This document shows positions 1 to 64,000 of a stretch of DNA of 64,000 bases, piece after piece. The stretch spans positions 3,373,501 to 3,437,500 of the forward strand of contig NZ_AKVN02000001.1 of NCBI RefSeq assembly GCF_000271485.2, in the 5' to 3' direction. Position 1 is the first letter of the stretch. Each line of letters opens with the position of its first letter. The translations under genes were made by a program, and so were the position numbers. Under the pieces are notes generated by a model. It saw only the letters and a list, made by a program, of their open reading frames with translations. It was not told the origin of the DNA and ran no database searches. The stretch is from Pelosinus fermentans DSM 17108 (GTDB taxonomy: Bacteria > Bacillota > Negativicutes > DSM-13327).

Positions 1-306
1 ACTTCCAGGTAATCCCCCCTCATAATTCTGGCACAAAGTAAATCGCGGTGTAGTTGATAGAAGAATCAGCTGCGCAATTTTCGCGGTATACTCAGTTGCT
101 AATTGCAACGCTAACATTCCTCCTAAAGACCATCCCACCAGTGTAATTTTTTCCTCTTCCTGCTTGCATATCTCCAAAAAAGTTTTTGTCAAGTGTTGAT
201 AATCAGGGTAGTTTGCACAATCATAGATATGCTTTTTCTTCCCTGTAAAGCTTTGCGGCCAAATGGCTTTATTAGTTGCCCAACCATGAATGAAAAGAAC
301 TGACAT
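1..306 (-). CDS. bioH: BioH-like alpha/beta hydrolase, 3' part outside window
   Basis: Partial gene; the N-terminal 102 residues are present and the C-terminus lies beyond position 1. The protein starts with an oxyanion-loop HGW (residues 7-9) and has the nucleophile elbow GWSLGG with Ser60, as in alpha/beta hydrolases of the BioH type (pimeloyl-ACP methyl ester esterase, which releases pimeloyl-ACP for biotin synthesis). The start is ATG at 306, with a weak Shine-Dalgarno (AGGAGTGTCTAG). A perfect BirA-type operator lies 20 bases upstream, which is the main reason to prefer a biotin role over a generic esterase. The Asp and His of the triad are outside the window, so they cannot be checked. 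Confidence 0.75.
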   Translation of the reverse strand, partial: MSVLFIHGWATNKAIWPQSFTGKKKHIYDCANYPDYQHLTKTFLEICKQEEEKITLVGWSLGGMLALQLATEYTAKIAQLILLSTTPRFTLCQNYEGGLPGS

Positions 307-325
307 CTAGACACTCCTTTATGCA

Positions 326-363
326 GTATTGTTAACCTTAAAATTCTTTTTGGTTAACAATAC
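326..363 (-). promoter_or_regulatory. BirA (biotin repressor) operator
   Basis: Perfect inverted repeat of 12-base arms, GTATTGTTAACC and GGTTAACAATAC, separated by 14 bases. This matches the known BirA signal TTGTTAACC-N14/16-GGTTAACAA of Firmicutes. It sits directly before the BioH-like gene, so biotin-dependent repression of that gene (and of anything cotranscribed beyond the window) is expected. Confidence 0.92.
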
Positions 364-483
364 TATTATAGTAATAATTGGAAAAATAATCAAGCTATTA
401 ATTTCACACCTGATAATTCATTTTATTCCATAAAAAAAACCTCTCCCATTCTGGAAAAACGGGTATGCGCCACTCTATTCCAC

Positions 484-518
484 AAAAAAAAGAATCCATC
501 CCAGCTACGGAATGGATT
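484..518 (-). terminator. Rho-independent terminator
   Basis: Arms AATCCAT (493-499) and ATGGATT (512-518) with extra GC pairing inside. Read on the minus strand the stem is followed by a run of eight T. It would stop transcripts from the radical SAM gene before bioH. Confidence 0.7.
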
Positions 519-627
519 GTTGACCTTATCATCTTGCATGATCTCCACTTTTGACTCACCTGTAAAATAAAGACAATTAAAAACGGATCGTTCTAAATTA
601 TCTTTATTTATCAGTATGCCAACTAGA

Positions 628-672
628 AGAGAAGCTACCCATAATAGCTAAGTTCTTATGGGTAGCTTCTCT
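628..672 (-). terminator. Strong stem-loop behind radical SAM gene
   Basis: Perfect 17-base arms (AGAGAAGCTACCCATAA and its complement) with an 11-base loop. The T tract is poor on both strands, so the terminator role rests on stem strength and on its place 115 bases behind the stop at 787. Confidence 0.6.
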
Positions 673-786
673 TTATAAAGGCTAAATCCTTCTATATCTT
701 CACATTATAAGTATAAAAATGTTACTTTTATGGACATGACACCAAGGTCACTTTAAAACACTGTTTACAAGTTTTGTCAACACTCT

Positions 787-1911
787 CTAAAAAATCATCT
801 CTCCTGGTTTATAGCCGTCAGGCAATTCTTCTTCACTTAAAAATTTGAAATTGTCATCACGCAGTATTGGTAAAAATACTTCGTATGGAATCCTGGAAAA
901 CTCACCGGCATAATTACTGGCTCCGAACCACTTACCCTCTTTGCTGCTCAAATTTAAATCTCTAGCAAATTTTGTATTGTTTGAGCAATCATGTACTACT
1001 AAATCCCATTTATCTTCTTCGGCTATTTTCATGAATTTCATAGTTAATTCTCTACTCCAAATTGGAGATATATAGCCATGTCTGGAAATATACATATTTT
1101 CCCCATAATAATTGTCTATGTTATTCTCATTTAAATGTAATTCTGCACAGTTGATAAAATCGAGTTTTGTCTCTAAGATTGCTTGCTTTTTCTTAAAAAA
1201 AGCTTCAAAAAACTCAGGAGTCATTGGAGTTTCAATGCCTACATTTTCAATATATTTTTTCGCTATTCCTATATTTTCAATAACTTTGTCTGAACATCTG
1301 GCAGCACCCAAGTTGAAACGTATCTCATTAAGACCGGCTTCACCTAATGCTTTCAAGGTCTCTTCCGTAGCTAAAGTACCATTTGTATATAGATGTTGAT
1401 GAATCTGAGCATCACTAAATTTCTTTATCACCGAATAGTATTTTTCTATTTCCATGAACGGCTCCAAATAAACGTAGGAAATGCCAGTGGGTTTCTGGTG
1501 GATGGAAAGAAGTAAATCAATATCCTTCTCATAAAATTTTGTTCCTCCTATTTCCCACATACCTTCGCCAACTGGAGGAATATCTTCTAGTTCTCCATAA
1601 TTATAACAGAACTTGCACTCTATGTTACATTTGTTCGTTTTCCTAATTGCACTGAGTCCAGTGCCTAACAAACAAGAACGACAGCCTTTTGGGAATTTGT
1701 TTTCATTTCCCACAAAAAAAGTTCTATTCTCCAAAGTTTTTAAACTTCTAATTTCCGACATTAACGTATTATTTCTATGATCAATCGCTGCCTCAAGTTG
1801 CGCAAAAGTAGCGTAAATGATTTCTTGTTGTTTTATCATAAGTTCCTCTTCCTCAGGCAATATTGAAAAAAATTCAAACCATATCAATGCATCTTTCTTT
1901 GAAATTTTCAT
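787..1911 (-). CDS. Radical SAM protein
   Basis: A 374-residue protein with the radical SAM cluster motif C-x3-C-x2-C at Cys95, Cys99 and Cys102 (CNIECKFC). Two more cysteines just upstream (Cys77, Cys80; CRSC) resemble an activase-like or second metal-site arrangement. Further on, a strand with YVYLEPFMEIEKY fits the middle of the SAM barrel. The start ATG at 1911 has a GAGGAGGATACATT ribosome binding site. It is a single gene with terminators behind it. The substrate cannot be named: it resembles generic radical SAM proteins annotated as activating-enzyme-like, and no target peptide or glycyl radical enzyme lies nearby. Confidence 0.85.
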   Translation of the reverse strand: MKISKKDALIWFEFFSILPEEEELMIKQQEIIYATFAQLEAAIDHRNNTLMSEIRSLKTLENRTFFVGNENKFPKGCRSCLLGTGLSAIRKTNKCNIECKFCYNYGELEDIPPVGEGMWEIGGTKFYEKDIDLLLSIHQKPTGISYVYLEPFMEIEKYYSVIKKFSDAQIHQHLYTNGTLATEETLKALGEAGLNEIRFNLGAARCSDKVIENIGIAKKYIENVGIETPMTPEFFEAFFKKKQAILETKLDFINCAELHLNENNIDNYYGENMYISRHGYISPIWSRELTMKFMKIAEEDKWDLVVHDCSNNTKFARDLNLSSKEGKWFGASNYAGEFSRIPYEVFLPILRDDNFKFLSEEELPDGYKPGEMIF

Positions 1912-2246
1912 AATGTATCCTCCTCTAATTAATCCGTTAGTTTAAAAATTTTTACACTGTTTTTTAGATTTTTCTTTATATATCAAAGGTTGCAGAGTTT
2001 TTTTACAAAAAAAATAATGATCCCTTTTTTGGTATAATTGAGTTCAACTTACAAAACAAAACTATCTACTAGGATAAGTGTCATTGTTGAACGCAATTAT
2101 ATCATTTTTATTATTATATAATCAATATTTATTAAAACAGATATCTTTGTCGGTGCGTTTTGCCGCAGGATGGCTAATGCTTATGTTGACTGTGGATGTC
2201 GTGATTATGGTTCAAGAAGACAATTAAAGCCCTTCAACTCATACAA
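1912..2246. other. Intergenic, AT-rich, one short open frame
   Basis: Mostly homopolymer-rich AT sequence holding the promoter of the radical SAM gene. A short hydrophobic open frame on the plus strand ending near 2228 could be a transporter remnant, but I could not match it to a family. Confidence 0.4.
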
Positions 2247-2666
2247 CTAGTCCTCTACATACGAATCGGTAATTTTTTTGCATAACTGTATAAAACAATT
2301 CAGCTCTTTTTCTGTCAACGTATTCTCAATTAAATTCATGATTTTATTTCTGAACTTCTCTGATCTTACAAGAAAATCTTTACCATCGGGAGTAATGAGG
2401 ATATCATAAGCTCTCCGGTCAGTCTCCTGTCGTTTTTGTATGATATAGTTTTTCTCTAAAAGCCTTTTTATTAGTTTAGACATTCCAGCTTGGGAAATCC
2501 CACGAATCTCTGCTAACTTCTTAGTGGTTTTAGAGCCTTGCTTATCTAAAATGTCCAATACATTATACTGTGCTGTTGTCACTCCCTGAATATTAAAGCG
2601 ATTAATATTACTGATAATCATACATTGAAAAGGGATATAGTAATCTTCTAATTCCTTTTTTGCCAA
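2247..2666 (-). CDS. MarR family transcriptional regulator
   Basis: A 139-residue protein with the MarR winged helix: TTAQYNVLDILDKQ, then the recognition-helix region ISQAGMSKLIKRLLEK and the wing IQKRQETDRRAYDILITPDG with its Asp-Arg pair. TTG start at 2666 behind AAGGAGACTATT. It lies 10 bases behind the UvrA-like gene and is read with it, so it is the likely autoregulator of a drug- or stress-induced pair. The ligand cannot be predicted. Confidence 0.9.
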   Translation of the reverse strand: MAKKELEDYYIPFQCMIISNINRFNIQGVTTAQYNVLDILDKQGSKTTKKLAEIRGISQAGMSKLIKRLLEKNYIIQKRQETDRRAYDILITPDGKDFLVRSEKFRNKIMNLIENTLTEKELNCFIQLCKKITDSYVED

Positions 2667-2676
2667 AATAGTCTCC

Positions 2677-4944
2677 TTACTTAATATATTTTTTTAAATA
2701 TTGTCCTGTAATGGAGTAATTACAATTTAATAAATCCTTTGATGATCCTTCAAAAATTACATTACCGCCATTTTGTCCTGCAAAAGGTCCTAAATCAATA
2801 ACCCAATCCGCTTGACTAATAACATTTAAATTATGTTCTATCACAATTACTGTACTGCCTTTTTCAACAAGGTGATCTAAAATCTTAAGAAGCTTTGATA
2901 TGTCTGACATATGAAGTCCAGTTGTCGGCTCGTCCAGCACATAGATATTCCCTTTGCTTTCCAGTTCAACAGCAAGCTTCACTCTTTGTAATTCTCCGCC
3001 AGATAAAGTATTTAATGATTGTCCGAGTTTAATATAATTTATTCCTACATCTGCCAGCCTTTTTAAGGTTGCTGCTATTTCTTTTTCATAGAAAAAGTCT
3101 AAGGCTTCTTCAACTGTCATGTTTAAAACATCGCTTATGCTTTTGCCACGTAATTTGTAACTTAATACTTCATCTATAAATCTATTGCCTTGGCAAACCT
3201 CACATACATTTACCACCGTATCCATGAATGCCAAATCTGTATATATTACTCCCAACCCCTTACAGTTTGGGCAGGCTCCTTGTGAATTGAAGCTGAATAA
3301 AGCAGGCTTTACACCATTTTTTTTTGAAAATAGTTCTCTTATTATATCAAATATTTCTGTAAAAGTAGCGATATTAGAACGCTTTGAGGTTTTGATTGGC
3401 TTCTGATCGATAAAAATTGTATCAGGGTAAAATTGGGGTAACACCTGATTGATTAGCGTACTTTTCCCTGAACCTGCAACCCCAGTTACTACCGTCATAA
3501 CACCTTTAGGAATATTCACATCAACATTTTTAAGGTTATGCAAATGCGCATTTTTTAGTGATAACCATTCAACTGCGTTTCTTATTTTCTTTTTTAAATT
3601 TGTTTGATTGCATAAATATTTACCTGTAAGTGTGTCTATTTGCGCCAAGCCATTTAAAGCGCCTTGATATATAATTTTGCCACCATTTGTACCAGCTTTA
3701 GGCCCCATATCAATAATATAGTCTGCAATTTTAATAATGTCCGGATCATGCTCGACTATCAATACGGTATTCCCTTTATCACATAAAAGTTTTAATAGAG
3801 CATTAATTTTATTTACATCGTGAGGATGTAACCCAATACTTGGTTCATCAAAAATATAAGTAATATCTGTTAAACTGCTTCCTAACTGTCGAACCATTTT
3901 TATTCGTTGTGATTCACCGCCCGAAAGAGTTGAGGTTTCACGATTTAAACTCAAATAGCCTAAACCAATCGAAACTAGGTGTTCTAGCCGATTGGTTATA
4001 GCCATGACTATGGTTACTGATTTGGGAATATTAATGGTACGGATGAAATCTACCAAATCAGTAATTTGCATTTCAACGCAATCTGCTATATTTTTATTGT
4101 TTATTCTGCACTGAAAAACGGTTTGATTTAATCGAGCACCACCGCAAATAGGACATTTTTCTTTACCAACAATCCTAGCTACTTCTTTTTTATATTTGGT
4201 CGATTCTCCTTCCTCTTTTTTCAGAAAGCTTCTTGTAATTCTCGGTATAAGGCCTTCATAAAGTGAAGTCTTCGGCCATTCTGGATCAAGGGTGGTTACT
4301 TTAATATCTGATTTGTATAAAAGCAACTCTAATTCTTCCTCAGTAAAGTCTTGTATTTTCTTATCATTATCAAAAAACCCTGAATGGATATATCTTTTTA
4401 ATCTCCATCCTCCCGGCTCAAAGGTAGGAAATAAAATGGATCCCTCATTGAGAGACTTATTTTTATCCAGCAACCGTTCAATACTTATCGTATCAATTTT
4501 TCCTAATCCTTCACATTTCGGGCACATTCCCGAAATGTTATTAAATGAGAAAACATCAGAATAACCAACAAAGGGTTCCCCTATACGCGAAAACAATAAT
4601 CTTAGCAACGAATATATGTCTGTAATCGTTCCAACGGTTGACCTTGCATTTCCTCCGATTCGTTTTTGATCAATAATAATTGCAACAGATAAATTTTCAA
4701 TAGCGTCCACATTTGGCTGTCCATAGTGCGGCAAGCGATGGCGAATAAAACTTGAATACGTTTCATTTAGCTGTCGTTGTGATTCTGCTGCTATTGTATC
4801 GAATACTAAAGATGATTTTCCTGAGCCTGAAACACCGGTAAAGACAGTTATTTTTTTCTTTGGGATTTTCACATCAATATTTTTAAGATTTTTTTCTCTA
4901 GCTCCAATTACATGTATATATTCTTCATCATTTTTCTTATCCAT
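2677..4944 (-). CDS. UvrA-like ABC-ATPase (UvrA2/drug-resistance type)
   Basis: A 755-residue UvrA paralogue, shorter than housekeeping UvrA (about 940). It has two ATPase modules: Walker A GVSGSGKSS at residues 37-45 and GVAGSGKST in the second half, signatures LSGGESQRIK and LSGGELQRVK, and the zinc-type cysteine pairs CPKC, CPIC, CPNC and CEVC. The missing length fits loss of the UvrB-interaction region, as in the short UvrA paralogues linked to self-resistance against DNA-binding drugs. The start was moved to ATG 4944 because AAAGGTGATTTT directly precedes it; the longer frame begins at a TTG overlapping that site. Cotranscribed with the MarR gene. Confidence 0.9.
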   Translation of the reverse strand: MDKKNDEEYIHVIGAREKNLKNIDVKIPKKKITVFTGVSGSGKSSLVFDTIAAESQRQLNETYSSFIRHRLPHYGQPNVDAIENLSVAIIIDQKRIGGNARSTVGTITDIYSLLRLLFSRIGEPFVGYSDVFSFNNISGMCPKCEGLGKIDTISIERLLDKNKSLNEGSILFPTFEPGGWRLKRYIHSGFFDNDKKIQDFTEEELELLLYKSDIKVTTLDPEWPKTSLYEGLIPRITRSFLKKEEGESTKYKKEVARIVGKEKCPICGGARLNQTVFQCRINNKNIADCVEMQITDLVDFIRTINIPKSVTIVMAITNRLEHLVSIGLGYLSLNRETSTLSGGESQRIKMVRQLGSSLTDITYIFDEPSIGLHPHDVNKINALLKLLCDKGNTVLIVEHDPDIIKIADYIIDMGPKAGTNGGKIIYQGALNGLAQIDTLTGKYLCNQTNLKKKIRNAVEWLSLKNAHLHNLKNVDVNIPKGVMTVVTGVAGSGKSTLINQVLPQFYPDTIFIDQKPIKTSKRSNIATFTEIFDIIRELFSKKNGVKPALFSFNSQGACPNCKGLGVIYTDLAFMDTVVNVCEVCQGNRFIDEVLSYKLRGKSISDVLNMTVEEALDFFYEKEIAATLKRLADVGINYIKLGQSLNTLSGGELQRVKLAVELESKGNIYVLDEPTTGLHMSDISKLLKILDHLVEKGSTVIVIEHNLNVISQADWVIDLGPFAGQNGGNVIFEGSSKDLLNCNYSITGQYLKKYIK

Positions 4945-5311
4945 AAAATCACCTTTCAAAGCAGCTATCTTAAAGCAGATTGCATTACCGCGTAAATATA
5001 TAACCGGGTTAAGTATATTTTACTACTTTTCTTTTTTGATTGCAAATTTATAGCACTTGCAATTTACAATCATTACAATAAATCATATTTTAGAAATGGC
5101 AACTCTATCTTGTTATCCACTTATAAAACTGAGTATTTATATATCATGACGTGGGGCATTTTCCAAAGAAGTCTTTAAAAACAGTAGCAGCCCACTACCC
5201 CATTAAGGTAGTAGGCTGCATTTTTTATCTAGTTCGCGAAGGCTATGAGTCTATAAGGCTACACACGCCAGAATATGGAAATATCCAAAGTGTGCGTTCT
5301 TTAAGATATGT
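4945..5311. other. Intergenic with promoter and terminator
   Basis: Holds the upstream region of the UvrA-like gene and, at 5187-5219, the terminator of the EamA-type gene. No coding frame supported. Confidence 0.6.
5187..5219 (-). terminator. Rho-independent terminator of EamA-type gene
   Basis: Arms GCAGCCCACTACC and GGTAGTAGGCTGC (one G-T pair), loop of 7. T-rich on both flanks, so it may act on both strands. Confidence 0.8.
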
Positions 5312-5734
5312 CTAATACTTTAAAAGAACTATTCCTGAGGTAATTAGAAAAGCCGCAACAACTTTATAAAATGTCACCTTTTCTCCCAAAAACACGATAC
5401 CTAAAAGCAGGGCAACTAGCGGAAATGCTGCAACAATCGGTGATACACGACCAACTTCACCTAATTTTAGTGCATAATAATAAGCCAGTTGCCCTAATAA
5501 AGCGGCGCAAATACCTTCAAGCACAATATATGTAGTATCTTTTGCTGTTACTTCGGCGATATTACCCCACTGCCCAGACACAGTCATCGTTATAAGAAGA
5601 ATGACGCTAATAACCAGACTACGAATAGTGAGTGCAACCAACGGTTGCATTTCACCTAGCCCCAATTTCCCAAAGATCGGAGCAATACCCCAAAATACCA
5701 TCGCCAGACCAGCCATTAGATAGGCATTGAACAT
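5312..5734 (-). CDS. Single-domain EamA/DMT-type membrane protein
   Basis: A 140-residue protein with about five hydrophobic helices, the first being AYLMAGLAMVFWGIAPIFG and the last AFLITSGIVLL. One EamA repeat only, like the COG2510 group of small drug/metabolite transporter proteins, which probably act as dimers. The start was placed at ATG 5734 because GGAG sits 5 bases before it; the longer frame would add 11 polar residues. It has its own terminator. The substrate is unknown. Confidence 0.85.
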   Translation of the reverse strand: MFNAYLMAGLAMVFWGIAPIFGKLGLGEMQPLVALTIRSLVISVILLITMTVSGQWGNIAEVTAKDTTYIVLEGICAALLGQLAYYYALKLGEVGRVSPIVAAFPLVALLLGIVFLGEKVTFYKVVAAFLITSGIVLLKY

Positions 5735-5842
5735 TTCATCTCCACTCCCTGCTTCATTTACATTCAAACACTAGATGACTCTAAAAACCATTAGCTCCCG
5801 GACCAGGATTCTCAGCATCTTATTTTTGACCGTTAATGAAAT

Positions 5843-6223
5843 TCACCAGTCTTCCTGATCTTCCATCCTCTTTCTCCGGGGAAGTGATTTATATACCAGT
5901 TCATAAGAATGATCAATTAAGCCTCTTATTTCTTTTTCTGGAATACTACCGTCGAGCAGTAGCGTATTCCAGTGCTGTTTATTCAAATGGTATCCGGGTG
6001 TTATGCTTGGATATTGTTGTCTTAATAGCTCAGAATAGTCAGGATCACATTTCAACGAAAGAATATCCAGACCGTGCCTACGTGATATTAGTGCAAATAT
6101 CTTGGATGCTACTTTAATAACAATCACATCGGCGCCGAAAGGATAATCCTCAATTGATCCGGGTTTAGTTAGACAGTATAAATACAGGTCTCTTGAATTC
6201 AAATTAAGTCTCTTTTCTTCCAT
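5843..6223 (-). CDS. MmcQ/YjbR family protein, copy 1
   Basis: A 126-residue protein of the YjbR/MmcQ fold (CyaY-like, suggested DNA or nucleic-acid binding). Motifs seen: N-terminal LYCLTKPGSIEDYPFG, central KIFALISRRHG and C-terminal KQHWNTLLLDGSIP. The start ATG 6223 follows GAGGAATGT. A close paralogue of identical length lies at 26471-26851. No function is established for the family beyond the fold. Confidence 0.9.
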   Translation of the reverse strand: MEEKRLNLNSRDLYLYCLTKPGSIEDYPFGADVIVIKVASKIFALISRRHGLDILSLKCDPDYSELLRQQYPSITPGYHLNKQHWNTLLLDGSIPEKEIRGLIDHSYELVYKSLPRRKRMEDQEDW

Positions 6224-6262
6224 ACATTCCTCACATCCAAAAAATTTAGTAACATGATATTA

Positions 6263-6865
6263 TTACTTTACAATAATAATATCATACTCCATACGCTTTG
6301 CAGTCATTCTCGCAACATTTTCACCCAATAGCCGCTTAATGATGTGAAATGACATATTTATTCCAGCAGAAATTCCGCCAGAAGTAATAATTGAACCTTC
6401 ATCAATAAATTTGCAATTTCTCTCTACTTTCACATCAGGAAACTCCCTTTCAAGACGTTCAATATCCATCCAATGGGTAGTAGCTCGTTTGCCATTAAGC
6501 AATCCTGCCTTCGCTAATAAGAATGCACCTGTACATACAGAAGCAATTAATTCCACTTTATCTTTTTGTTTCTTAATCCACTGTATTACTGTTTCATTAT
6601 TTATTTCTATTTCTTCAGCTCCATATCCGCCTGGAACAATAAGAATATCGAAATCAGGAGCATTTGCGAAACTAAAATTTGGGTGCACCATCAGACCATT
6701 TCGAGTCTTGATCATCTTGCCGTACTGCGATACCGTTTGTACTAAAAATGGCTTATCCAATTGTTTTGGAACAGACGCGATAGAAAAAACCTCAAACGGG
6801 CCTGAAAAATCTAATACTTCAACCTCGTCAAATAACAGTATACCTACACGACAATTTTTTCCCAT
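6263..6865 (-). CDS. DJ-1/PfpI family protein
   Basis: A 200-residue class I glutamine-amidotransferase-like protein. It opens with VGILLFDEVEVLDFSGPFEVF, has the acid ILIVPGGYG and the nucleophile elbow ASVCTGAFLLAKAGLLNG followed by ATTHW, the arrangement of the GlxA-like sensor subgroup but without the AraC helix-turn-helix. ATG 6865 is chosen because GGAGGG lies 7 bases before it. Members act as chaperones, glyoxalases or ligand sensors; this one cannot be assigned. A second intact DJ-1 gene lies at 28085 and a remnant at 43928. Confidence 0.88.
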   Translation of the reverse strand: MGKNCRVGILLFDEVEVLDFSGPFEVFSIASVPKQLDKPFLVQTVSQYGKMIKTRNGLMVHPNFSFANAPDFDILIVPGGYGAEEIEINNETVIQWIKKQKDKVELIASVCTGAFLLAKAGLLNGKRATTHWMDIERLEREFPDVKVERNCKFIDEGSIITSGGISAGINMSFHIIKRLLGENVARMTAKRMEYDIIIVK

Positions 6866-7000
6866 TTGTTTACCCTCCAATTTCAATGTTCTTTAGATAA
6901 CGATTACACTCTTATCTTCCCTTTACCTTCTATTCATTTCCGACCAAAGACTTTACTTTTTTCAAGAATCTCATATCATACTTTATTTTAATTAAAATAC

Positions 7001-7032
7001 AAACTCCTGCAAAGCTAACTTTGCAGGAGTTT
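7001..7032 (-). terminator. Terminator of OPT transporter gene
   Basis: Perfect 14-base arms AAACTCCTGCAAAG and CTTTGCAGGAGTTT with a 4-base loop, then a T-rich minus-strand flank. The minus strand also shows the recurrent GCAGGA-TTT element discussed in the findings. Confidence 0.85.
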
Positions 7033-7065
7033 TCACTATTATAGATGATACAGCTCCCTGATTCA

Positions 7066-9108
7066 TTAATTAGTTTTAAATTTTACACTAACAATGCGAT
7101 AAATAAATATAGCAATCATCGCAATAAATACGAGTAATCCGAGCCAATCGGCTGTGGGGCCAAAGTCTTTACCTACGATTGCCAGCGGCGAATCACTGCC
7201 ACCGCCTGTTACTGAAAGTACAATAATAATGGCAATGATGACTCCCATTATACTTTCGCCAACTATCAGCCCAGACGCAAACAATACACCATGGCGGTTG
7301 CACTTCTCCACATCTTCTTCTATGTTTTTCGGACTCCGCTCAATCGCCCGATTACGTAGATAACGATTCACAAAATAACCCATGACAGCACCTATGATAA
7401 GGGGCACTTCCAAAGTAGGCGGCAAATAAATACCCATTCCTACAGCTAACGGCGGCAGACAGTATTTTGCCGAGTTCTTTTTCAATAGTACATCTACAAT
7501 AATGATTGAAATCCCAACTCCCACGCCGAAAAGAATATAATTCCAATCCAAATTATGACTGAAAATCCCTTGGGCGATCGTAGTCATCAAAGTCGCCTGC
7601 GGTGCAGATAGGACTTGGCTTTCGTCCATTCCAGTGCGTGGCATAGCCCCGACAAAACCATACGCCTCATATAATAAATTCAATACCGGTGCAATGGCAA
7701 ATGCTCCGACGACGCAGCCCACCAACAGAGCTACTTGCTGTTTCCATGGCGTAGCGCCAACAAGATAACCAGTTTTTAAATCTTGCAGATTATCGTTCGA
7801 AATAGCAGCAATACTGACAATCACGCTCGTCATGAATATAGCTAAAGCAATGGCGAATTTACTTCCTATTTCTGTGTCAAAAAGATTGACTGCAGTACCT
7901 ATTCCAAGTACCACAAGAGAAGATACAATAATTCCTAAGATGCCGATCCCCGAAATCGGGCTGGCTGATGTTCCAATTAGTCCGGCCATGTAACCACATG
8001 CAGCAGCTACAAAGAATCCCATGCAAATAGAGATAGCAACACCTGTAACAACAAAAATCCCTGTGGTACCTGCTGACAGGTTCGCATCTGCAATAAAGGA
8101 ATAAAATGTTCCCAGCAACCCAATAACAATAATACTCAAAACCATGGATGTCGTTTTCGGAGACAAATCAGTATCCATGCGGTGCAAACTTTTTCCGGTT
8201 TCTGAACGACTCATAGCTTGTATCGAAATGCGCATGCCATCTATGATTGGTTTTATAAGCGTAATAAGTGTCCATATTGCAGCAATCCCTATGGCACCAG
8301 CACCGATAAGGCGCACCTTTTGTGCCCATATAGCAGATGCAAACGCACTGGCACTCTGCCCAGCTGCCGGAGACATAACAGATGTAAGATAGGGCACAAA
8401 TACACCCCATGACAAAATAGTCCCTGCTAACATTGCCATACCACTGGCAATACCTATTAAATAGCCAGCTCCTAATAAAGCAGAAGAAAAGCCGAGAGGC
8501 AGCTGCGAAGTAACTTTGCCGAAACTGAACCAATAGTGCACTCCCGACGAAATAGCGTGAAAACCCTCTGCACATAAACTGACAATAGCCGAGAAAATAC
8601 CACCAAACATAATATCTTTTATACCATTATCTTTGGATCCCGCAGCATTACTACTGCCTACTTTCAAAATTTCTGCAGCTGCGAGCCCCTCAGGGTAAGG
8701 CAAATCACTATTGACAATCATAGCACGGCGCAGTGGGATTGTGAACAAAACGCCAAGGCCGCCGCCGCAAGCACAAATCATCAAAGTTTGCCAGAAAGCA
8801 AATCCTTGCCAATACCCGAGCATCAGCAAGCCGGGAATAATAAATATAACTGCTGAAAGAGTGCCTGCTGCCGATGCCTGGGTCTGAACCATATTATTTT
8901 CCAAAACATTGGAATCTTTAAACATCTTCAAAATTGCCATAGAAATAACAGCTGCAGGAATAGACGACGAAAACGTGAGTCCTACTTTTAAGCCCAAATA
9001 AACATTGGATGCCGTAAAAATGACCGTAATTATCATTCCCAGCAATATTCCCCGAAGCGTAAGCTCAGGAACATTTAGTTCATGACTCATAAAATCTACT
9101 TGTTTCAT
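7066..9108 (-). CDS. OPT family oligopeptide/metal-chelate transporter
   Basis: A 680-residue integral membrane protein with about 14-16 hydrophobic segments. It begins with ELTLRGILLGMIITVIFTAS and NVYLGLKVGLTFSSSIPAAV, the N-terminal signature of prokaryotic OPT proteins, and has the central NDNLQDLKTGYLVGATPWKQQ segment. The start ATG 9108 is set by GAGGAG 7 bases upstream (an upstream in-frame ATG overlaps this site). Prokaryotic OPTs import peptides or peptide-like chelates; the substrate is open. Single gene with its own terminator and a structured upstream region. Confidence 0.92.
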   Translation of the reverse strand: MKQVDFMSHELNVPELTLRGILLGMIITVIFTASNVYLGLKVGLTFSSSIPAAVISMAILKMFKDSNVLENNMVQTQASAAGTLSAVIFIIPGLLMLGYWQGFAFWQTLMICACGGGLGVLFTIPLRRAMIVNSDLPYPEGLAAAEILKVGSSNAAGSKDNGIKDIMFGGIFSAIVSLCAEGFHAISSGVHYWFSFGKVTSQLPLGFSSALLGAGYLIGIASGMAMLAGTILSWGVFVPYLTSVMSPAAGQSASAFASAIWAQKVRLIGAGAIGIAAIWTLITLIKPIIDGMRISIQAMSRSETGKSLHRMDTDLSPKTTSMVLSIIVIGLLGTFYSFIADANLSAGTTGIFVVTGVAISICMGFFVAAACGYMAGLIGTSASPISGIGILGIIVSSLVVLGIGTAVNLFDTEIGSKFAIALAIFMTSVIVSIAAISNDNLQDLKTGYLVGATPWKQQVALLVGCVVGAFAIAPVLNLLYEAYGFVGAMPRTGMDESQVLSAPQATLMTTIAQGIFSHNLDWNYILFGVGVGISIIIVDVLLKKNSAKYCLPPLAVGMGIYLPPTLEVPLIIGAVMGYFVNRYLRNRAIERSPKNIEEDVEKCNRHGVLFASGLIVGESIMGVIIAIIIVLSVTGGGSDSPLAIVGKDFGPTADWLGLLVFIAMIAIFIYRIVSVKFKTN

Positions 9109-9424
9109 ACCTATACTCCTCATCTAATAAGTTTTTATCCATCTGGATTGATCACACTTTCCTATAAAAAATTCAAGGGCATTCCCCCAATCTATTACTG
9201 CGTTATCATACAAGTTCCTTGTTGAGGGTCGCAGTAAATTGCAATATATTCTCACAAGGCTTATTTTACTCATTTTCTATATTTTTCCACAGAATCCTTC
9301 ATTATTTTTATGTAACCGCGGCAATTCAATGTAAAAATATGTATAAAATTGTTCAAATCTAAGTCGAGGGAACCTAAAACGCACCTAGTCATTACTATTT
9401 TCAACTTCTATCTATATATATTCG
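9109..9424. other. Upstream region of OPT gene
   Basis: No gene. One stem-loop at 9195-9237 (arms TTACTGCG and CGCAGTAA enclosing a second small CAAG/CTTG stem) lies in the leader of the OPT gene on the minus strand. Function not known. Confidence 0.45.
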
Positions 9425-9513
9425 AAATCGAAAAAACTAGTATTACATATTAAAGACGAATCTAGAAAAGAAATTTCTTCCTTTGTTCGCGCACAAAAAA
9501 AAGTATCAGCATT
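9425..9513 (+). pseudogene. Remnant of a QueG-like 4Fe-4S protein gene
   Basis: About 28 codons translate to KLVLHI, a variable stretch, then SFVRA, matching the segment KLVLHIAESELKKRNFSLVRA of the intact QueG-like gene at 19160-20077. At DNA level the string CTAGTATTACATATT is identical in both copies. There is no start, and a stop follows within 10 codons. This is a small decayed piece of a paralogue. Confidence 0.65.
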
Positions 9514-9516
9514 ACA

Positions 9517-9669
9517 CTAATACCTCATAAGATTCAAATCACTGTGCATAATCACGAGACCGACAATAATAGCTAGCGGCAGTGATAACATGATAGAAAA
9601 GGGATCAATATAGCTTTTTAACATAGTGTAGAAGATAGCCCCTGTCAAAATGGGGCATGGAACTATCAC
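9517..9669 (-). pseudogene. Remnant of an RND (AcrB-type) efflux pump gene
   Basis: An open minus-strand frame of about 50 codons reads YIDPFSIMLSLPLAIIVGLV followed by SDLNLM. This is the well-known membrane segment of RND pumps (typically FIHPFTIMLSLPLA...SLNIMS). Nothing of the rest of a roughly 1000-residue pump is present on either side, so this is a fossil of about 5 percent of a gene. RND pumps also imply an outer membrane in the ancestor. Confidence 0.7.
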
Positions 9670-10104
9670 CTAACTCATTCTATTCCAGAACATTATATAC
9701 TCTCTAAATGCAGAATCTTCATTGACCTGCTCTGTTTGAAATTCAAAGCCACACCGCTTATAAAAGTCAACTGCACCAATATTGTCTACATAAACGGCTA
9801 ATTCTAATTTGGGATATAAAGATTTACAGTGATTGATTAGCTTTAAGCCTATCCCTTGGCCCTGATATTCTTTCGCAACAAATAACGCTCCAATAAAAGA
9901 GTTGTTAATGATACTGATAAATCCCTTAATGACACTATCCTCTTTATAAACAAAGGTTTCCGATATCGGCAGGTATTGCTCTTTAACAACATTATAGTTA
10001 TCTATCCAGTATTTCTCTGGCAAAAAATTGTGAGCATTAATATTAGTCGCAAGCCAAATATTCATAACTTCATCTATTTCAGATTTCTCAAATTCTTTAA
10101 TCAT
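9670..10104 (-). CDS. GNAT family N-acetyltransferase
   Basis: A 144-residue GNAT protein with the acetyl-CoA pyrophosphate-binding loop in LFVAKEYQGQGIGLKLINHC (Q-x-x-G-x-G/A type) and the C-terminal NIGAVDFYKRCGFEF. The start ATG 10104 follows AAGGAGAAGT. The family acetylates amino groups of small molecules or proteins; the substrate is unknown. Confidence 0.9.
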   Translation of the reverse strand: MIKEFEKSEIDEVMNIWLATNINAHNFLPEKYWIDNYNVVKEQYLPISETFVYKEDSVIKGFISIINNSFIGALFVAKEYQGQGIGLKLINHCKSLYPKLELAVYVDNIGAVDFYKRCGFEFQTEQVNEDSAFREYIMFWNRMS

Positions 10105-10195
10105 ACTTCTCCTTATATATCCTTACATGTCATGTTCGTATTCAGTATGTACAAAAATCATTTTCAGCATTACGTGATACTGATTTAACATGGCA

Positions 10196-10885
10196 TTAAT
10201 CTTTCTTTTCGCCTATTGCATATATGCGCGAATTACTAATCTCAAAATCATATGGCTTTCTAGTCTCCAGAAACCTAATCGAAAAACCATTATTACTTAA
10301 GTAATCTCGAATTTCATCTTCACTAAAATGAGCAAACCATATTTTAGTTTCAAAACCAAGTAATTCTTCTATTTCCGCTTCACTATCCCCCTGCTTCACA
10401 ACAATCAAGAGTTTTCCGCCCTTTTTTAGCGTTCTATTGAACTCTCTAAAAATCGAGCTTTGATATCGTTTAGGTGTATGAATTATTGAATAAAAACTGA
10501 TTATGCCATCTAATGAATCATCAACAATATTCATATCTGCCATGTTACCTACTTCAAATCTCATTCCTGGATTTACTTTCCTTGCTATATTTATACACTC
10601 TTCCGATATATCTAAGCCCAAAACATCTAATCCTTTATCAAATAAGTAACGTCCTATATGTCCAGAAGGACCACATCCTACGTCGCAGATTAAAGACTTA
10701 CTCGTAAAACATGTCGCAAACTGATTAAGAAGTTCACAATCATAGTCTTTCTTGCTCATTTCATCATGAAATAATTCATGATATTTTTTTCCCACAATGT
10801 TATATGTCCTTCGAACTTCATCCCAAAAATGCAATTTTGTTTTTCGAATGTCTAATTCTAGTTCTAAAGTTGTACGCTCCACCAA
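10196..10885 (-). CDS. Class I SAM-dependent methyltransferase
   Basis: A 229-residue protein with motif I LICDVGCGPSGHIGRYL, the acidic post-I strand VLGLDISEECINIAR and motif for an adenine pocket GNMADMNIVDDSLDGIISFYS. The TTG (or next-codon GTG) start near 10885 has GGGAG upstream. It is a small-molecule type methyltransferase; no partner gene suggests the substrate. Confidence 0.88.
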   Translation of the reverse strand: MVERTTLELELDIRKTKLHFWDEVRRTYNIVGKKYHELFHDEMSKKDYDCELLNQFATCFTSKSLICDVGCGPSGHIGRYLFDKGLDVLGLDISEECINIARKVNPGMRFEVGNMADMNIVDDSLDGIISFYSIIHTPKRYQSSIFREFNRTLKKGGKLLIVVKQGDSEAEIEELLGFETKIWFAHFSEDEIRDYLSNNGFSIRFLETRKPYDFEISNSRIYAIGEKKD

Positions 10886-11054
10886 AATCCACTCCCATTA
10901 TATCCTCAATAATAGATGCCTACATCTATATCTTACAAAAGAACTTTCAATTCATTTTTTACTATTTTTGAAATATTTCCCGTAAAAGCACAAAATTCCT
11001 GCCACCTTCAAGTTTTCCCTATAAAAAAATTCAAAGTAAAAATTGTCTCATAGA

Positions 11055-11087
11055 AAAGAGCAGACCTAATAAATCAGTCTGCTCTTT
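11055..11087 (-). terminator. Terminator of dynamin gene
   Basis: Perfect 11-base arms AAAGAGCAGAC and GTCTGCTCTTT, followed by TTTT on the minus strand. Confidence 0.8.
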
Positions 11088-11152
11088 GTTGTGTATTGTA
11101 TATTCTCCGAGCCTTGACAGCCAAAATTGTTGTTCATTCCTGCTTTCATCCT

Positions 11153-14100
11153 TTATCTAAGTTCTGTTAAGCTTTGCTGTATTTTCATTAGCTGTTCGGC
11201 TGGAACTCCACCATCTAGAGCTGAGAGCAGACTCAAATAAAAGTCATCCGTCTGTTCCGTCATGTGCGAGATTAATTGTTCAAACTCATCTTCCATGACA
11301 TTTCCATATAGCGTCTGTATCCGTTTTTGCTCATTCTGTAAATACTCATCTGCTGCAGAGCTCAGCACGCGATACATCTCTTCACTCATTAATTTACTTT
11401 CATTTTTTTCGAAAAATGATTTTGGATTTTTAAAATAAGTCATTGCTTTGGAAAATAACCCGTATTGAATCTCTTTAAAAGCGACTTCAAAATCAATTTG
11501 TGCTTTATTCTCAAATTCAAAAAGGGAAAAAGATAAATCCTGATTCATCTCAAGAATTCGTTCGACAAGCATTGCCTGATACTCTGCTGTTATTTTTTCA
11601 GCAAAGCGATCCAGTCTTACCGTCGTTGCTCTCATTTCCTGGGCAAAGTCAAATCCAATTTGTTCGAGTAATTCCTCCAGTGCATTCTGTAAAACTTTTT
11701 TCAGATTACGACCATCGTCGCGTAACACTGTAGGATTGAATGCTTCTTTAAAGAAATCATTAAAACGTAAAAATACCCGCTGCTTGATATAATAAATTAA
11801 TTCTTCTGTTTCCTGATACAGGCGATTTTTTAAATCTTGTGCCGTCTGCTGCACAAGAATTGCATTTATACCCGCTTTCTCTGCGACCATATTTTCCCGT
11901 TTCTGCTTTTTAACTGCAGCATCTTCTCTGGTACTATCAATGAGCTTCGCTACCAAACGAGAAACACGGCTTAGTTCATTTTCGGATGCTCGAGCCGCCA
12001 AGTTGGCCAAATCATTGGTAATAAAATGATAAAAAGCTTCCTCAAAAGCTGGCATTCCTGATATAGGAAGGGTTGTCCTTTCCTCTTTTTCTTTCAGTGC
12101 CTGTAAGCTTGATAATGGATATAAGTGAGGATTTCTGACTCCATATTTTATTAGCTGCTCATGGACATATAGAGTAACGGTTTCCTTATCTTCCTCGTTA
12201 TCAGCCAGATCAATGGCATTTATCATAAAAAACATTTTATCTAATTGAAAGGAATCTTTTACACGCCCCAGCTGAATTAAAAACTCTCGATCCGCTTTTG
12301 AAAATGCATGATTATAGTAGGTTACAAACAAAATCGCATCTGAATTTTTGATAAAGTCAAAGGCCACTCCTGTGTGACGGGCATTAATGGAATCCGCTCC
12401 CGGGGTATCGACTAGAGTAATTCCACTCCGGGTTAAGGGACAATCATAATAAAGATCAATCCATTCGACAAAGCAGGATTTCTCTTCTATTGCAACATAA
12501 TCACTAAATTCTGTTACCGTTTTTTTGATTACTGTACCTAGCTGTTCACTAAAAGCAGCATATCCTCGAGTAAATGCCTGCAGAAAAGCATAATTTGTCT
12601 TTTCGGCTGCCCCCTGCTGGCCCAAATGTTCATTGATCTTTTCTACTTTTGTCCTTGCATCGGCTAAGCTCTCCCCATGAAAATCAAATAGCTTCAAGGC
12701 ATGATTGACCTCTTCGAGCATCGCACTTTCATCTTTAAGCTTAATAAGAACAGTTCCATGTGAATAAGATTCATTAATCGGCTTAATTTTGTTTATTGCG
12801 GCCGTCATTGGATTTGGTGAAACAGGTAACACTCTTTCTCCGATTAACGCATTCGCAAAAGAAGATTTACCAGCACTAAATGCCCCGAATAAGGCAACAG
12901 TAAAACCTTTATGATCTAATCGCTCCGCTTTTTCCTTGAGTTCACCTGCCAGCTTCTTAAAGCCCGGTAAACCCTGAACAAGCTGCGCTGTCTTCTTTAA
13001 TTTTTCAGCTGTCTGTTTCATCCGATCTGAGGCGTTAGCGTGTAAAGGAGTTTTTTCTTTTGGGATTGGCTTGTCCATCGGGAGACTCGATTTTTTCTGC
13101 ACCTCTGGAGCCTGCCTGTTTTCCCCATAAACGACCTCAAATTCCTCTTCTTTCAGATCAAATAAATGAAAACGGTCATCCTCCACTCCATTTGCCTCGT
13201 TAAGCAGTGTTTCCAGCAACCTTTGCTCAAGACTCTTTGCTGACTCATATTTTTTCACCTGCTCAAGTGCGGTAATATACCGCTCTAGGCTTGCTGATTT
13301 TTGGCTTATTCTTGCCTGGAGGGCTGTATTTCTATCCTGCAGGGCACTGAGTATTTCGATCTTAAGCTCCGCTAAAGCGCTTTTAGCTAAAAGTTTAATT
13401 TCAGTTGCCACATTATCCGTGTAATTTATAACAGAAGTGTCTGATAAACGAGCCCCTGTTTTTACAGCGGCAGCTAATAATTCACTTGAAAAATGAACAG
13501 TAAAGCTCTGGATTTTGGCAAGCAATTCTTTATTGTCGATCCGTTTCTCCTTTAAAAATCGTAACAGAAAATCACGCAGATGCCACTCTATCTGTGATTT
13601 TGTTTTTTCGAGTATTCCCTGGTAAAAGAGATTCAGTCTTTCCTCTCTTGCAGCTAACGTTTTTTGTTTTGTAAACAGCCATCCAACTTTAAATTCGCTC
13701 TGACACGATTCAAGATATCCTTGCGCAAGCGCCCTGGTTTCAAACGGCATCAAATAAGCATTTGCCATGATTTTATTGACCTGGGCATCAAATAAGCTTT
13801 CTGCCTTTTCCGGCCCCTCGCCTAAAGCGTTTTTCTCTTCACTCAGACTGTTGTAGTTATCTGTTAACTCTTCCTGCTCCTTAGCGGATAATTCATTTAA
13901 GGTATCCTTGAACGGCTCTAACTCCAGTTCATTCTTTTTATTTGTTACGTCCAAATGGTCTTTGATGATTTTTTGCAGGGAATGAAAAATAGATTGAAGG
14001 AGTAAGCTATCTTTCTCCTTTAATCGCTCCGCCAAAAAAGCCTGCAACTCTAGAAATTGATTATATTCATGGTCATCTTGCTTTAAAGAGGTATAAAAAA

Positions 14101-14809
14101 TATCAGCTGGTTTTACGCCCCATGATGAGAAGGATTCAACCACACTTGTTTTAAATTCCGCAAAGGAAAGTTCCTGATTGGAATGCTTATCAACTTGGTT
14201 AATAACAAGATAAACCTCTTTGCCGGCCTCTGTCAGCTCTTTTGTAAACATAAAATTCAATTCGGATTGAACATGATTATAATCCATTACATAAAAAATC
14301 AAATCAGCAAGATGAATAGCAGATTCTGTGGCAATACGGTGGGCATCATCTGCAGAATCAATACCGGGAGTATCCATAATAACGGTTTGACTTGGCAGCT
14401 GGGAATCCGAATGGCTAATTTCAATTGACTGGATTTGATCCCCATCCTTGCAATAGTTTTTTACCATATTATAATCATAGGGAGCGAGATATAAACGCGG
14501 TTTGCCCTTTTTAAAAAATACCTTTACATACTCTTCTCCCGCTTTGACTTTTACAAGATTGGCACTGGTTGGAATCGGGCTTGACGGCAGTAAATTTTCC
14601 CCCACCAGGCGATTAATGATCGTTGATTTTCCTGCAGAAAAATGTCCGCAAAATGCAATGGCAAATTCCTCATTTACTAACTTATCAGCTAATTGTTTAA
14701 CTTTTCCAGCATTTTCTTGATCATTGTATTCTACTAAATATGCATAAACCGCTAAAAGCTTCCCTTTTAATGATTGAATTTTCATTTGCAGATTCGCAGT
14801 TTGGATCAT
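11153..14809 (-). CDS. Tandem dynamin-like GTPase (DynA type)
   Basis: A 1218-residue protein with two complete dynamin GTPase modules. Module 1: G1 GHFSAGKST at residues 55-63, G3 DTPGIDSADDAH, G4 NQVD. Module 2: G1 GAFSAGKSS near residue 641, G3 DTPGADSINARH, G4 NAID. Long helical stretches rich in Glu, Lys and Leu follow each GTPase, as in the stalk regions. Length and order match Bacillus DynA (YpbR), a fused two-dynamin protein acting in membrane tethering, fusion and repair on the cytoplasmic membrane. The start ATG 14809 follows AGGGGAAATTATTT. Single-gene unit. Confidence 0.93.
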   Translation of the reverse strand: MIQTANLQMKIQSLKGKLLAVYAYLVEYNDQENAGKVKQLADKLVNEEFAIAFCGHFSAGKSTIINRLVGENLLPSSPIPTSANLVKVKAGEEYVKVFFKKGKPRLYLAPYDYNMVKNYCKDGDQIQSIEISHSDSQLPSQTVIMDTPGIDSADDAHRIATESAIHLADLIFYVMDYNHVQSELNFMFTKELTEAGKEVYLVINQVDKHSNQELSFAEFKTSVVESFSSWGVKPADIFYTSLKQDDHEYNQFLELQAFLAERLKEKDSLLLQSIFHSLQKIIKDHLDVTNKKNELELEPFKDTLNELSAKEQEELTDNYNSLSEEKNALGEGPEKAESLFDAQVNKIMANAYLMPFETRALAQGYLESCQSEFKVGWLFTKQKTLAAREERLNLFYQGILEKTKSQIEWHLRDFLLRFLKEKRIDNKELLAKIQSFTVHFSSELLAAAVKTGARLSDTSVINYTDNVATEIKLLAKSALAELKIEILSALQDRNTALQARISQKSASLERYITALEQVKKYESAKSLEQRLLETLLNEANGVEDDRFHLFDLKEEEFEVVYGENRQAPEVQKKSSLPMDKPIPKEKTPLHANASDRMKQTAEKLKKTAQLVQGLPGFKKLAGELKEKAERLDHKGFTVALFGAFSAGKSSFANALIGERVLPVSPNPMTAAINKIKPINESYSHGTVLIKLKDESAMLEEVNHALKLFDFHGESLADARTKVEKINEHLGQQGAAEKTNYAFLQAFTRGYAAFSEQLGTVIKKTVTEFSDYVAIEEKSCFVEWIDLYYDCPLTRSGITLVDTPGADSINARHTGVAFDFIKNSDAILFVTYYNHAFSKADREFLIQLGRVKDSFQLDKMFFMINAIDLADNEEDKETVTLYVHEQLIKYGVRNPHLYPLSSLQALKEKEERTTLPISGMPAFEEAFYHFITNDLANLAARASENELSRVSRLVAKLIDSTREDAAVKKQKRENMVAEKAGINAILVQQTAQDLKNRLYQETEELIYYIKQRVFLRFNDFFKEAFNPTVLRDDGRNLKKVLQNALEELLEQIGFDFAQEMRATTVRLDRFAEKITAEYQAMLVERILEMNQDLSFSLFEFENKAQIDFEVAFKEIQYGLFSKAMTYFKNPKSFFEKNESKLMSEEMYRVLSSAADEYLQNEQKRIQTLYGNVMEDEFEQLISHMTEQTDDFYLSLLSALDGGVPAEQLMKIQQSLTELR

Positions 14810-14932
14810 AAATAATTTCCCCTTATAACAAACTCTGTAATTCGTTTATTTTACACTATATAGTGACGTATAGGCAATGTTATGTTATCACTACATACAG
14901 TATCCCTAGATTAATTATAAAGACCCATATAA

Positions 14933-14959
14933 AAGAACCCGCGGAATTCACGGGTTCTT
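14933..14959 (-). terminator. Stem-loop, probable terminator
   Basis: Arms AAGAACCCG and CGGGTTCTT, loop of 9; followed on the minus strand by TTTTAT. Confidence 0.7.
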
Positions 14960-15016
14960 GATGATATATAACAATGTAAAATTTTCATAGAAAATGGATT
15001 CCCTACAGTCCTCTAT

Positions 15017-15057
15017 CGCCTACGCCAATTGATTTGAATAACCAATTGGCGTAGGCG
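15017..15057 (-). repeat. Long perfect inverted repeat behind TSUP gene
   Basis: Perfect 15-base arms CGCCTACGCCAATTG and complement, 11-base loop, without a T tract. Probably part of TSUP transcript ending, but it belongs to a set of long intergenic hairpins in this window. Confidence 0.6.
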
Positions 15058-15127
15058 GCTTGACTATGACCGTTACATAACGTTCAATCTCTCTTTACTA
15101 AATTTAGGTCAACAATCATTTAAACTT

Positions 15128-15850
15128 TTATATTATTCCATTAATAATACTAATTACACCACACAAAAAAATAATCGTTATAGAAATCTTGCGAAAAACA
15201 CTCATACTAATTTTTACAAAAACTTTTTCTCCTATCCATGCCCCAATTAAAACTCCTGGAACAACGTAAATACTCTCTCTAACTGCATTGATATCTAATG
15301 TTTTCATTAAATACATGATTATTAGCGTTGCAATATTAGCAAGGCAAAAGTAATGTACTATATTTTTGCGTAAAGTTTCTTTTTCCTGCTGTTGATTCAT
15401 AAAAAATAATGCAACAGGAGGGCCGTTGAGACTTGTTGACCCTCCTAGAAAACCGCTTACAATTCCAACAATAATTGCTGCAAGTCTTATCCTTTTAATT
15501 TTAATTACATAATTGCCCGCCATAAACATCGCCATAAGCAAAATCAGAATTCCAATACATAATTTAAAAACAGAAGCATCTACTATTTTAAGTAAGTATA
15601 CACCTGGCAAAATACCAACAAGACTTGCAATAAACATCGGCCATACAAGCTTAGGATCTGATTTTCCTTTTGTTTTATATATAACCCAAAAATTAGATAG
15701 TAAAGCTCCAAAAACCGTTAATCCCACAACATAATTGGGATTTATAAAAAATAGCAACAATGGAGCACTTACTGCTGCAAACCCAAATCCCGTTATCGAT
15801 TGTATAAATGATGCAAAACAAATAATAAAAAAAATAATAATATAATCCAT
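15128..15850 (-). CDS. TSUP (TauE/SafE) family membrane transporter, copy 1
   Basis: A 240-residue protein with about 7-8 membrane segments in two repeats. It has the family motifs SITGFGFAAVSAPLLLFF near the N-terminus and GFLGGSTSLNGPPVALFF in the middle. TSUP proteins move sulfite, sulfonates or other small organosulfur or carboxylate anions. The start ATG 15850 follows GGAGGAATAGAAATTC. A second family member is at 52701-53444 and a third exists as a fragment near 60.4 kb. The substrate is not predictable. Confidence 0.9.
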   Translation of the reverse strand: MDYIIIFFIICFASFIQSITGFGFAAVSAPLLLFFINPNYVVGLTVFGALLSNFWVIYKTKGKSDPKLVWPMFIASLVGILPGVYLLKIVDASVFKLCIGILILLMAMFMAGNYVIKIKRIRLAAIIVGIVSGFLGGSTSLNGPPVALFFMNQQQEKETLRKNIVHYFCLANIATLIIMYLMKTLDINAVRESIYVVPGVLIGAWIGEKVFVKISMSVFRKISITIIFLCGVISIINGII

Positions 15851-15995
15851 GAATTTCTATTCCTCCATCCTCCAAGTTTCGAGATGATTACTCTTGTTTG
15901 TCGGAGTACTATGGGTCTCCCACTGAAACCTCACCAAAGCTTATTATAAACCGGCACTACTAGTAATTCAATGTCGTAAATTTTCAGTAAAGAAA

Positions 15996-16022
15996 GGGAC
16001 ACGGGGACAGGTTCCTTGTCCC
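15996..16022. repeat. REP-like palindromic element
   Basis: GGGACACGGGGACAGG followed by TTCCTTGTCCC forms an internal GGGACA/TGTCCC hairpin. Such GGGACAC-GGGGACAGG sequences are familiar dispersed repeats in Firmicutes genomes. Only one copy is seen here. Confidence 0.5.
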
Positions 16023-16072
16023 ATATAAAGGGTTTTCTGCTCTTGATATTTTCACTTTGTGTCACATAAAAA

Positions 16073-16128
16073 GCTCCTCCTTGTAGTAAACAGTTTTATT
16101 ATTTATACTGTCTACCACAAGGAGGAGC
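16073..16128 (-). terminator. Terminator of cupin/nitroreductase unit
   Basis: Near-perfect 22-base arms beginning GCTCCTCCTTGT, with TTTTTAT following on the minus strand. Very strong. Confidence 0.88.
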
Positions 16129-16138
16129 ATATCAAAAG

Positions 16139-16498
16139 CTATATTTGATTCAGGTTTTCAACTGTTCTCTCATTTATTATATTACCAGTATTTAAAGTTG
16201 TTTTAGGCTCGATAAGCATCACATGTACTTCTTGGTCTGCAACTGGAAGATGCTCAACTCCTTTTGGAATAACAATAAATTCCCCTTCATCCAACGAAAC
16301 ATCTTTATCCTTGAACTTTATTAATAGTTTCCCTTTTACAACAAAAAATAGTTCGTCCTCATCATCATGGTGATGCCAAACAAATTCTCCTTTTAATTTG
16401 GCCAGTTTTATGTATGAATCATTTAATTCACCGACAATTTTAGGACTCCAGTGCTCCGCAAAAAGGCTAAATTTCTGTGAAAGAACAACTTTCTCCAT
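16139..16498 (-). CDS. Cupin domain protein
   Basis: A 119-residue single-domain cupin. Motif 1 is FVWHHHDDEDELFFVVKGKL with His, His and Glu metal ligands, motif 2 is DEGEFIVIPKGVEHLPVA with the final His. The start ATG 16498 follows GGGAGTGTGAGAT. It lies 27 bases behind the nitroreductase and shares its terminator, so they are probably cotranscribed. The function is open: a small metal-binding enzyme or sensor. Confidence 0.9.
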   Translation of the reverse strand: MEKVVLSQKFSLFAEHWSPKIVGELNDSYIKLAKLKGEFVWHHHDDEDELFFVVKGKLLIKFKDKDVSLDEGEFIVIPKGVEHLPVADQEVHVMLIEPKTTLNTGNIINERTVENLNQI

Positions 16499-16525
16499 AT
16501 CTCACACTCCCCATTATCTTTTCAT

Positions 16526-17065
16526 TTACCAGTTCTCATAATGGATTATTTCCTCAAGTTCTTTACGTGGACGAGGGGTCGGTTTTTCATCTGTATAGCC
16601 AACCGTAATAACACCAACTACATACTTGTCAGAAGGGATATTTAGAATTGGTCTGATTTCCTTTTGGGTAAACCAAGCAACCCAGCAAGTACCTAAATCC
16701 AGATTGCTGGCTTCAAGTAAAATGTGCTCTATTGCAATTGACGTATCTCTTATAATTTGCTTAACTTCTTCCTGTGGACTATTTTCATCCAAGGTTAGGT
16801 GTATATCACCATTTATTCTGGAACAAATATCTGCAACACAAACAATAAACACTGGAGCGGATAGCATCCATTTTTGGTCATGGGATACTTCAGCTAGCTT
16901 TTGTTTGGCCGATTCAGATTTTACAATGATAAAATGCCATGGTTGTGTATTACTTCCTGACGGGGCGAGTCTTGCGCTCTCAATTAATTGAATGATTGTT
17001 GCATCCTTTATTGATTTATCAAGATATTTTCTTATACTTCTACGCATCTTAATCTGTTCCATCAT
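16526..17065 (-). CDS. Nitroreductase family oxidoreductase
   Basis: A 179-residue FMN-dependent nitroreductase-like protein. FMN phosphate contacts MRRSIRKY at the start and APSGSNTQPWHFIIV, with the C-terminal GVITVGYTDEKPTPRPRK typical for the family. ATG start at 17065 (or the next ATG) behind AAAGGAG. Members reduce nitro compounds, quinones or flavins with NAD(P)H. Upstream partner of the cupin gene. Confidence 0.92.
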   Translation of the reverse strand: MMEQIKMRRSIRKYLDKSIKDATIIQLIESARLAPSGSNTQPWHFIIVKSESAKQKLAEVSHDQKWMLSAPVFIVCVADICSRINGDIHLTLDENSPQEEVKQIIRDTSIAIEHILLEASNLDLGTCWVAWFTQKEIRPILNIPSDKYVVGVITVGYTDEKPTPRPRKELEEIIHYENW

Positions 17066-17141
17066 ATACAGTTACTCCTTTCTATTGTTACTCTATGGTT
17101 CTCCCCCAAGGCCAAGACGCGAAACTAGAATTTTTATCGGT

Positions 17142-17705
17142 TTAAAAATTTGTCACAAAACCTAATGAAACTCCGTGAGCGTTATAGGAAGGATTATGAC
17201 CTCCAACACCGCCATTAGAAACATGCATTAGCATATACCCGATATTCGCTGAAGAGTTTTCACTGATTTTATAAATGAATTGAGGCCCGACCCGCCACAT
17301 AAAATTATAATGTCGTCCGCCAGCCGGAAATGTCTTATCATATAGGATAAATCCGCCGCTCATATCGAATGCTGCTGATAGCTTACCGGAGAGTTCTTTC
17401 TCCTTGCGAATCATATAAACAGGCCCGATGCCGACTGCAGAGCTGTCTTGATTCTGTTGCTTGTAATCTATACTTCCATACGGCCGTGTGATTGTAATAC
17501 CTCTATATACAGACTTATTATTTTTTTCGGAAATTTTCTCAAGTATATGTAGTGACACCGTATCAATATCGCGGTTGCTGGTAAATGGAGTGAAGTAGTC
17601 CCAATCCAGTTCAAGCTTGGAACCGTCCGCATAACAGTATGACTTTCCCGGCATGAAAATCAGCAAAAAGTTAATGACAATGACTAAACAAATGAATCTA
17701 CGCAC
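17142..17705 (-). CDS. pagL: PagL-like lipid A 3-O-deacylase, outer membrane
   Basis: The protein has the acyloxyacyl hydrolase/PagL signature HVSNGG (His161, Ser163) followed by HNPSYNAHG, matching the catalytic H-x-S and N-P-G/S-x-N region. It ends in Phe187, the C-terminal aromatic residue of outer-membrane beta-barrels. A signal peptide follows the proposed GTG start at 17705 (MRRFICLVIVINFLLIF, then an Ala site), with GGGGG 10 bases before it; a longer frame to 17789 has no good ribosome binding site. PagL removes the 3-O acyl chain of lipid A. The gene is strong evidence for an outer membrane in this organism. Confidence 0.82.
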   Translation of the reverse strand: MRRFICLVIVINFLLIFMPGKSYCYADGSKLELDWDYFTPFTSNRDIDTVSLHILEKISEKNNKSVYRGITITRPYGSIDYKQQNQDSSAVGIGPVYMIRKEKELSGKLSAAFDMSGGFILYDKTFPAGGRHYNFMWRVGPQFIYKISENSSANIGYMLMHVSNGGVGGHNPSYNAHGVSLGFVTNF

Positions 17706-17881
17706 AATACCGACGCCCCCGTATGATTTTTTTATTATTAACCCTATTGTTATCATTGTGCAAAAAATTAACCATAGTTTTCGTTTCAAGAGATAGCTTT
17801 TGCGCTAAATAAAATTGTTAATTTGATGATGTTGAAAATAAAACACTTTTACATCCATGTAAAGAGAAAAGGATATTATAA

Positions 17882-18358
17882 TTAGCAGCTTATATCTTTT
17901 TTTAATCTGGGCCCAATGGGAGTAAAATTTTCTCGAATATAAAAATCAATGGTACGCTGCCAATTATTTTCATTAGGAGCACCAACTTCTATTCTATGCC
18001 ATTCTTTGCTTTTACCCAACTTAACAGTTTCCTCTATTAGCAAATTCCCAACCCCACAACTACGATATTCTGGCAACACATAAAACTCATTTATAATGCC
18101 AAATCGCCCTCCTGCATATATAGCCATAGATTGTACAACTGTTATTACGCCTATTACCTTTCCCTTATCTAACGCAATAAAAATTCTATTATCATCATTT
18201 TCTATGATCCTGCTGCACACTTCAACTGAGCATTCCAGGTTCAAGTCTACGTCCTTTTTATGCAATTCACTAAGTAGACTCTGCACTAAAATCACAATAC
18301 TATAGGAATCTTTTAACTCAGCTCTTTTTATCTTATAATTCAAATTGACTATACTCAT
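17882..18358 (-). CDS. GNAT family N-acetyltransferase
   Basis: About 158 residues with a GNAT core: KVIGVITVVQSMAIYAGGRFG, then the acetyl-CoA loop FYVLPEYRSCGVGNLLIEETVKLG and VGAPNENNWQRTIDFYIRENF. The start ATG 18358 follows AAGGAGG. Substrate unknown; no operon partner. Confidence 0.88.
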   Translation of the reverse strand: MSIVNLNYKIKRAELKDSYSIVILVQSLLSELHKKDVDLNLECSVEVCSRIIENDDNRIFIALDKGKVIGVITVVQSMAIYAGGRFGIINEFYVLPEYRSCGVGNLLIEETVKLGKSKEWHRIEVGAPNENNWQRTIDFYIRENFTPIGPRLKKDISC

Positions 18359-18477
18359 CAATATTTCCTCCTTATTGGTTATCGTTTGTACCCATTTACT
18401 ATGGAATCCTTAGTCAACATTTTATAACATGCTCTGATAATACTTCAATACAAATTTCTAGAATAAATTTTAGATAC

Positions 18478-19044
18478 TTACTCCAGAGTCCCTGCGGTTT
18501 TGGCAATTATCTTTTTTTTGGCCCGAAACTTTCTTACCTTCATCAAACTCGCACATTTATCATCGCACCATCGCTTTGTGCGACTTTTCGTTTCATCATA
18601 AAAAAACCATTTGCAATCTGGATTTTCACAAATTTTAATACGATTGTTGTCACCATATTCGATTAATTCGACAAAGGAGGCGGTTATTTCAGCTATAATC
18701 CAATTCCAATCAATCGATAACGGCTGTATTGTTATGCGGATTCCATGTTCCCCCTGTTCCACTACCCTTCTACAGGTTGATATTGCTAGATAATGATTTA
18801 TCCTCTTTATAGCCTCTAACGATATTGAATTCTCTCTCGTATAATCCTCTAGAACTTTTGCCAGAAATGTGCGCAATTCTAACAAACTCTCTATTGTACC
18901 AAATGAAAGTGGTATTTCTACTTGCAACTGACGTACTTCCAGAAATTCCTTAAATAATATAGGGTCTGTCAATATCTCCTTATTAAGTTTATGAGTAAGA
19001 TACCACCGCGTATTTAAAAAATCCAAACTTAATTCCCTCATCAT
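18478..19044 (-). CDS. CGNR zinc-finger (ABATE domain) regulator
   Basis: A 188-residue protein: N-terminal ABATE-type domain starting LSLDFLNTRW, and a C-terminal zinc finger CENPDCKWFFYDETKS followed by RWCDDKCAS and a basic tail MKVRKFRAKKK. The usual CGNR tetrapeptide is CASL here, but all four cysteines are kept. The family is thought to act as transcription regulators. The start ATG 19044 follows AAGGAG. It is divergent from the QueG-like gene and is the likely regulator of it. Confidence 0.88.
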   Translation of the reverse strand: MMRELSLDFLNTRWYLTHKLNKEILTDPILFKEFLEVRQLQVEIPLSFGTIESLLELRTFLAKVLEDYTRENSISLEAIKRINHYLAISTCRRVVEQGEHGIRITIQPLSIDWNWIIAEITASFVELIEYGDNNRIKICENPDCKWFFYDETKSRTKRWCDDKCASLMKVRKFRAKKKIIAKTAGTLE

Positions 19045-19064
19045 TGTAACTCCTTATCGCATCA

Positions 19065-19111
19065 TTGACAGTTACAAAACTAACCACTATACTTAGTATA
19101 TCACCGTAACT
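19065..19111 (+). promoter_or_regulatory. Promoter of QueG-like gene with candidate operator
   Basis: TTGACA (19065-19070), a 17-base spacer and TATACT (19088-19093) form a near-consensus promoter for the plus strand. Symmetric AGTTAC (19070-19075) and GTAACT (19106-19111) flank it and the palindrome ATACTTAGTAT (19089-19099) covers the -10 box. A further AACGTTAC lies at 19128-19135. These are candidate CGNR-regulator sites (inference). Confidence 0.65.
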
Positions 19112-19159
19112 CTCATTATTCAAATTAAACGTTACACAATGCATTTAGGAGGAATTAGT

Positions 19160-20077
19160 ATGAAGGCACTGACAGCTACATTACTCACAAAGCTAGATCA
19201 GAATGGCTGCAAAGGAACACTCGTACCCATCCATCATCTTCATAGCCTACAGCAGGAAATGCTAGAATTATATCAATCCAGGCTTCTGAATAATGAATTG
19301 ATACACAACTATTTAAATGACTTTCAATACGACTACTCTACAGTACTGCCAAATGCACAATCAATCATTATTGCAGCAGTACCACAGCCAATTACAAGAC
19401 TTCGCTTTATATGGCGGGGAAAAGAACAAGACATCATTGTACCACCCACTTACATCTATACGGAAGCGGAAAAACTAGTATTACATATTGCTGAAAGTGA
19501 ATTAAAAAAAAGAAACTTTTCCTTAGTCCGCGCAAAACTTCCTCTGAAACTCCTTGCAGTTAGAAGTGGACTCAGTCAATACGGCAGAAACAATATTTCC
19601 TATATTGGCGGTATGGGAAGCTTCTATCGACTGATTGCCCTAGTATCCGAGATGCCTAGCGATTCAGATTCCTGGCGAGACATACAAAGAATGCCGGCTT
19701 GTAACAATTGCTGGGCTTGTTTAAATAGTTGCCCTACAAAGTGTATTGACATAAATAGAACTATTATCCATGCTTCAAAGTGTCTTACATATATCAATGA
19801 ATCTTCTGAAATATTCCCTGACTGGGTTGACTGTACCTGGCATAACTCTTTAGTAGGATGTATGCGCTGCCAGCTAGCCTGCCCTCAAAATCAAAATTAC
19901 ATTCTAACAGCAAATCTCAAAAATATTTTGACTGAATCTGAGATCGATCTTTTATTAAGCAAGAATGATTTTACTGGACTTCCAAAGACCACCTGGGACA
20001 CGCTTGAAAAATTGAATCTAACTGAATATGAGCTCACTACTCTTCAAAGAAATCTCAAAGCATTGCTTCTACGCTAA
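19160..20077 (+). CDS. QueG-like double 4Fe-4S cluster protein
   Basis: A 305-residue protein. Two ferredoxin-type cluster motifs: CNNCWACLNSCPTKC near residues 187-201, and CMRCQLACP about 40 residues later, with one Cys (ASKC) between them. The order resembles the C-terminal half of epoxyqueuosine reductase (QueG). The N-terminal part keeps a related fold region (PLKLLAVRSGLSQYGRNNIS), but the QueG catalytic VDT-x-P-V-L-E-K segment is not evident, so tRNA modification is doubtful. Start ATG 19160 follows AGGAGGAATTAGT. Divergent from the CGNR regulator. A decayed relative lies at 9425-9513. Confidence 0.78.
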   Translation: MKALTATLLTKLDQNGCKGTLVPIHHLHSLQQEMLELYQSRLLNNELIHNYLNDFQYDYSTVLPNAQSIIIAAVPQPITRLRFIWRGKEQDIIVPPTYIYTEAEKLVLHIAESELKKRNFSLVRAKLPLKLLAVRSGLSQYGRNNISYIGGMGSFYRLIALVSEMPSDSDSWRDIQRMPACNNCWACLNSCPTKCIDINRTIIHASKCLTYINESSEIFPDWVDCTWHNSLVGCMRCQLACPQNQNYILTANLKNILTESEIDLLLSKNDFTGLPKTTWDTLEKLNLTEYELTTLQRNLKALLLR

Positions 20078-20110
20078 TCCACCTTTTTTTCTATGTAAGT
20101 TATACTTTCG

Positions 20111-21268
20111 TTACTTGAAAGGGAGAAACTTTGCAACAAAAAGTACAATAGCTTGTACAGCCAGAATCTCTGAAAATATATCAAATCCCAAGCTATAACT
20201 ATTTTCTTCTATATAGCTGTTCAAAATCAGAGGCCCCCAAAACATACCGATTCCCCAGAAAAGATAGTATATTCCTGTAATGGCTCCTTTATTAGCATTA
20301 GATACCTTTTCATTTAGAAATGCCATAGAAGCTAAGTAATAGGTTCCTAACCCGAAACTTGAAAAACATAAAGCTGCAGTAAGTGCAAAATGATCAAAAT
20401 ATGAAGATATTGCTAATCCTCCCGCTGCTGCTAACATACCAACTACCATAAAGATTTGACGTCCCAATCTATCAGACAAACAGCCAATAACGATCTGCGC
20501 CATACTAATTGCAATATAAAATAGTGAGAAAAATATGTTAATGTATGATTGACTATAGCCTTTTACAAGAATGATGAATGCTGGAATGATTGTCATAAAT
20601 ATACCAAATCCCGCTCCATATAAGGCAATGCCCGAAAGCACAGCCAGAATTTGTGGATTTCTCGTTAAAGCTAAGAGACTTTTTATTGTTATCGTTTCTG
20701 TAACTACATTTTGATTTTTTATTTTATTTTTCATGCTGCAAGCAATAATAATAGCTCCTATAGCACACAAGATAGTATAAAATAAAAAGATTTGATTATC
20801 AGACCAGGCTTTGAATACTACCACTCGCAAAAATGGTCCTACAGTCATTCCTAAGTAAATTGAGGCATTATACACGCCTATTGCCTTTCCTTTATGTTCA
20901 GAATATCGAAGTGATAACAGGGCTGGAGCCAAACTTAATATTGGTGCCTCACCAATTCCTTGTAATATCCTTCCACAAAATATTAAAGTCACACTATTAG
21001 TAGAATAGAATAACAAACCAGCAATGACGCTTACTATATATCCCATCAATACAAAAACTTTGAAACCCCACCGGTCTGCAAATACTCCAATAGGAAGTTG
21101 TGATGCTACCTGAGCAAAAGCATACGTGGATGCCAGGTATCCAACTAATGAACTTGAGTTAGCTAACGATATAACCGTTTGTGGCAATAACGCAAGAACC
21201 ATCCCATCTCCCAACATAAGCAAAAAGGCAGCACTACTCAATACTAATAACTGACTATGCTTAAACAC
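20111..21268 (-). CDS. MFS transporter
   Basis: A 385-residue protein with 12 hydrophobic segments, a drug-exporter-like (DHA) member of the major facilitator superfamily. The loop motif GVFADRWGFKVFVLMGY (D-R-x-G-x-K/R) follows helix 2 and a second copy, GCLSDRLGRQIFMVVG, lies in the second half. GTG start at 21268 behind GGGGGGAG. It is probably read from the AraC-type regulator side, which lies just upstream in the same orientation with a terminator between them. The substrate is unknown. Confidence 0.9.
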   Translation of the reverse strand: MFKHSQLLVLSSAAFLLMLGDGMVLALLPQTVISLANSSSLVGYLASTYAFAQVASQLPIGVFADRWGFKVFVLMGYIVSVIAGLLFYSTNSVTLIFCGRILQGIGEAPILSLAPALLSLRYSEHKGKAIGVYNASIYLGMTVGPFLRVVVFKAWSDNQIFLFYTILCAIGAIIIACSMKNKIKNQNVVTETITIKSLLALTRNPQILAVLSGIALYGAGFGIFMTIIPAFIILVKGYSQSYINIFFSLFYIAISMAQIVIGCLSDRLGRQIFMVVGMLAAAGGLAISSYFDHFALTAALCFSSFGLGTYYLASMAFLNEKVSNANKGAITGIYYLFWGIGMFWGPLILNSYIEENSYSLGFDIFSEILAVQAIVLFVAKFLPFK

Positions 21269-21308
21269 TTTTATCTCCCCCCCTCAAATCTTTGCTAAAA
21301 AATAAAAA

Positions 21309-21330
21309 AAGCAAGGCATCAGCCTTACTT
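21309..21330 (-). terminator. Terminator of AraC-type regulator
   Basis: Arms AAGCAAGGC and GCCTTACTT with a short loop, followed on the minus strand by T7-A-T6. Confidence 0.8.
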
Positions 21331-21380
21331 TAGTATAAGCACAATAAAAGTTGTACGTTTAACCGCATATAAGATCCTTT

Positions 21381-22097
21381 TTACTTATTTATGGGATTAC
21401 TACGATAAACACTGGGAGTGATTCCTTCAACCTGCTTAAATATCCTTGTTAATGATGCTTGATGTTCATACCCAACTTCTTGGGCAATCTCTAAAATGGT
21501 ATAATTCGTTTCTCGTAGTAACCGTTTAGCTTCTTCAATCCTCAACTTTTGAAGATATATTTGCACACTAACTCCCATCTTTTTTTGAAACCACTGACTG
21601 TAATAACCAACATGATAATGTTCTAATGAAGCTAACATCTCAAGCGAGATACCAGTATGATAATTCTCATGAAGATAACGAATTGACGGATATTTGTGAT
21701 TTTGCTGTATCAACTGAAAAGAATAATAAAGTAACTGATTCATCGCAGTCGTATTTGTCTGTTTATTTTGACATTCGCTCAGCATCAAAAAACGTAATGC
21801 ACGCCAGCGTTCATCAAACTCTAAATGTTTCACTTCATCGACTCCATTATGTGAAAACATTGTGTGAGGAATAAAAAACACTAAAAATTCATTTCGTTCC
21901 TTAGCATAATAACTATGTTCACATGCAGGAGGCAGCAGCAGGATGTGCTGCTGGTCAACGATAATTGATCTCTGACTCGCCTGCAAGTTTAATGTACCTT
22001 GAAGTGGCAGAATTAAATGCCCAAAAGCATGGATATGAGTATGTTTAATATCAATAAAGCATACTTTTTCTGCAAATGAAGAGTAAACTTGCCGCAC
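21381..22097 (-). CDS. AraC family transcriptional regulator
   Basis: About 238 residues: an N-terminal cupin-like sensing half (HIHAFGHLILPLQGTLNLQ) and two C-terminal AraC helix-turn-helix units, ending RLLRETNYTILEIAQEVGYEHQASLTRIFKQVEGITPSVYR. The GTG start at 22097 follows GGAGGGGGAATTA. Probably controls the neighbouring MFS gene (20111-21268), as is common for such pairs (inference). Confidence 0.88.
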   Translation of the reverse strand: MRQVYSSFAEKVCFIDIKHTHIHAFGHLILPLQGTLNLQASQRSIIVDQQHILLLPPACEHSYYAKERNEFLVFFIPHTMFSHNGVDEVKHLEFDERWRALRFLMLSECQNKQTNTTAMNQLLYYSFQLIQQNHKYPSIRYLHENYHTGISLEMLASLEHYHVGYYSQWFQKKMGVSVQIYLQKLRIEEAKRLLRETNYTILEIAQEVGYEHQASLTRIFKQVEGITPSVYRSNPINK

Positions 22098-22285
22098 TAA
22101 TTCCCCCTCCAATTTAAAGCTATTTTCTCTACATACTTATAGATCATTCTTTTTGAGCTGCTATTGTAAATTTCCATTAATACGAACCACTCGCCGATAC
22201 ATCCGGCTATAATTTAAGTCTCATTATAATACCCTCCTGTTTTAAATATGTCGTTGATTTATAAAGCATCTTTTTCTAATCTATA

Positions 22286-23116
22286 TTAAAGAGCAACTCC
22301 CATGTTTATAATCTTCTCCAAAATTTGAAATGTTGGTTTTCCTGCAGGTTGATATTCAACAAGAGATAAACCTAAAATATTAAATTCTCTATCCAGTACT
22401 TTTAAGAAACTAGAAAGTGTTTCAATCTTTAATCCACCTACAGCAGGAACTGGAACAAAGGGAAATACTACGGGGTCTATGACATCCAAGTCCATATGAA
22501 TATAAATATTTTCCGATCCTTTTGATTTAATTGTCTCTAACACATTATTTATATTTGATTCAATATCCTCTACTGTTAATAGTTTAATATTTTTATCTTC
22601 GATATACTGTACCTCAGCATCATCAAGTTCTCTACTTCCCAATAATATAATTTGTGAAGGCAGCAGTATAGAAAATGCCTGACTTAAAAGTTTGGAGTCC
22701 CCTTCCCCAAGCAGCATTCTAAGTGGCATTCCATGAAAGGCTTTACTATAAGAGGATTCGGGAGTATTGAGATCTCCATGAGCATCAAACCATAGAATCG
22801 TAATATCCCCTTTTATTTTGCTATTCAAATAAGATACGGGAACAATGCTAATATCACAGCCACCACCAATAGTGAAAATGGTTGTGGGCTTTTCTTGCAT
22901 GATCAATTTCTTACATTCCTCTAGCTGCTTCATAATTGATTTATATCCAATGATATTATTTTCGATAAGATAATCATCTTCTAGACTTACTTCAACATCA
23001 ATAAACGGTTTTGCACTTAGGTATTTCTTTTTGATTTCAATTGCACCTTCATATGTTGATTTATCTTGACCCCCACCTTGCCATTGGGGAAAGAAAATAT
23101 TCAAATGTTTTTTCAT
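22286..23116 (-). CDS. Arginase/agmatinase/formiminoglutamase family protein
   Basis: About 276 residues. Binuclear manganese motifs are present: GGGCDISIVPV (variant of GGDHS), WFDAHGDLNTP and HMDLDVIDP. The His of the first motif is replaced by Cys (GGGCD instead of GGDHS-type), so metal binding may be altered. The start ATG 23116 follows AGGA with 8-9 bases spacing. It lies 128 bases behind the threonine aldolase gene in the same orientation. The true substrate (arginine, agmatine, other guanidino compound) cannot be told. Confidence 0.85.
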   Translation of the reverse strand: MKKHLNIFFPQWQGGGQDKSTYEGAIEIKKKYLSAKPFIDVEVSLEDDYLIENNIIGYKSIMKQLEECKKLIMQEKPTTIFTIGGGCDISIVPVSYLNSKIKGDITILWFDAHGDLNTPESSYSKAFHGMPLRMLLGEGDSKLLSQAFSILLPSQIILLGSRELDDAEVQYIEDKNIKLLTVEDIESNINNVLETIKSKGSENIYIHMDLDVIDPVVFPFVPVPAVGGLKIETLSSFLKVLDREFNILGLSLVEYQPAGKPTFQILEKIINMGVAL

Positions 23117-23244
23117 AATCATGCTTCCTTTCGTCATTAAATACATACTAAAGCCCGCCCCTGCCAAAAAGACTACTAGTGAAGCCAGTACCAAAAATTT
23201 AATTACACCTGCAATATAACAAAGAAGGATTGATCAAAGGTCCT

Positions 23245-24282
23245 TTATTGTAATGCCTCAATATCCTTTATCAGAATTTCAACATTTTTCTTCTTCGTAG
23301 CCCAGCTGGTGCAAAATCTTACAGCACTGTGTGCAGCATCGACTTTTTCCCAGAAAGAGTAAGAATACTTTTTACTCAATTCCATTAACACATTATCCGG
23401 CAAAATTGGAAACTGCTGATTTGTTGTAGAATCATATCGAAAAGAAAAACCTTTTTTAGCAAATGCCTCCCGTATCATAATCGCCATATCCACGGCGTGC
23501 TTAGAAATTTCATAGTATAAGCCATCTTCAAATAAGGTCTCAAACTGAATCCCCAATAATCTCCCTTTAGCCAGCATTCCTCCATTTTGCTTGATAAAAT
23601 ACCGGAAATCTTTTTTCAAAGCATCATTTATAATTACTACTGCTTCACCAAATAATGCTCCAATTTTCGTTCCCCCTATATAGAATACATCACATAACCT
23701 TGCAATATCTGCCACAGATAAATCATTGCCTTTGGAAGCCAGACCATATCCTAATCTGGCGCCATCCATAACAAGCGGCAAACCGCATTCCCGGCAAACT
23801 TTACTTAATGCTTCCAATTCGGATTTACTATAAGTGGTTCCATTCTCGGTAGGATGGGAAATGTAAACCAAACCGGGCTGTACCATATGCTCATGATTAA
23901 CATCATTCCAATGAGCATCATATAATTCTTTAACCTGTTCTGCCTGAATTTTTCCATCATCACTCGGCAAAGTAAGCACTTTATGGCCAATAGCTTCAAT
24001 CGCCCCAGTTTCATGTACTGAGATATGTCCAGTAATGGCAGCAACTGCGCCTTGATGCGGGCGCAAAATGGAAGCGATAATAGTAGTATTAGTCTGTGTT
24101 CCCCCAACTAAAAAGTGTACATCTGCATTCTCTGCATGACACGCTTTTCTAATATAAGCTCTGGCTTTTTCACAGTGTTCATCCATACCATAACCGGGTG
24201 TTTGTTCTTCATTGGTTTCTAATAACCGTTTCATAATTCGCTCATGAGCACCTTCTGTATAATCACTTTCAAATCGTATCAT
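23245..24282 (-). CDS. Threonine aldolase family PLP enzyme
   Basis: A 345-residue fold-type I PLP enzyme of the beta-eliminating lyase/threonine aldolase family. It starts IRFESDYTEGAHE, has HISVHETGAIEA around the cofactor pocket, PLVMDGARLGYGL with the Asp-Ala-Arg contact, and YIGGTKIGALFGEAVV with the cofactor lysine. The start ATG 24282 follows GGAGAAGAG. The enzyme cleaves L-threonine or allo-threonine to glycine and acetaldehyde. A second, different threonine aldolase exists only as a remnant at 33234-33555. Confidence 0.9.
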   Translation of the reverse strand: MIRFESDYTEGAHERIMKRLLETNEEQTPGYGMDEHCEKARAYIRKACHAENADVHFLVGGTQTNTTIIASILRPHQGAVAAITGHISVHETGAIEAIGHKVLTLPSDDGKIQAEQVKELYDAHWNDVNHEHMVQPGLVYISHPTENGTTYSKSELEALSKVCRECGLPLVMDGARLGYGLASKGNDLSVADIARLCDVFYIGGTKIGALFGEAVVIINDALKKDFRYFIKQNGGMLAKGRLLGIQFETLFEDGLYYEISKHAVDMAIMIREAFAKKGFSFRYDSTTNQQFPILPDNVLMELSKKYSYSFWEKVDAAHSAVRFCTSWATKKKNVEILIKDIEALQ

Positions 24283-24506
24283 CTTATCTCTTCTCCAATC
24301 CATCTAATTTCTTTTGAATTACAACATAGAAGCATGTATTTCTGGTAATTGGAATAAAAACTTTATTTAGTAAGTATAAATGTAAGCCACTTGATTAACA
24401 ATTATAATCATAAGCACAATCATGAAGGAGATCCTTATGCAAAAAATGGAGAATGCGTTAGGGAAATCATAATAATTCAGCTTATTGCAGCTTTCCCAAA
24501 TAGTGT

Positions 24507-25427
24507 TCAAATTAAAGAATCTCGAAGCTGCTTGACATCGCTTATAGGGGGTAAACCAAACTTACGGGCGTATTCCCGGCTAAATTGAGACGGACTTTCA
24601 TAGCCGACCTGAAATCCAGCTTCTGCTGCACTCAAGGATTCGGTTAGCAGCAAGCGGCGTGCCTCTTGCAATCTTATCAGTTTTTGATATTGCAAAGGAC
24701 TCATGGCTGTAACTTTTTTAAACTGATTATGCAATGATGAAATGCTCATATTTACGCTTCTTGCTAGCTCTTCAATTCGCAGTGGCTTAGCAAAATCACG
24801 ATTAACCATTTGAATTACTTTGGCAATGCATTGCGCGTGACTGCCAATCAAGGCAAAGGATTGAATGAGATTGCCCTGCTCATCCTGTAAAATCCGATAA
24901 AGGATTTCACGAATAATCAAAGGAGAAAGAATTGAAATATCCTGAGGTGTGTCTAAAAGGCGAACAAGCCTTATCACAGCGTCAAGTAACTCAATTTTAG
25001 TCTTATTTACCAACAGCCCTCGCCCTACATCCGTTCTACTTCTCCACATATGATCGGATTCCTTGATGATAGCAAAAATTTGCTCAGAACTAAAACTCAG
25101 TTTCACACATAAAAAAGGCGTCTGAGGAGTGGCCTGGATGATTCGTCCTGAAATAGGAAGTCGAACAGAAGCAACCAGATAGGCTGTCGGATCATATTGA
25201 TAAACTTCACCTGCCAGCATCACAATTTTGGAGCCTTGTGCAATTACTACTAAAGAAGGTTCATAAATAAAATGACGTAACGTTTCAGTTACATTGGATA
25301 CACGCGACAAACGCAAAGAAGCGATAGCGGTAGTATACGTCCCATCTGAATTGACAAGCCGGCCAATGCGCAAGGCCAATTCTTTTTGTCCTTCTGAAAT
25401 CTTATCATCTGTTAAGTCGTTATTCAT
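24507..25427 (-). CDS. AraC family regulator (AraC_N type)
   Basis: About 306 residues. The N-terminal half is of the AraC-type regulator N domain (YEPSLVVIAQGSKIVMLAGE, then YDPTAYLVASVRLPISGRI), the C-terminal half carries two helix-turn-helix units (ELARSVNMSISSLHNQFKKVTAMSPLQYQKLIRLQEAR and SAAEAGFQVGYESPSQFSREYARKFG, in part). ATG 25427 follows AAAGGAATTTGAAA. It is divergent from the short-chain dehydrogenase, a pairing common for this subgroup and the likely target. Confidence 0.9.
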   Translation of the reverse strand: MNNDLTDDKISEGQKELALRIGRLVNSDGTYTTAIASLRLSRVSNVTETLRHFIYEPSLVVIAQGSKIVMLAGEVYQYDPTAYLVASVRLPISGRIIQATPQTPFLCVKLSFSSEQIFAIIKESDHMWRSRTDVGRGLLVNKTKIELLDAVIRLVRLLDTPQDISILSPLIIREILYRILQDEQGNLIQSFALIGSHAQCIAKVIQMVNRDFAKPLRIEELARSVNMSISSLHNQFKKVTAMSPLQYQKLIRLQEARRLLLTESLSAAEAGFQVGYESPSQFSREYARKFGLPPISDVKQLRDSLI

Positions 25428-25593
25428 TTTCAAATTCCTTTCAGTGTGGCATTTGCTACTAAAATAATACAATCTTTTGTAGGATCAGGCAATGATAAAC
25501 GATAAATGGACTACATGGTAACCCTATTCTTAATATATAATGATCTCATAGATATTGGTATGTTACATCTAAAAAACTAAGGAGGATTGTTAT

Positions 25594-26340
25594 ATGCGTC
25601 TAACGGGGAATACAGTATTAATTTCAGGTGGAGCTTCCGGAATTGGACTCGCTTTAGCCGAACGATTTTTAAGAAATGGTAACAAGGTAATCATTTGTGG
25701 CCGCAGGCCGGAAAAGCTGATGGAGGCTAAAGAGAAATTTCCCGAATTACATACTATCGTTTGCGATATATCTGCCGAAGAAGGACGGAAAGATTTATAT
25801 AATCGGGTTACAAGTACATTTCCAACAATGAATGTGTTAGTCAACAATGCAGGAATCCAGCAACGGATCAATTTATTGGATGCCAGTATGGATTGGGACT
25901 ACTATCGCCAAGAAATTACCGCAAACTTAGAGGCTCCCATCCATCTGTCAATGCTTTTCATCCAACACTTAACTCGTCAGCAAAAAGCGTCAATTATTAA
26001 TGTTACATCCGGATTGGCCTTTACTCCTCCTGCCTGGGTTCCTATCTATGGTGCAACGAAAGCTGCCCTGCATTCTTTCACGATGAGTCTAAGATTGCAG
26101 TTATCGGATACTGATGTTGAGGTTATCGAAGTGGCCCCGCCTGCAGTTAATACCGATTTAGGCGGTGTGGGACTACATACATTTGGAGCGCCAGTTGATG
26201 ATTTCGCCCAAGCTGTTTTTAAAGGTTTTGAAGCTGAAGAGAAAGAAATCGGCTTCGGATCGAGCCTAAATGTACTCCGTGCCTCAAGAGATATGTTAGA
26301 TACAATCGCACAACAAAATTGGGATTCTTTCAAAAAATAA
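25594..26340 (+). CDS. Short-chain dehydrogenase/reductase (DltE-like)
   Basis: A 248-residue SDR. Cofactor loop SGGASGIGLALAERF (GGxxxGIG), NNAG as VNNAGIQ, the Ser of the triad in INVTSGLAF, and the catalytic YGATK (Tyr-x-x-x-Lys). The start ATG 25594 follows AAGGAGGATTGTTAT. It resembles the DltE/YciK-type uncharacterised SDRs; the substrate is unknown. Divergent from an AraC regulator and ended by a strong terminator. Confidence 0.92.
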   Translation: MRLTGNTVLISGGASGIGLALAERFLRNGNKVIICGRRPEKLMEAKEKFPELHTIVCDISAEEGRKDLYNRVTSTFPTMNVLVNNAGIQQRINLLDASMDWDYYRQEITANLEAPIHLSMLFIQHLTRQQKASIINVTSGLAFTPPAWVPIYGATKAALHSFTMSLRLQLSDTDVEVIEVAPPAVNTDLGGVGLHTFGAPVDDFAQAVFKGFEAEEKEIGFGSSLNVLRASRDMLDTIAQQNWDSFKK

Positions 26341-26369
26341 CTAATCAATCAGTAGTCTGAAAATAATTG

Positions 26370-26410
26370 AACCTCCGTTGTCAGTTACAGAGAACCTGAC
26401 AACGGAGGTT
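26370..26410. terminator. Terminator between convergent genes
   Basis: Perfect 15-base arms AACCTCCGTTGTCAG and complement, loop of 11, TTTT after the stem on the plus strand. Serves the SDR gene and possibly the opposing MmcQ gene. Confidence 0.88.
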
Positions 26411-26470
26411 TTAACTATATGCTTCTTCTATTCTTAAATGCAAATAAAAATCCTGTACCGCTTAAATAAA

Positions 26471-26851
26471 TCACCAGTCTTCTTGATATTTCACTCTCTT
26501 ACTCCGAGGAAGGGATTTATATACTAATTCATAAGAATGATCGATTAAGCCTCTTATTTCACGTTCTGGAATACTACCATCAAGCAGTAACGTGTTCCAA
26601 TGGCGCTTATTCAAATGGTATCCAGGTATGATGCTTGGATATTGTTGTCTTAATACTTCAGAATAGTAAGGATCACATTTCAACGAAAGATTATCCTGAC
26701 CAGTTCTGCGTGACAATAGTGCAAATATCTTGGATGCTATCTTCATAACAATGATATCGGGACCAAAAGGGTAATCCTCAATTGATCCAGGCTTCGTTAG
26801 GCAGTATAAAAATAGATCTTTCGAATTCATAGTAAGTTTCTTTTCTTCCAT
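26471..26851 (-). CDS. MmcQ/YjbR family protein, copy 2
   Basis: A 126-residue protein of the same length as and very like the gene at 5843-6223. Shared strings include LYCLTKPGSIEDYPFG, SLKCDP and HWNTLLLDGSIPE; the DNA is also similar, as in the shared CATAAGAATGATC. ATG 26851 is preferred because CAGGAG lies 9 bases before it. It follows the amidohydrolase gene by 15 bases and is probably cotranscribed. It looks like a duplication inside this chromosome region. Confidence 0.9.
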   Translation of the reverse strand: MEEKKLTMNSKDLFLYCLTKPGSIEDYPFGPDIIVMKIASKIFALLSRRTGQDNLSLKCDPYYSEVLRQQYPSIIPGYHLNKRHWNTLLLDGSIPEREIRGLIDHSYELVYKSLPRSKRVKYQEDW

Positions 26852-26866
26852 GCTATACAACTCCTG

Positions 26867-27679
26867 TCAAAGACCAAGATCATAAATCCTGTTGGCATTG
26901 TCAAAAAACACTTTGTCATGATGCTTTGCGGGAATAATATGTTCAACAAACTCAATATAATTGGAGATGTTAGCCAAGGGCCAATCTGTTCCATACAACA
27001 GGCGCTCATAGTTATCCAGGTATTCCAGCCATACTTTTATGAAGTTAATATAGCCTTTCTTTCTTTCAAAAAAATCCGGCATACTATCAATCCGGCCTTC
27101 CAAAATTCCCGAAAGGTCGGCAGCTACATTTTCATTTTTCTCAATAACTGCAATAGCGTCTACTAACCATGGATTACCAATATGACACATAACAAACTGA
27201 ACCTGGGGATAGCGCACCGCTACCTCATCCAAGGTCAAAGGATGACTGTATTTCAACAGGCCATTGCTGGAAGCTGTCAAACCAGTATGGATAGCCACTG
27301 GTTTTTTATATTGCATTGCCAGCTGGTAAAACGGGTCAACCACCGAATCGTAAACATAAAAATGATTGTAGCCCGGATATAACTTAATACCGACACAATT
27401 TTTTCTTTGCAAATGTTTCTCTACTAAGTAAGCCTGCTGCACCACCTCATCCACGTTAAAGCAGGTGCTATCCAGCCCGATGCAATAGCTAAGATAGTCA
27501 GGATACTCGTGTTCGCCCAGCTCCAGACCCCGGTTTCCCATGACCACACCATGAACGATGTTATGCGCAGCATATTGATCTTTCAGATGCGCACCAGTAT
27601 TTTTATGACCCGCCAATTCTGCAATCTGGTCAAAGTAAGGCTCCCGGCAAAAATGGATGTGGGCATCAATAATCTTCAT
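26867..27679 (-). CDS. Amidohydrolase-related TIM-barrel protein (COG2159 type)
   Basis: A 270-residue metal-dependent hydrolase. It starts KIIDAHIHFCREP with the HxH metal motif, has VAIHTGLT and VMCHIGNPWLVDA histidines in later strands, and ends near LLYGTDWPLANIS with the metal/base Asp. These features fit the 2-pyrone-4,6-dicarboxylate lactonase/ACMSD-related group (decarboxylases or hydrolases). The start ATG 27679 has GAGGAAGG about 11 bases upstream. Substrate unknown; first gene of a two-gene unit with the MmcQ copy. Confidence 0.88.
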   Translation of the reverse strand: MKIIDAHIHFCREPYFDQIAELAGHKNTGAHLKDQYAAHNIVHGVVMGNRGLELGEHEYPDYLSYCIGLDSTCFNVDEVVQQAYLVEKHLQRKNCVGIKLYPGYNHFYVYDSVVDPFYQLAMQYKKPVAIHTGLTASSNGLLKYSHPLTLDEVAVRYPQVQFVMCHIGNPWLVDAIAVIEKNENVAADLSGILEGRIDSMPDFFERKKGYINFIKVWLEYLDNYERLLYGTDWPLANISNYIEFVEHIIPAKHHDKVFFDNANRIYDLGL

Positions 27680-27861
27680 TGGGCATTAGTCCTTCCTCAA
27701 ATGTTTTCTTATGCACATATTCCCAGCCTATATTATCCTGCAGTCTATCTTTTAAAGAGTAACCCATATATATTCTTATCATACCATCGTATGCTGCTAA
27801 TGAGAAGTAGTATCATATAGGTTTTTTTACAGGTACATTGTTTTTTCCTGCCCTTGTCTTA

Positions 27862-27966
27862 TCCTGCACTTATATACTGGAGGCAATATCCTAACCGATC
27901 TGCCGCCTGCACAAAGCTGCCCAGTTTTGCGATGAGCGCAAACGTTTTGAGTTGACGAAGTTCCAT
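27862..27966 (-). pseudogene. Truncated LysR-type regulator gene
   Basis: Starts with MELRQLKTFALIAKLGSF and continues VQAADRLGY, the classic LysR N-terminal helix-turn-helix start, and then breaks off into unrelated residues and a stop after 34 codons. Nothing of the effector domain follows. It stands divergent to and just upstream of the DJ-1 gene at 28085, the usual place for a regulator of that gene. Confidence 0.8.
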
Positions 27967-28084
27967 AAGCCACCTTCTTTAATTCAGTAATATCGAATCT
28001 TAGATTCTAAACATTCAATTTTATATTTACTTGCGTCTATGATACGATAAAACATAAGAAAATACAATTAAGGCGGTGATCTTA

Positions 28085-28696
28085 TTGAAAACCAAAAAAA
28101 TATTACTCTTACTATCCAACGGTTTTGAAGCTTATGAAGCCAGTGTTTTTACCGATGTGATGGGCTGGAATAAGCTAGAAGGAGATGGTTCTACTGAAGT
28201 AATAACCTGCGGTCTGCGAAAAGAGTTGAAATGTACCTGGAATTTTACCATAATTCCCGAGATGCAGCTTTCCGAGGTTGATGTAACGATGTTTGATTCC
28301 TTGGCTATCCCAGGTGGTTTTGAAGAGGCAGGTTTTTACGTCGATGCTTTTAGCGAGGAATTTCTTTCTGTCATCCGGAAATTTGATCAGGAGGAAAAAA
28401 TCATCGCATCTGTATGCGTTGGAGCTTTGCCGTTAGGCAAAAGCGGCGTATTGAAAGGTCGCAAAGGTACAACCTATCATTTAAATAATGGCTTGCGTCA
28501 ACAGCAATTAGCTGCTTTCGGAGTACAAGTAATGAATCAACCTATCGTCGTTGATAGAAATATAATAACATCATCGTGTCCATCTACTGCCTTGGGGGTA
28601 GCCTTTACTTTACTTGAAATGCTAACATCCGCAGATAACTGCCGTAGTATCAAAAATCTAATGGGCTTTTACCCACCATACAGTAATACAAATTAG
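28085..28696 (+). CDS. DJ-1/PfpI family protein (YajL-like)
   Basis: A 203-residue DJ-1/PfpI protein: start KTKKILLLLSNGFEAYEASVF, nucleophile elbow ASVCVGALPLGKSGVLKGRKGTTYH with the Cys, and SSCPSTALGVAFTLLEML at the end. TTG start at 28085 is favoured because AAGGCGGTG lies 6 bases upstream; the longer frame begins at a GTG inside that site. Likely stress or carbonyl-detoxification role as in the family. Preceded by a dead LysR gene. Confidence 0.88.
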   Translation: MKTKKILLLLSNGFEAYEASVFTDVMGWNKLEGDGSTEVITCGLRKELKCTWNFTIIPEMQLSEVDVTMFDSLAIPGGFEEAGFYVDAFSEEFLSVIRKFDQEEKIIASVCVGALPLGKSGVLKGRKGTTYHLNNGLRQQQLAAFGVQVMNQPIVVDRNIITSSCPSTALGVAFTLLEMLTSADNCRSIKNLMGFYPPYSNTN

Positions 28697-28719
28697 CATG
28701 AGTTAAATTGCGGATAAAA

Positions 28720-28753
28720 ATAGGCATTAGTCAATATTTTGACCAATGCCTAT
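28720..28753. terminator. Bidirectional terminator
   Basis: Arms ATAGGCATT and AATGCCTAT with an inner TCAA/TTGA stem, between the convergent DJ-1 gene and the C_GCAxxG_C_C gene. Confidence 0.8.
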
Positions 28754-28801
28754 AATGGCTTACCAGTTTTCAGAATGGAGCATTTCCAGTCTTTTAATTT
28801 A

Positions 28802-29224
28802 CTATCTCATTTTTCTCTCCAAATATTCAGCAGTAAATTTTACAGCTTGATTTGTTAGTCCCTCACATAAATGAGGTGGATTATCTGCCTTAAAACCTTG
28901 TGGGCGCAATTGTTGGCATGATAAGCTGCCAAATTCTCCTTCAAATTCTTGTACAAAGCAATAACATACATTAATTATTTCTTCTGCTGGTACCCCTTTC
29001 TCTTTTCCCAAAATACCAATCAACATCAAAGAGCCTTCTACCAAGCCACACTGCGCACCAAAACCACCAGCACCATGCATACCGATAGCAGAGTGAATTA
29101 CTTGCCTATCTAAATCTATTTCATGTAACTCCGCCAATGTGTTTAGCATGGTTGTCGCACAATTAACATTTTCACGCCAATAATAGTCAGATACTCTTTC
29201 CTTAATGTACTCCTCTATTTTCAT
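28802..29224 (-). CDS. C_GCAxxG_C_C family redox protein
   Basis: A 140-residue protein of the family named for its cysteine pattern. The pattern appears as GAGGFGAQCGLVEGSLMLIG with later Cys in CYCFVQEF and SLSCQQL, plus NCATTMLNTL at the start. Such proteins are thought to bind a metal or cluster and are common in anaerobes. The start ATG 29224 follows GGAGGATGTGGA. It is the last of a three-gene minus-strand run after Lrp and NIPSNAP. Confidence 0.85.
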   Translation of the reverse strand: MKIEEYIKERVSDYYWRENVNCATTMLNTLAELHEIDLDRQVIHSAIGMHGAGGFGAQCGLVEGSLMLIGILGKEKGVPAEEIINVCYCFVQEFEGEFGSLSCQQLRPQGFKADNPPHLCEGLTNQAVKFTAEYLERKMR

Positions 29225-29249
29225 TCCACATCCTCCAGTAAATGAATCA

Positions 29250-29555
29250 TTATTTAAATACAGGCTTTAAAAAACTGCGTTCATAGCTCAAAATACAGCG
29301 AGTTGTTTCTGCAAAATCAAAAGCAATCTTGCATGCATCATCAGTTTTAATGATTTCTCTATATCGCTCATATTCAGCAAGACTTGAGAAGCTAAATAAA
29401 GCATAAGCAACATTGTTTGCTCCTTCATGAGGCAAAAAGTATCCATGATGAACACCACCTAGTTTATTTACAAGTGGTATCCACATCTTTCCGTATTCTT
29501 CAAACTCTGCGACTTTATAAGGATCAATAATATATCGCAAATAACAAGTAACCAT
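29250..29555 (-). CDS. NIPSNAP family protein
   Basis: A 101-residue ferredoxin-like-fold protein of the NIPSNAP family: VTCYLRYIIDPYKVAEFEEYGKMW, then GGVHHGYFLPHEGANNVAYALFSF. The family is structurally related to small monooxygenase-like barrels; the activity is not established. Start ATG with a good site AAAAGGGGGATT upstream. It lies 25 bases before the C_GCAxxG gene and 42 bases behind the Lrp gene, so one operon is likely. Confidence 0.85.
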   Translation of the reverse strand: MVTCYLRYIIDPYKVAEFEEYGKMWIPLVNKLGGVHHGYFLPHEGANNVAYALFSFSSLAEYERYREIIKTDDACKIAFDFAETTRCILSYERSFLKPVFK

Positions 29556-29597
29556 TAATTAATCCCCCTTTTAAAATTTGAGAATGCCTGGGATTCA

Positions 29598-30029
29598 TTA
29601 TAAAACAGTATCAATAACAAAAGTTGTTGATGTTTCTATTATCCCATCAAAATTCCAAACACGATCTAGTATCTTTGTCGCATCTTCCGGTGATGAAATT
29701 CTCGTTTTTATTAGCACACACCATTCTCCTGCCAAACGGTGACACTCCTCTATGACTACTCCGTCCATGTCCATGCCAGCTATTTCATCCGCAATTTTGG
29801 CAAAATAGCTTCCGTTTATTTTTAGAAATAGTAAGCATCGAATACATGGTGTAACTTTTCGCCAATCAATTAATGCCTTATACCCAGTTATTATCCCCTC
29901 TTGTTCTAACTTTTCAACTCGTTTATGTATAGCTGGTCTAGACAAGTGTAATCTTTTAGCAATTTCTTCGTGACTTACTCTACCATTTTGTTCTAGCATT
30001 TTAATAATCTCGTTATCAATTTGATCCAT
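29598..30029 (-). CDS. Lrp/AsnC family transcriptional regulator
   Basis: A 143-residue Lrp-type regulator. Helix-turn-helix at IIKMLEQNGRVSHEEIAKRLHLSRPAIHKRVEKLEQEGIITGYKA and a ligand-binding RAM domain in the rest (HRLAGEWCVLIKTRI). ATG start behind AGGAGGATACTT. First gene of the unit with NIPSNAP and C_GCAxxG proteins, which it probably controls. A perfect 12-base inverted repeat lies upstream at 30161-30194. Confidence 0.92.
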   Translation of the reverse strand: MDQIDNEIIKMLEQNGRVSHEEIAKRLHLSRPAIHKRVEKLEQEGIITGYKALIDWRKVTPCIRCLLFLKINGSYFAKIADEIAGMDMDGVVIEECHRLAGEWCVLIKTRISSPEDATKILDRVWNFDGIIETSTTFVIDTVL

Positions 30030-30383
30030 AAGTATCCTCCTCGTATAATTGTATCATATTTCATCCCATTACAAACTATAAGTAATTATATGTAGTAAAT
30101 ATTCTACTAATAGTAATCAAATCCTTTAATACTCTATTTTCATTCCATTAAAAGTGGTAAAATCGTAATGAAATAATTAATCTTCATTACGATTCGTAAA
30201 AAACATTCAAGAATTATTACGCTTCTTAAACCAAAATCCAGGATTTCGCAAAAATGCTTGAAATCCTGGATTTTTTAGTAATTTTATACTCATACATGCG
30301 AATTGAGTTTTAATGACAACCTGCCTTTGACTGGTATCATCTAACATATTTAAGCCCATTACTTTAATTAATGCAGTTTAGTT
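30030..30383. other. Intergenic with two inverted repeats
   Basis: No gene. It holds the inverted repeat at 30161-30194 (AATCGTAATGAA and TTCATTACGATT, 10-base loop), which could be a further terminator or a regulator site for the Lrp gene, and the terminator at 30233-30274. Confidence 0.6.
30233..30274 (-). terminator. Terminator of LysE-type exporter gene
   Basis: Perfect 15-base arms AAAATCCAGGATTTC and complement with a 12-base loop; TTTTGG and TTTTTT on the two flanks, so it may serve both strands. Confidence 0.85.
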
Positions 30384-31010
30384 TTATCGTTCAACCGTTA
30401 GAATTTTTACCCCCAAGAGCAAATAAATTCCCCCGCATACTTTGTTCATCATATGGGTCGCTCGACTTCTTTGCCGAAGGAAATTTGTCATACCAGATGA
30501 GAAAAAAACGAGTAGTAGGCACCAAAGAGTACCGGTTGTTACAAAAGTAACGCCAAGAAGTATAAAAGGTAAAATACCATAGCTATTCTCTAAGACAATA
30601 AACTGGGGAAGAAAAGACAGAAAAAACAGGGCAACCTTGGGATTAAGTACACTGGTTAAAAGCCCCTGTAAATATAAATCTTGATTCGACATGGCTTCTC
30701 CATTAGATGAAACGAGTGTACTATCTTTAGCAAGCAAAGTAGTAATACCTAAATAAGCAAGATAACAAGCACCGGCTATCTTGATAATGGTAAATATAAA
30801 ATAAGATTGAGCTAAGATGACAGATAATCCCAATGCTGCAAGCAGGGTATGAACTAAACCTCCTGTACTAATACCTAATGCAGAATAAATACCCGCCCTA
30901 TGACCTTGTGAAATGCTGCGACTCAAAACGTATATGGTGTCAGGACCAGGAGTCAAATTCAATATAATACCCGCAAGTAAGAACATCTCATAGTGAACAA
31001 TTCCAAACAT
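30384..31010 (-). CDS. LysE family amino acid exporter
   Basis: A 208-residue membrane protein with six hydrophobic segments. The motif ILNLTPGPDTIYVLSRSISQGHRAGIYSALG is the LysE/RhtB-family signature (NLTPGPD). The start ATG 31010 follows AAGGAGGAATAATC. Members export amino acids or homoserine derivatives; substrate unknown. Single gene, with the broken LysR/racemase region upstream. Confidence 0.92.
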   Translation of the reverse strand: MFGIVHYEMFLLAGIILNLTPGPDTIYVLSRSISQGHRAGIYSALGISTGGLVHTLLAALGLSVILAQSYFIFTIIKIAGACYLAYLGITTLLAKDSTLVSSNGEAMSNQDLYLQGLLTSVLNPKVALFFLSFLPQFIVLENSYGILPFILLGVTFVTTGTLWCLLLVFFSSGMTNFLRQRSRATHMMNKVCGGIYLLLGVKILTVER

Positions 31011-31248
31011 GATTATTCCTCCTTTATCACTTCTTTATTCGTTAGGACATTCGAATTATTACACTAACAGTATGCTTTCATAGATTCTCAAAACCAAACT
31101 GCTAATGGTAATAGTTAAACATCTAAATATAGAACTCCTGCCAAAGCAGCACAGATACCAACGACTGTACACAATTAGACGATTATTAGTATTTCGGATC
31201 ATGGCACCACTGTTATTGAAAAACCTTACAGCACTAAAATTCAGCTAA

Positions 31249-31921
31249 TCAATTTTCAACCGCATACCTTACCACTTCTTTAGCCAAAAGCAAGGTGGGA
31301 TCAATAGGATTATAATCACCTTCCAGATGTTTAAATAGAAGGGGTATCTCTGTACAGCCCGCAATAAATGATCGTACCCCCATGTTGCAATACCTAGAAA
31401 TCATATTGCTCATTTTGCCGAGTAATTGATTCTTTTCGATATACCCTGCCTTTACTTGCTCAATGGCGAGGGAAATCAACTTTTGCTCGTCAGTACTAGG
31501 AGTAAGGATTTTCAAACCTTTAACCGAAAATCCTTTTTGGTAAATTTCAGTTTTAACCGTAGCATCTGAAGCAAATAACATAATTTTCTCAGTCTTTTTA
31601 CACCAATTTTTATGTTATCTTCACTGCAGCTAAAGCTATGCATAGAATTTTGGGCTTCTTTATATAAACTCACAAATCTCTCGGCATAATTGATCATCAT
31701 GATACCAGCATCGTTAAGGTCAATCTCTTTCCCGTTCTCTTGAATAACTGCACATGGAAAGCATCTTCCAAACTGCAAATCTGCGCTGTTATAGCAGGCT
31801 GCGAAAAACTAAGCTGTTCCGCCGCCTTTGTAATATTTAAAAGTTTAGCCACTAGAAGAAATGTTTTGAATAGCTTAATTTCCAGACGTACCACCTCACC
31901 TTCGTTAATAAAATCAGCCAA
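31249..31921 (-). pseudogene. Deletion-fused remnants of a LysR gene and an aspartate/glutamate racemase gene
   Basis: The upstream part encodes a LysR N-terminus (LFKTFLLVAKLLNITKAAEQ and SFSQPAITAQICSLEDAF), shifted in frame once near 31740, after which the linker helix DAGIMMINYAERFVSLYKEA follows. The LysR part stops near SEDNIKIGV. Immediately behind, in another frame, the C-terminal half of an Asp/Glu racemase begins (KIMLFASDATVKTEIYQKGF) and runs to GCTEIPLL with the catalytic Cys and DPTLLLAKEVVRYA. The racemase N-terminal half and the LysR effector domain are missing. A deletion has joined two genes around 31600. Confidence 0.85.
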
Positions 31922-32070
31922 CCTGGATTTTGATAATTCTGTCGTCTTTTAATTTTTTTGATCATCTTGTATGGACATTGCAGCCAGATCTTTTCTGGTT
32001 ATAACATCCAGGGAAATTAGGACAGATTATTGGAATAATATTATCAAACAATCCTGGCGGGGTGATATAT

Positions 32071-33099
32071 TTGTTGCTAGATCAATTTCTTAGTCATCAA
32101 AAGTTCCCAAGAATCCTAATCCTTCGTTTAAGTTCTATTGGTGATGTCCTGCAGGCTTCCCCCGTCGCTCGTGAACTCCGAAAGGCTTTCCCTTCTGCAT
32201 ATATATCTTGGCTGATAGAGTCGAAATCACAAGAAGTCATTCAAGATAATAGTAATCTTGACAGCGTTTTTGTGTGGCCCCGCAAGGAGTGGAACGCCGA
32301 GGCTAAAAAAACAGGTGACTATCATGCTTTAGTCAGAAAAAATCTGGCCTTCGTTAAGCAAATACGAAAGGAGAAGTTTCAGATCAGTATTGATCTGCAC
32401 GGAATGTTTAGAAGTGGGTTACTAGGTTATCTCAGCGGTGCTAAATACCGACTATGTTTACCCAACTCTCGGGAGTATGCCGAACACTTTGCTAATGTTA
32501 AAGTAAAGACTGGAAATTTTCCTACCGTGTTCTCACGGTATTTGAGTGTTCTAAAAGAATTCGGCATTCATAGAACTGAGCCCGAAATGGAGATGCAGAT
32601 TTCATTATGCGACGAACGATTTGCTATGGAATTTATGGCGAATTACGGCCTTAAGAAGAAAGGTTTCTTTATACTTAATCCTGCGACAAGTCAGCCAAAT
32701 AAATGCTGGTCTACAGATAAATTCGCAAAGTTAGGAGATATGCTGGTGGACACATACCAGTTGCCAATACTACTCCTTGGTGCTAAAAGCGATCGCCCTC
32801 TTACTAAAAAGATAGTAGATGGAATGAGACACAAACCCATCGATGCTACCGGGTTAGTTAATCTAAAGCAGCTGGGAGCCATAACAAAGCAAGCACGTAC
32901 ATTTATCTCCGGTGATACAGGCCCACTCTATATCGCTCAAGCGGTGGGAACACCTACTGTTGCTATATTTGGGCCAACTAATGCCAACTATTATAGCTTA
33001 GAAAAGAAAAATCATATTTTCATTCAGGGAAGGGATGCATGCACGAATAATGTAACTATTATTGAACTTTATCGTGCCGTAAGACAGTTAATGCCTTAA
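32071..33099 (+). CDS. Glycosyltransferase family 9 (heptosyltransferase-like)
   Basis: About 342 residues with a GT-B fold of family 9. N-terminus RILILRLSSIGDVLQASPVARELRKAFP is the classic heptosyltransferase start with the glycine-rich loop; FILNPATSQPNKCWSTDKFAKL and FISGDTGPLYIAQAVGTPTVAIFGPTN form the donor site. The TTG start near 32071 is preferred because GGGGTGAT lies upstream; a GTG at 32062 is also possible. The product probably adds a heptose or related sugar to LPS core at the inner membrane, which supports an outer membrane in this organism. Confidence 0.88.
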   Translation: MLLDQFLSHQKFPRILILRLSSIGDVLQASPVARELRKAFPSAYISWLIESKSQEVIQDNSNLDSVFVWPRKEWNAEAKKTGDYHALVRKNLAFVKQIRKEKFQISIDLHGMFRSGLLGYLSGAKYRLCLPNSREYAEHFANVKVKTGNFPTVFSRYLSVLKEFGIHRTEPEMEMQISLCDERFAMEFMANYGLKKKGFFILNPATSQPNKCWSTDKFAKLGDMLVDTYQLPILLLGAKSDRPLTKKIVDGMRHKPIDATGLVNLKQLGAITKQARTFISGDTGPLYIAQAVGTPTVAIFGPTNANYYSLEKKNHIFIQGRDACTNNVTIIELYRAVRQLMP

Positions 33100-33233
33100 A
33101 AGTATTTTACTAACTCACTTTCGCTGAGAAAAAAGAGATGACATTTCATCGATAGTTAAGGACCTGTTTGACAAAACCCTGCCGAAAATGTTGAACGCCG
33201 AGACTAAGCTACTTTACAGGAGTTTGTCATATA

Positions 33234-33555
33234 TTATATTCCTTTAAATATTCTCGCTATTACGCTAGCGGTGTGACTAATATCGTCTTTCTCTATGCCG
33301 TGATGGGTAACAAAACGTATGCTGTACTCTCCAAATACAGCAACCTTAATTCCCTGCTCTCCTAATGATGCTGCCGCCTGCTTGGCCGTAATACCGAATG
33401 GAGAAACATCTCCGATAACAATATTGTTTGAACTGTTTTTATATCGATATCCATTCCAATGATACGTCATCACCAACTTCGGCTTGGTACATGGCTTGCC
33501 GCATTTCCGAAGTAGGCTTGGTTACTGTATCACTACGTAAATCAACAATTTTCAA
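33234..33555 (-). pseudogene. Threonine aldolase gene with large internal deletion
   Basis: A TTG start at 33555 behind GGGGGAATTGCT opens a frame [20 protein letters not shown] then AEVGDD, the N-terminus of L-threonine aldolase (about 34 residues). It runs into a short junction with a stop. The next frame continues NNIVIGDVSPFGITAKQAA and ends VRFVTHH-type IRFVTHHGIEKDDI, the C-terminal part. The central 250 or so residues with the PLP lysine are gone. Same orientation as the MarR gene just upstream. Confidence 0.88.
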
Positions 33556-33591
33556 AGCAATTCCCCCAATTAAATCTTGTATATACTATCT

Positions 33592-34047
33592 TCATTCTCG
33601 TTCTTCTTTGAAATTCTTTAGTTCTTTCCAATCCTGTTCAATATTTTCACGCATTTTCTTTAATAATCGAAAAACAGCTTCTCTTTCTTCTAAATTAAAT
33701 CCATGAAAGCAGCTTTCAATATTCTGATTTTCTTCTTGAATAATATAGGAGTAAGCCTCCTTAGCTTTTGCTGACGGAAAAAGGTGCCACATCCGTTTAT
33801 CATCATTACCACGTTCTCTTTGCACATAGTTCTCATCCATCAGCTTTTGAACCGCCTTGGTTGTTGTTGCTTTGTCCACTTTCAATATATTAGAAAGTTC
33901 AACCAGATTAACACCAGGGCACTCGCAAATACGAGTCAGGAAAATAAATTGCCCTCTTTGTAATTTTATTTCTCGGAATTTTATATCACTAATGGACTGA
34001 ATGCAGCGTGCGAGCATCCCAACTTCCCGTAAGACCTCATTGTTCAA
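33592..34047 (-). CDS. MarR family transcriptional regulator
   Basis: A 151-residue MarR protein: LQRGQFIFLTRICECPGVNL, recognition region ILKVDKATTTKAVQKLMDENYV and wing VQRERGNDDKRMWHLFPSAK. The listed TTG start has its GGGGG 18 bases away, so the true start may be the ATG 11 codons further in. A palindrome AGTTGAAATGTCAACT at 34112-34127 stands upstream. Its neighbour, the threonine aldolase, has lost its middle, so the regulon partner may be dead. Confidence 0.88.
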   Translation of the reverse strand: MNNEVLREVGMLARCIQSISDIKFREIKLQRGQFIFLTRICECPGVNLVELSNILKVDKATTTKAVQKLMDENYVQRERGNDDKRMWHLFPSAKAKEAYSYIIQEENQNIESCFHGFNLEEREAVFRLLKKMRENIEQDWKELKNFKEERE

Positions 34048-34111
34048 TATGTTAATCAGTCATTCCCCCTTTAGGAAATTAAATTTCAATAGCTATAACA
34101 TATATTTTTTT

Positions 34112-34127
34112 AGTTGAAATGTCAACT
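34112..34127 (-). promoter_or_regulatory. Candidate MarR operator
   Basis: Inverted repeat AGTTGA-AATG-TCAACT, 65 bases before the MarR gene start. Size and symmetry suit a MarR dimer; not tied to a second site in the window. Confidence 0.5.
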
Positions 34128-34227
34128 TCTATGCAGCTTATGGAGTCTTTCTTCCGGCAAAATAAAAATAGCCTAAACCCTAATAATAAAGGATTCAAGC
34201 TATTAACATCATGGGATCAAACCGATA

Positions 34228-36039
34228 TTAAGACATTGAAGTTACAATACGGGTAAGATCATCTCCAGAAATAGCTTCCTTCTCTTTTAAAAACTGTGCA
34301 ACTTCATGTAAAACCGCAATGTGTTCGGTTAGAATCTGCTTAGCTGTATTTTGTGCTTCATCCAGCAACCGATGAATTTCTTGATCGATATGTAAAATGG
34401 TGGCAGGGCTTAAGTCCTCTCGTCCTGAAACACCACTTCTTAAGTAGGTTCCTGTAGTATTCGCATAACGAACCGGTCCTAGCTTTAGGGACATCCCGAA
34501 CTCAGTAATCATACGCCGTGCCATTTCTGTCGCACGTTCAAGGTCGTTGGAAGCACCAGTAGAGGCTTCCTGAAAAACAATGAGTTCTGCCGCCCTTCCG
34601 CCAAGCATTACGGCGATACGTGCCTTAAGTTCATTCTCTCCGATAAGATAGCGATCTTCTTCCGGCATCTGCATGGTATAGCCCAGCGCACCTTTTGCAG
34701 TTGGGATAATGCTGATTTTGTGAACTGGGTCGGTTCCAGGAAGATAATAAGCAGTAAGTGCGTGGCCGACCTCATGATAAGAAACTTTAGACCGAATCGC
34801 ATCAGAAAGGGGCGTTTTTCGCTGCAGCCCGGCTACAACCCGCTCGATAGCTAAATCAAAATCAGCCATAGAAATTGTCTTAGCCCCTTGCCGGATGGCT
34901 AGTAAGGCAGCTTCATTGGCAAGATTGGCTAATTCCGCTCCTGAAAAACCGGCTGTTATCTTAGCGAGACGTTCGAGATTTACATCATCGCCAAGGGGCA
35001 TGCTGCGAGTATGAATGGTTAGAATTTCAAGACGACCTGGCTCAGTAGGTAAATTTACTTGAATCTGTCGGTCAAAACGGCCTGGTCGTATCAATGCAGC
35101 ATCCAGGATTTCCGGCCGATTGGTGGCTGCCATGATGACCACACCAGAATTAGCCGCAAATCCGTCCATTTCCGCCAACAACTGATTCAGAGTATTTTCC
35201 TGTTCGCTGTTTCCGCCTATCCCTGCTACACTCGTCCGTGCTTGTCCAATGGCATCAATTTCGTCAATAAAGATAATACAGGGAGCCTTCTTTTGTGCCT
35301 GTTCGAAAAGATCTCGTACCCTTGCAGCTCCTACCCCGACAAACATTTCAACAAAACTTGAACCGGTAAGAAAGAAAAATGGAACTTCCGCCTCTCCCGC
35401 TGTCGCCTTAGCAAGAAGCGTTTTTCCTGTTCCAGGTGAACCAGCAAGAAGCACCCCTTTGGGCAGCTTCGCTCCCATTTTGCTAAACTTCTCTGGATTT
35501 TTCAGATATTCAATGATTTCCCGCAATTCAACTTCTGCTTCGCCGACCCCGCCGACATCACTGAATTTAATACCAATCATTTCTCCGCTAATCTCATGCG
35601 CTTTACTTTTTCCGAGAGACATGGCGTTAGGCCCCCCGCCTCCCATCCGCTTAAAAATGAAGTACCAGATTAAGAATAAAGGTAGTAGGGGCAGAATAAA
35701 ACCAAATAGGGTTGAAAGCAAACCTTTCGTTGGAGCTTGAGCCGAAAAAGCTACTCCCGAGGCAATCAGGCGATCCACCAAGTCTGGATCAGTGACTGCC
35801 ACAACATTAGCGGAAGTTTCTTTTTGATTTTCCGTGGCTTTCAACGTAAAAACAATACGGTCGCCACTCAAAATAACCTCATTAATCTTGTTCTCCTTTA
35901 AATCCTGGAGGAAAACATTGTAGCTGACCTCTGTTTCGCGGATAATGAATGGTTTATAAACAAGATCGTTAAAGAGCCAAGTTGCCAGCATGGCGATAAT
36001 AAGATACCCTGCGGAAAAACTTCGTTGTTTGTTATCCAT
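34228..36039 (-). CDS. ftsH: ATP-dependent zinc metalloprotease FtsH
   Basis: A 603-residue FtsH. Two N-terminal membrane helices ([14 protein letters not shown] and [18 protein letters not shown]) enclose a periplasmic domain. The AAA module has Walker A GSPGTGKT, Walker [10 protein letters not shown], pore loop [14 protein letters not shown] and SRH motif [20 protein letters not shown]. The protease has HEVGH and [13 protein letters not shown] with the third zinc ligand. The stretch after DAIG ([18 protein letters not shown]) differs from the usual RQRG-GGGHDE, so this may be a second FtsH. ATG 36039 follows AAAGGAGG. It degrades membrane and unstable proteins. Confidence 0.95.
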
Positions 36040-36114
36040 ATGATCCTCCTTTTGGACTTTTCTTATTATCATGTACATGATCGGGGGAAATTATGATTTA
36101 TTGGGCAAGACTAA

Positions 36115-36137
36115 AAACCCGCAAAATTCGCGGGTTT
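36115..36137 (-). terminator. Terminator of map gene
   Basis: Arms AAACCCGC and GCGGGTTT with a 7-base loop; TTTTT follows on the minus strand. Confidence 0.8.
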
Positions 36138-36200
36138 AATCAGATTCAACTTGTAATTGTATGAGTCACTGCCAGCCCAGACTATCTATTGGCACAGATA

Positions 36201-36953
36201 TTAGCATGATTGGTTTGTTAAAATAAGTGGTCCATTACTCGTAATAGCAATCGTATGTTCATATTGAGCGGAAAGCTTACCATCAACCGTTCTGGCAGTC
36301 CACTCATTCTCATCAATTTTACATTGCCACACACCAGCATTGACCATTGGCTCTATTGTTATCACCATACCTTCTTCTAATCGAATACCTTTACCAGCTT
36401 TACCGTAATGAGGGATAGAAGGCTCTTCATGCATATGCGGTCCGACACCATGCCCTGTAAAATCTCTCACAACAGAGAATCCTTCCTTTTCAACAAAGGT
36501 TTGAATTGCGTATCCAATATCTCCCACCCGGTTACCAATCTGTACTTGTTCAATACCTTTGTATAAAGACTCTTTAGTGACTGTAAGCAGATGCAGTGCT
36601 TTATCTGAGATCGTACCAACTGCATAGCTCCAAGCGGAATCAGCAAGCGCACCATTATAATTAACCACCATATCAATTGTTATAATATCGCCATTTCTAA
36701 GTGGTTTCTTATTCGGAAACCCATGGCAAATCTCATCATTAACAGAAGCACAAATCGCATAGGGATATCCCCGATATCCTCTTTGCTCAGGTGTAGCTCT
36801 CCATGTGGCTAAATAATCTTCAACGAAGGTATTGATTTCTAAGGTACGAATACCAGGCCTAATAATTTTCTGAATTTCTTTATGACAAGAAGCCAAAATT
36901 TCACCTGCTTCCTGCATCATTTTAATTTCTCGTTCACTTTTTAGCACAATCAT
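36201..36953 (-). CDS. map: Methionine aminopeptidase type I
   Basis: A 250-residue Map. Motifs: YPYAICASVNDEICHGFP, metal-binding Asp in NGDIITIDMVVNYNGALADSAW (two Asp), FTGHGVGPHMHEEPSIPHYG with His and IEPMVNAG with Glu, the final Glu near the end. It removes the N-terminal Met from nascent proteins in the cytosol. The start ATG 36953 follows GGGGG. The presence of a stand-alone copy far from ribosomal genes suggests an additional map; the main one may lie elsewhere. Confidence 0.94.
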   Translation of the reverse strand: MIVLKSEREIKMMQEAGEILASCHKEIQKIIRPGIRTLEINTFVEDYLATWRATPEQRGYRGYPYAICASVNDEICHGFPNKKPLRNGDIITIDMVVNYNGALADSAWSYAVGTISDKALHLLTVTKESLYKGIEQVQIGNRVGDIGYAIQTFVEKEGFSVVRDFTGHGVGPHMHEEPSIPHYGKAGKGIRLEEGMVITIEPMVNAGVWQCKIDENEWTARTVDGKLSAQYEHTIAITSNGPLILTNQSC

Positions 36954-37042
36954 GCGTAAACCCCCAGTTCTTTACTGCGATTAAAAACCTTATTATGCCT
37001 TTCTTCAACCACAAAAATACAAATTCCTGCAAAATTCCACGT

Positions 37043-37091
37043 AAGTATCCATAATACGATAGATTGTCAACCTATCGTATTATGGATACTT
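37043..37091. repeat. Perfect 20-base inverted repeat between divergent genes
   Basis: Arms of 20 identical bases starting AAGTATCCATAATACG, 9-base loop, no T tract. It lies between map (minus) and the methyltransferase (plus), where no terminator is expected. See findings. Confidence 0.7.
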
Positions 37092-37209
37092 TGCTGGAGT
37101 GGCGTAAAGGGAATGGCAAAGCTTTGGCGTAACTATATAGTAGTTAAGCCAAGTCTATTTTTGAGTATTCTATAATACGTTATGCTAAATAGAGAAAGGA
37201 TGATACCTG

Positions 37210-38079
37210 ATGTCCAGTAACCTAAGTTGGAAAACTGCCTTTCTAGTGGCATCCATGCGATTGATTGAACAGTACCAGCCAAAAGAGACGCAACTGTTTT
37301 ATGATCCAGTTATTAAACACTTTTTTAGTAAAATCATTCTTTTCCAGATGAAATTCAAATTCATCAGGGATATGGAAATTCTATTTTCTGAACTCATGAC
37401 AAAAGGTGCTTTTGGCGCATTAATCTGTAGAACTAAATATATTGATGATTTACTTAAAACGGCAATGGCAAATGGCATTGACCAGATCGTTATATTGGGA
37501 GCCGGCTTAGACACACGGCCATATCGAATCCCAGGCATCGACAAGCTGAAGGTAATTGAAGTTGATTTACCGATTATGCAAGATATAAAGAAGGAGAAGA
37601 TACAAAAATTTCTTAGTGCAATGCCTCCCCATGTCACCTTTACCCCCATTGATTTTAATCACCAAACTCTTGATGAAGTATTGAATATTCAGCAACTAGA
37701 TTTCTCAAAACCAATCTTCTTTATCTGGGAAGGGGTTACTCCCTATATTTCTGAAGAAGGTGTAGTAAGTACACTCGAATTTATTTCAAAAGCCTCCTCA
37801 GGAAGCATAGTAGTCTTTTCATACATTTTGAAGAGTATCATCAATCAGACCTCCGATATACCCGGAGCAGATAACGTGTTAAACTATTTCGAGTCAAAAT
37901 CTCACCCTTGGATTTTTGGACTTGATCCATTAGGTTTAACTGATTTTCTAACGCCATTTCATCTTACCCTAGTCGAGGATATTGGAGCTTCCTATTATCA
38001 AGAAAACTATTTAAAGCCTCTAAATAGGAATTTGGCTGTATCAAAAATCGAGCGGATCGCCTATGCAAAAATCATGTAA
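37210..38079 (+). CDS. Leucine carboxyl methyltransferase-like SAM methyltransferase
   Basis: A 289-residue SAM-dependent methyltransferase of the LCMT/PPM1-like family. It has VILGAGLDTRPYRIPGIDKLKVIEVDLP as SAM motif I with its post-I acid, and FIWEGVTPYISEEGV typical for the family. The start ATG 37210 follows AAGGATGATACCTG. The family methylates carboxyl groups of proteins or small molecules (bacterial members often in secondary metabolism or unknown); substrate unknown. Single gene. Confidence 0.9.
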   Translation: MSSNLSWKTAFLVASMRLIEQYQPKETQLFYDPVIKHFFSKIILFQMKFKFIRDMEILFSELMTKGAFGALICRTKYIDDLLKTAMANGIDQIVILGAGLDTRPYRIPGIDKLKVIEVDLPIMQDIKKEKIQKFLSAMPPHVTFTPIDFNHQTLDEVLNIQQLDFSKPIFFIWEGVTPYISEEGVVSTLEFISKASSGSIVVFSYILKSIINQTSDIPGADNVLNYFESKSHPWIFGLDPLGLTDFLTPFHLTLVEDIGASYYQENYLKPLNRNLAVSKIERIAYAKIM

Positions 38080-38118
38080 TCATAGTAATAAAAAATTCTT
38101 GTACATGGGGGAATTCAT

Positions 38119-38223
38119 TTGAAATTTGAATATCTATCTGAAAATCAGGAATATATCCCATTAGTAGCCACTTGGTTGTATAAAGAAGGGATTTATAATC
38201 ATACAATCACCTTCTCAGCATGA
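38119..38223 (+). pseudogene. Truncated GNAT acetyltransferase gene
   Basis: A TTG start behind GGGGGAATTCAT opens a 34-codon frame KFEYLSENQEYIPLVATWLY that looks like the N-terminus of GNAT proteins (typically LADHPEFIPTLAKWHYEEW) and ends at a TGA. The acetyl-CoA domain is missing. Confidence 0.6.
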
Positions 38224-38494
38224 TTATTACCGCAATTATATCTTCATATGCGTAAAATAACAACTATACCGTCAGAAATCACTTATATCTTCATTTTAAA
38301 ATGCTTTCCCTGTGGTTCACAATATCCGCCTTAAGAACATTGAGCGTCTTTTTGTCATTTGCGAACAGAGTGAAGCAATCTCTGAACAAGTTGGGGATTG
38401 CTTCGCCATGCTCGCAATGACAGGCTAATGGTACAAAAAAATGAACCGCTGTCACATTGGCAGAGGTTCATTCAATTCCATTCGTTATATTTTA
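38224..38494. other. Intergenic carrying a dispersed palindromic repeat
   Basis: No gene. It has AT-rich sequence and then the palindromic repeat element at 38353-38422, which ends just before the hypothetical gene. Confidence 0.6.
38353..38422. repeat. Dispersed palindromic repeat (TGTCATT-GCGA / GAAGCAATC type)
   Basis: TGTCATTTGCGAACAGAG, TGAAGCAATC, a short loop, GGGGATTGCTTCGCCATG and CTCGCAATGACA form an imperfect palindrome. The pattern TGTCATTGCGAG plus GAAGCAATCC is a very common intergenic mobile or REP-like repeat in many bacteria. Non-coding. Confidence 0.72.
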
Positions 38495-38902
38495 CTATAA
38501 TTTCTCCATAGCTGTTCCAATCTTCATACCATCGAAAAAGCCTTTGTTATAGTGCATATAGGTAGCTGTCACGACCAGTTGAGTAACGGCTTGACTTACT
38601 TTTTCCGGCTGCCCCTCTAGTAGTTGATCGACTTGGTTCATGATTGTTGTATATTCACTAGAGAAGTTACCAAATTGCAACTTTCCTTCTAATTTTTCTT
38701 GGCGCATAAGAACAAATTCCTGCCAATCGTGCAGTACATCGCCTTTATCCAGCCATTGCCCAGTGACTATACTTCTAAGGGGTATGTTCATCTCCACGAT
38801 CCCTTGTTGATTGTGGGGCTGAATGCTCTCTGTTTTCGCTGTCAAATCTCTTTGATGCCGCCGGCTGTTCCTGTTTCTTTTACTTCTTCTTATTGATACC
38901 AA
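38495..38902 (-). CDS. Hypothetical protein downstream of structured leader
   Basis: About 135 residues, basic at the N-terminus (SIRRSKRNRNSRRHQRDL) and otherwise soluble and Gln/Glu-rich, ending HYNKGFFDGMKIGTAMEKL. I do not recognise it. The TTG start at 38902 is favoured because GGGGGG lies 7 bases before it; the longer frame begins at an ATG inside that region. It is preceded on the same strand by the structured RNA (38992-39250), whose terminator would control its expression if the RNA is an attenuator. Confidence 0.6.
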   Translation of the reverse strand: MVSIRRSKRNRNSRRHQRDLTAKTESIQPHNQQGIVEMNIPLRSIVTGQWLDKGDVLHDWQEFVLMRQEKLEGKLQFGNFSSEYTTIMNQVDQLLEGQPEKVSQAVTQLVVTATYMHYNKGFFDGMKIGTAMEKL

Positions 38903-38991
38903 TGTATATCCCCCCATATTCATACTGTATGAGGCTTCTTCTTACTAAGATACCAGAAGAAGCCAGCACACAGCTAGTGTAATGGGAGAAA

Positions 38992-39250
38992 TTAAAAAGC
39001 CCATGCGAGGTTTTTCAAACCTACACATGCGCTTTGCTTCATCTTGATTGCATGCAGACGCTCAGCCTCTGCCAGAACTACAACCCTACTATCCCGAACA
39101 TACCATCCCTTGTTATCAGGGAAAGATCACGGTATAATAAATTGTCGTCGTAGACAGGTAACTGTTACGTGTAGGTGCTTAGGCCACCTGCTCGTGCCTG
39201 AGAGTGTTCCTGCACTCTTGGGACACGGCGACTTTTTAATTTCCACCTAT
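38992..39250 (-). ncRNA. Structured RNA of about 260 nt, ncRNA or leader with attenuator
   Basis: On the minus strand a near-consensus promoter (TTGCAA, 16 bases, TATAAT; at 39278-39283 and 39256-39261) gives a start near 39250. The transcript ends with a terminator: stem GCGCATGTGTAGGTTT with AAACCTCGCATGGGC, then TTTTTAATTT (38991-39032). In between are several stem-loops: AAGAGTG with its complement, AGGTG with CACCT, GTAAC-A-GTTAC, GCAGA with TCTGC, and an outer GTCG with CGAC. The segment ACCTACAC near 39170 is fully complementary to GTGTAGGT of the terminator arm, so a competing antiterminator is possible. No coding frame fits. No known family is recognised (checked by eye: 6S, tmRNA, SRP, RNase P, T-box, common riboswitches). 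Confidence 0.65.
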
Positions 39251-39815
39251 TACTAATTATAGTACTTTTCCTTTGGATTGCAAGCTAAAAGTATAGGGGA
39301 AAACTCAGCCTTTTACAGTAAGAATTATGTTCCATTGACACAGAGCTGGGTGAAAGTTTCATGCCAGTGTTAAGCATCATCTGTGACTGGGTAAAAATTA
39401 CTTGAATCTTCGATTGAAATCTGCCGTTATGTAGCCACTGCCCCATCGATATAACAAGGAAGCTTTTTTTGCCTTAATCAGCAAAGAGAGCTTCCTTATT
39501 ATATTCCATATGAATTGTGAAATCAAAGAAAAACTTCTGATTTATCTTCGGAACAACAGACAACCATTCTTAAGAGCGCATAAAATCATTTGGCGGTGGA
39601 ATACTGTTGGCACTATTGCCGGATTCAAATACACTTTTTCGGCATACCGAGCGAATTATCGGCAATTGGGATTACTGGATTATTTTCTAATATTCTATAT
39701 AACGTACTGGTAAAACAATGGTATTTTAGGATATATCCGGTAGATACTGCAGTCGATATCGGGCTAAAAAATTGGGTTAATCGCTGCCTATTCTACTAAT
39801 AGGAGAAAAATTCAC
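39251..39815. other. Intergenic with promoter, stem-loop and unrecognised open frames
   Basis: Holds the promoter of the RNA (39256-39283), a stem-loop at 39456-39497 (AAGGAAGCT and AGCTTCCTT) and overlapping open frames at 39510-39800. The latter have no clear ribosome binding site and match no family I know. Confidence 0.5.
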
Positions 39816-40376
39816 ATGGAAGAGTCACTACACTTAATCAATGAAATTATGGAAGTACATGCCAAGTTTATTCAGCTCAACTATGATCATTGGCTTCATT
39901 ATGAATTTTATACTTGGCAATGGTGGGTACTTATGTTCATACTGATCGTACCTTGGTTTATATGGTTAGCTGTGCTAGATAAAAAGAAAGTAGTTGAAAT
40001 CTTTCTTTACGGTCAAATGATTTTTTTATTTACCACAGGTATGGATGCTATCGGTGTAACGTATCGGTTATGGTATTATCCTATTAAAGTATCTCCTAAG
40101 TTACCTCATATTTTTCCGTTGGATAGCACGGTATTACCGATCATCTACATGATTATTTATCAACATTGCCCGAGATGGCCTTTATTTCTTAAAGCAACCA
40201 TTGTGATGGCTGCCGTATTCGCCTTTATTGGAGAACCACTCGTTGAGCGAATGGGGTTTTATACTCCACTAAACTGGTTAATTATCTACTCTTTCCCCAT
40301 ATACATTATAATAGGTGTAGTTTGTAAAAAGTTTATTGACTGGCTCGTTTCGATTCGCCAAAAGCATGAGCGTTGA
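39816..40376 (+). CDS. CBO0543-like membrane protein
   Basis: A 186-residue membrane protein with about five hydrophobic helices, the first being WWVLMFILIVPWFIWLAVL. It resembles the CBO0543 family found in spore-forming Firmicutes, known only by name. Conserved-looking aromatic stretch YRLWYYPIKVSPKLPHIFPLD lies in the middle and is characteristic. The start ATG 39816 follows AGGAG with a long spacer. No function known; not in an operon. Confidence 0.75.
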   Translation: MEESLHLINEIMEVHAKFIQLNYDHWLHYEFYTWQWWVLMFILIVPWFIWLAVLDKKKVVEIFLYGQMIFLFTTGMDAIGVTYRLWYYPIKVSPKLPHIFPLDSTVLPIIYMIIYQHCPRWPLFLKATIVMAAVFAFIGEPLVERMGFYTPLNWLIIYSFPIYIIIGVVCKKFIDWLVSIRQKHER

Positions 40377-40451
40377 AAGCCAGTGCAGTATTAGGTTTGA
40401 ATACTCTAGATCTATCCTATTGTCCTAAAGATGTAATCATTGCAAAATAAA

Positions 40452-40475
40452 AGACTTCTCAATAATGAGAAGTCT
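40452..40475. terminator. Terminator between lutC and CBO0543-like gene
   Basis: Perfect arms AGACTTCTC and GAGAAGTCT, loop of 6. On the minus strand TTTTATTTT follows, for the lut operon; the plus-strand gene ends upstream too. Confidence 0.82.
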
Positions 40476-40515
40476 CATAAATAGTATAAGTTGGGGTCAA
40501 TACCTTCCGTATTCT

Positions 40516-41235
40516 TTACGCCTCATCCAGGATCAAAGCATAGACATATCTGGAACCATGGACTCCAATGGTTAACACCATTTCTATATCGGTAGTCCGG
40601 CTAGGACCAGAAATAAAAGTGGTTGTGGTAGGCAGATTGGTTCCATACCGTTCTTTAAACAACTTCACCACGCCAGTAAATCCATCCACTAATTGAGCTG
40701 TTGTAAAGATAGCAATCAGGGTAATTGGCAATACACATACGGTGGTAGGCTGACCGGGCGATGACGAGGGCAATACAAGAGTACCGGTTTCGGCCATTGC
40801 AATATCGCTCCAAACAATGCCGGCTTCCATAGAAGCAGCTTTGCCAATCCAATCACTATAGTTTTTTTCTAATGGCCACCGCGATAATGAAGCCTGTGTA
40901 TCTGAAAATATTTCTTCTAATTTTAGTTTTTCAAGTTCAGGATGATCCCAGCACATTGCCTTTTGAAGCTGTCTCTCTTGAATGATTTGTTTTATTGCTT
41001 GTGCTAACTCGACTCGATCCTTAATATTGAAGGCTTTCCCGCCCAAAGTGGTCCATTCCTGAATAAATCGTTCCCGCAGCTCTCGCCGATCTTCAACCGT
41101 TGTTTCACGCTGGGTAAATAAGCCATCCATTGGGTTTTCTACGCGTGGAGCTTTCCCGCCAGGCGGAGTTTTTATATTCTGGCGTATGGTAGAAAAGAAC
41201 GCTTCGCGATTACCTGTTACGATTCCATTTGCCAT
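40516..41235 (-). CDS. lutC: Lactate utilization protein C (LUD domain)
   Basis: A 239-residue LUD-domain protein. It has AGIVWSDIAMAETGTLVLPSS with the substrate or cofactor Glu-Thr, and SGPSRTTDIEMVLTIGVHGSRYVYALIL at the end. LutC is the non-cluster subunit of the LutABC L-lactate oxidation system that delivers electrons from lactate to the membrane. The start ATG 41235 follows AAAGGAGTAGCAAA. Last gene of lutABC, 4 bases behind lutB. Confidence 0.92.
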   Translation of the reverse strand: MANGIVTGNREAFFSTIRQNIKTPPGGKAPRVENPMDGLFTQRETTVEDRRELRERFIQEWTTLGGKAFNIKDRVELAQAIKQIIQERQLQKAMCWDHPELEKLKLEEIFSDTQASLSRWPLEKNYSDWIGKAASMEAGIVWSDIAMAETGTLVLPSSSPGQPTTVCVLPITLIAIFTTAQLVDGFTGVVKLFKERYGTNLPTTTTFISGPSRTTDIEMVLTIGVHGSRYVYALILDEA

Positions 41236-41239
41236 TTTG

Positions 41240-42661
41240 CTACTCCTTTCCGTCGTTTTTCATTTCCCGCCATATTTCATGAAAGAATTTCTTCGGAAGG
41301 GCTGGCATATCACGATGCTTTAACCAATCAGAAATTGGCGGTGGACCATAGGCAATTTTCTCCGCCTTGACCAGTGGGAATTGAAAGCGCCTAGCCATTC
41401 CTATTGAGAAACGATAGCGGCTCATGCTAGCAAAAGCAGCACTCCATCCTTTGTAGGTCATATCTTCGACAAGTCCGCCTGTTTTTTCAAGCTCGACCTT
41501 GTCGTTGCGCAGGGCGTAGAGCATATCATGTAATGGAATTTTGACCGGACAGGCAAAGGTACATGCGCCGCACAGTGTTGTCGCATATGCCAGTTCACCA
41601 TACTTATCCATACCTTGATACAAGGGAGATAAAACTGCTCCAATTGGTCCTGGATATACCCAGCCATAGGCATGACCGCCAATATTCCGATACACCGGAC
41701 AGGCGTTTAAACAAGATCCGCAGCGAATGCAGTTCAGGATTTTTTCGTATTTTGTCCCTAACTGTTTAGAACGGCCGTTGTCGACAATAACGAGATGAAA
41801 TTCTTGAGGTCCGTCCAGTTCTTCCGGATTTCGCACTCCCGTAGAAAGGGTATTATATACGGTTAGTTTCTGTCCGGTAGCGCTGCGGGCTAATAGAGAG
41901 AGCATCACTGTAAGCTCTTCTAAGCCAGGCAGAATTCGCTCCATTCCCATGATTGTAACCAGCGTGGGAGCTAGTGTGGATATAATACGGGCATTGCCTT
42001 CGTTCGTACACAACGTTATCGCTCCCGAATCCGCTAATGCAAAATTACAGCCTGTAATGCCAATATCAATTCCTAAAAACTTTTCCCGCAAATATTTTCT
42101 GGCAAAGCCGCATAAATCAGCAATTTCAGTAGAAACTTTTTCTTCACTCACTGCGTTGAAGAGATCGGCCACCTGAAATCTGTTTTTATGCATAGCCGGT
42201 GCTATGATATGGGAAGGTGTTTCACCTGCCAGCTGAATAATCCATTCTCCTAAATCAGATTCAATTACATTGCAGCCCTGCTGTTCTAAAGCCGGATTAA
42301 GGTGAATTTCCTCCGATACCATTGACTTGGATTTCAAAATGGTCTTAGCATTTTTCTTTTTGGCCAGTTCAGCGATATACTGAACAGCTTCCTCACCTGT
42401 TTTTGCAAGGCATACATGCCCGCCATTTTTAATGACGTTATCAACTAGCTGCTCCAAATATTGGTCCAAGTGCTGAATGACATGCAGACGAATCGCTTCC
42501 GCTCGATTGCGGAATTCCATCCAGCGATCCGCCCCCACTCCTTCAATGGCCGTAGCCCGCTGTCCTCTTAAACGTCCAGTGCCATTTTTCACGGCTTTTA
42601 GCATTGCCGTATCACGCAGTGCCTTGTGATAACGCTTGTGAAAACTCGGTTCAATATGCAT
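41240..42661 (-). CDS. lutB: Lactate utilization protein B (iron-sulfur, LUD domain)
   Basis: A 473-residue iron-sulfur flavoprotein-like subunit. N-terminal LUD domain with AIEGVGADRW and ADSGAITLCTNEGNARIIS, then two 4Fe-4S motifs CIRCGSCLNACPVYR and CGACTFACPVKIPL. The start ATG 42661 follows GGGAGGTGGTAAAA and overlaps the end of lutA by 11 bases (the longer frame upstream lies inside lutA). With LutA and LutC it oxidises lactate to pyruvate. Confidence 0.93.
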   Translation of the reverse strand: MHIEPSFHKRYHKALRDTAMLKAVKNGTGRLRGQRATAIEGVGADRWMEFRNRAEAIRLHVIQHLDQYLEQLVDNVIKNGGHVCLAKTGEEAVQYIAELAKKKNAKTILKSKSMVSEEIHLNPALEQQGCNVIESDLGEWIIQLAGETPSHIIAPAMHKNRFQVADLFNAVSEEKVSTEIADLCGFARKYLREKFLGIDIGITGCNFALADSGAITLCTNEGNARIISTLAPTLVTIMGMERILPGLEELTVMLSLLARSATGQKLTVYNTLSTGVRNPEELDGPQEFHLVIVDNGRSKQLGTKYEKILNCIRCGSCLNACPVYRNIGGHAYGWVYPGPIGAVLSPLYQGMDKYGELAYATTLCGACTFACPVKIPLHDMLYALRNDKVELEKTGGLVEDMTYKGWSAAFASMSRYRFSIGMARRFQFPLVKAEKIAYGPPPISDWLKHRDMPALPKKFFHEIWREMKNDGKE

Positions 42662-43388
42662 TTTTACCACCTCCCTGATCCAGGACTTGTGCCAGATGCA
42701 TGACTTGCACGGGAACACCCCGGCGGCTTAGACGTCCACCTATATTCATTAGGCAGGTCAAATCAGAACCAACCAATACCTCAGCACCAGTCCCAATGAT
42801 ATTTTCGACTTTTTCTTCGACTATCGCACCGGATATGTCGGCCATTTTCATGGAAAAAGTTCCCCCGAAGCCGCAGCAATCAAAGGAATAGGGCAATTCG
42901 ATAAAATCAATTCCTTTTACATTCTTAAGTAATGTTTTAGGTTGCTCTTCTACCCCTAGAATACGAGTCATATGACAGCTAGAATGATAGGTTACCTTCT
43001 TAGGGAAAGTGGCTCCCACATCAGTAATACCTAGTATATCGACGATAAACTGTGAGAATTCATAGCATTTCGCAACAAATTCCTCTGCCCGTTTTTTCCA
43101 TATGGGATCATTGGCAAATAGAATTGGATAGCCATGATGTATCATAGCCGCACAAGAGCCAGAGGGAATAACCACCTTTTCGCTCTTTTCAAAAACCTCA
43201 ATCATCTTTTTGGCTACAATAGCAGTTTCTTTATAGTACCCACTCGAGAAGGCGGGCTGGCCACAACAAGTTTGTCCTTCCGGAAAGTCAAGATCTACCC
43301 CGTTGCGTCTTAATACTTGAACTACACTTTTGCCAACGTCTGCGTACATCATATCGGCAATGCAAGTTACAAATAACGATGCTTTCAA
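42651..43388 (-). CDS. lutA: Lactate utilization protein A (CCG-domain heterodisulfide-reductase-like)
   Basis: About 246 residues with the cysteine-rich CCG motifs: CCGQPAFSSGYY, and FDCCGFGGTFSMKM with SCHMTRILG, typical for LutA/GlcF-type subunits carrying iron-sulfur or disulfide sites. TTG start at 43388 behind GGGGGGGAG (the longer frame would run through this site). First gene of lutABC; translation is coupled to lutB by overlap. No regulator gene is adjacent. Confidence 0.92.
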   Translation of the reverse strand: MKASLFVTCIADMMYADVGKSVVQVLRRNGVDLDFPEGQTCCGQPAFSSGYYKETAIVAKKMIEVFEKSEKVVIPSGSCAAMIHHGYPILFANDPIWKKRAEEFVAKCYEFSQFIVDILGITDVGATFPKKVTYHSSCHMTRILGVEEQPKTLLKNVKGIDFIELPYSFDCCGFGGTFSMKMADISGAIVEEKVENIIGTGAEVLVGSDLTCLMNIGGRLSRRGVPVQVMHLAQVLDQGGGKNAY

Positions 43389-43927
43389 TTTACTCCCCCC
43401 CTGCATACTTTCTATTGTCTGTCTCAATATTATGCCAAAGAACGGGTTCCTTTTATTCTTAGTTGCTTATAAATTGCAAGTAATTTTTTAAAATTTTCCT
43501 TTAATCCACAAATGTACTTTTAGCGATCTCCATTCTATAGGCAAAATCTCCTGACAAAATAAAGATGTCGCCTATAGAGTAGACGATAAAAACTGTCTAC
43601 TCTATAGGGGACATCTCACAATCCCTTAATGACAATAACTCTATGCCGAAAAAAATAAGTCATAATATCATCATGACTTAAATTAAAATCCATATATTCG
43701 CCTGCAAAATTCTATCTACATGCATGGAGATCCCTTAGCAGCTGAACTTGGAATGTTTAAATCTTACCACCAAGTTCTCTTATTTGTTGTTTAGCACTTT
43801 CGATATTAGGGGTCCGCAGAAGGTGCATGGCGTATAAATAAGCTGTAAGCCTCTAGTGCTTGACCATTAACAAATTTTCACGCAATGGAATGCCATTGAC
43901 TATGGCACATCAAAAGTAATATCCATT
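43389..43927. other. Intergenic with long inverted repeat
   Basis: Holds the upstream region of lutA and the 22-base inverted repeat at 43563-43616. Between about 43690 and 43927 no gene is recognised; a short minus-strand frame ending near 43755 (ESAKQQIRELGGKI) could be the tail of a lost gene but is too short to assign. Confidence 0.5.
43563..43616. repeat. Long inverted repeat upstream of lutABC
   Basis: 22-base arms beginning AGATGTCGCCTATAGAGTAG with one mismatch and a 10-base loop. It has no T tract behind either side. About 175 bases before the lutA start. Confidence 0.65.
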
Positions 43928-44176
43928 TCATAATGCATCAATATCTACAGCATATTCGATTTTATTGGCAACCTCTTTGGCGAGAGTATTACCAAAAAGA
44001 ATTTTAAGAATATAAAAGTCAAGTTCTAAGCCTGAGGTCACTCCTGCAGACGTAATTATGTTACCATCACGTACAACTTTGGCTTTTTCTACAGTAATTG
44101 TATTATAGGCTTCTAATTCTGCAAATGCAGAGTGATAAGTAGTCGCTTTTTTACCATCAAGCAATTCATCCCGCAT
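43928..44176 (-). pseudogene. C-terminal remnant of a DJ-1/PfpI gene
   Basis: The 82 codons read RDELLDGKKATTYHSAF and later GNIITSAGVTSGLELDFYILKILFG, the C-terminal half of DJ-1/PfpI proteins (compare KGRKGTTYH and ATTHW in the intact copies). The N-terminal half with the nucleophile Cys is missing; the upstream frame is interrupted. It lies head-to-head with the histidine kinase gene. Confidence 0.82.
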
Positions 44177-44320
44177 ATTTTACCAAGTCCTGTAATTTTT
44201 ACTCGTTCATTTCGTAAAGAAATGATAAATCTTATAGATATTTATGATTTTAAAAAGGAAAATTTCAACTTTTGTGATATAATTCAACTGCAAATAATTG
44301 TATCTAAATTAGGAGAAGTT

Positions 44321-45982
44321 ATGGATTATTTTCGCATTATGATAATCGGCGCAATCGCAGGAACACTTTCAATGATACTTGTTTATATTTATTTATATTT
44401 CATGTATCGTGAACGATATATTGCGATTTGGACAATTGCTTGGTTTATGCTCTTATTGAGAAATATCTTTTTTGACTCTGGGATATTCGATTGGAAACAC
44501 TCTATCTTCCCCTTTATGATCTATCAACTATTGTTTATAGGCTGTAGCTTAACATTTGTATGGGGTACCTCGATCTTTGTTGGTCGAACTTTCAAGAAAT
44601 GGTGGGTGTATGGAGCCGTTAGCGCTTCACTATTAAGTATTGTATCTTTTTTATTGGAATTTCCTATCCTCTATAAATTAATACCGCCTACTTGGTTTGC
44701 AGGCATAGTGTTAGCATGGATAGCCATAGCTTTCATTCGTTATGTGGACTTAATCGGAATCGGTAGAATCATAATTGGCATTGCCTTCGCCTTATGGAGT
44801 ATTCTGACTATAATTATGCCATTTTTCTTTGAAACCTTTCCTTATTTGATTGCTGTCACCGGTGGTATTTTAAGACTACTTATTACCATTAGTACTGTAA
44901 TGGTCTTTTTAGAAAGAAGTAGCAGAGATTTAATTAATAAGGAAGCTCGTTATCGCTTCTTGATGGAAAACGCTATTGATGTCATTTATTATTATCGTCT
45001 ACTGCCAATCGCAAAACTGGATTACATCAGCCCAGCGATTTTTCCTATTACAGGCTATACTTCCGAAGAGTATTATGCAGACGAAAAATTAGTTTTCAAA
45101 TTAATATATCCCGATGATCGTCAAGTATTCGATAATTTTATGAATAATCCTTCCCAGGCTAATAAGTTGCCTATCACATTGCGCCTCATTCGAAAGGACA
45201 ATACCATATTATGGATAGAGCAACAATGTATCTTAATTTATGATAAAATAGGTAATCTGGCAGCAGTGGAAGGTGTTATTCGCGATATTACCTCTCGAAA
45301 AACGTTGGAACAAGTTGCCGCAAGTCTTGATCGTATGAATATGGTAGGAAATATGGCCGTTACTGTAGCTCATGAAATAAGGAATCCAATGACTACCATA
45401 CGAGGATATCTACAATATCTGGAAAAAAAGAAAGAATATCAAGGCGACAAAGGTACATTTAATTTGATGATTGAAGAAATAGATAGAGCCAATGCTATTA
45501 TCCGTGAATATCTTGCATTGTCGCGAGAAAAACTAGCCAATTTAGAACTGTGCTCCTTAAATTATGCTATCGAATCATTGTTCCCCTTAATAGAAGCGGA
45601 TGCTATTGCCTCGAAAGTATCTGTAACTCTTAATCTTACTACCATACCAAAATTATTATTAGATAAAAATGAAATACGTCAGCTTTTACTAAACCTTGTA
45701 AGAAATAGTATCGAAGCGATGCCCTTGGGAGGTAAACTAGTTATAAAAACATTCCAAGAGAATAATGATGTTATTCTTTCTATATGTGATCAAGGTTGTG
45801 GAATTCCCTCACATATACTCGATAAATTGGGAACGCCGTTTATTACGACTAAAGATACTGGCACTGGTCTTGGCCTTCCAATATGTTACCAAATTGCACA
45901 TAGGCATAGTGCTTCAGTTGATATCCAAACCAGTATACAGGGAACTATAATTTCTATCTATTTTAAAATTCATACTACCTAG
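44321..45982 (+). CDS. Membrane PAS sensor histidine kinase
   Basis: A 553-residue kinase. Residues 1-210 contain about seven membrane helices. They are followed by a PAS domain (YRFLMENAIDVIYYYRL ... GVIRDITSRKTLE), then a HisKA dimer domain with phospho-acceptor His351 in VAHEIRNPMTTIRGYL. The HATPase_c domain has NLVRNSIEAM (N box), DQGCGIP (G1) and GTGLGLPICYQIA (G2). The architecture is like sporulation-type kinases (KinB-like) in Firmicutes. The start ATG 44321 follows AGGAGAAGTT. No response regulator is adjacent, so it may feed a phosphorelay. Stops at a strong terminator. Confidence 0.92.
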   Translation: MDYFRIMIIGAIAGTLSMILVYIYLYFMYRERYIAIWTIAWFMLLLRNIFFDSGIFDWKHSIFPFMIYQLLFIGCSLTFVWGTSIFVGRTFKKWWVYGAVSASLLSIVSFLLEFPILYKLIPPTWFAGIVLAWIAIAFIRYVDLIGIGRIIIGIAFALWSILTIIMPFFFETFPYLIAVTGGILRLLITISTVMVFLERSSRDLINKEARYRFLMENAIDVIYYYRLLPIAKLDYISPAIFPITGYTSEEYYADEKLVFKLIYPDDRQVFDNFMNNPSQANKLPITLRLIRKDNTILWIEQQCILIYDKIGNLAAVEGVIRDITSRKTLEQVAASLDRMNMVGNMAVTVAHEIRNPMTTIRGYLQYLEKKKEYQGDKGTFNLMIEEIDRANAIIREYLALSREKLANLELCSLNYAIESLFPLIEADAIASKVSVTLNLTTIPKLLLDKNEIRQLLLNLVRNSIEAMPLGGKLVIKTFQENNDVILSICDQGCGIPSHILDKLGTPFITTKDTGTGLGLPICYQIAHRHSASVDIQTSIQGTIISIYFKIHTT

Positions 45983-45987
45983 AGTAT

Positions 45988-46027
45988 AAACCCCTTTCCA
46001 GAGTATTTTACTCCTGGAAGGGGTTTT
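45988..46027 (+). terminator. Terminator of histidine kinase gene
   Basis: Arms AAACCCCTTTCCAG and CTGGAAGGGGTTT (one bulge) followed by TTTTT. Confidence 0.88.
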
Positions 46028-46107
46028 TAGCATTTATTCCAGAAAAATCCTTAATTATCTACAAATTAATACATTTTTTGCAAGGGTTAATTGCTGTTTC
46101 TCCGTAT

Positions 46108-46143
46108 CCCCCTAATTAGGGGGTGATAGTTATGAAAACGTAA
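46108..46143 (+). promoter_or_regulatory. GC palindrome and three-codon leader ORF
   Basis: Palindrome CCCCCTAATTAGGGGG at 46108-46123 doubles as a ribosome binding site (GGGGGTGATAGTT) for ATG AAA ACG TAA at 46132-46143, a Met-Lys-Thr minigene. The next gene begins 58 bases later. Possible translational leader or mere chance. Confidence 0.45.
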
Positions 46144-46200
46144 CGCTATTTTACAAATCGTCTTACGCTAATGACTATTATTAAAAGGGAGAGACAAATT

Positions 46201-47331
46201 ATGACAATTAATCAATCAGAAACAGTAACTTTAGGTATTGCCACGACTCCAGAGGAAAAACTAGAAATTTACCGTTTACGTTATCAAATTTATGCTGAAG
46301 AAATGTCCAAGAGTTTCCCTAATATGGATCATTGTAAAAAATTATTATTTGATGAGCTAGATGATTGGGGCGTACTCCTATACGCTAAGTCCGGATCAGA
46401 ACTGATCGGCACATTAAGAATCAATATAGGGTTACTTTCAGATTTCTCCCCATTTTGGGTACAAGTTCTTTCCTTAAAAAGGTTTGCACAATTTAGCAAA
46501 AACAATCAAAAATTTGCATACACCTCAAAATTTATGGTATCACAATCTTATCGAAACTCAACTGTATCTTATTTGCTTTCATCAAAGAGTTATGAACTTT
46601 GTTGCAAAGAGCAAGTACCGTTTAATTTTGGTGTTTGCACGTTCCATTTGTTGCGACTCTACGAACAATTTGGCTTCCGCCGTTTTGGAAGAAATTTCGT
46701 TGATGATGGTTATGGCTTGCTAGCTCCTTATGTCTTATTGGTAGATGACATTGAACATTTACGAACGGTACGCTCTCCTTTTTTTCGTCAGGCACGGAAA
46801 AGAAATTGCTTGGACAATCAAGCCCTAAAATGGTTTAATACAGAATTTATCGAAACTTCAAATATAATAAACAGTCAACTAGTCAACCAAGAAGATTTAT
46901 GGATGTTTTTACATGCTCGTTTTGGAGCTTCACCTAATCAAACGATCCCTCTATTACAAGGATTATCTGAAGAGGAGGCAATAAAGTTCATACATTGCTG
47001 CGGCATAGTCGTGCAATGCCATCCAGGCGATCATCTTACTTTTCAAGATGATACAAGTTATGCACTCAATATCTTGATTTCGGGCAATCTAAAATCACTA
47101 CATGCATCACAGCCAGATAGTCATGTCATCTTACCCGGACAATCCTTCGGCGCAAACGGTTTAGTTCATCATCCAATGCACACGGAAGATATTATTTCAG
47201 TCACAGATACAGAATTATTGGTATTATCCAGCTTGGCTTTCCCCAAATTCCTCCATTCTTATCCCGATATTGCAAATAAAATAATACAAAACCTAGAATT
47301 GGACAATAAAGCTAGATACAAAAAACGTTAA
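46201..47331 (+). CDS. FeeM/GNAT-like acyltransferase fused to cyclic-nucleotide-binding-type domain
   Basis: A 376-residue protein. Residues about 10-190 resemble the acyl-transferase fold of N-acyl amino acid synthases and LuxI-type autoinducer synthases: RLRYQIYAEEM at the start (like the R-x-x-x-F/Y-x-E motif), LIGTLRINIG, TSKFMVSQSYRNSTVSYLL and LRLYEQFGFRRFG. Residues about 255-370 form a cyclic-nucleotide-binding-type barrel (GIVVQCHPGDHLTFQDD, GQSFGANGLVHH). The GELA/R phosphate-binding signature is not kept, so cNMP binding is uncertain. ATG 46201 follows GGGAGAGACAAATT. Adjacent to the histidine kinase but separated by a terminator. Product unknown. Confidence 0.75.
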   Translation: MTINQSETVTLGIATTPEEKLEIYRLRYQIYAEEMSKSFPNMDHCKKLLFDELDDWGVLLYAKSGSELIGTLRINIGLLSDFSPFWVQVLSLKRFAQFSKNNQKFAYTSKFMVSQSYRNSTVSYLLSSKSYELCCKEQVPFNFGVCTFHLLRLYEQFGFRRFGRNFVDDGYGLLAPYVLLVDDIEHLRTVRSPFFRQARKRNCLDNQALKWFNTEFIETSNIINSQLVNQEDLWMFLHARFGASPNQTIPLLQGLSEEEAIKFIHCCGIVVQCHPGDHLTFQDDTSYALNILISGNLKSLHASQPDSHVILPGQSFGANGLVHHPMHTEDIISVTDTELLVLSSLAFPKFLHSYPDIANKIIQNLELDNKARYKKR

Positions 47332-47379
47332 ATAACTAATTTTATCTAATCACTTCTCTATAAGCAATCACAAATAAAA

Positions 47380-47425
47380 TTACCGCTACACTTGATACGA
47401 GGAATAGTTCAAGTCGTAGCGGTAA
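47380..47425. terminator. Bidirectional terminator
   Basis: Arms TTACCGCTAC and GTAGCGGTAA, with inner TTGA/TTCAA pairing, between the convergent fusion gene and aminotransferase gene. Confidence 0.82.
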
Positions 47426-47463
47426 TTTACTAATATTAATTAAAATCCTTGCTCCACCATGTA

Positions 47464-48699
47464 TTAAAAAGCAAAATTTACTTCACCTAAGCGCTCTGTG
47501 ATCTCATTAATGATCTTTTTCTCTTCCTCTTCATTCTTTGCTTCAAAAGTAACGGAAAATCGAATATATGCTCCTGCGTCATCCCATGGAACTGTCGAAA
47601 TTAGTTTTTCCCGAATTAAAAAATCTGAAAAATCTGCTGCTGATACAAAACATCTTCCATCTTGAGTACGTTTAGGAATGGCGACATACAGGTAAAATGA
47701 TGCTTTAGGCTTCCTGACTGAAAAACCGATACGTTTTAGTGCATTTACTAATAATGTATGTCGACGGGAATATTTCAAAGCAGTTTTTTCCGTTATTTCG
47801 GGATGCTGCAAACAATAAACGCCTGCCTTTTGGATTGCAGCGAACTGACCGGAGTCATTATCATCTTTGATCGTTGCAAAACCTTTAATCACGATTGGAT
47901 TGCCACATACAAAGGCCAGTCGCCATCCCGTCATATTGAACGCCTTGGATAAGGAATGAATTTCTACTCCCACATCTTTAGCGCCTTCCACAGACAAAAA
48001 GCTAAGCGGGCGCTCTCCTTCAAAAGTAAGTGCTGCATAGGCAGCATCGGATACAACAATGATCTTGTTTGTTTTAGCAAACTGTACAACTTTTTCAAAG
48101 AACTCTTTAGTCGCTGTAGCTCCGGTTGGATTATTCGGATAGTTAATATAGAGCAATTTCGCTCTACGGCGTTGTTCTAAGGTCAAGGAATCTAAATCAG
48201 GCAAATAATTGTTAGCAGCTAAGAGTGGTAAATTGACTACCTCTCCCCCTAAGCCTTTCGTCATCGTTCCCATAACAGGATATCCAGGCACCGTCATAAT
48301 CGTAATATCACCAGGATTAATAAAAGCTAGCGGCAAAAGTGCCAAAATCGACTTGGAACCAATTCCATGATTTACTTCATTAGCTGAATTAAGGCCATGC
48401 ACTTGATAAACATTCTCCATATACTGAACAGCAGCATCTTTAAATTCTTGGATGCCATTATCAGTATACCCTCTATTTTCTCTCAACTTGGCTTGATTGT
48501 ATAGGACTTCTACAACGTCATCCTCTGCCATCCAATCTGGTTCACCCACTCCAAGATCAATCAATCTCACATTAGGATTGTTTTTACACGCCTCTCTTTT
48601 GGCTCGTTTTATTTTTTCAAATTTGTATAGGACTGCATCGTTCCCAAAATTACTTCCACCGATTCGCTCCGCGAATAATCGCTGAATAAAATTCTCCAT
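47464..48699 (-). CDS. DapL-like class I/II aminotransferase
   Basis: A 411-residue PLP aminotransferase, the exact length of many LL-diaminopimelate aminotransferases. Motifs: IDLGVGEPDW, GIGSKSILALLPLAF, YPNNPTGATA, SDAAYAALTF and the cofactor lysine in SLSKAFNMTGWRLAF. DapL converts tetrahydrodipicolinate to LL-diaminopimelate; the family also holds other amino acid aminotransferases, and the MarR control described below argues against a constitutive cell-wall role. ATG 48699 (or the preceding GTG) follows AAGGAAGGG. A MarR-type palindrome lies in its promoter region. Confidence 0.85.
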   Translation of the reverse strand: MENFIQRLFAERIGGSNFGNDAVLYKFEKIKRAKREACKNNPNVRLIDLGVGEPDWMAEDDVVEVLYNQAKLRENRGYTDNGIQEFKDAAVQYMENVYQVHGLNSANEVNHGIGSKSILALLPLAFINPGDITIMTVPGYPVMGTMTKGLGGEVVNLPLLAANNYLPDLDSLTLEQRRRAKLLYINYPNNPTGATATKEFFEKVVQFAKTNKIIVVSDAAYAALTFEGERPLSFLSVEGAKDVGVEIHSLSKAFNMTGWRLAFVCGNPIVIKGFATIKDDNDSGQFAAIQKAGVYCLQHPEITEKTALKYSRRHTLLVNALKRIGFSVRKPKASFYLYVAIPKRTQDGRCFVSAADFSDFLIREKLISTVPWDDAGAYIRFSVTFEAKNEEEEKKIINEITERLGEVNFAF

Positions 48700-48772
48700 C
48701 ACACTCAATCCCTTCCTTTTATTCAAGTAATTGACTCCTGTGTCATTTACTTCATTTCCTACAGATGTATAC

Positions 48773-48791
48773 TATTTGTATGATACAAGTA
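48773..48791 (-). promoter_or_regulatory. Operator of the adjacent MarR, before the aminotransferase
   Basis: TATTTGTAT-G-ATACAAGTA, an imperfect palindrome sharing the core TTTGTAT-S-ATACAA with the perfect 29-base palindrome before the MarR gene (49308-49336). About 75 bases upstream of the aminotransferase start. Confidence 0.75.
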
Positions 48792-48827
48792 TCCTACAAA
48801 ACCTCTCTAATGCATTCCCTTTGCCTA

Positions 48828-49232
48828 TTAATACTTAGCTTTTTCTAAAGCGGTTACAAGCAATTCTACCGCCCCCATGACTTCGCGGACATGACCACGC
48901 GGCAGGTTCGATATGATATCTTTATAATAATTTTCAATGCTTTTCTGCAATTGCAGCGCAATCTCTTTACCTTTCTCTGTAAGAACTGCCTCTACAACTC
49001 GTTTATCAGATACCCCTCTTTTACGAAGGATAAGGTCATCCCGAACTAAATTGTTCATAATTCTAGTAATTGTACTAATTTCAAGGTGCATTTTTTTACT
49101 AATTTCATTAATGGAAAGGCTCTGGTGTTTATATATTTCTAGTAATATATAACATTGAGAGCTGGTAAAACCAGATATTTTAATCTGTTCTCTCTCCAAA
49201 ATTTGAAACGTTCGTACCGTCTTTTGCAGCAA
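48828..49232 (-). CDS. MarR family transcriptional regulator
   Basis: A MarR protein: FTSSQCYILLEIYKHQSLSINEIS, HLEISTITRIMNNLVRD and the wing LILRKRGVSDKRVVEAVLTEKG. The only common start codon in frame is the TTG at 49232, directly abutting AGGTGAG and too close to it. The frame continues upstream (VSEEEKYNRCVEDIGE) to an ATA at 49283, 9 bases behind GGGGAG, so the real protein may start there with a rare codon. It is read towards the aminotransferase and very probably controls it and itself. Confidence 0.85.
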   Translation of the reverse strand: MLQKTVRTFQILEREQIKISGFTSSQCYILLEIYKHQSLSINEISKKMHLEISTITRIMNNLVRDDLILRKRGVSDKRVVEAVLTEKGKEIALQLQKSIENYYKDIISNLPRGHVREVMGAVELLVTALEKAKY

Positions 49233-49307
49233 CTCACCTATGTCTTCTACACAACGATTGTATTTTTCTTCTTCACTAACTATTTCTTTTCACTCCCCAT
49301 CGTTCTT

Positions 49308-49336
49308 ATAGTTATTTGTATCATACAAATAACTAT
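49308..49336 (-). promoter_or_regulatory. MarR operator, perfect 29-base palindrome
   Basis: Arms ATAGTTATTTGTAT and ATACAAATAACTAT around a central C, upstream of the MarR gene at 48828-49232. Size and perfection are typical of an autoregulatory MarR site. The core recurs at 48773-48791. Confidence 0.85.
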
Positions 49337-49370
49337 TTGTCAATTCCAGGATATACTAAATATAATTCTA

Positions 49371-49417
49371 ACAGCGAAGTTCATCATTAGTTTTTACACT
49401 AACTTGAACCTCGCTGT
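49371..49417 (-). terminator. Terminator of DUF169 gene
   Basis: Arms ACAGCGA-GTTCA and its complement TTGAAC-TCGCTGT with a long loop; minus-strand flank T-rich. Confidence 0.65.
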
Positions 49418-49454
49418 CTCTTTTAGACTTACATTATTTTTTAGATACACCCAT

Positions 49455-50192
49455 TTACTTTTTTTCTATTCTCGCCGCTACTCTGTGCCACAAGTGTTTC
49501 TCTAGGAAACTTCCTTCTATATTTTCTTCTAGATCCAGAAACATCTTATATGGAACAGAAAATGACAGCATGTCAGCTTCGACCATGGGGCGCACTGTAA
49601 TATCCGTCAAACCCACTACCGCTCTTGGATTTTCCTTCTGTGCTTCCGCGTAGGGTACAAGAAAAACAGACTGACACCCTGAGCTAAAAGGTATCATCAC
49701 ATTTTCAATTCCCGGTCTATAATAGTTTGCAAGTACCGTAAGTGCCGATAACTGATCTGTATTCACATAAAATATGATTAACTCAGGTACTTCCGTCGTC
49801 ACCTCAACTTGTGACAAAGGCTTAAAGATGACATACTGATAGGGAATGTCAGTTATTGGTAAGCACTCAACGAAATTTCCCCCTAGCTCTGGATCTTTTA
49901 AATATCCTTCTCCCTCAAATAGTCCACTTTTACCAACTGACAAAAAATATTCAATCCCATCTGGATAATTAGGAAATTGACCAAATCCTAATCCTGCTTT
50001 GCCCCCAAGGCATCCTGTGGTTTTACGTTCAAAAACAGATGTTTTTCCTTTGGCTGCCGCAATCAATAACGGAATAATACAGCTCCACTTTCCTTCTTTA
50101 CTTTGAAGCGCCCCTTCTGGTTTTTCATTACTAAGCAAAACAGCTACTGGTTCATAACGCAAGCTCAATTCTTTCACTAAACGACTCTCCAT
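49455..50192 (-). CDS. DUF169 family protein
   Basis: A 245-residue DUF169 protein. Conserved-looking cysteines: KWSCIIPLLIAAAKG, TTGCLGGKAGLGFG and SSGCQSVFLVP. The family is common in anaerobes and linked with metal or tetrapyrrole metabolism, but not proven. The start ATG 50192 follows GAGGTAAAGAAC. A palindrome identical in core to the MarR operator lies 153 bases upstream, so the MarR at 50383-50808 probably controls it. Confidence 0.88.
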   Translation of the reverse strand: MESRLVKELSLRYEPVAVLLSNEKPEGALQSKEGKWSCIIPLLIAAAKGKTSVFERKTTGCLGGKAGLGFGQFPNYPDGIEYFLSVGKSGLFEGEGYLKDPELGGNFVECLPITDIPYQYVIFKPLSQVEVTTEVPELIIFYVNTDQLSALTVLANYYRPGIENVMIPFSSGCQSVFLVPYAEAQKENPRAVVGLTDITVRPMVEADMLSFSVPYKMFLDLEENIEGSFLEKHLWHRVAARIEKK

Positions 50193-50344
50193 GTTCTTTA
50201 CCTCACTTTATTTTATATTTCTATAATGGCATTCTAAAAACAGTACTTGTCTTTACTAGGATATCTGTATAAGTGTGATTTTAAACAGTCTATCTGTCTA
50301 GGAAGCTGCGTTTCTAATGAGCCGGAATGATTACCGTAATATTT

Positions 50345-50370
50345 AATTTAGTTGTCACGGCAACTAAATT
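50345..50370 (-). promoter_or_regulatory. MarR operator upstream of DUF169 gene
   Basis: Perfect 10-base arms AATTTAGTTG and CAACTAAATT around TCACGG. Shares TTTAGTTGTC and its mirror with the site at 50825-50840 at the MarR promoter. Confidence 0.78.
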
Positions 50371-50382
50371 GATAAAAAATAA

Positions 50383-50808
50383 CTACGTAAGATTATCATA
50401 TATTTGATTTAACAGTTTTTTCATTTCTAGTATTTTATGTTTTTCGATTCCTATTGCTGCCGTCTCTAGTAATTGCATAACTTTAGGAATTAATTCCTTC
50501 TTTAATGCCCAGCCTCGATCCGTCAGAAAGATTTGATAAGCTCTTTTATCGATTGGATGAAGTTTTCGTACAATCAATTCTTTCATTTGCAACTTTTCAA
50601 GAATACGGTTAGTATTTGGCTTATCTTTAAAGATACGATCTGCCAACTCTTTAGGGGTAACACCTTCTTGTTCCCATAAACAGTTGAGAACAGCCCATTG
50701 CTCTGGCGTAACATCATATTCTTTGAATCGCTGAAATAATTCATTCTTAAGTTTTGTATTTGTCTTATTTAGAATAAATCCCAATGAATCATCTAATTTA
50801 AAATCCAA
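50383..50808 (-). CDS. MarR family transcriptional regulator
   Basis: A 141-residue MarR protein: YDVTPEQWAVLNCLWEQEGVTPKELADRIFKDKPNTNRILEKLQMKELIVRKLHPIDKRAYQIFLTDRG, in parts, is the full winged helix. TTG start at 50808 behind GGTGATATAAA. Its promoter is clear (TTGACC, 17 bases, TATAAT) with the operator over the transcription start, so it represses itself; the same palindrome stands before DUF169. Confidence 0.92.
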   Translation of the reverse strand: MDFKLDDSLGFILNKTNTKLKNELFQRFKEYDVTPEQWAVLNCLWEQEGVTPKELADRIFKDKPNTNRILEKLQMKELIVRKLHPIDKRAYQIFLTDRGWALKKELIPKVMQLLETAAIGIEKHKILEMKKLLNQIYDNLT

Positions 50809-50824
50809 TTTATATCACCACTTT

Positions 50825-50871
50825 AGTTGTCTTGACAACTTTATTATACTCACATAAGAATAATAGGTCAA
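50825..50871 (-). promoter_or_regulatory. Promoter and operator of the MarR gene
   Basis: Minus strand: -35 TTGACC (50866-50871), 17-base spacer, -10 TATAAT (50843-50848), and directly behind it the palindrome AGTTGTC-TT-GACAACT (50825-50840). A repressor bound there would block the transcription start. Confidence 0.85.
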
Positions 50872-51126
50872 TAGGTAATTTCCTGGAAATATATCAGAAT
50901 TGATAGTGTCAAAATCGACCTTTTTCGTTTTCTAAAAGAACTCTCATTTAGTATAACGAATTTTCATCCAAATTATTGACCACACACAACAATTTTTCAT
51001 CCTATGCCCATTCGCAAATGATTAAAATTTCTGTAATATTTACAAAGAACGATAAAGGATAAATCAATTACATTGTATAAGTAGAAGTTGGAAAAGGATT
51101 GCTTTTTGATAAAACAATCAACGTAA
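50872..51126. other. Divergent intergenic region
   Basis: Together with the MarR promoter this makes a roughly 318-base gap. No further gene or clear element seen; it contains the promoter region of the TerD-VWA gene, not resolved by eye. Confidence 0.45.
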
Positions 51127-52506
51127 ATGATGAAGGGAGGTTGCGTATACCTGTTGGGAATACGCTCAGAAATGATGAGACTACTCATTACTGGAGAAAG
51201 GATACAAGTACCGGATAGTATGCTGTCATCACAGTTAGAAGTCGAGGTGCAGCTGCAATCCCAGCAATTGATTGATATCGCTTGTTTTGGACTAGATGAC
51301 CAACGGAAGCTATCGGATGATCGTTACATGATTTTTTATAACCAAACAAAATCCCCAGGAAATGAAATTTGTTTGCAAGGAACAAATAATCAGGCAGTAA
51401 GTTTTGTAATCAACCTAGCCAAAATGGCGCCTACAGTGCATAATTTGGTATTTACGGCAACGATTGATGGCGAAGGGACAATGTCAGAAATATTACCGAG
51501 CTATATTCGCTTTAAAACCCAGGGACAAATACTCTTTTCCTATGAGTTTACCGGTAATGATTTTAAAAATGAAAAGACAATTATCCTATCTGAAATCTAT
51601 TATAAAAATATGTGGAGAATTAATGCCGTAGGAAAAGGCTTTAACGGTGGATTAGGCGTTCTCCTTGAGCACTTTGGCGGAGAAGTTTCTGCAGACTCAG
51701 TCTCCAATCAAAGTGATTCTGTAAAGAAAATCGAGTTAGAGAAAAAGTTAGAAAAGCAAGCGCCTCGATTGTTAAATTTAGCTAAAAAAGCAAAAATATC
51801 CTTAGAAAAAGTTGGATTGAAAAATCATGATGCAAAGGTTGCGCTGTGCTTGGATATTTCAGGTTCGATGAGCAGCCTATATAAGAAGGGCAAGATTCAG
51901 GAATTCGCCGAGCGAATTCTCGCGCTGGCAACGCGCTTTGATGATGATGGAGCAATTGATATTTTTTTGTTTGGCCAAAATGCACATAATGTCGGAGAAT
52001 TGACAGTTGATAATTTTAGTGGATTTGTCGATCGGATGAACAAGAAATACCCATTGGAGGGAGGAACCTATTATAGCAAAGGCATGAAGCTGATTCGTGA
52101 ACATTACTTCAAAGAAGCACCATCTCGCAAAACACCCTTTCCCCAAGCCTTACCAGTATATGTCATGTTTATTACAGATGGAGCGACTAGTGACGAAAAT
52201 AAAACTCGTGCGCAAATAAAAGATTCCTCTTATGAGCCGATTTTTTGGCAGTTTATGGCCATCGGGAAATCCAAGAAAGATCGTAAGAAGCGGAAAGAGC
52301 TTGATAGATCCCAATTATTGGCTCGCACGAGCTTTACTTTTCTAGAAGAATTGGACGAGATGGAAGGGCGATTCATCGATAATGCGAATTTTTTCAGTGT
52401 CGAAGATCCAGCGCAGATCGCAGATGATGAACTATACGATTTACTCTTAGAAGAATACCCTGAATGGGTGAAAAAAGCTGTTAAGAACAAAGTTCTGGTC
52501 AAATAA
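51127..52506 (+). CDS. TerD-domain protein with von Willebrand A domain (TerF-like)
   Basis: A 459-residue two-domain protein. Residues about 17-190 are a TerD-like beta-sandwich: SQQLIDIACFGLDDQRKLSDDRYMIFYNQ, NLAKMAPTVHNLVFTATIDG, FSYEFTGNDF and WRINAVGKGFNGGLGVLLEHFGGE. Residues about 240-440 form a VWA domain with the MIDAS motif CLDISGSMSSLY, GGTYYSKGM and TDGATSDE. This resembles TerF of the tellurite/stress-resistance cluster, which binds calcium and acts in envelope stress systems. It stands alone: no terA-E or kinase gene nearby. The start is uncertain because GGGAGG lies inside the listed N-terminus. Confidence 0.85.
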   Translation: MMKGGCVYLLGIRSEMMRLLITGERIQVPDSMLSSQLEVEVQLQSQQLIDIACFGLDDQRKLSDDRYMIFYNQTKSPGNEICLQGTNNQAVSFVINLAKMAPTVHNLVFTATIDGEGTMSEILPSYIRFKTQGQILFSYEFTGNDFKNEKTIILSEIYYKNMWRINAVGKGFNGGLGVLLEHFGGEVSADSVSNQSDSVKKIELEKKLEKQAPRLLNLAKKAKISLEKVGLKNHDAKVALCLDISGSMSSLYKKGKIQEFAERILALATRFDDDGAIDIFLFGQNAHNVGELTVDNFSGFVDRMNKKYPLEGGTYYSKGMKLIREHYFKEAPSRKTPFPQALPVYVMFITDGATSDENKTRAQIKDSSYEPIFWQFMAIGKSKKDRKKRKELDRSQLLARTSFTFLEELDEMEGRFIDNANFFSVEDPAQIADDELYDLLLEEYPEWVKKAVKNKVLVK

Positions 52507-52547
52507 GCAGCTTGTTCGGTTCGATAAAAATTTGCGTTAGTTTTAAA

Positions 52548-52578
52548 GAAGTGACACCTTATGATGGGGTGTCACTTC
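52548..52578 (+). terminator. Terminator of TerD-VWA gene
   Basis: Perfect arms GAAGTGACACC and GGTGTCACTTC, loop of 9; T tract weak. Confidence 0.7.
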
Positions 52579-52700
52579 CTGCTTCTGTAGTTCTTATAAT
52601 GAAAATATTGCTAGAAGATCATATTTCTTCTCTTAGAGCCAGTTCTTCAATTAAGCAGCTCTCTTTAGTATTTTTATCAAGTACAAATATTTTGAAGCAC

Positions 52701-53444
52701 TTACTCTTTAAAGATAAGAGCTTTAACAAAAATACTAAAACCACCCAAAATAAAAGTAGTAATCACCAACTTATTTATAATTTTTTCATCTACTTTTTTA
52801 TCAATTTTACTGCCCACAAGCACTCCCAGTACTGCTGCAGGTATCGATATGGCAAAAATTTGAAAAACGATTGGTTGAAATACTCCTGTTACTGCATAGA
52901 CAAAAAAGCGAAATACATTTTCAAAGAGAAATACAAAGCATACATTACTGCGAAATTCGTTTCGATCTATAGCAGTTCGTTCAAAATAAGTTAAAAATAG
53001 CATATTAATGCCAAACAAACCTGCCATGAAACCAGAGGAAATGGATATGATGATCTTTAGAACTCTGTTCGATTTTATTGTTTGACTGCGATCCCTAATG
53101 ACCATTTCTATACCCAACCCAATAATAAATACACCGAGTAATACTTTAATGATCCACGGAGACCCCATTTTTAAAAATAACGTGCCCGGAATGACCCCCA
53201 ACATAATGAGAATGACAACAGGCATGGTTTTCTTTATGGAAAAAGCTTTGCGATTTTTCCATACAATCCAAGCATTAATCGGTGTATCCAGTAAAAGGTT
53301 CGCAGGTGTAATGACCTTATTGTCTAATTGCATTGCCATTAGCGGATTAGATAAAAGAGGGTTTCCAAAACCAACTAGTCCCTTGATAATAAAAGACATA
53401 AATTGTACTATAAAGATGTAAATAGCTAGTGTAATAGACATCAT
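52701..53444 (-). CDS. TSUP (TauE/SafE) family membrane transporter, copy 2
   Basis: A 247-residue TSUP protein with about eight membrane segments. The N-terminal repeat holds FIIKGLVGFGNPLLSNPLMAM, the middle ISISSGFMAGLFGINMLFLTYF and the end NKLVITTFILGGFSIFVKALIF. The start ATG 53444 follows AAGGAAGAACCTTAC. Family members export sulfite, sulfonates or small organic anions. A C-terminal fragment very like this gene's end lies at 60363-60452. Confidence 0.9.
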   Translation of the reverse strand: MMSITLAIYIFIVQFMSFIIKGLVGFGNPLLSNPLMAMQLDNKVITPANLLLDTPINAWIVWKNRKAFSIKKTMPVVILIMLGVIPGTLFLKMGSPWIIKVLLGVFIIGLGIEMVIRDRSQTIKSNRVLKIIISISSGFMAGLFGINMLFLTYFERTAIDRNEFRSNVCFVFLFENVFRFFVYAVTGVFQPIVFQIFAISIPAAVLGVLVGSKIDKKVDEKIINKLVITTFILGGFSIFVKALIFKE

Positions 53445-53621
53445 GTAAGGTTCTTCCTTTGCATTAATATATTAACTAACGATCTCCGGAAAAGAGTTCT
53501 TTAAGATAATGAATGGATCGTATTGCTGTCGTTCCACCACCAGGATAAAAGAACTGTAAAATTCGTCATGAAAAATCGGTTAATTATCAAACAGCAACGA
53601 ATTTTTCTTTATAAAAAAATA

Positions 53622-53650
53622 AGAGACTATTTCTAAATGAACCAGTCTCT
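53622..53650 (-). terminator. Terminator of AraC-type gene at 53685
   Basis: Arms AGAGACT and AGTCTCT with a long loop, then TTATTTTTTTAT on the minus strand. Confidence 0.75.
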
Positions 53651-53684
53651 AAGCATAAAATCAACGATTATATAGCAGATCCTT

Positions 53685-54560
53685 TTATTTATTTTTTTCC
53701 TTGGTATATAAATTGCGATATTTGCTGGGAGGCATACCCACGTATTTCGTAAAGAGAATATTAAAATGATTTGGATTATCATAACCAACAATATTAGCAA
53801 TCTGTGTAACGGAGTATCGTGTAGTAATCAGCAGGCTCTGCGCTTCACCAATGCGGCGGCGCATGGTGTATTTCATGGGAGAATAGCCGATTGTATCTTT
53901 AAATACATGTGCCAGATAATATGGATTGATACGCATTGCATCACTGATGGATTGCAGCGTAAGCGGTTCATCGTAATGAGTGTCAATATATTGCTTGATA
54001 CGAATGCCCAACAGTTCATAGGTGCTTTTTTTCTTAGCCGGGTCTTCCATTTCAGTTTTGTGGATGATTTGCATTAACAGTGCTACTAAGGAAACAGCAA
54101 GATAAGAGCAAGTTTCTTCCATTTGCTCTATGTCCGATGCCAGCAAAAAGTAAATCATACCCATCAAATTGCCCATCGTTTCAAACAATTCATTACTGTG
54201 AACAACCGGGCAAGCTGCTTTGTGAATCAAACAGTTTTTATCAAATCCCGTGATCTCTACATTCGTCAATGTACAGCAATAAGTATTCAAGTTTTTGCTC
54301 TGAGTAGGGTCCTCATCATGCAGAACATTGCAATTGCAAATGATGATATCGCCTTTTTGAATGGAATAGCGCTTTTCATCCACAATGTATACGCCACTGC
54401 CACTGCGTACTAACAGGATTTCCAGCATGTCTTCATGTTTATGCAAGATACGTGGATACACGCTGTAACTAGCATCTATCTTGCTGGCTGAAAATAGACG
54501 AGGCAATTTCCCATTTTTAAAATGGGAAATATAATCTGGTTTCATAAAACATTGTATCAT
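53685..54560 (-). CDS. AraC family regulator with cupin sensor domain
   Basis: A 291-residue regulator: N-terminal cupin-type sensing domain (HEDMLEILLVRSGSGVYIVDEKRYSIQKGDIIICN) and a C-terminal AraC domain (GIRIKQYIDTHYDEPLTLQSISDAM; PYYLAHVFKDTIGYSPMKY; VTQIANIVGYDNPNHFNILFTKYVGMPPSKYRNLY). The start ATG 54560 follows AGAAGGTG. It sits 54 bases behind iolC at the end of the inositol gene run and may add a second control beside the DeoR regulator (inference). Confidence 0.9.
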   Translation of the reverse strand: MIQCFMKPDYISHFKNGKLPRLFSASKIDASYSVYPRILHKHEDMLEILLVRSGSGVYIVDEKRYSIQKGDIIICNCNVLHDEDPTQSKNLNTYCCTLTNVEITGFDKNCLIHKAACPVVHSNELFETMGNLMGMIYFLLASDIEQMEETCSYLAVSLVALLMQIIHKTEMEDPAKKKSTYELLGIRIKQYIDTHYDEPLTLQSISDAMRINPYYLAHVFKDTIGYSPMKYTMRRRIGEAQSLLITTRYSVTQIANIVGYDNPNHFNILFTKYVGMPPSKYRNLYTKEKNK

Positions 54561-54614
54561 AGCAACACCTTCTAACACTTTAAAGAATTCCTATGTAATT
54601 TTCAATAATCTCTA

Positions 54615-55631
54615 CTACATTCTTGCTACCATGTCACCGTATTTTTCCTTGCTTTCTCTGATAAATTCTTTTACTTCATCTGCTGTCGGCATTGCTTCTG
54701 AGCAGCTATGACTTGCCACCAACATAGCAGCCGATGCACTGCCAAATTCTAAACAGTCAATCATGTCCCAACCTTCCAGCAGTCCATAGATAAAGGCTGA
54801 TGCATAAGCGTCGCCTCCGCCAAAGGATTTAAGAAGTTTAACGGGAAATGGTTTAATATTATATTTTTTTCCATCTGTCGTGTAAGCGGTTGAACCATCT
54901 TTTCCATGCTTAATCACAACAATTTTATTTCCATATGCAAGCCATCGTTTCGCAGTCTCTTCATCACTGCTTTCTTTGGTCATCAGTCCTTGCATCAGAT
55001 CAAACTCTTCTCTTGATCCTATAATTAAATCACTGCTCTTACCAACGATAGAATAATAAATGGCAATCTCGTCTTTATTCAGCCATGAATATGCACGATA
55101 ATCAACATCAAAAATAACCACGGTGTTGTGTTTCTTCGCATATTCCAAAACCTTTAATACGGCTTCCCTGGAAGGGCTTTTTGCCAATGCAGTTCCGGAT
55201 ACAACAATTGCTTTCACATTTTTTATATACTCTTCATCAATTTCTTCTACTGCTAAACTTAAATCAGCAATGTCATTTCGATACATGAGAATGCTACTTT
55301 CCGTAGGGCTCAATATTTCCGTGAAAGTAAGACCTAATGATTCACCATTTTTTGCCTTATAAATTTGTGATGTATCGATTCCTTCTTTATTAAAATAATC
55401 AATAATAAATTCGCCAAATCGATCTTTTGATACTTTTCCTATGAATCCTACTTTTTTACCTAATCTAGCTAAACCTACTGCTATATTAGCTGGCGATCCA
55501 CCTAGGTACTTTTTAAAAGTTGTACTTTCGGCAAGGGTTCTATTTATATCCACAGGATTAAAGTCAATTGCGGCTCTCCCTATCGGTACAATGTCAAATT
55601 TTCTGCTGTTATCAAATTCAAGATGTTTCAT
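54615..55631 (-). CDS. iolC: 5-dehydro-2-deoxygluconokinase (IolC), PfkB family
   Basis: A 338-residue PfkB kinase that follows Bacillus IolC closely: FDIVPIGRAAIDFNPVDINR, TFKKYLGGSPANIAVGLARLG, GLTFTEILSPTESSILMYR and the catalytic SFGGGDAYASAFIYGLLEG with Asp. IolC phosphorylates 5-dehydro-2-deoxy-D-gluconate (DKG) to DKGP. The start ATG 55631 follows AAGGAGGATAAA. It lies 41 bases behind the Fe-alcohol dehydrogenase gene in the inositol gene run. Confidence 0.93.
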   Translation of the reverse strand: MKHLEFDNSRKFDIVPIGRAAIDFNPVDINRTLAESTTFKKYLGGSPANIAVGLARLGKKVGFIGKVSKDRFGEFIIDYFNKEGIDTSQIYKAKNGESLGLTFTEILSPTESSILMYRNDIADLSLAVEEIDEEYIKNVKAIVVSGTALAKSPSREAVLKVLEYAKKHNTVVIFDVDYRAYSWLNKDEIAIYYSIVGKSSDLIIGSREEFDLMQGLMTKESSDEETAKRWLAYGNKIVVIKHGKDGSTAYTTDGKKYNIKPFPVKLLKSFGGGDAYASAFIYGLLEGWDMIDCLEFGSASAAMLVASHSCSEAMPTADEVKEFIRESKEKYGDMVARM

Positions 55632-55672
55632 TTTATCCTCCTTTTTTTGCTTTGTATTTATCTTTTATCAAT

Positions 55673-56827
55673 TTACTTCCATAACGATTTGTAAATATTG
55701 ATTATGTCTTCTTTTCCAACGTTTCTTATTGTATTTTGCGGGCTGCCGCTCTTTAAGGCATCTTCCGCCATCTTATCTAACTGATCAAAGAATTTTTTCT
55801 TATCTACGCCAAACTGTTCCGGTGTGCTAACCTGCAATTGAGCGCATAATTTTTCTACTTCTGTTATAAAGGCTTGCCCGCCTTGCAAGTCACTCATATT
55901 GTTTTCATAAATTCCCGTTGCTCTTGCTAAATCACAAAACCGTTCCGGAGTTCCAGCCAATGCAAATTTTAAACATTCTGAAAGCAGCATTGCATTTGAT
56001 AAACCGTGAGGCACATGAAAAAGTGCTCCTATAGGCCTGCTCATTCCATGGACGATTGTTACGGAAGAGTTATTAAAAGCAATACCAGCTTCAAGTGCAG
56101 CTATGGACATTTCTTTCCTTGCTTCCATGTCCTTGCCATCTTTATATGCTGTTAACAAATTTTTAAAAACCCTTTTAACTGCTGACACTGCAAAAGTATC
56201 TGACATCGGCTGGGATTTCTTCGATGTATAGGCTTCTATGGCATGAGTTAAAGCATCAATGCCAGTCGCTGCCGTAACGTTGGGCGGTGAAGTAAGGGTT
56301 AACTCTGGATCTACAATCGCTAATGCAGGTAATAAGGGGGCTCCTTTTAGCAGCATTTTTACCTCAGTTTGTGTATCTGATATGATGGTGAATTGGGTCG
56401 CCTCTGAACCAGTTCCAGCCGTTGTTGGTATGGCAATTAACGTAGGGGGCAGCGTAGTGATTTCTTTTCCCATATAGTCGGCTAATGTTCCTGGATTTGT
56501 CAGCATGGCACCAATTGCTTTCATCGTATCAATCGGACTGCCCCCGCCTATAGCGATCAGAAAATCACATTTCGTTTCTTTATACGTTTTAACCCCTTGA
56601 TAAACCATTTTATCGGTAGGTTCACTATTGATTTCTGCAAATATTTCATATTCAATATTCTGTTCATTCAATATGTTACTTAATTTCTGTACATTTCCAA
56701 TCGTAACCATGATTTTATCAGTAACAATAAGTGCTTTTTTCCCAGACCTTTTTAAATAAGAAGCCGATTTTGCCAATGCTTCTTTCCCCGTAATAATCGT
56801 ACGAGGAATTAAAAATACATTTGCCAT
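55673..56827 (-). CDS. Iron-containing alcohol dehydrogenase
   Basis: A 384-residue group III alcohol dehydrogenase. It has GGGSPIDTMKAIGAML for NAD(P), PTTAGTGSEAT and the metal histidines in HGMSRPIGALFHVPHGLSNAMLL. The start ATG 56827 follows AAAGGGATGATAATT. In this operon a fitting substrate is malonate semialdehyde, which would give 3-hydroxypropionate (inference); 1,3-propanediol or lactaldehyde dehydrogenase roles are alternatives. Confidence 0.9.
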   Translation of the reverse strand: MANVFLIPRTIITGKEALAKSASYLKRSGKKALIVTDKIMVTIGNVQKLSNILNEQNIEYEIFAEINSEPTDKMVYQGVKTYKETKCDFLIAIGGGSPIDTMKAIGAMLTNPGTLADYMGKEITTLPPTLIAIPTTAGTGSEATQFTIISDTQTEVKMLLKGAPLLPALAIVDPELTLTSPPNVTAATGIDALTHAIEAYTSKKSQPMSDTFAVSAVKRVFKNLLTAYKDGKDMEARKEMSIAALEAGIAFNNSSVTIVHGMSRPIGALFHVPHGLSNAMLLSECLKFALAGTPERFCDLARATGIYENNMSDLQGGQAFITEVEKLCAQLQVSTPEQFGVDKKKFFDQLDKMAEDALKSGSPQNTIRNVGKEDIINIYKSLWK

Positions 56828-56926
56828 AATTATCATCCCTTTGTGCATTCACATGCTTAATTATTATTTTCATTACATTTTCAATCATATTTTTACATTA
56901 CTTTGGCCCTGTAAGGCGAATTTTTA

Positions 56927-58498
56927 TCACTTTCCACATCTGGACACCATCTCACCAAGCCCCATTTTTTCATTTCTGAAAATGCGATAATCCATCGTTT
57001 TCAGCTCAGGAGAGATAATCGGTTTAAAGTCCATATGGGCTAATACATCCGTTTCCAGATTGATCCCCGGAGCGATTTCAGTCAACACCATACCAGCAGA
57101 TGTTAAGCGAAATACAGCACGTTCCGTAATATACATGACAGATTGTTGATTATCCTGCGCATATTTACCACTGAAAGTAATCTGCTCCACATGATCTAGA
57201 AATTTTTTATTTCGTCCTTCTGTAATGATGTTTAATTTACCATCCGCAACCTTAATCTTTAATCCTCCTGCCATAAAGGTTCCAAGGAAAATTACTTCTT
57301 TTGTATTCTGGGTAATGTTAATAAAACCACCACAGCCAGCCACACGGCCCTTAAATTTACTTACATTAATATTGCCATGTTGATCGGCTTCAGCTAATCC
57401 CAGAAAAGCTAAATCCAGACCGCCACCATCATAAAAGTCAAATTGATAAGGTTGGTCTAATATGGCCTCCGAATTACTAGAAGCGCCAAAATTTAAACTA
57501 CCAGCAGGAATCCCCCCCACTGGACCAGCTTCAACGGTAAGGGTCATAGTGTCCCCCATACCTTCTTCGTTTGCTATCATTGATACCCCTTCTGGAATAC
57601 CAATGCCAAGATTCACAATCGCATTGGGAATCAGCTCCATAGCAGCACGACGGGCAATAACCTTGCGTTCGTCTAAAGCCATAAAACAATTATCTGACAA
57701 GGATGATACACATATCTCCCCTGAATAAGCAGGATTATACTGTTCAATAAAGGTCTGCTTGTGATTGGCTGGTTCTGATACCACAATATAGTCAACAATA
57801 ATTCCTGGGACTTTTACATTCATTGGATGTAAACTACCAGCTTTAACGATACGCTCTACTTGTACGATAACAATGCCACCCGAATTTTTAGCAGCTTGGG
57901 CGATGGAGAGAATCTCTAATGAAACAGCTTCCTTTTCAATGGAGATATTGCCCCTTTCATCTGCAGAAGTTCCCCGGATTAAAGCCACATCAACTGGAAA
58001 AGGCTTATACCATAGCCATTCTTCGCCACCTAATTGAATAACTTCCACAAGATCCTCTGTGGTTTTTTTGTTTAATTTCCCGCCTTCAATTCTTGGATCA
58101 ACAAAGGTATTCAAACCGACTTTCGTTATAACACCTGGCTTTTTGCCAGCTACGTTACGAAACCAATGGGTAAGCGTCCCTTGAGGAAAATTATACGCTT
58201 CAATCTTTTCATCAACGGCTAATTGGCTCAACTTTGGAGCTGTATTAAAATGTCCGCCGACTACCCTTTTCATCATATTCTCGTGACCAAAATGATTGGC
58301 ACCGCCATCCTTGCCATCACCTTGTCCAGCACAATAAACAAGGGTTAAATTACGCGGTTTTTCTTCTTTAAGAAATCGTTCTTCCAACGCAGCAGTTAGC
58401 GCCTCAGGAATTGCACTGCCAACAAAGCCACTTGTAGCAACGGTAGCAGCATCTTTAATGAGGTTAGCCGCTTCTGCCGCACTTATTATCTGGACCAT
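56927..58498 (-). CDS. Acyl-CoA:acetate/propionate CoA-transferase (Pct-like)
   Basis: A 523-residue fused two-domain family I CoA-transferase. The first domain starts VQIISAAEAANLIKDAATVATSGFVG, the second has the catalytic glutamate region VNLGIGIPEGVSMIANEEG and EAGPVGGIPAGSLNFGASSN. The layout matches propionate CoA-transferase and the YdiF-type enzymes. In this gene run it would move CoA between acetyl- or propionyl-CoA and 3-hydroxypropionate (inference). ATG start behind GAGGGGTGTGTT. It lies 100 bases before the alcohol dehydrogenase. Confidence 0.92.
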   Translation of the reverse strand: MVQIISAAEAANLIKDAATVATSGFVGSAIPEALTAALEERFLKEEKPRNLTLVYCAGQGDGKDGGANHFGHENMMKRVVGGHFNTAPKLSQLAVDEKIEAYNFPQGTLTHWFRNVAGKKPGVITKVGLNTFVDPRIEGGKLNKKTTEDLVEVIQLGGEEWLWYKPFPVDVALIRGTSADERGNISIEKEAVSLEILSIAQAAKNSGGIVIVQVERIVKAGSLHPMNVKVPGIIVDYIVVSEPANHKQTFIEQYNPAYSGEICVSSLSDNCFMALDERKVIARRAAMELIPNAIVNLGIGIPEGVSMIANEEGMGDTMTLTVEAGPVGGIPAGSLNFGASSNSEAILDQPYQFDFYDGGGLDLAFLGLAEADQHGNINVSKFKGRVAGCGGFINITQNTKEVIFLGTFMAGGLKIKVADGKLNIITEGRNKKFLDHVEQITFSGKYAQDNQQSVMYITERAVFRLTSAGMVLTEIAPGINLETDVLAHMDFKPIISPELKTMDYRIFRNEKMGLGEMVSRCGK

Positions 58499-58682
58499 AA
58501 CACACCCCTCTCTCTATATATAAGTAAAATTATACCTAACATAAACAAATATGATGATAAACTTTACTCATTTTACTACAGTCTATTGGGAAGGAAGCCC
58601 AAGTAATATTAGTGGAATAAGCATTCCCACCCCAAGTTTTATTGCAATACTCCTTATCTACGATTATCGAAGTATCATAATT

Positions 58683-59528
58683 TTAAGCTTGATTCTCACT
58701 TTGAAACGCTTTAATGTGATCGGTCACACTTTCATAGGCAGATTGAATTGTCTGTTGATGATAGGTAAAGTAGTCTACCTTTGGATTTTTTTCTAATAAC
58801 CTCCTGGAACCTTCCACCACTTTGTTAAGCGTAGCTGTCATTACATTAATCTTTACTATTCCATATTGAATGCACGCTCTAAAATCAGCCACAGTAATAC
58901 CAGAGCCACCATGTAAAACTAAAGGAGCCTTTACTATTTTATCGATTTCCTTTAATCTATCAAACTGCAACTGAGGTGTACTTTTATAAATGCCATGAGC
59001 ATTACCGATAGCTACTGCCAAAGCATCTACACCAGTGCATTCATAAAACTGTTTTGCTTCTTCTATGGATGTTGCCATGATTTCTAAATCTTCCGAATCG
59101 TCTTCACTACCACCAACAAGACCTAATTCCGCTTCCGTTACAGCACCATATTGTTTAGCTAATTGCATAACTTCTATGGTTTTCTTAATATTTTTCTCCA
59201 CTGGCAATTTTGATCCATCAAACATGATCGATGTAAAACCTAAATCCAGTGCCTGCTTGATCGTTTCTATCGTTAGGCCATGATCCAAATGCACAGCAAC
59301 TGGCACTTTTGCTTTTTTAGCAGCGTCTATCATAACTGGCCCAATTAAATGTAGCGGTGAATATTTCAACCTACCTTCGGCAATTTGAAGAATAATCGGT
59401 GCATTTAATTCTTCTGCTGCTTGTATCGTTCCCATTATCATTTCTAAACTGGCAACACTGAAGGAACCAACTCCATACTTGTGTATATCTGCTTTTTTTA
59501 AAAGATCATCCATTTTAACAAGTGCCAT
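58683..59528 (-). CDS. Class II ketose-bisphosphate aldolase (IolJ-like)
   Basis: A 281-residue zinc-dependent class II aldolase: VPVAVHLDHGLTIETIKQALD with the metal His-Asp-His, SIMFDGSKLP, TEAELGLVGGSEDD, AIGNAHGIYK and LVLHGGSGIT. IolJ splits DKGP into dihydroxyacetone phosphate and malonate semialdehyde; ordinary fructose-bisphosphate aldolase is the alternative. The neighbouring IolC favours the inositol role. The start ATG 59528 follows GGGGGAGAATTA. It is 28 bases behind the DeoR-type gene. Confidence 0.88.
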   Translation of the reverse strand: MALVKMDDLLKKADIHKYGVGSFSVASLEMIMGTIQAAEELNAPIILQIAEGRLKYSPLHLIGPVMIDAAKKAKVPVAVHLDHGLTIETIKQALDLGFTSIMFDGSKLPVEKNIKKTIEVMQLAKQYGAVTEAELGLVGGSEDDSEDLEIMATSIEEAKQFYECTGVDALAVAIGNAHGIYKSTPQLQFDRLKEIDKIVKAPLVLHGGSGITVADFRACIQYGIVKINVMTATLNKVVEGSRRLLEKNPKVDYFTYHQQTIQSAYESVTDHIKAFQSENQA

Positions 59529-59555
59529 TAATTCTCCCCCTCATCATATAAAGTT

Positions 59556-60311
59556 CTACTCAATAATTAATCTAACGTTATTGGCAGAAAAAAAATCACA
59601 ATACTTCTTAGATGGCCGTTGATCAGTAACAAAGTAATCCAACTCATCTAATCTGCAAAAAGTTTTCAAAGACACAACATCTACCTTGGAGGAATCTAGT
59701 AATAAAATATTAGTTTCTCCTCTCTCAATCAAGTAGCGTTTAATTTCATATTCTAATGGAAAAGCACTCGTAACTCCATTGGTAAGTGAGACACCAGAAG
59801 AGGAAAAAAATCTCTTGGAGATATTGTAGTTTTGCAGAAAATTTATAACAGCGGACCCGACAAAAGCATTGGATGGCCGATGAAGGATACCACCAGTAGA
59901 GATAATATTTAATTGAGGATACTCTAACGCTGCGCTGATAACGTATAAGTTGGCTGTTATTATTGTCAAGTTCATACGCTTTGACAAGAAAGGAATTAAA
60001 TACATATTTGTAGTACCAGAATCAATGTAAATAACATCACCATTCACTACTAGGTCACTGGCTAATTTCGCAGCATTTCTTTTGCATTTTATGCTTTTTT
60101 CGCTGAGTTGAAAATGTTGCTGTGAGTCTTTTTGACTAAGCATAATACCGCCGTAAATCTTTTTGATAGAACCATGTTTTTCTAACTCATTAACGTCACG
60201 ACGAATGGTAGCTTTTGACACCTGAAATAAGTCACATAATTTATCCAGAGACACGATTTCCTCTTCCCGTAATAATTTTTCAATTTCATCTATCCTCTTA
60301 AGTTTTATCAT
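59556..60311 (-). CDS. DeoR family regulator of the inositol genes
   Basis: A 251-residue DeoR regulator: helix-turn-helix LVSLDKLCDLFQVSKATIRRDVNELEKHGSIKKIYGGIMLS in parts (RRDVNELE is the family signature) and a phospho-sugar-binding C-terminal domain (IYIDSGTTNMYLIPFLS, DSSKVDVVSLKTFC). It is like Bacillus IolR, which releases DNA when DKGP binds. The start ATG 60311 is placed behind AGGTG. First gene of the aldolase-CoA transferase-dehydrogenase-iolC run. Confidence 0.9.
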   Translation of the reverse strand: MIKLKRIDEIEKLLREEEIVSLDKLCDLFQVSKATIRRDVNELEKHGSIKKIYGGIMLSQKDSQQHFQLSEKSIKCKRNAAKLASDLVVNGDVIYIDSGTTNMYLIPFLSKRMNLTIITANLYVISAALEYPQLNIISTGGILHRPSNAFVGSAVINFLQNYNISKRFFSSSGVSLTNGVTSAFPLEYEIKRYLIERGETNILLLDSSKVDVVSLKTFCRLDELDYFVTDQRPSKKYCDFFSANNVRLIIE

Positions 60312-60362
60312 TGTCCTCACCTATGGAATTTTCTTACTATTTTTTTCATCAGGTACAAGTAC

Positions 60363-60452
60363 TTAAAGCCTTTGCTCTTTTAAAATAAGCGTTTTTATCA
60401 AAATACTGATACCACCTAAGATAAAAGTAGGAATTACCAATTGATTTACTCT
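60363..60452 (-). pseudogene. C-terminal remnant of a TSUP transporter gene
   Basis: About 29 codons read NQLVIPTFILGGISILIKTLILKE, almost the same as NKLVITTFILGGFSIFVKALIFKE at the end of the intact TSUP at 52701-53444. No start or upstream part is present. It lies between iolG and the DeoR-type gene. Confidence 0.82.
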
Positions 60453-60508
60453 TTAGAGCGGTGTTAGGTTTTATATTTTTCAATCTTTCAATCCCATATC
60501 ATAAAACA

Positions 60509-60574
60509 GATGTCACTGCAAAAAGCTATATACAAATGAATATCAATACCTCAAAAAACTTTCGCAGTGACATC
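60509..60574 (-). terminator. Terminator of iolG
   Basis: Arms GATGTCACTGC and GCAGTGACATC with a long internal loop; TTTTA follows on the minus strand. Confidence 0.7.
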
Positions 60575-60610
60575 ATCATTACAATTGTATTAACGAAAAC
60601 GAATCATTGA

Positions 60611-61630
60611 TTAAGCGAATTCTGTTAATTTGACAGTGCGGCCTTCATCCAATGATTTTTGTGCGGCTTTGGCAATCAATACAGGCATTAGCCCATCTAT
60701 TCCTGTAACAGAAGGCTCGGTATTATTTAAAACCGCAGCCGTAAATTCTTGTGCTTCGGCGATAAACGCTTGATTATAACGTTCGAGGAAAAACCATTTT
60801 GGCCGTTCGCTGCGAACCCCGTCCTTCGTACTGATTATCGTCGTATCAATGAGATCATTGTAATCTTGTACGCAGCCTTTGTCGCAATGCACCTCAACAC
60901 GCTGGTCATAACCATAGCGAGCAGCGCGACTATTATCGATTACTCCAATAGCACCGTTCTCGAATTTAAGCAGCACAATCGCCGTATCAACATCGGAAAA
61001 TTCTCGGATTCTTTCGTCAATTTTAATAGCACCGATTGCCGTGACCTCAGTTACCTCACTACCAGAAAGATAACGCACCATATCAAAATCATGTATCATC
61101 ATGTCGAGAAAAATGCCACCTGATGTACTTACGTATTCTATGGATTGCGGCTCAGGATCACGAGAAGTCACTTTTACGATATGGGGAGCTCCCATTTGTC
61201 CTGAAGCTACAACATCTCTGACTTTTTTGTGGTTATGATCAAACCGGCGCACAAAACCAACTTGTAGTTTAACGCCTGCTTTTTCTACAGCATTAAGCGC
61301 CTTGCGAATCTGATCGGCATCGGTATGAATTGGTTTTTCGCAGAAAATGTGTTTTTTTGCTGCTGCCGCTTGAATAATTAAGTCGGCATGCGCTTCTGAC
61401 GATGAGCAGATGAATACTGCTTCAATTGCCGGATCAGAAAAAATCTGTGCCGGATTATTATAAATTTTCTGTACTCCCAGCCCTTGAGCCCAAGCGCGCA
61501 TTTCATCATTTAGAAAGAGATCGGCTACCGCTTCAATTTTTGAATTAGGCACAGAAAACGCTAAATTGTTACCATGCAGCTTACCAATTCTGCCCATTCC
61601 GATTATGCCAATTTTTAACTGTTTTGTCAT
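60611..61630 (-). CDS. iolG: myo-Inositol 2-dehydrogenase
   Basis: A 339-residue Gfo/Idh/MocA-family dehydrogenase: NAD fold KIGIIGMGRIGKLHG, EKP motif IFCEKPIHT, and GGIFLDMMIHDFDMVRYLSG with the catalytic Asp-His pair of IolG. It oxidises myo-inositol to 2-keto-myo-inositol. The start ATG 61630 follows TTAGGAGGAAAAGCAA. It lies 34 bases behind iolI in the same run. Confidence 0.93.
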   Translation of the reverse strand: MTKQLKIGIIGMGRIGKLHGNNLAFSVPNSKIEAVADLFLNDEMRAWAQGLGVQKIYNNPAQIFSDPAIEAVFICSSSEAHADLIIQAAAAKKHIFCEKPIHTDADQIRKALNAVEKAGVKLQVGFVRRFDHNHKKVRDVVASGQMGAPHIVKVTSRDPEPQSIEYVSTSGGIFLDMMIHDFDMVRYLSGSEVTEVTAIGAIKIDERIREFSDVDTAIVLLKFENGAIGVIDNSRAARYGYDQRVEVHCDKGCVQDYNDLIDTTIISTKDGVRSERPKWFFLERYNQAFIAEAQEFTAAVLNNTEPSVTGIDGLMPVLIAKAAQKSLDEGRTVKLTEFA

Positions 61631-61664
61631 TTGCTTTTCCTCCTAAAAATATATTAATTATTTA

Positions 61665-62492
61665 TTATAAAAATTGCTTTGTTTTCTCCGCTGCCAATCG
61701 GAAGACATCATCCGGATCCATCGCCCAATATTCTGGCCGGAAAAGCTCTACCGAAGCAATGCCATCATAACCTTTTTCATGAAGTTTTTGTGTAATTGCC
61801 GCAAGAGGGATAACACCGTCACCGGGAAACAATCTGTGGCAATGATCTAACACTGACAACGGCAAGTCTTCACTGTCATCAATGTGATAAACAAAGATCT
61901 TTTCTGCCGGAACGAGTTCAAGGGAATCAATATTCTGCAGCTTATTGTAAAGAAAGAGATTAAACGCATCCAACGCCACACCAACATTCTTTCGATCTAC
62001 AGCATTGATAATATCCATACATTGTTCTAGATTTCGGACACACCAACGGGAATTTCCGATAGGCTCAAACGCCAATTTCATTTCATACTGAGTGGCGATA
62101 TCGGATAACTTTCGCAGTGCTTCAACACTATCGTCAAATATTTCCTTTTCCGTCTTTTGCATCATATCGTCACCCATTGTGGGGACAACAACAATATAAG
62201 GATTGCCAATTTTTTGCCCCATCTCACAAGCGAAGGTAAATAGTGCAACTACTTCTTCCCATTGTCGCTCTGTGCGAAAATTAATATCTTCGATAGAATT
62301 AAATGCATACGGTTTGACATGACTTGTTTTAAAAAAATTTTGCAATTCTTCGATTGAATGTCGCTGCAAATAATCTTTTAGCATATCCAGCCTAATTTCG
62401 ATATAACTATAATGATACTTTTCACAAAGCAGTAAGTCTTTTTCCAATGTAGAATTTTCTTTGCAGGTAGCTTCATTTATACCGAGTTTCAT
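61665..62492 (-). CDS. iolI: 2-keto-myo-inositol isomerase (IolI)
   Basis: A 275-residue TIM-barrel isomerase very like Bacillus IolI: KLGINEATCKENSTLEKDLLLCEKYHYSYIEIRLDML, then LAFEPIGNSRWCVRN, VGVALDAFNLFLY, FVYHIDDSEDLPL and VELFRPEYWAMDPDD. The Glu, Asp and His metal ligands of the family are present. IolI interconverts 2-keto-myo-inositol and 1-keto-D-chiro-inositol. The start ATG 62492 follows AGGAGGAGGAAAATAGCT. Between the transporter and iolG. Confidence 0.93.
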   Translation of the reverse strand: MKLGINEATCKENSTLEKDLLLCEKYHYSYIEIRLDMLKDYLQRHSIEELQNFFKTSHVKPYAFNSIEDINFRTERQWEEVVALFTFACEMGQKIGNPYIVVVPTMGDDMMQKTEKEIFDDSVEALRKLSDIATQYEMKLAFEPIGNSRWCVRNLEQCMDIINAVDRKNVGVALDAFNLFLYNKLQNIDSLELVPAEKIFVYHIDDSEDLPLSVLDHCHRLFPGDGVIPLAAITQKLHEKGYDGIASVELFRPEYWAMDPDDVFRLAAEKTKQFL

Positions 62493-62545
62493 AGCTATTT
62501 TCCTCCTCCTAACTGTATTAAAATTTGCTTTTTTACTCCAATTCT

Positions 62546-64000
62546 CTACAATAATTTTCTACAATCAATATTTTTGTAATCTCGGAAACATTGTTCCAAT
62601 TGTTCAAGAGAACGTCCCTTTGTTTCGGGAAGCCATTTAGCAACAAATATGATAGCCATTAATCCGCCAAAGGCAAATGTAAAGAAGGTCTGTGACAAAC
62701 CAATGCTACTCAATAAAACAGGAAAACCTAATCCGACAGTAAAATTAGCTATCCATGAAAAAAACACTACCGTACCCATTCCCAGCCCCCGTAGACGCAA
62801 GGGAAATATTTCCGACATAATAAGCCAGGTAACAGGCGCGCTGCATCCTTGCTGAAAGGCCATAAAGGTAACTGTCATCGAAAGAATAAGATAAGGAAAA
62901 TAAGATTGATCAGATAATGTCATTGAAAAAATGCCAATGAGACATTGTGTAATAGTCGTCATTGTAAGCCCTATGAGGAAAATTTTTCGTCGACCGAGTC
63001 TTCCCAATAACCACATACCCACTAAAGTCGCCGTTACTGAAATAGCACCATTTGCTGTATTGGCAATCAAAGCTGCCTGCATAGTAAAGCCAGCCTCTTT
63101 CAGAATTTGCGTTCCATAATAATTAATAGCATTTACACCCGTAATTTGTTGAACAATTCCAACTCCAATTCCAATAAATAAAAGCCGACGAATCCAAGGT
63201 GTTACAGCAAACTCCTTTGCACTTGCTTTTTCTAAATGCGCTTCAGCATCAGAAAGATCTTTAATCTCCTTTAATTCAACAACTGCACACGCTTCATCCC
63301 GTACGCGTTTTAATACATTTAAAGCCTCGCTGATCTTTCCTTTTGATACCAGCCAACGCGGACTCTCTGGCATTGCAAGCATACCCACCCACAAAATCAC
63401 AGCGGGTATCGTAGCAATAGACAACATATAGCGCCAAATATGACTGGTTGATCCAAAAAGATTCCCCAGAATCGCATTCATAAGAAAGGCTAAAAATTGT
63501 CCTGTTACGATCATCAATTCATTTTGTGTAACCACGCGACCACGATCTTCCGCTGGAGACATTTCTGCTAAGTATGTTGGCACTGTAACAGACGCACCAC
63601 CTACAGCCAAACCAAGTAAAAAACGAAACCCAATCATGACATCCGAATTTGGAGCTAACGCACAGCCGACTGTCGCAAAGAAAAATACGATAGCCAGATA
63701 AAGAATATTTTTTCTCCGACCATATTTATCGGATAGACGCCCCCCCATTACAGCTCCAATAGCCGCTCCAAAAAGAAGAGAGCTTGCCACAAGCCCTTCC
63801 ATAAAGGGATTAAGATTTAATTGATCCGGGCGTGCCATATATAGCAAAGCACCATTAACAACACCTGTATCATACCCAAAGAGCAATCCTCCGAATGTCG
63901 ATATAAGTGTTATAATCCTTAAATTTGATTTTGGTGTGGGTTTATTTTTATTTAATGTTTGATCTGTTGGTTGTAACGCTATCTCTTCTTTTGTATTTTG
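62546..64000 (-). CDS. Sugar-porter MFS transporter (IolT-like), N-terminus outside window
   Basis: The open frame runs off the window end, so the start lies beyond 64000; 485 codons are visible. About 12 membrane segments and the sugar-porter motifs: LLFGYDTGVVNGALLY, GGRLSDKYGRRK (loop 2-3), PESPRWLVSKGK and LPETKGRSLEQLE at the end. It looks like IolT, the proton-coupled myo-inositol importer. It is the first visible gene of the inositol run, ahead of iolI and iolG. Confidence 0.92.
   Translation of the reverse strand, partial: QNTKEEIALQPTDQTLNKNKPTPKSNLRIITLISTFGGLLFGYDTGVVNGALLYMARPDQLNLNPFMEGLVASSLLFGAAIGAVMGGRLSDKYGRRKNILYLAIVFFFATVGCALAPNSDVMIGFRFLLGLAVGGASVTVPTYLAEMSPAEDRGRVVTQNELMIVTGQFLAFLMNAILGNLFGSTSHIWRYMLSIATIPAVILWVGMLAMPESPRWLVSKGKISEALNVLKRVRDEACAVVELKEIKDLSDAEAHLEKASAKEFAVTPWIRRLLFIGIGVGIVQQITGVNAINYYGTQILKEAGFTMQAALIANTANGAISVTATLVGMWLLGRLGRRKIFLIGLTMTTITQCLIGIFSMTLSDQSYFPYLILSMTVTFMAFQQGCSAPVTWLIMSEIFPLRLRGLGMGTVVFFSWIANFTVGLGFPVLLSSIGLSQTFFTFAFGGLMAIIFVAKWLPETKGRSLEQLEQCFRDYKNIDCRKLL

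Follow-up and report, generated by a model that had tools for sequence, protein, structure and literature searches.

Most of what is known about antisense attenuation comes from plasmid copy control, and in plasmids such as pT181 and pIP501 the terminator competes with an upstream antiterminator strand. In pT181, an antisense RNA induces transcription attenuation by kissing-hairpin contact (PMC5415839, PMC3753616), and pT181 attenuators have been suggested to work far from equilibrium (PMC3753616). The same source reports that engineered pT181 chimeras gave seven mutually orthogonal regulators, that loop sequence alone did not set their orthogonality, and that the apparent dearth of natural attenuators is a roadblock (PMC3753616). 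In IncK plasmids, single nucleotide changes in RNAI alter compatibility and only loop positions matter (PMC10724649). In SymE/SymR, the antisense RNA is described as complementary to the 5' end of the mRNA (PMC1891008).

We analysed a 64,000-nucleotide stretch of the Pelosinus fermentans DSM 17108 genome (hereafter, the window), in which an initial annotation had pointed to a structured RNA of about 260 nt ahead of a gene for a basic protein. The cassette found there resembles pT181 and pIP501 in that, by analogy, antisense-induced attenuation is proposed for it. It differs from them in being chromosomal and many-copy, in having diversified loops, and in the predicted addition of a stage at which the Shine-Dalgarno sequence (SD) is sequestered. 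Furthermore, its cargo is varied and is not a replication gene, the copies in its own genome lie on a chromosome-size contig, and a search of 72,556 plasmid records gave no match. Judged from these sequences, the cassette is not a member of the pT181/pIP501 plasmid family by cargo or location.

The likeness to SymE/SymR lies in a predicted antisense RNA that is complementary to the 5' end of the mRNA, and in SymE-family cargo in some copies. However, most copies, including that in the window, carry other cargo; the predicted antisense RNA stops short of the SD, with a terminator lying in between; and the cassette RNA matched no Rfam family. With the RNAI of I-complex and ColE1-type plasmids (incompatibility loops), the cassette would share short loops that decide which antisense RNA acts on which target, but its variants stand side by side on one chromosome, before different genes. 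Like the engineered pT181 chimeras, the copies would form a group of attenuators that differ in the hairpins bound by antisense RNA; unlike them, the set is natural, with up to 25 members per genome, and its orthogonality is a prediction. The best explanation, and one that we consider probable, is that the copies make up a chromosomal family of antisense attenuators similar to those of pT181, in which each copy has its own address, with a second, translational lock.

Layout of the locus and the predicted structured RNA on the plus strand

The features of the locus are collected in Table 1. The initial annotation had delimited the RNA to 38992-39250, which is right for the leader up to its terminator; the functional unit is larger, as on the minus strand it extends past the SD-sequestering hairpin as far as the start codon (38902). 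A second transcription unit, predicted from the sequence, lies on the plus strand. Both ends of its antisense RNA are inferred, with an accuracy of within a few nt, and from the coordinates it ends ~230 nt ahead of the SD.

Table 1. Predicted features of the cassette, in window coordinates
Feature	Position	Strand	Details
Leader (mRNA) promoter	39256..39283	-	-35 TTGCAA 39283-39278, 16-nt spacer, -10 TATAAT 39261-39256; start expected at ~39249
Attenuator leader RNA, ~260 nt	38989..39249	-	Inferred 5' end to terminator U-tract; from fold and relatives
Antisense promoter	39110..39138	+	TTGTTA 39110-39115, 17-nt spacer, TATAAT 39133-39138
Structured antisense RNA, ~100 nt	39145..39243	+	Closing stem, three hairpins, U-tail CTTTTTAATTT 39232-39242; from covariation, strand asymmetry and fold
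Antisense closing stem	39144..39232	+	39144-39152 GTCGTCGTA with 39224-39232 CACGGCGAC; U-tail directly after
Hypervariable loop 1	39207..39212	-	CAGGAA in leader
Hypervariable loop 2	39177..39185	-	GGCCTAAGC in leader
Antiterminator strand ACCTACAC	39176-39169	-	Complement GTGTAGGT belongs to antisense hairpin 3
Terminator hairpin	38999..39032	-	Segment GTGTAGGT 39026-39019 can pair with 39176-39169
Terminator U-tract CTTTTTAATTT	38989..38999	-	Complementary to the leader's own 5' AAATTAAAAAG
SD-sequestering structure	38910..38988	-	CTCCC 38988-38984 with Shine-Dalgarno GGGGGG 38915-38910, around hairpin 38964-38933
Cargo gene, 135 aa from TTG	38495..38902	-	Basic N-terminus; C-terminal part weakly like DUF6809

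Several elements that had been noticed by eye were borne out. A consensus promoter (TTGCAA-16-TATAAT) precedes the RNA on the minus strand, the terminator hairpin and its U-tract fold and recur in relatives, and the predicted fold of 38988-39250 is strong, at -93.3 kcal/mol; 200 shuffles averaged -70.1 (z -4.9), and none of them was as good. The impression that the RNA fits no common family also agrees with our searches. Rfam gave no match at the gathering cut-off in the 64-kb window, and a search of 38900-39500 with E values up to 10 gave only weak microRNA matches (E 0.18 or worse), none of them over 38992-39250. At 16 further loci, the Rfam matches were to CRISPR repeats and to a group II intron, and did not fall on the RNA. 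A literature search of open-licence PMC papers found no published description of it. Two surveys of structured RNAs both mention Negativicutes (PMC8632094, PMC6429828), and a word search of their main texts found Pelosinus, Sporomusa, Desulfosporosinus, antisense and SymE unmentioned.

The structured RNA had been read on the minus strand. When homologues were collected, covariation was indeed present, but in a fold of the plus strand, to which the conserved structure belongs. Read in that direction, the core folds as a closing stem with three hairpins; standard pairs make up 99.4% of the 1736 cells of the alignment, and 10 of 31 pairs have two-sided changes, two of them in the closing stem (helix 1 of the covariation analysis). 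None of 500 shuffles reached any of the five covariation measures. Control structures slid along the alignment were 29-50% paired, a comparison that favours the structure because it was derived from the same alignment. On the plus strand, G-U cells number 228 and A-C cells 4 (60 and 4 among variable pairs), and these values swap on the minus strand; likewise, the predicted folding energy of the same stretch is -44.3 kcal/mol on the plus strand and -31.2 on the minus.

Promoter elements were compared in 85 copies, taken with their flanks from nine genomes. The antisense -10 hexamer TATAAT, which belongs to the search model, is present in 85/85 copies and marks the end of the conserved block. 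The TTG of the -35 lies outside the model and was found at a spacing of 17 nt (61 copies) or 18 nt (23 copies), which places both hexamers in 84/85 copies around a variable, poorly conserved spacer. The leader promoter matched a simple expression (TTGNNN-15..19-TANNNT) in 75/85 copies. Given the plus strand fold, the G-U asymmetry and this promoter, the 5' part of the RNA first described would be the complement of a structured countertranscript, and the sequences point to a countertranscript made from a promoter of its own within the leader. Its putative terminator, a multibranched stem, was not picked up by a consensus terminator scan.

In three copies from different genomes (L182 and L183 of G003, and L153 of G082), nearly the same sequence, ...ATATATGAAGCGCAC..CGTGCGCACAATTA, replaces the leader promoter just before the leader start. 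It may be one end of an insertion element directed to the leader-promoter site.

Terminator, alternative pairing and Shine-Dalgarno sequence of the leader

In the leaders, the core is followed by a variable middle and then a terminator, and the sequences indicate that this intrinsic terminator separates the antisense target from the gene. The consensus scan did not report the terminator of the window leader (39032-38999), because its stem is interrupted. The motif GTGTAGG occurs 20-420 nt past the core in 82/85 copies, compared with 3.8% of mononucleotide shuffles; the exceptions are L156, with one change, and L171 and L181, which are without a recognisable terminator. A narrower set of 77 leaders has GTGTAGG in 77/77, a count that is nearly circular since its terminator expression requires TGTAGG; 82/85 is the freer count. 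In four leaders (L196, L198, L199 and L200), both arms of the lower terminator stem have changed and GTGTAGG has not.

The initial annotation had proposed that an internal ACCTACAC could capture the terminator arm GTGTAGGT. The two are complementary, both on the minus strand, and the nascent window leader is predicted to fold in this way, with a 10-bp antiterminator, ACCUACACGU/AUGUGUAGGU. With the 5' 104 nt blocked, as they would be by an antisense RNA, the terminator formed in the predicted fold of the window leader, and the predicted pairing of the SD rose from 0.32-0.97 to 0.94-1.0 per base. In equilibrium folding, the terminator fold is favoured over the antiterminator by 8.3 kcal/mol on average. 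The antiterminator was present in only 44/77 nascent leaders, and the equilibrium folds kept the terminator in 77/77. Therefore, unless the antiterminator is an artefact, switching has to be kinetic. The CCTACAC strand also forms part of an antisense helix, and as CCTACAC/GTGTAGG hardly varies, covariation cannot test its pairing.

When a start codon and an ORF were required, 113 distinct leaders could be classified. In 101 of them the SD has a complementary stretch of at least 4 nt in a pyrimidine run past the U-tract, and in the other 12 it does not; 26 of 139 leaders were not classifiable on these terms. A looser count, 134/139, took any purine-rich stretch, which is not always an SD. Matched variants of the two strands occur, such as CCCCC/GGGGG and CCTCCC/GGGAGG.

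In one copy (L034), GTGTG...CAGCGAAGCTGG follows the attenuator U-tract immediately and truncates the cargo; by eye it looks like the start of a group II intron. Group II introns of this kind often insert after terminators.

Copy-specific loops and the proposed mechanism

Within a core that is conserved elsewhere, variation is greatest in the exposed loops 1 and 2. There are 85 distinct loop pairs in the 85 copies, and both loops are common to 0/528 same-genome pairs and 0/3042 cross-genome pairs of copies; taken singly, loop 1 is equal in 18 same-genome pairs and loop 2 in three. These counts use a corrected loop parse. An earlier parse, in which loop 1 was misread in L161 and L181, underlies the near-identical pair, cross-genome divergence and U-turn analyses that follow, and both copies are absent from the near-identical pairs.

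We compared 29 disjoint same-genome pairs with a backbone difference of up to 5%. The mean differences were 2% in the backbone, 40% in the loops, 14% in the middle, 15% in the promoter spacer and 32% in the cargo region. The loops differed more than the middle in 27/29 pairs (sign p 8e-7) and more than the promoter spacer in 26/28 (p 1.5e-6), whilst their excess over the cargo region was not significant (17/25 pairs, 17 to 8; p 0.054). The clearest example is the pair L206/L209 of the P. fermentans genome, in which the middle and promoter spacer are identical and loop 1 is TTAGAG in one copy and TCTCAC in the other. Loop differences between genomes are as large as those within a genome, and so same-genome cross-talk is not shown to be the driver. 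By analogy, insulation against such cross-talk is the most economical reading of the diversity, because RNAI loop nucleotides are reported to decide plasmid compatibility in IncK (PMC10724649). U-turn YUNR motifs were in no clear excess, being present in 12 of 45 distinct loop 1 sequences as read in the leader, compared with 15% in shuffles, and showing no excess in loop 2.

In the antisense attenuator that we propose, the minus strand promoter would make the leader mRNA for the 38495 gene, and the plus strand promoter inside the leader would make a structured antisense RNA of ~100 nt that covers the leader's 5' ~100 nt. Without antisense RNA, ACCTACAC would capture the emerging terminator arm GTGTAGGT and RNA polymerase would read on, and the 5' end of the leader could also compete for the U-tract/CCC strand that hides the SD. 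Binding of the antisense RNA would start by kissing of loops 1 and 2; once it is bound, ACCTACAC and the 5' end would be occupied, the terminator would form and transcription would stop. Any transcripts escaping termination would have a closed SD. With copies of the cassette scattered around the chromosome in front of different cargo genes, loop diversification would leave each antisense RNA to silence its own leader only, in the manner of the antisense loops in plasmid compatibility, which might benefit the cell. Of the initial suggestion of a riboswitch or attenuator, a probable attenuator ahead of the 38495 gene is supported and is kept in relatives, whilst a riboswitch-like RNA on the minus strand is not supported; the ligand would more plausibly be an antisense RNA than a metabolite.

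An alternative that we regard as unlikely, and yet deserving of some weight, is a pair resembling SymR or a type I antitoxin, in which the plus strand RNA represses the cargo through duplex formation, by a translation block or RNase III decay, and the terminator only trims the leader, with no antitermination. The persistence of the terminator in all equilibrium folds and the predicted SD sequestration fit such a pair, as does the report that E. coli SymR acts more on the level of SymE protein than on that of its mRNA (PMC1891008). It is harder to reconcile with an antisense RNA that ends so far ahead of the SD, and with a GTGTAGG that is fixed while the lower terminator stem changes. The cargo bears on it in both directions. 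All three SymE-like proteins tested (3/3) matched Pfam SymE_toxin (PF08845) above the cut-off, but the window cargo is not SymE, there were 0 SymE matches in its own genome, and in G126 two SymE genes lie on a contig without an RNA copy among the matches listed. In G082, one of two SymE genes stands behind an RNA copy.

We consider it very improbable that the locus is a metabolite riboswitch or an independent structured RNA on the minus strand. The strong fold, the terminator, the alternative pairing and the lack of an Rfam match fit such an RNA; however, the conserved fold belongs to the plus strand, the exposed loops are hypervariable rather than conserved, the cargo genes are of several unrelated kinds, and the embedded opposite promoter is conserved.

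If the antisense-attenuator reading is carried further, Sporomusa-group bacteria might possess a natural chromosomal library of such attenuators, a broader proposal that we make tentatively, as a real possibility. The library would comprise up to ~25 attenuators per genome on one conserved scaffold, with loops under diversifying selection and switches that are mutually orthogonal, and the cassette would move between cargo genes (SymE-type toxins, DUF6809-type proteins and regulators) and between distant genera. A chromosomal family whose paralogues, up to 25 in one genome, have diverged most strongly in two short loops would be a natural experiment on the evolution of RNA-RNA specificity, and would supply a ready set of candidate orthogonal RNA switches. 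It also suggests a regulatory mechanism for DUF6809-type small proteins and SymE-type toxins in Gram-positive relatives.

Cargo genes, copy number and dispersal

The cargo of the 85 copies was typed by similarity to chosen reference proteins. The largest class (23/85) is of a kind found in one genome only, with no Pfam match and a 76% profile probability to DUF6809-type proteins. It is followed by a Sporomusa kind of 61-70 aa (15/85), DUF6809-type proteins (13/85), a Desulfosporosinus kind (7/85), the window kind (4/85) and SymE-type proteins (3/85). The 20 copies without a reference match include nine with a family of 83-105 aa (MYRTYRTT...), two with an 84-aa protein, one with an ACT-domain regulator and one with a response regulator. 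The 84-aa protein (MVMVYTPG...) is the cargo of L170 (G126) and L180 (G146) and is absent behind other copies; the L170 protein had no Pfam match above the cut-off.

The Pfam family DUF6809 was above the cut-off in one of three proteins tested and below it in two, and the literature search (open-licence PMC papers) found no mention of it. The window protein gave no Pfam, PADLOC or PHROGs match, and its two NCBIfam matches were far below the cut-off. Its C-terminal 58 columns came out near DUF6809-type proteins, with a probability of 80% in a profile comparison of small alignments, and we treat this possible relation as a lead only. Its predicted structure was poor (mean pLDDT 47) and was left out of the interpretation. 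Seven cargo proteins, no SymE among them, gave no match in PADLOC. On the minus strand 3' of the window cargo gene (38360-38425) there is a hairpin-like CATTGCGAGCATGGCGAAGCAATC repeat, in a single copy in the window, that looks like a dispersed palindromic repeat.

A blastn search with the stretch found five copies in its own genome, and matches in 23 of the 100 genomes searched (own included) and 13 of 59 genera. Distant copies match mainly over the first ~129 and the last ~60 positions, the part between them having drifted. A pattern scan of named genomes found 83 stretches, and among the 80 matches listed nearly all were from Sporomusa-group Negativicutes (Pelosinus, Sporomusa, Propionispora, Propionispira, Anaerospora, Lucifera, Massilibacillus and several MAGs) and Desulfosporosinus. 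Two pattern matches, L067 in a Gammaproteobacteria MAG and L088 in an Acidobacterium MAG, were judged to be due to chance, the rest of the RNA being missing by eye.

A covariance model built on 56 aligned copies matched 30 of 150 sampled genomes of the class (own included), in 15 of 70 genera. In a sample of the phylum it matched 3/398 genomes, namely its own and two of one other genus (G484 and G522), which we took to be Desulfosporosinus-like because the cargo resembles that of named Desulfosporosinus copies. Counting antisense-strand matches in seven genomes, there were 5, 8, 25 (one of them weak), 12, 8, 11 and 5 copies per genome, the genome with 25 being that of a Sporomusa-group relative; the raw covariance totals are higher, as weak mirror matches on the other strand were counted too. 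Close copies of the cassette, with cargo types of their own, occur outside the class of the window, in L065 and L115 of Desulfosporosinus and in G484 and G522. The sequences of the Desulfosporosinus copies suggest horizontal transfer.

In 11 of the 15 pairs of copies compared, the first homologous positions lie 29-57 nt upstream of the core, level with the -35 hexamer or slightly ahead of it; in 13 of the 15 the homology spans 0.7-1.1 kb, and it stops close to where the gene ends, the flanks being unrelated. Such sharp borders, the 5 to 25 copies in the seven genomes searched one by one and the probable transfer to a Desulfosporosinus-like genus are what a dispersed repeat or mobile element without a regulatory role of its own would leave, but we give this reading hardly any weight, as no repeated target was seen by eye at 22 borders, the promoters, fold and SD pairing are kept while the spacers drift, and a recognised cargo gene is present in 65/85 copies and another ORF of interest in 13 more.

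Phage collections gave no match to the cassette. In IMG/VR, one contig matched (L226); at ~5580-9400 it carries a SymE-type cassette near two large ORFs that, by eye, are serine-recombinase-like, and these are a possible means of spread.

Other small elements lie beside some of the copies. CRISPR-type repeats (Rfam CRISPR-DR2) were found ~0.2-3 kb from two copies (L018, 2806-3174; L211, 258-287 and 3335-3496). On the minus strand of L020, at ~1800-1925, there is a 25-aa ORF for a holin-like type I toxin (Pfam Hol_Tox PF16935, 27.0 bits; cut-off 23.3) with an opposing promoter and hairpin RNA, AAGGACTGACGTG...CACGCCAGCCC. This looks like another type I toxin-antitoxin pair, and similar sequence stands beside the L013 and L024 copies.
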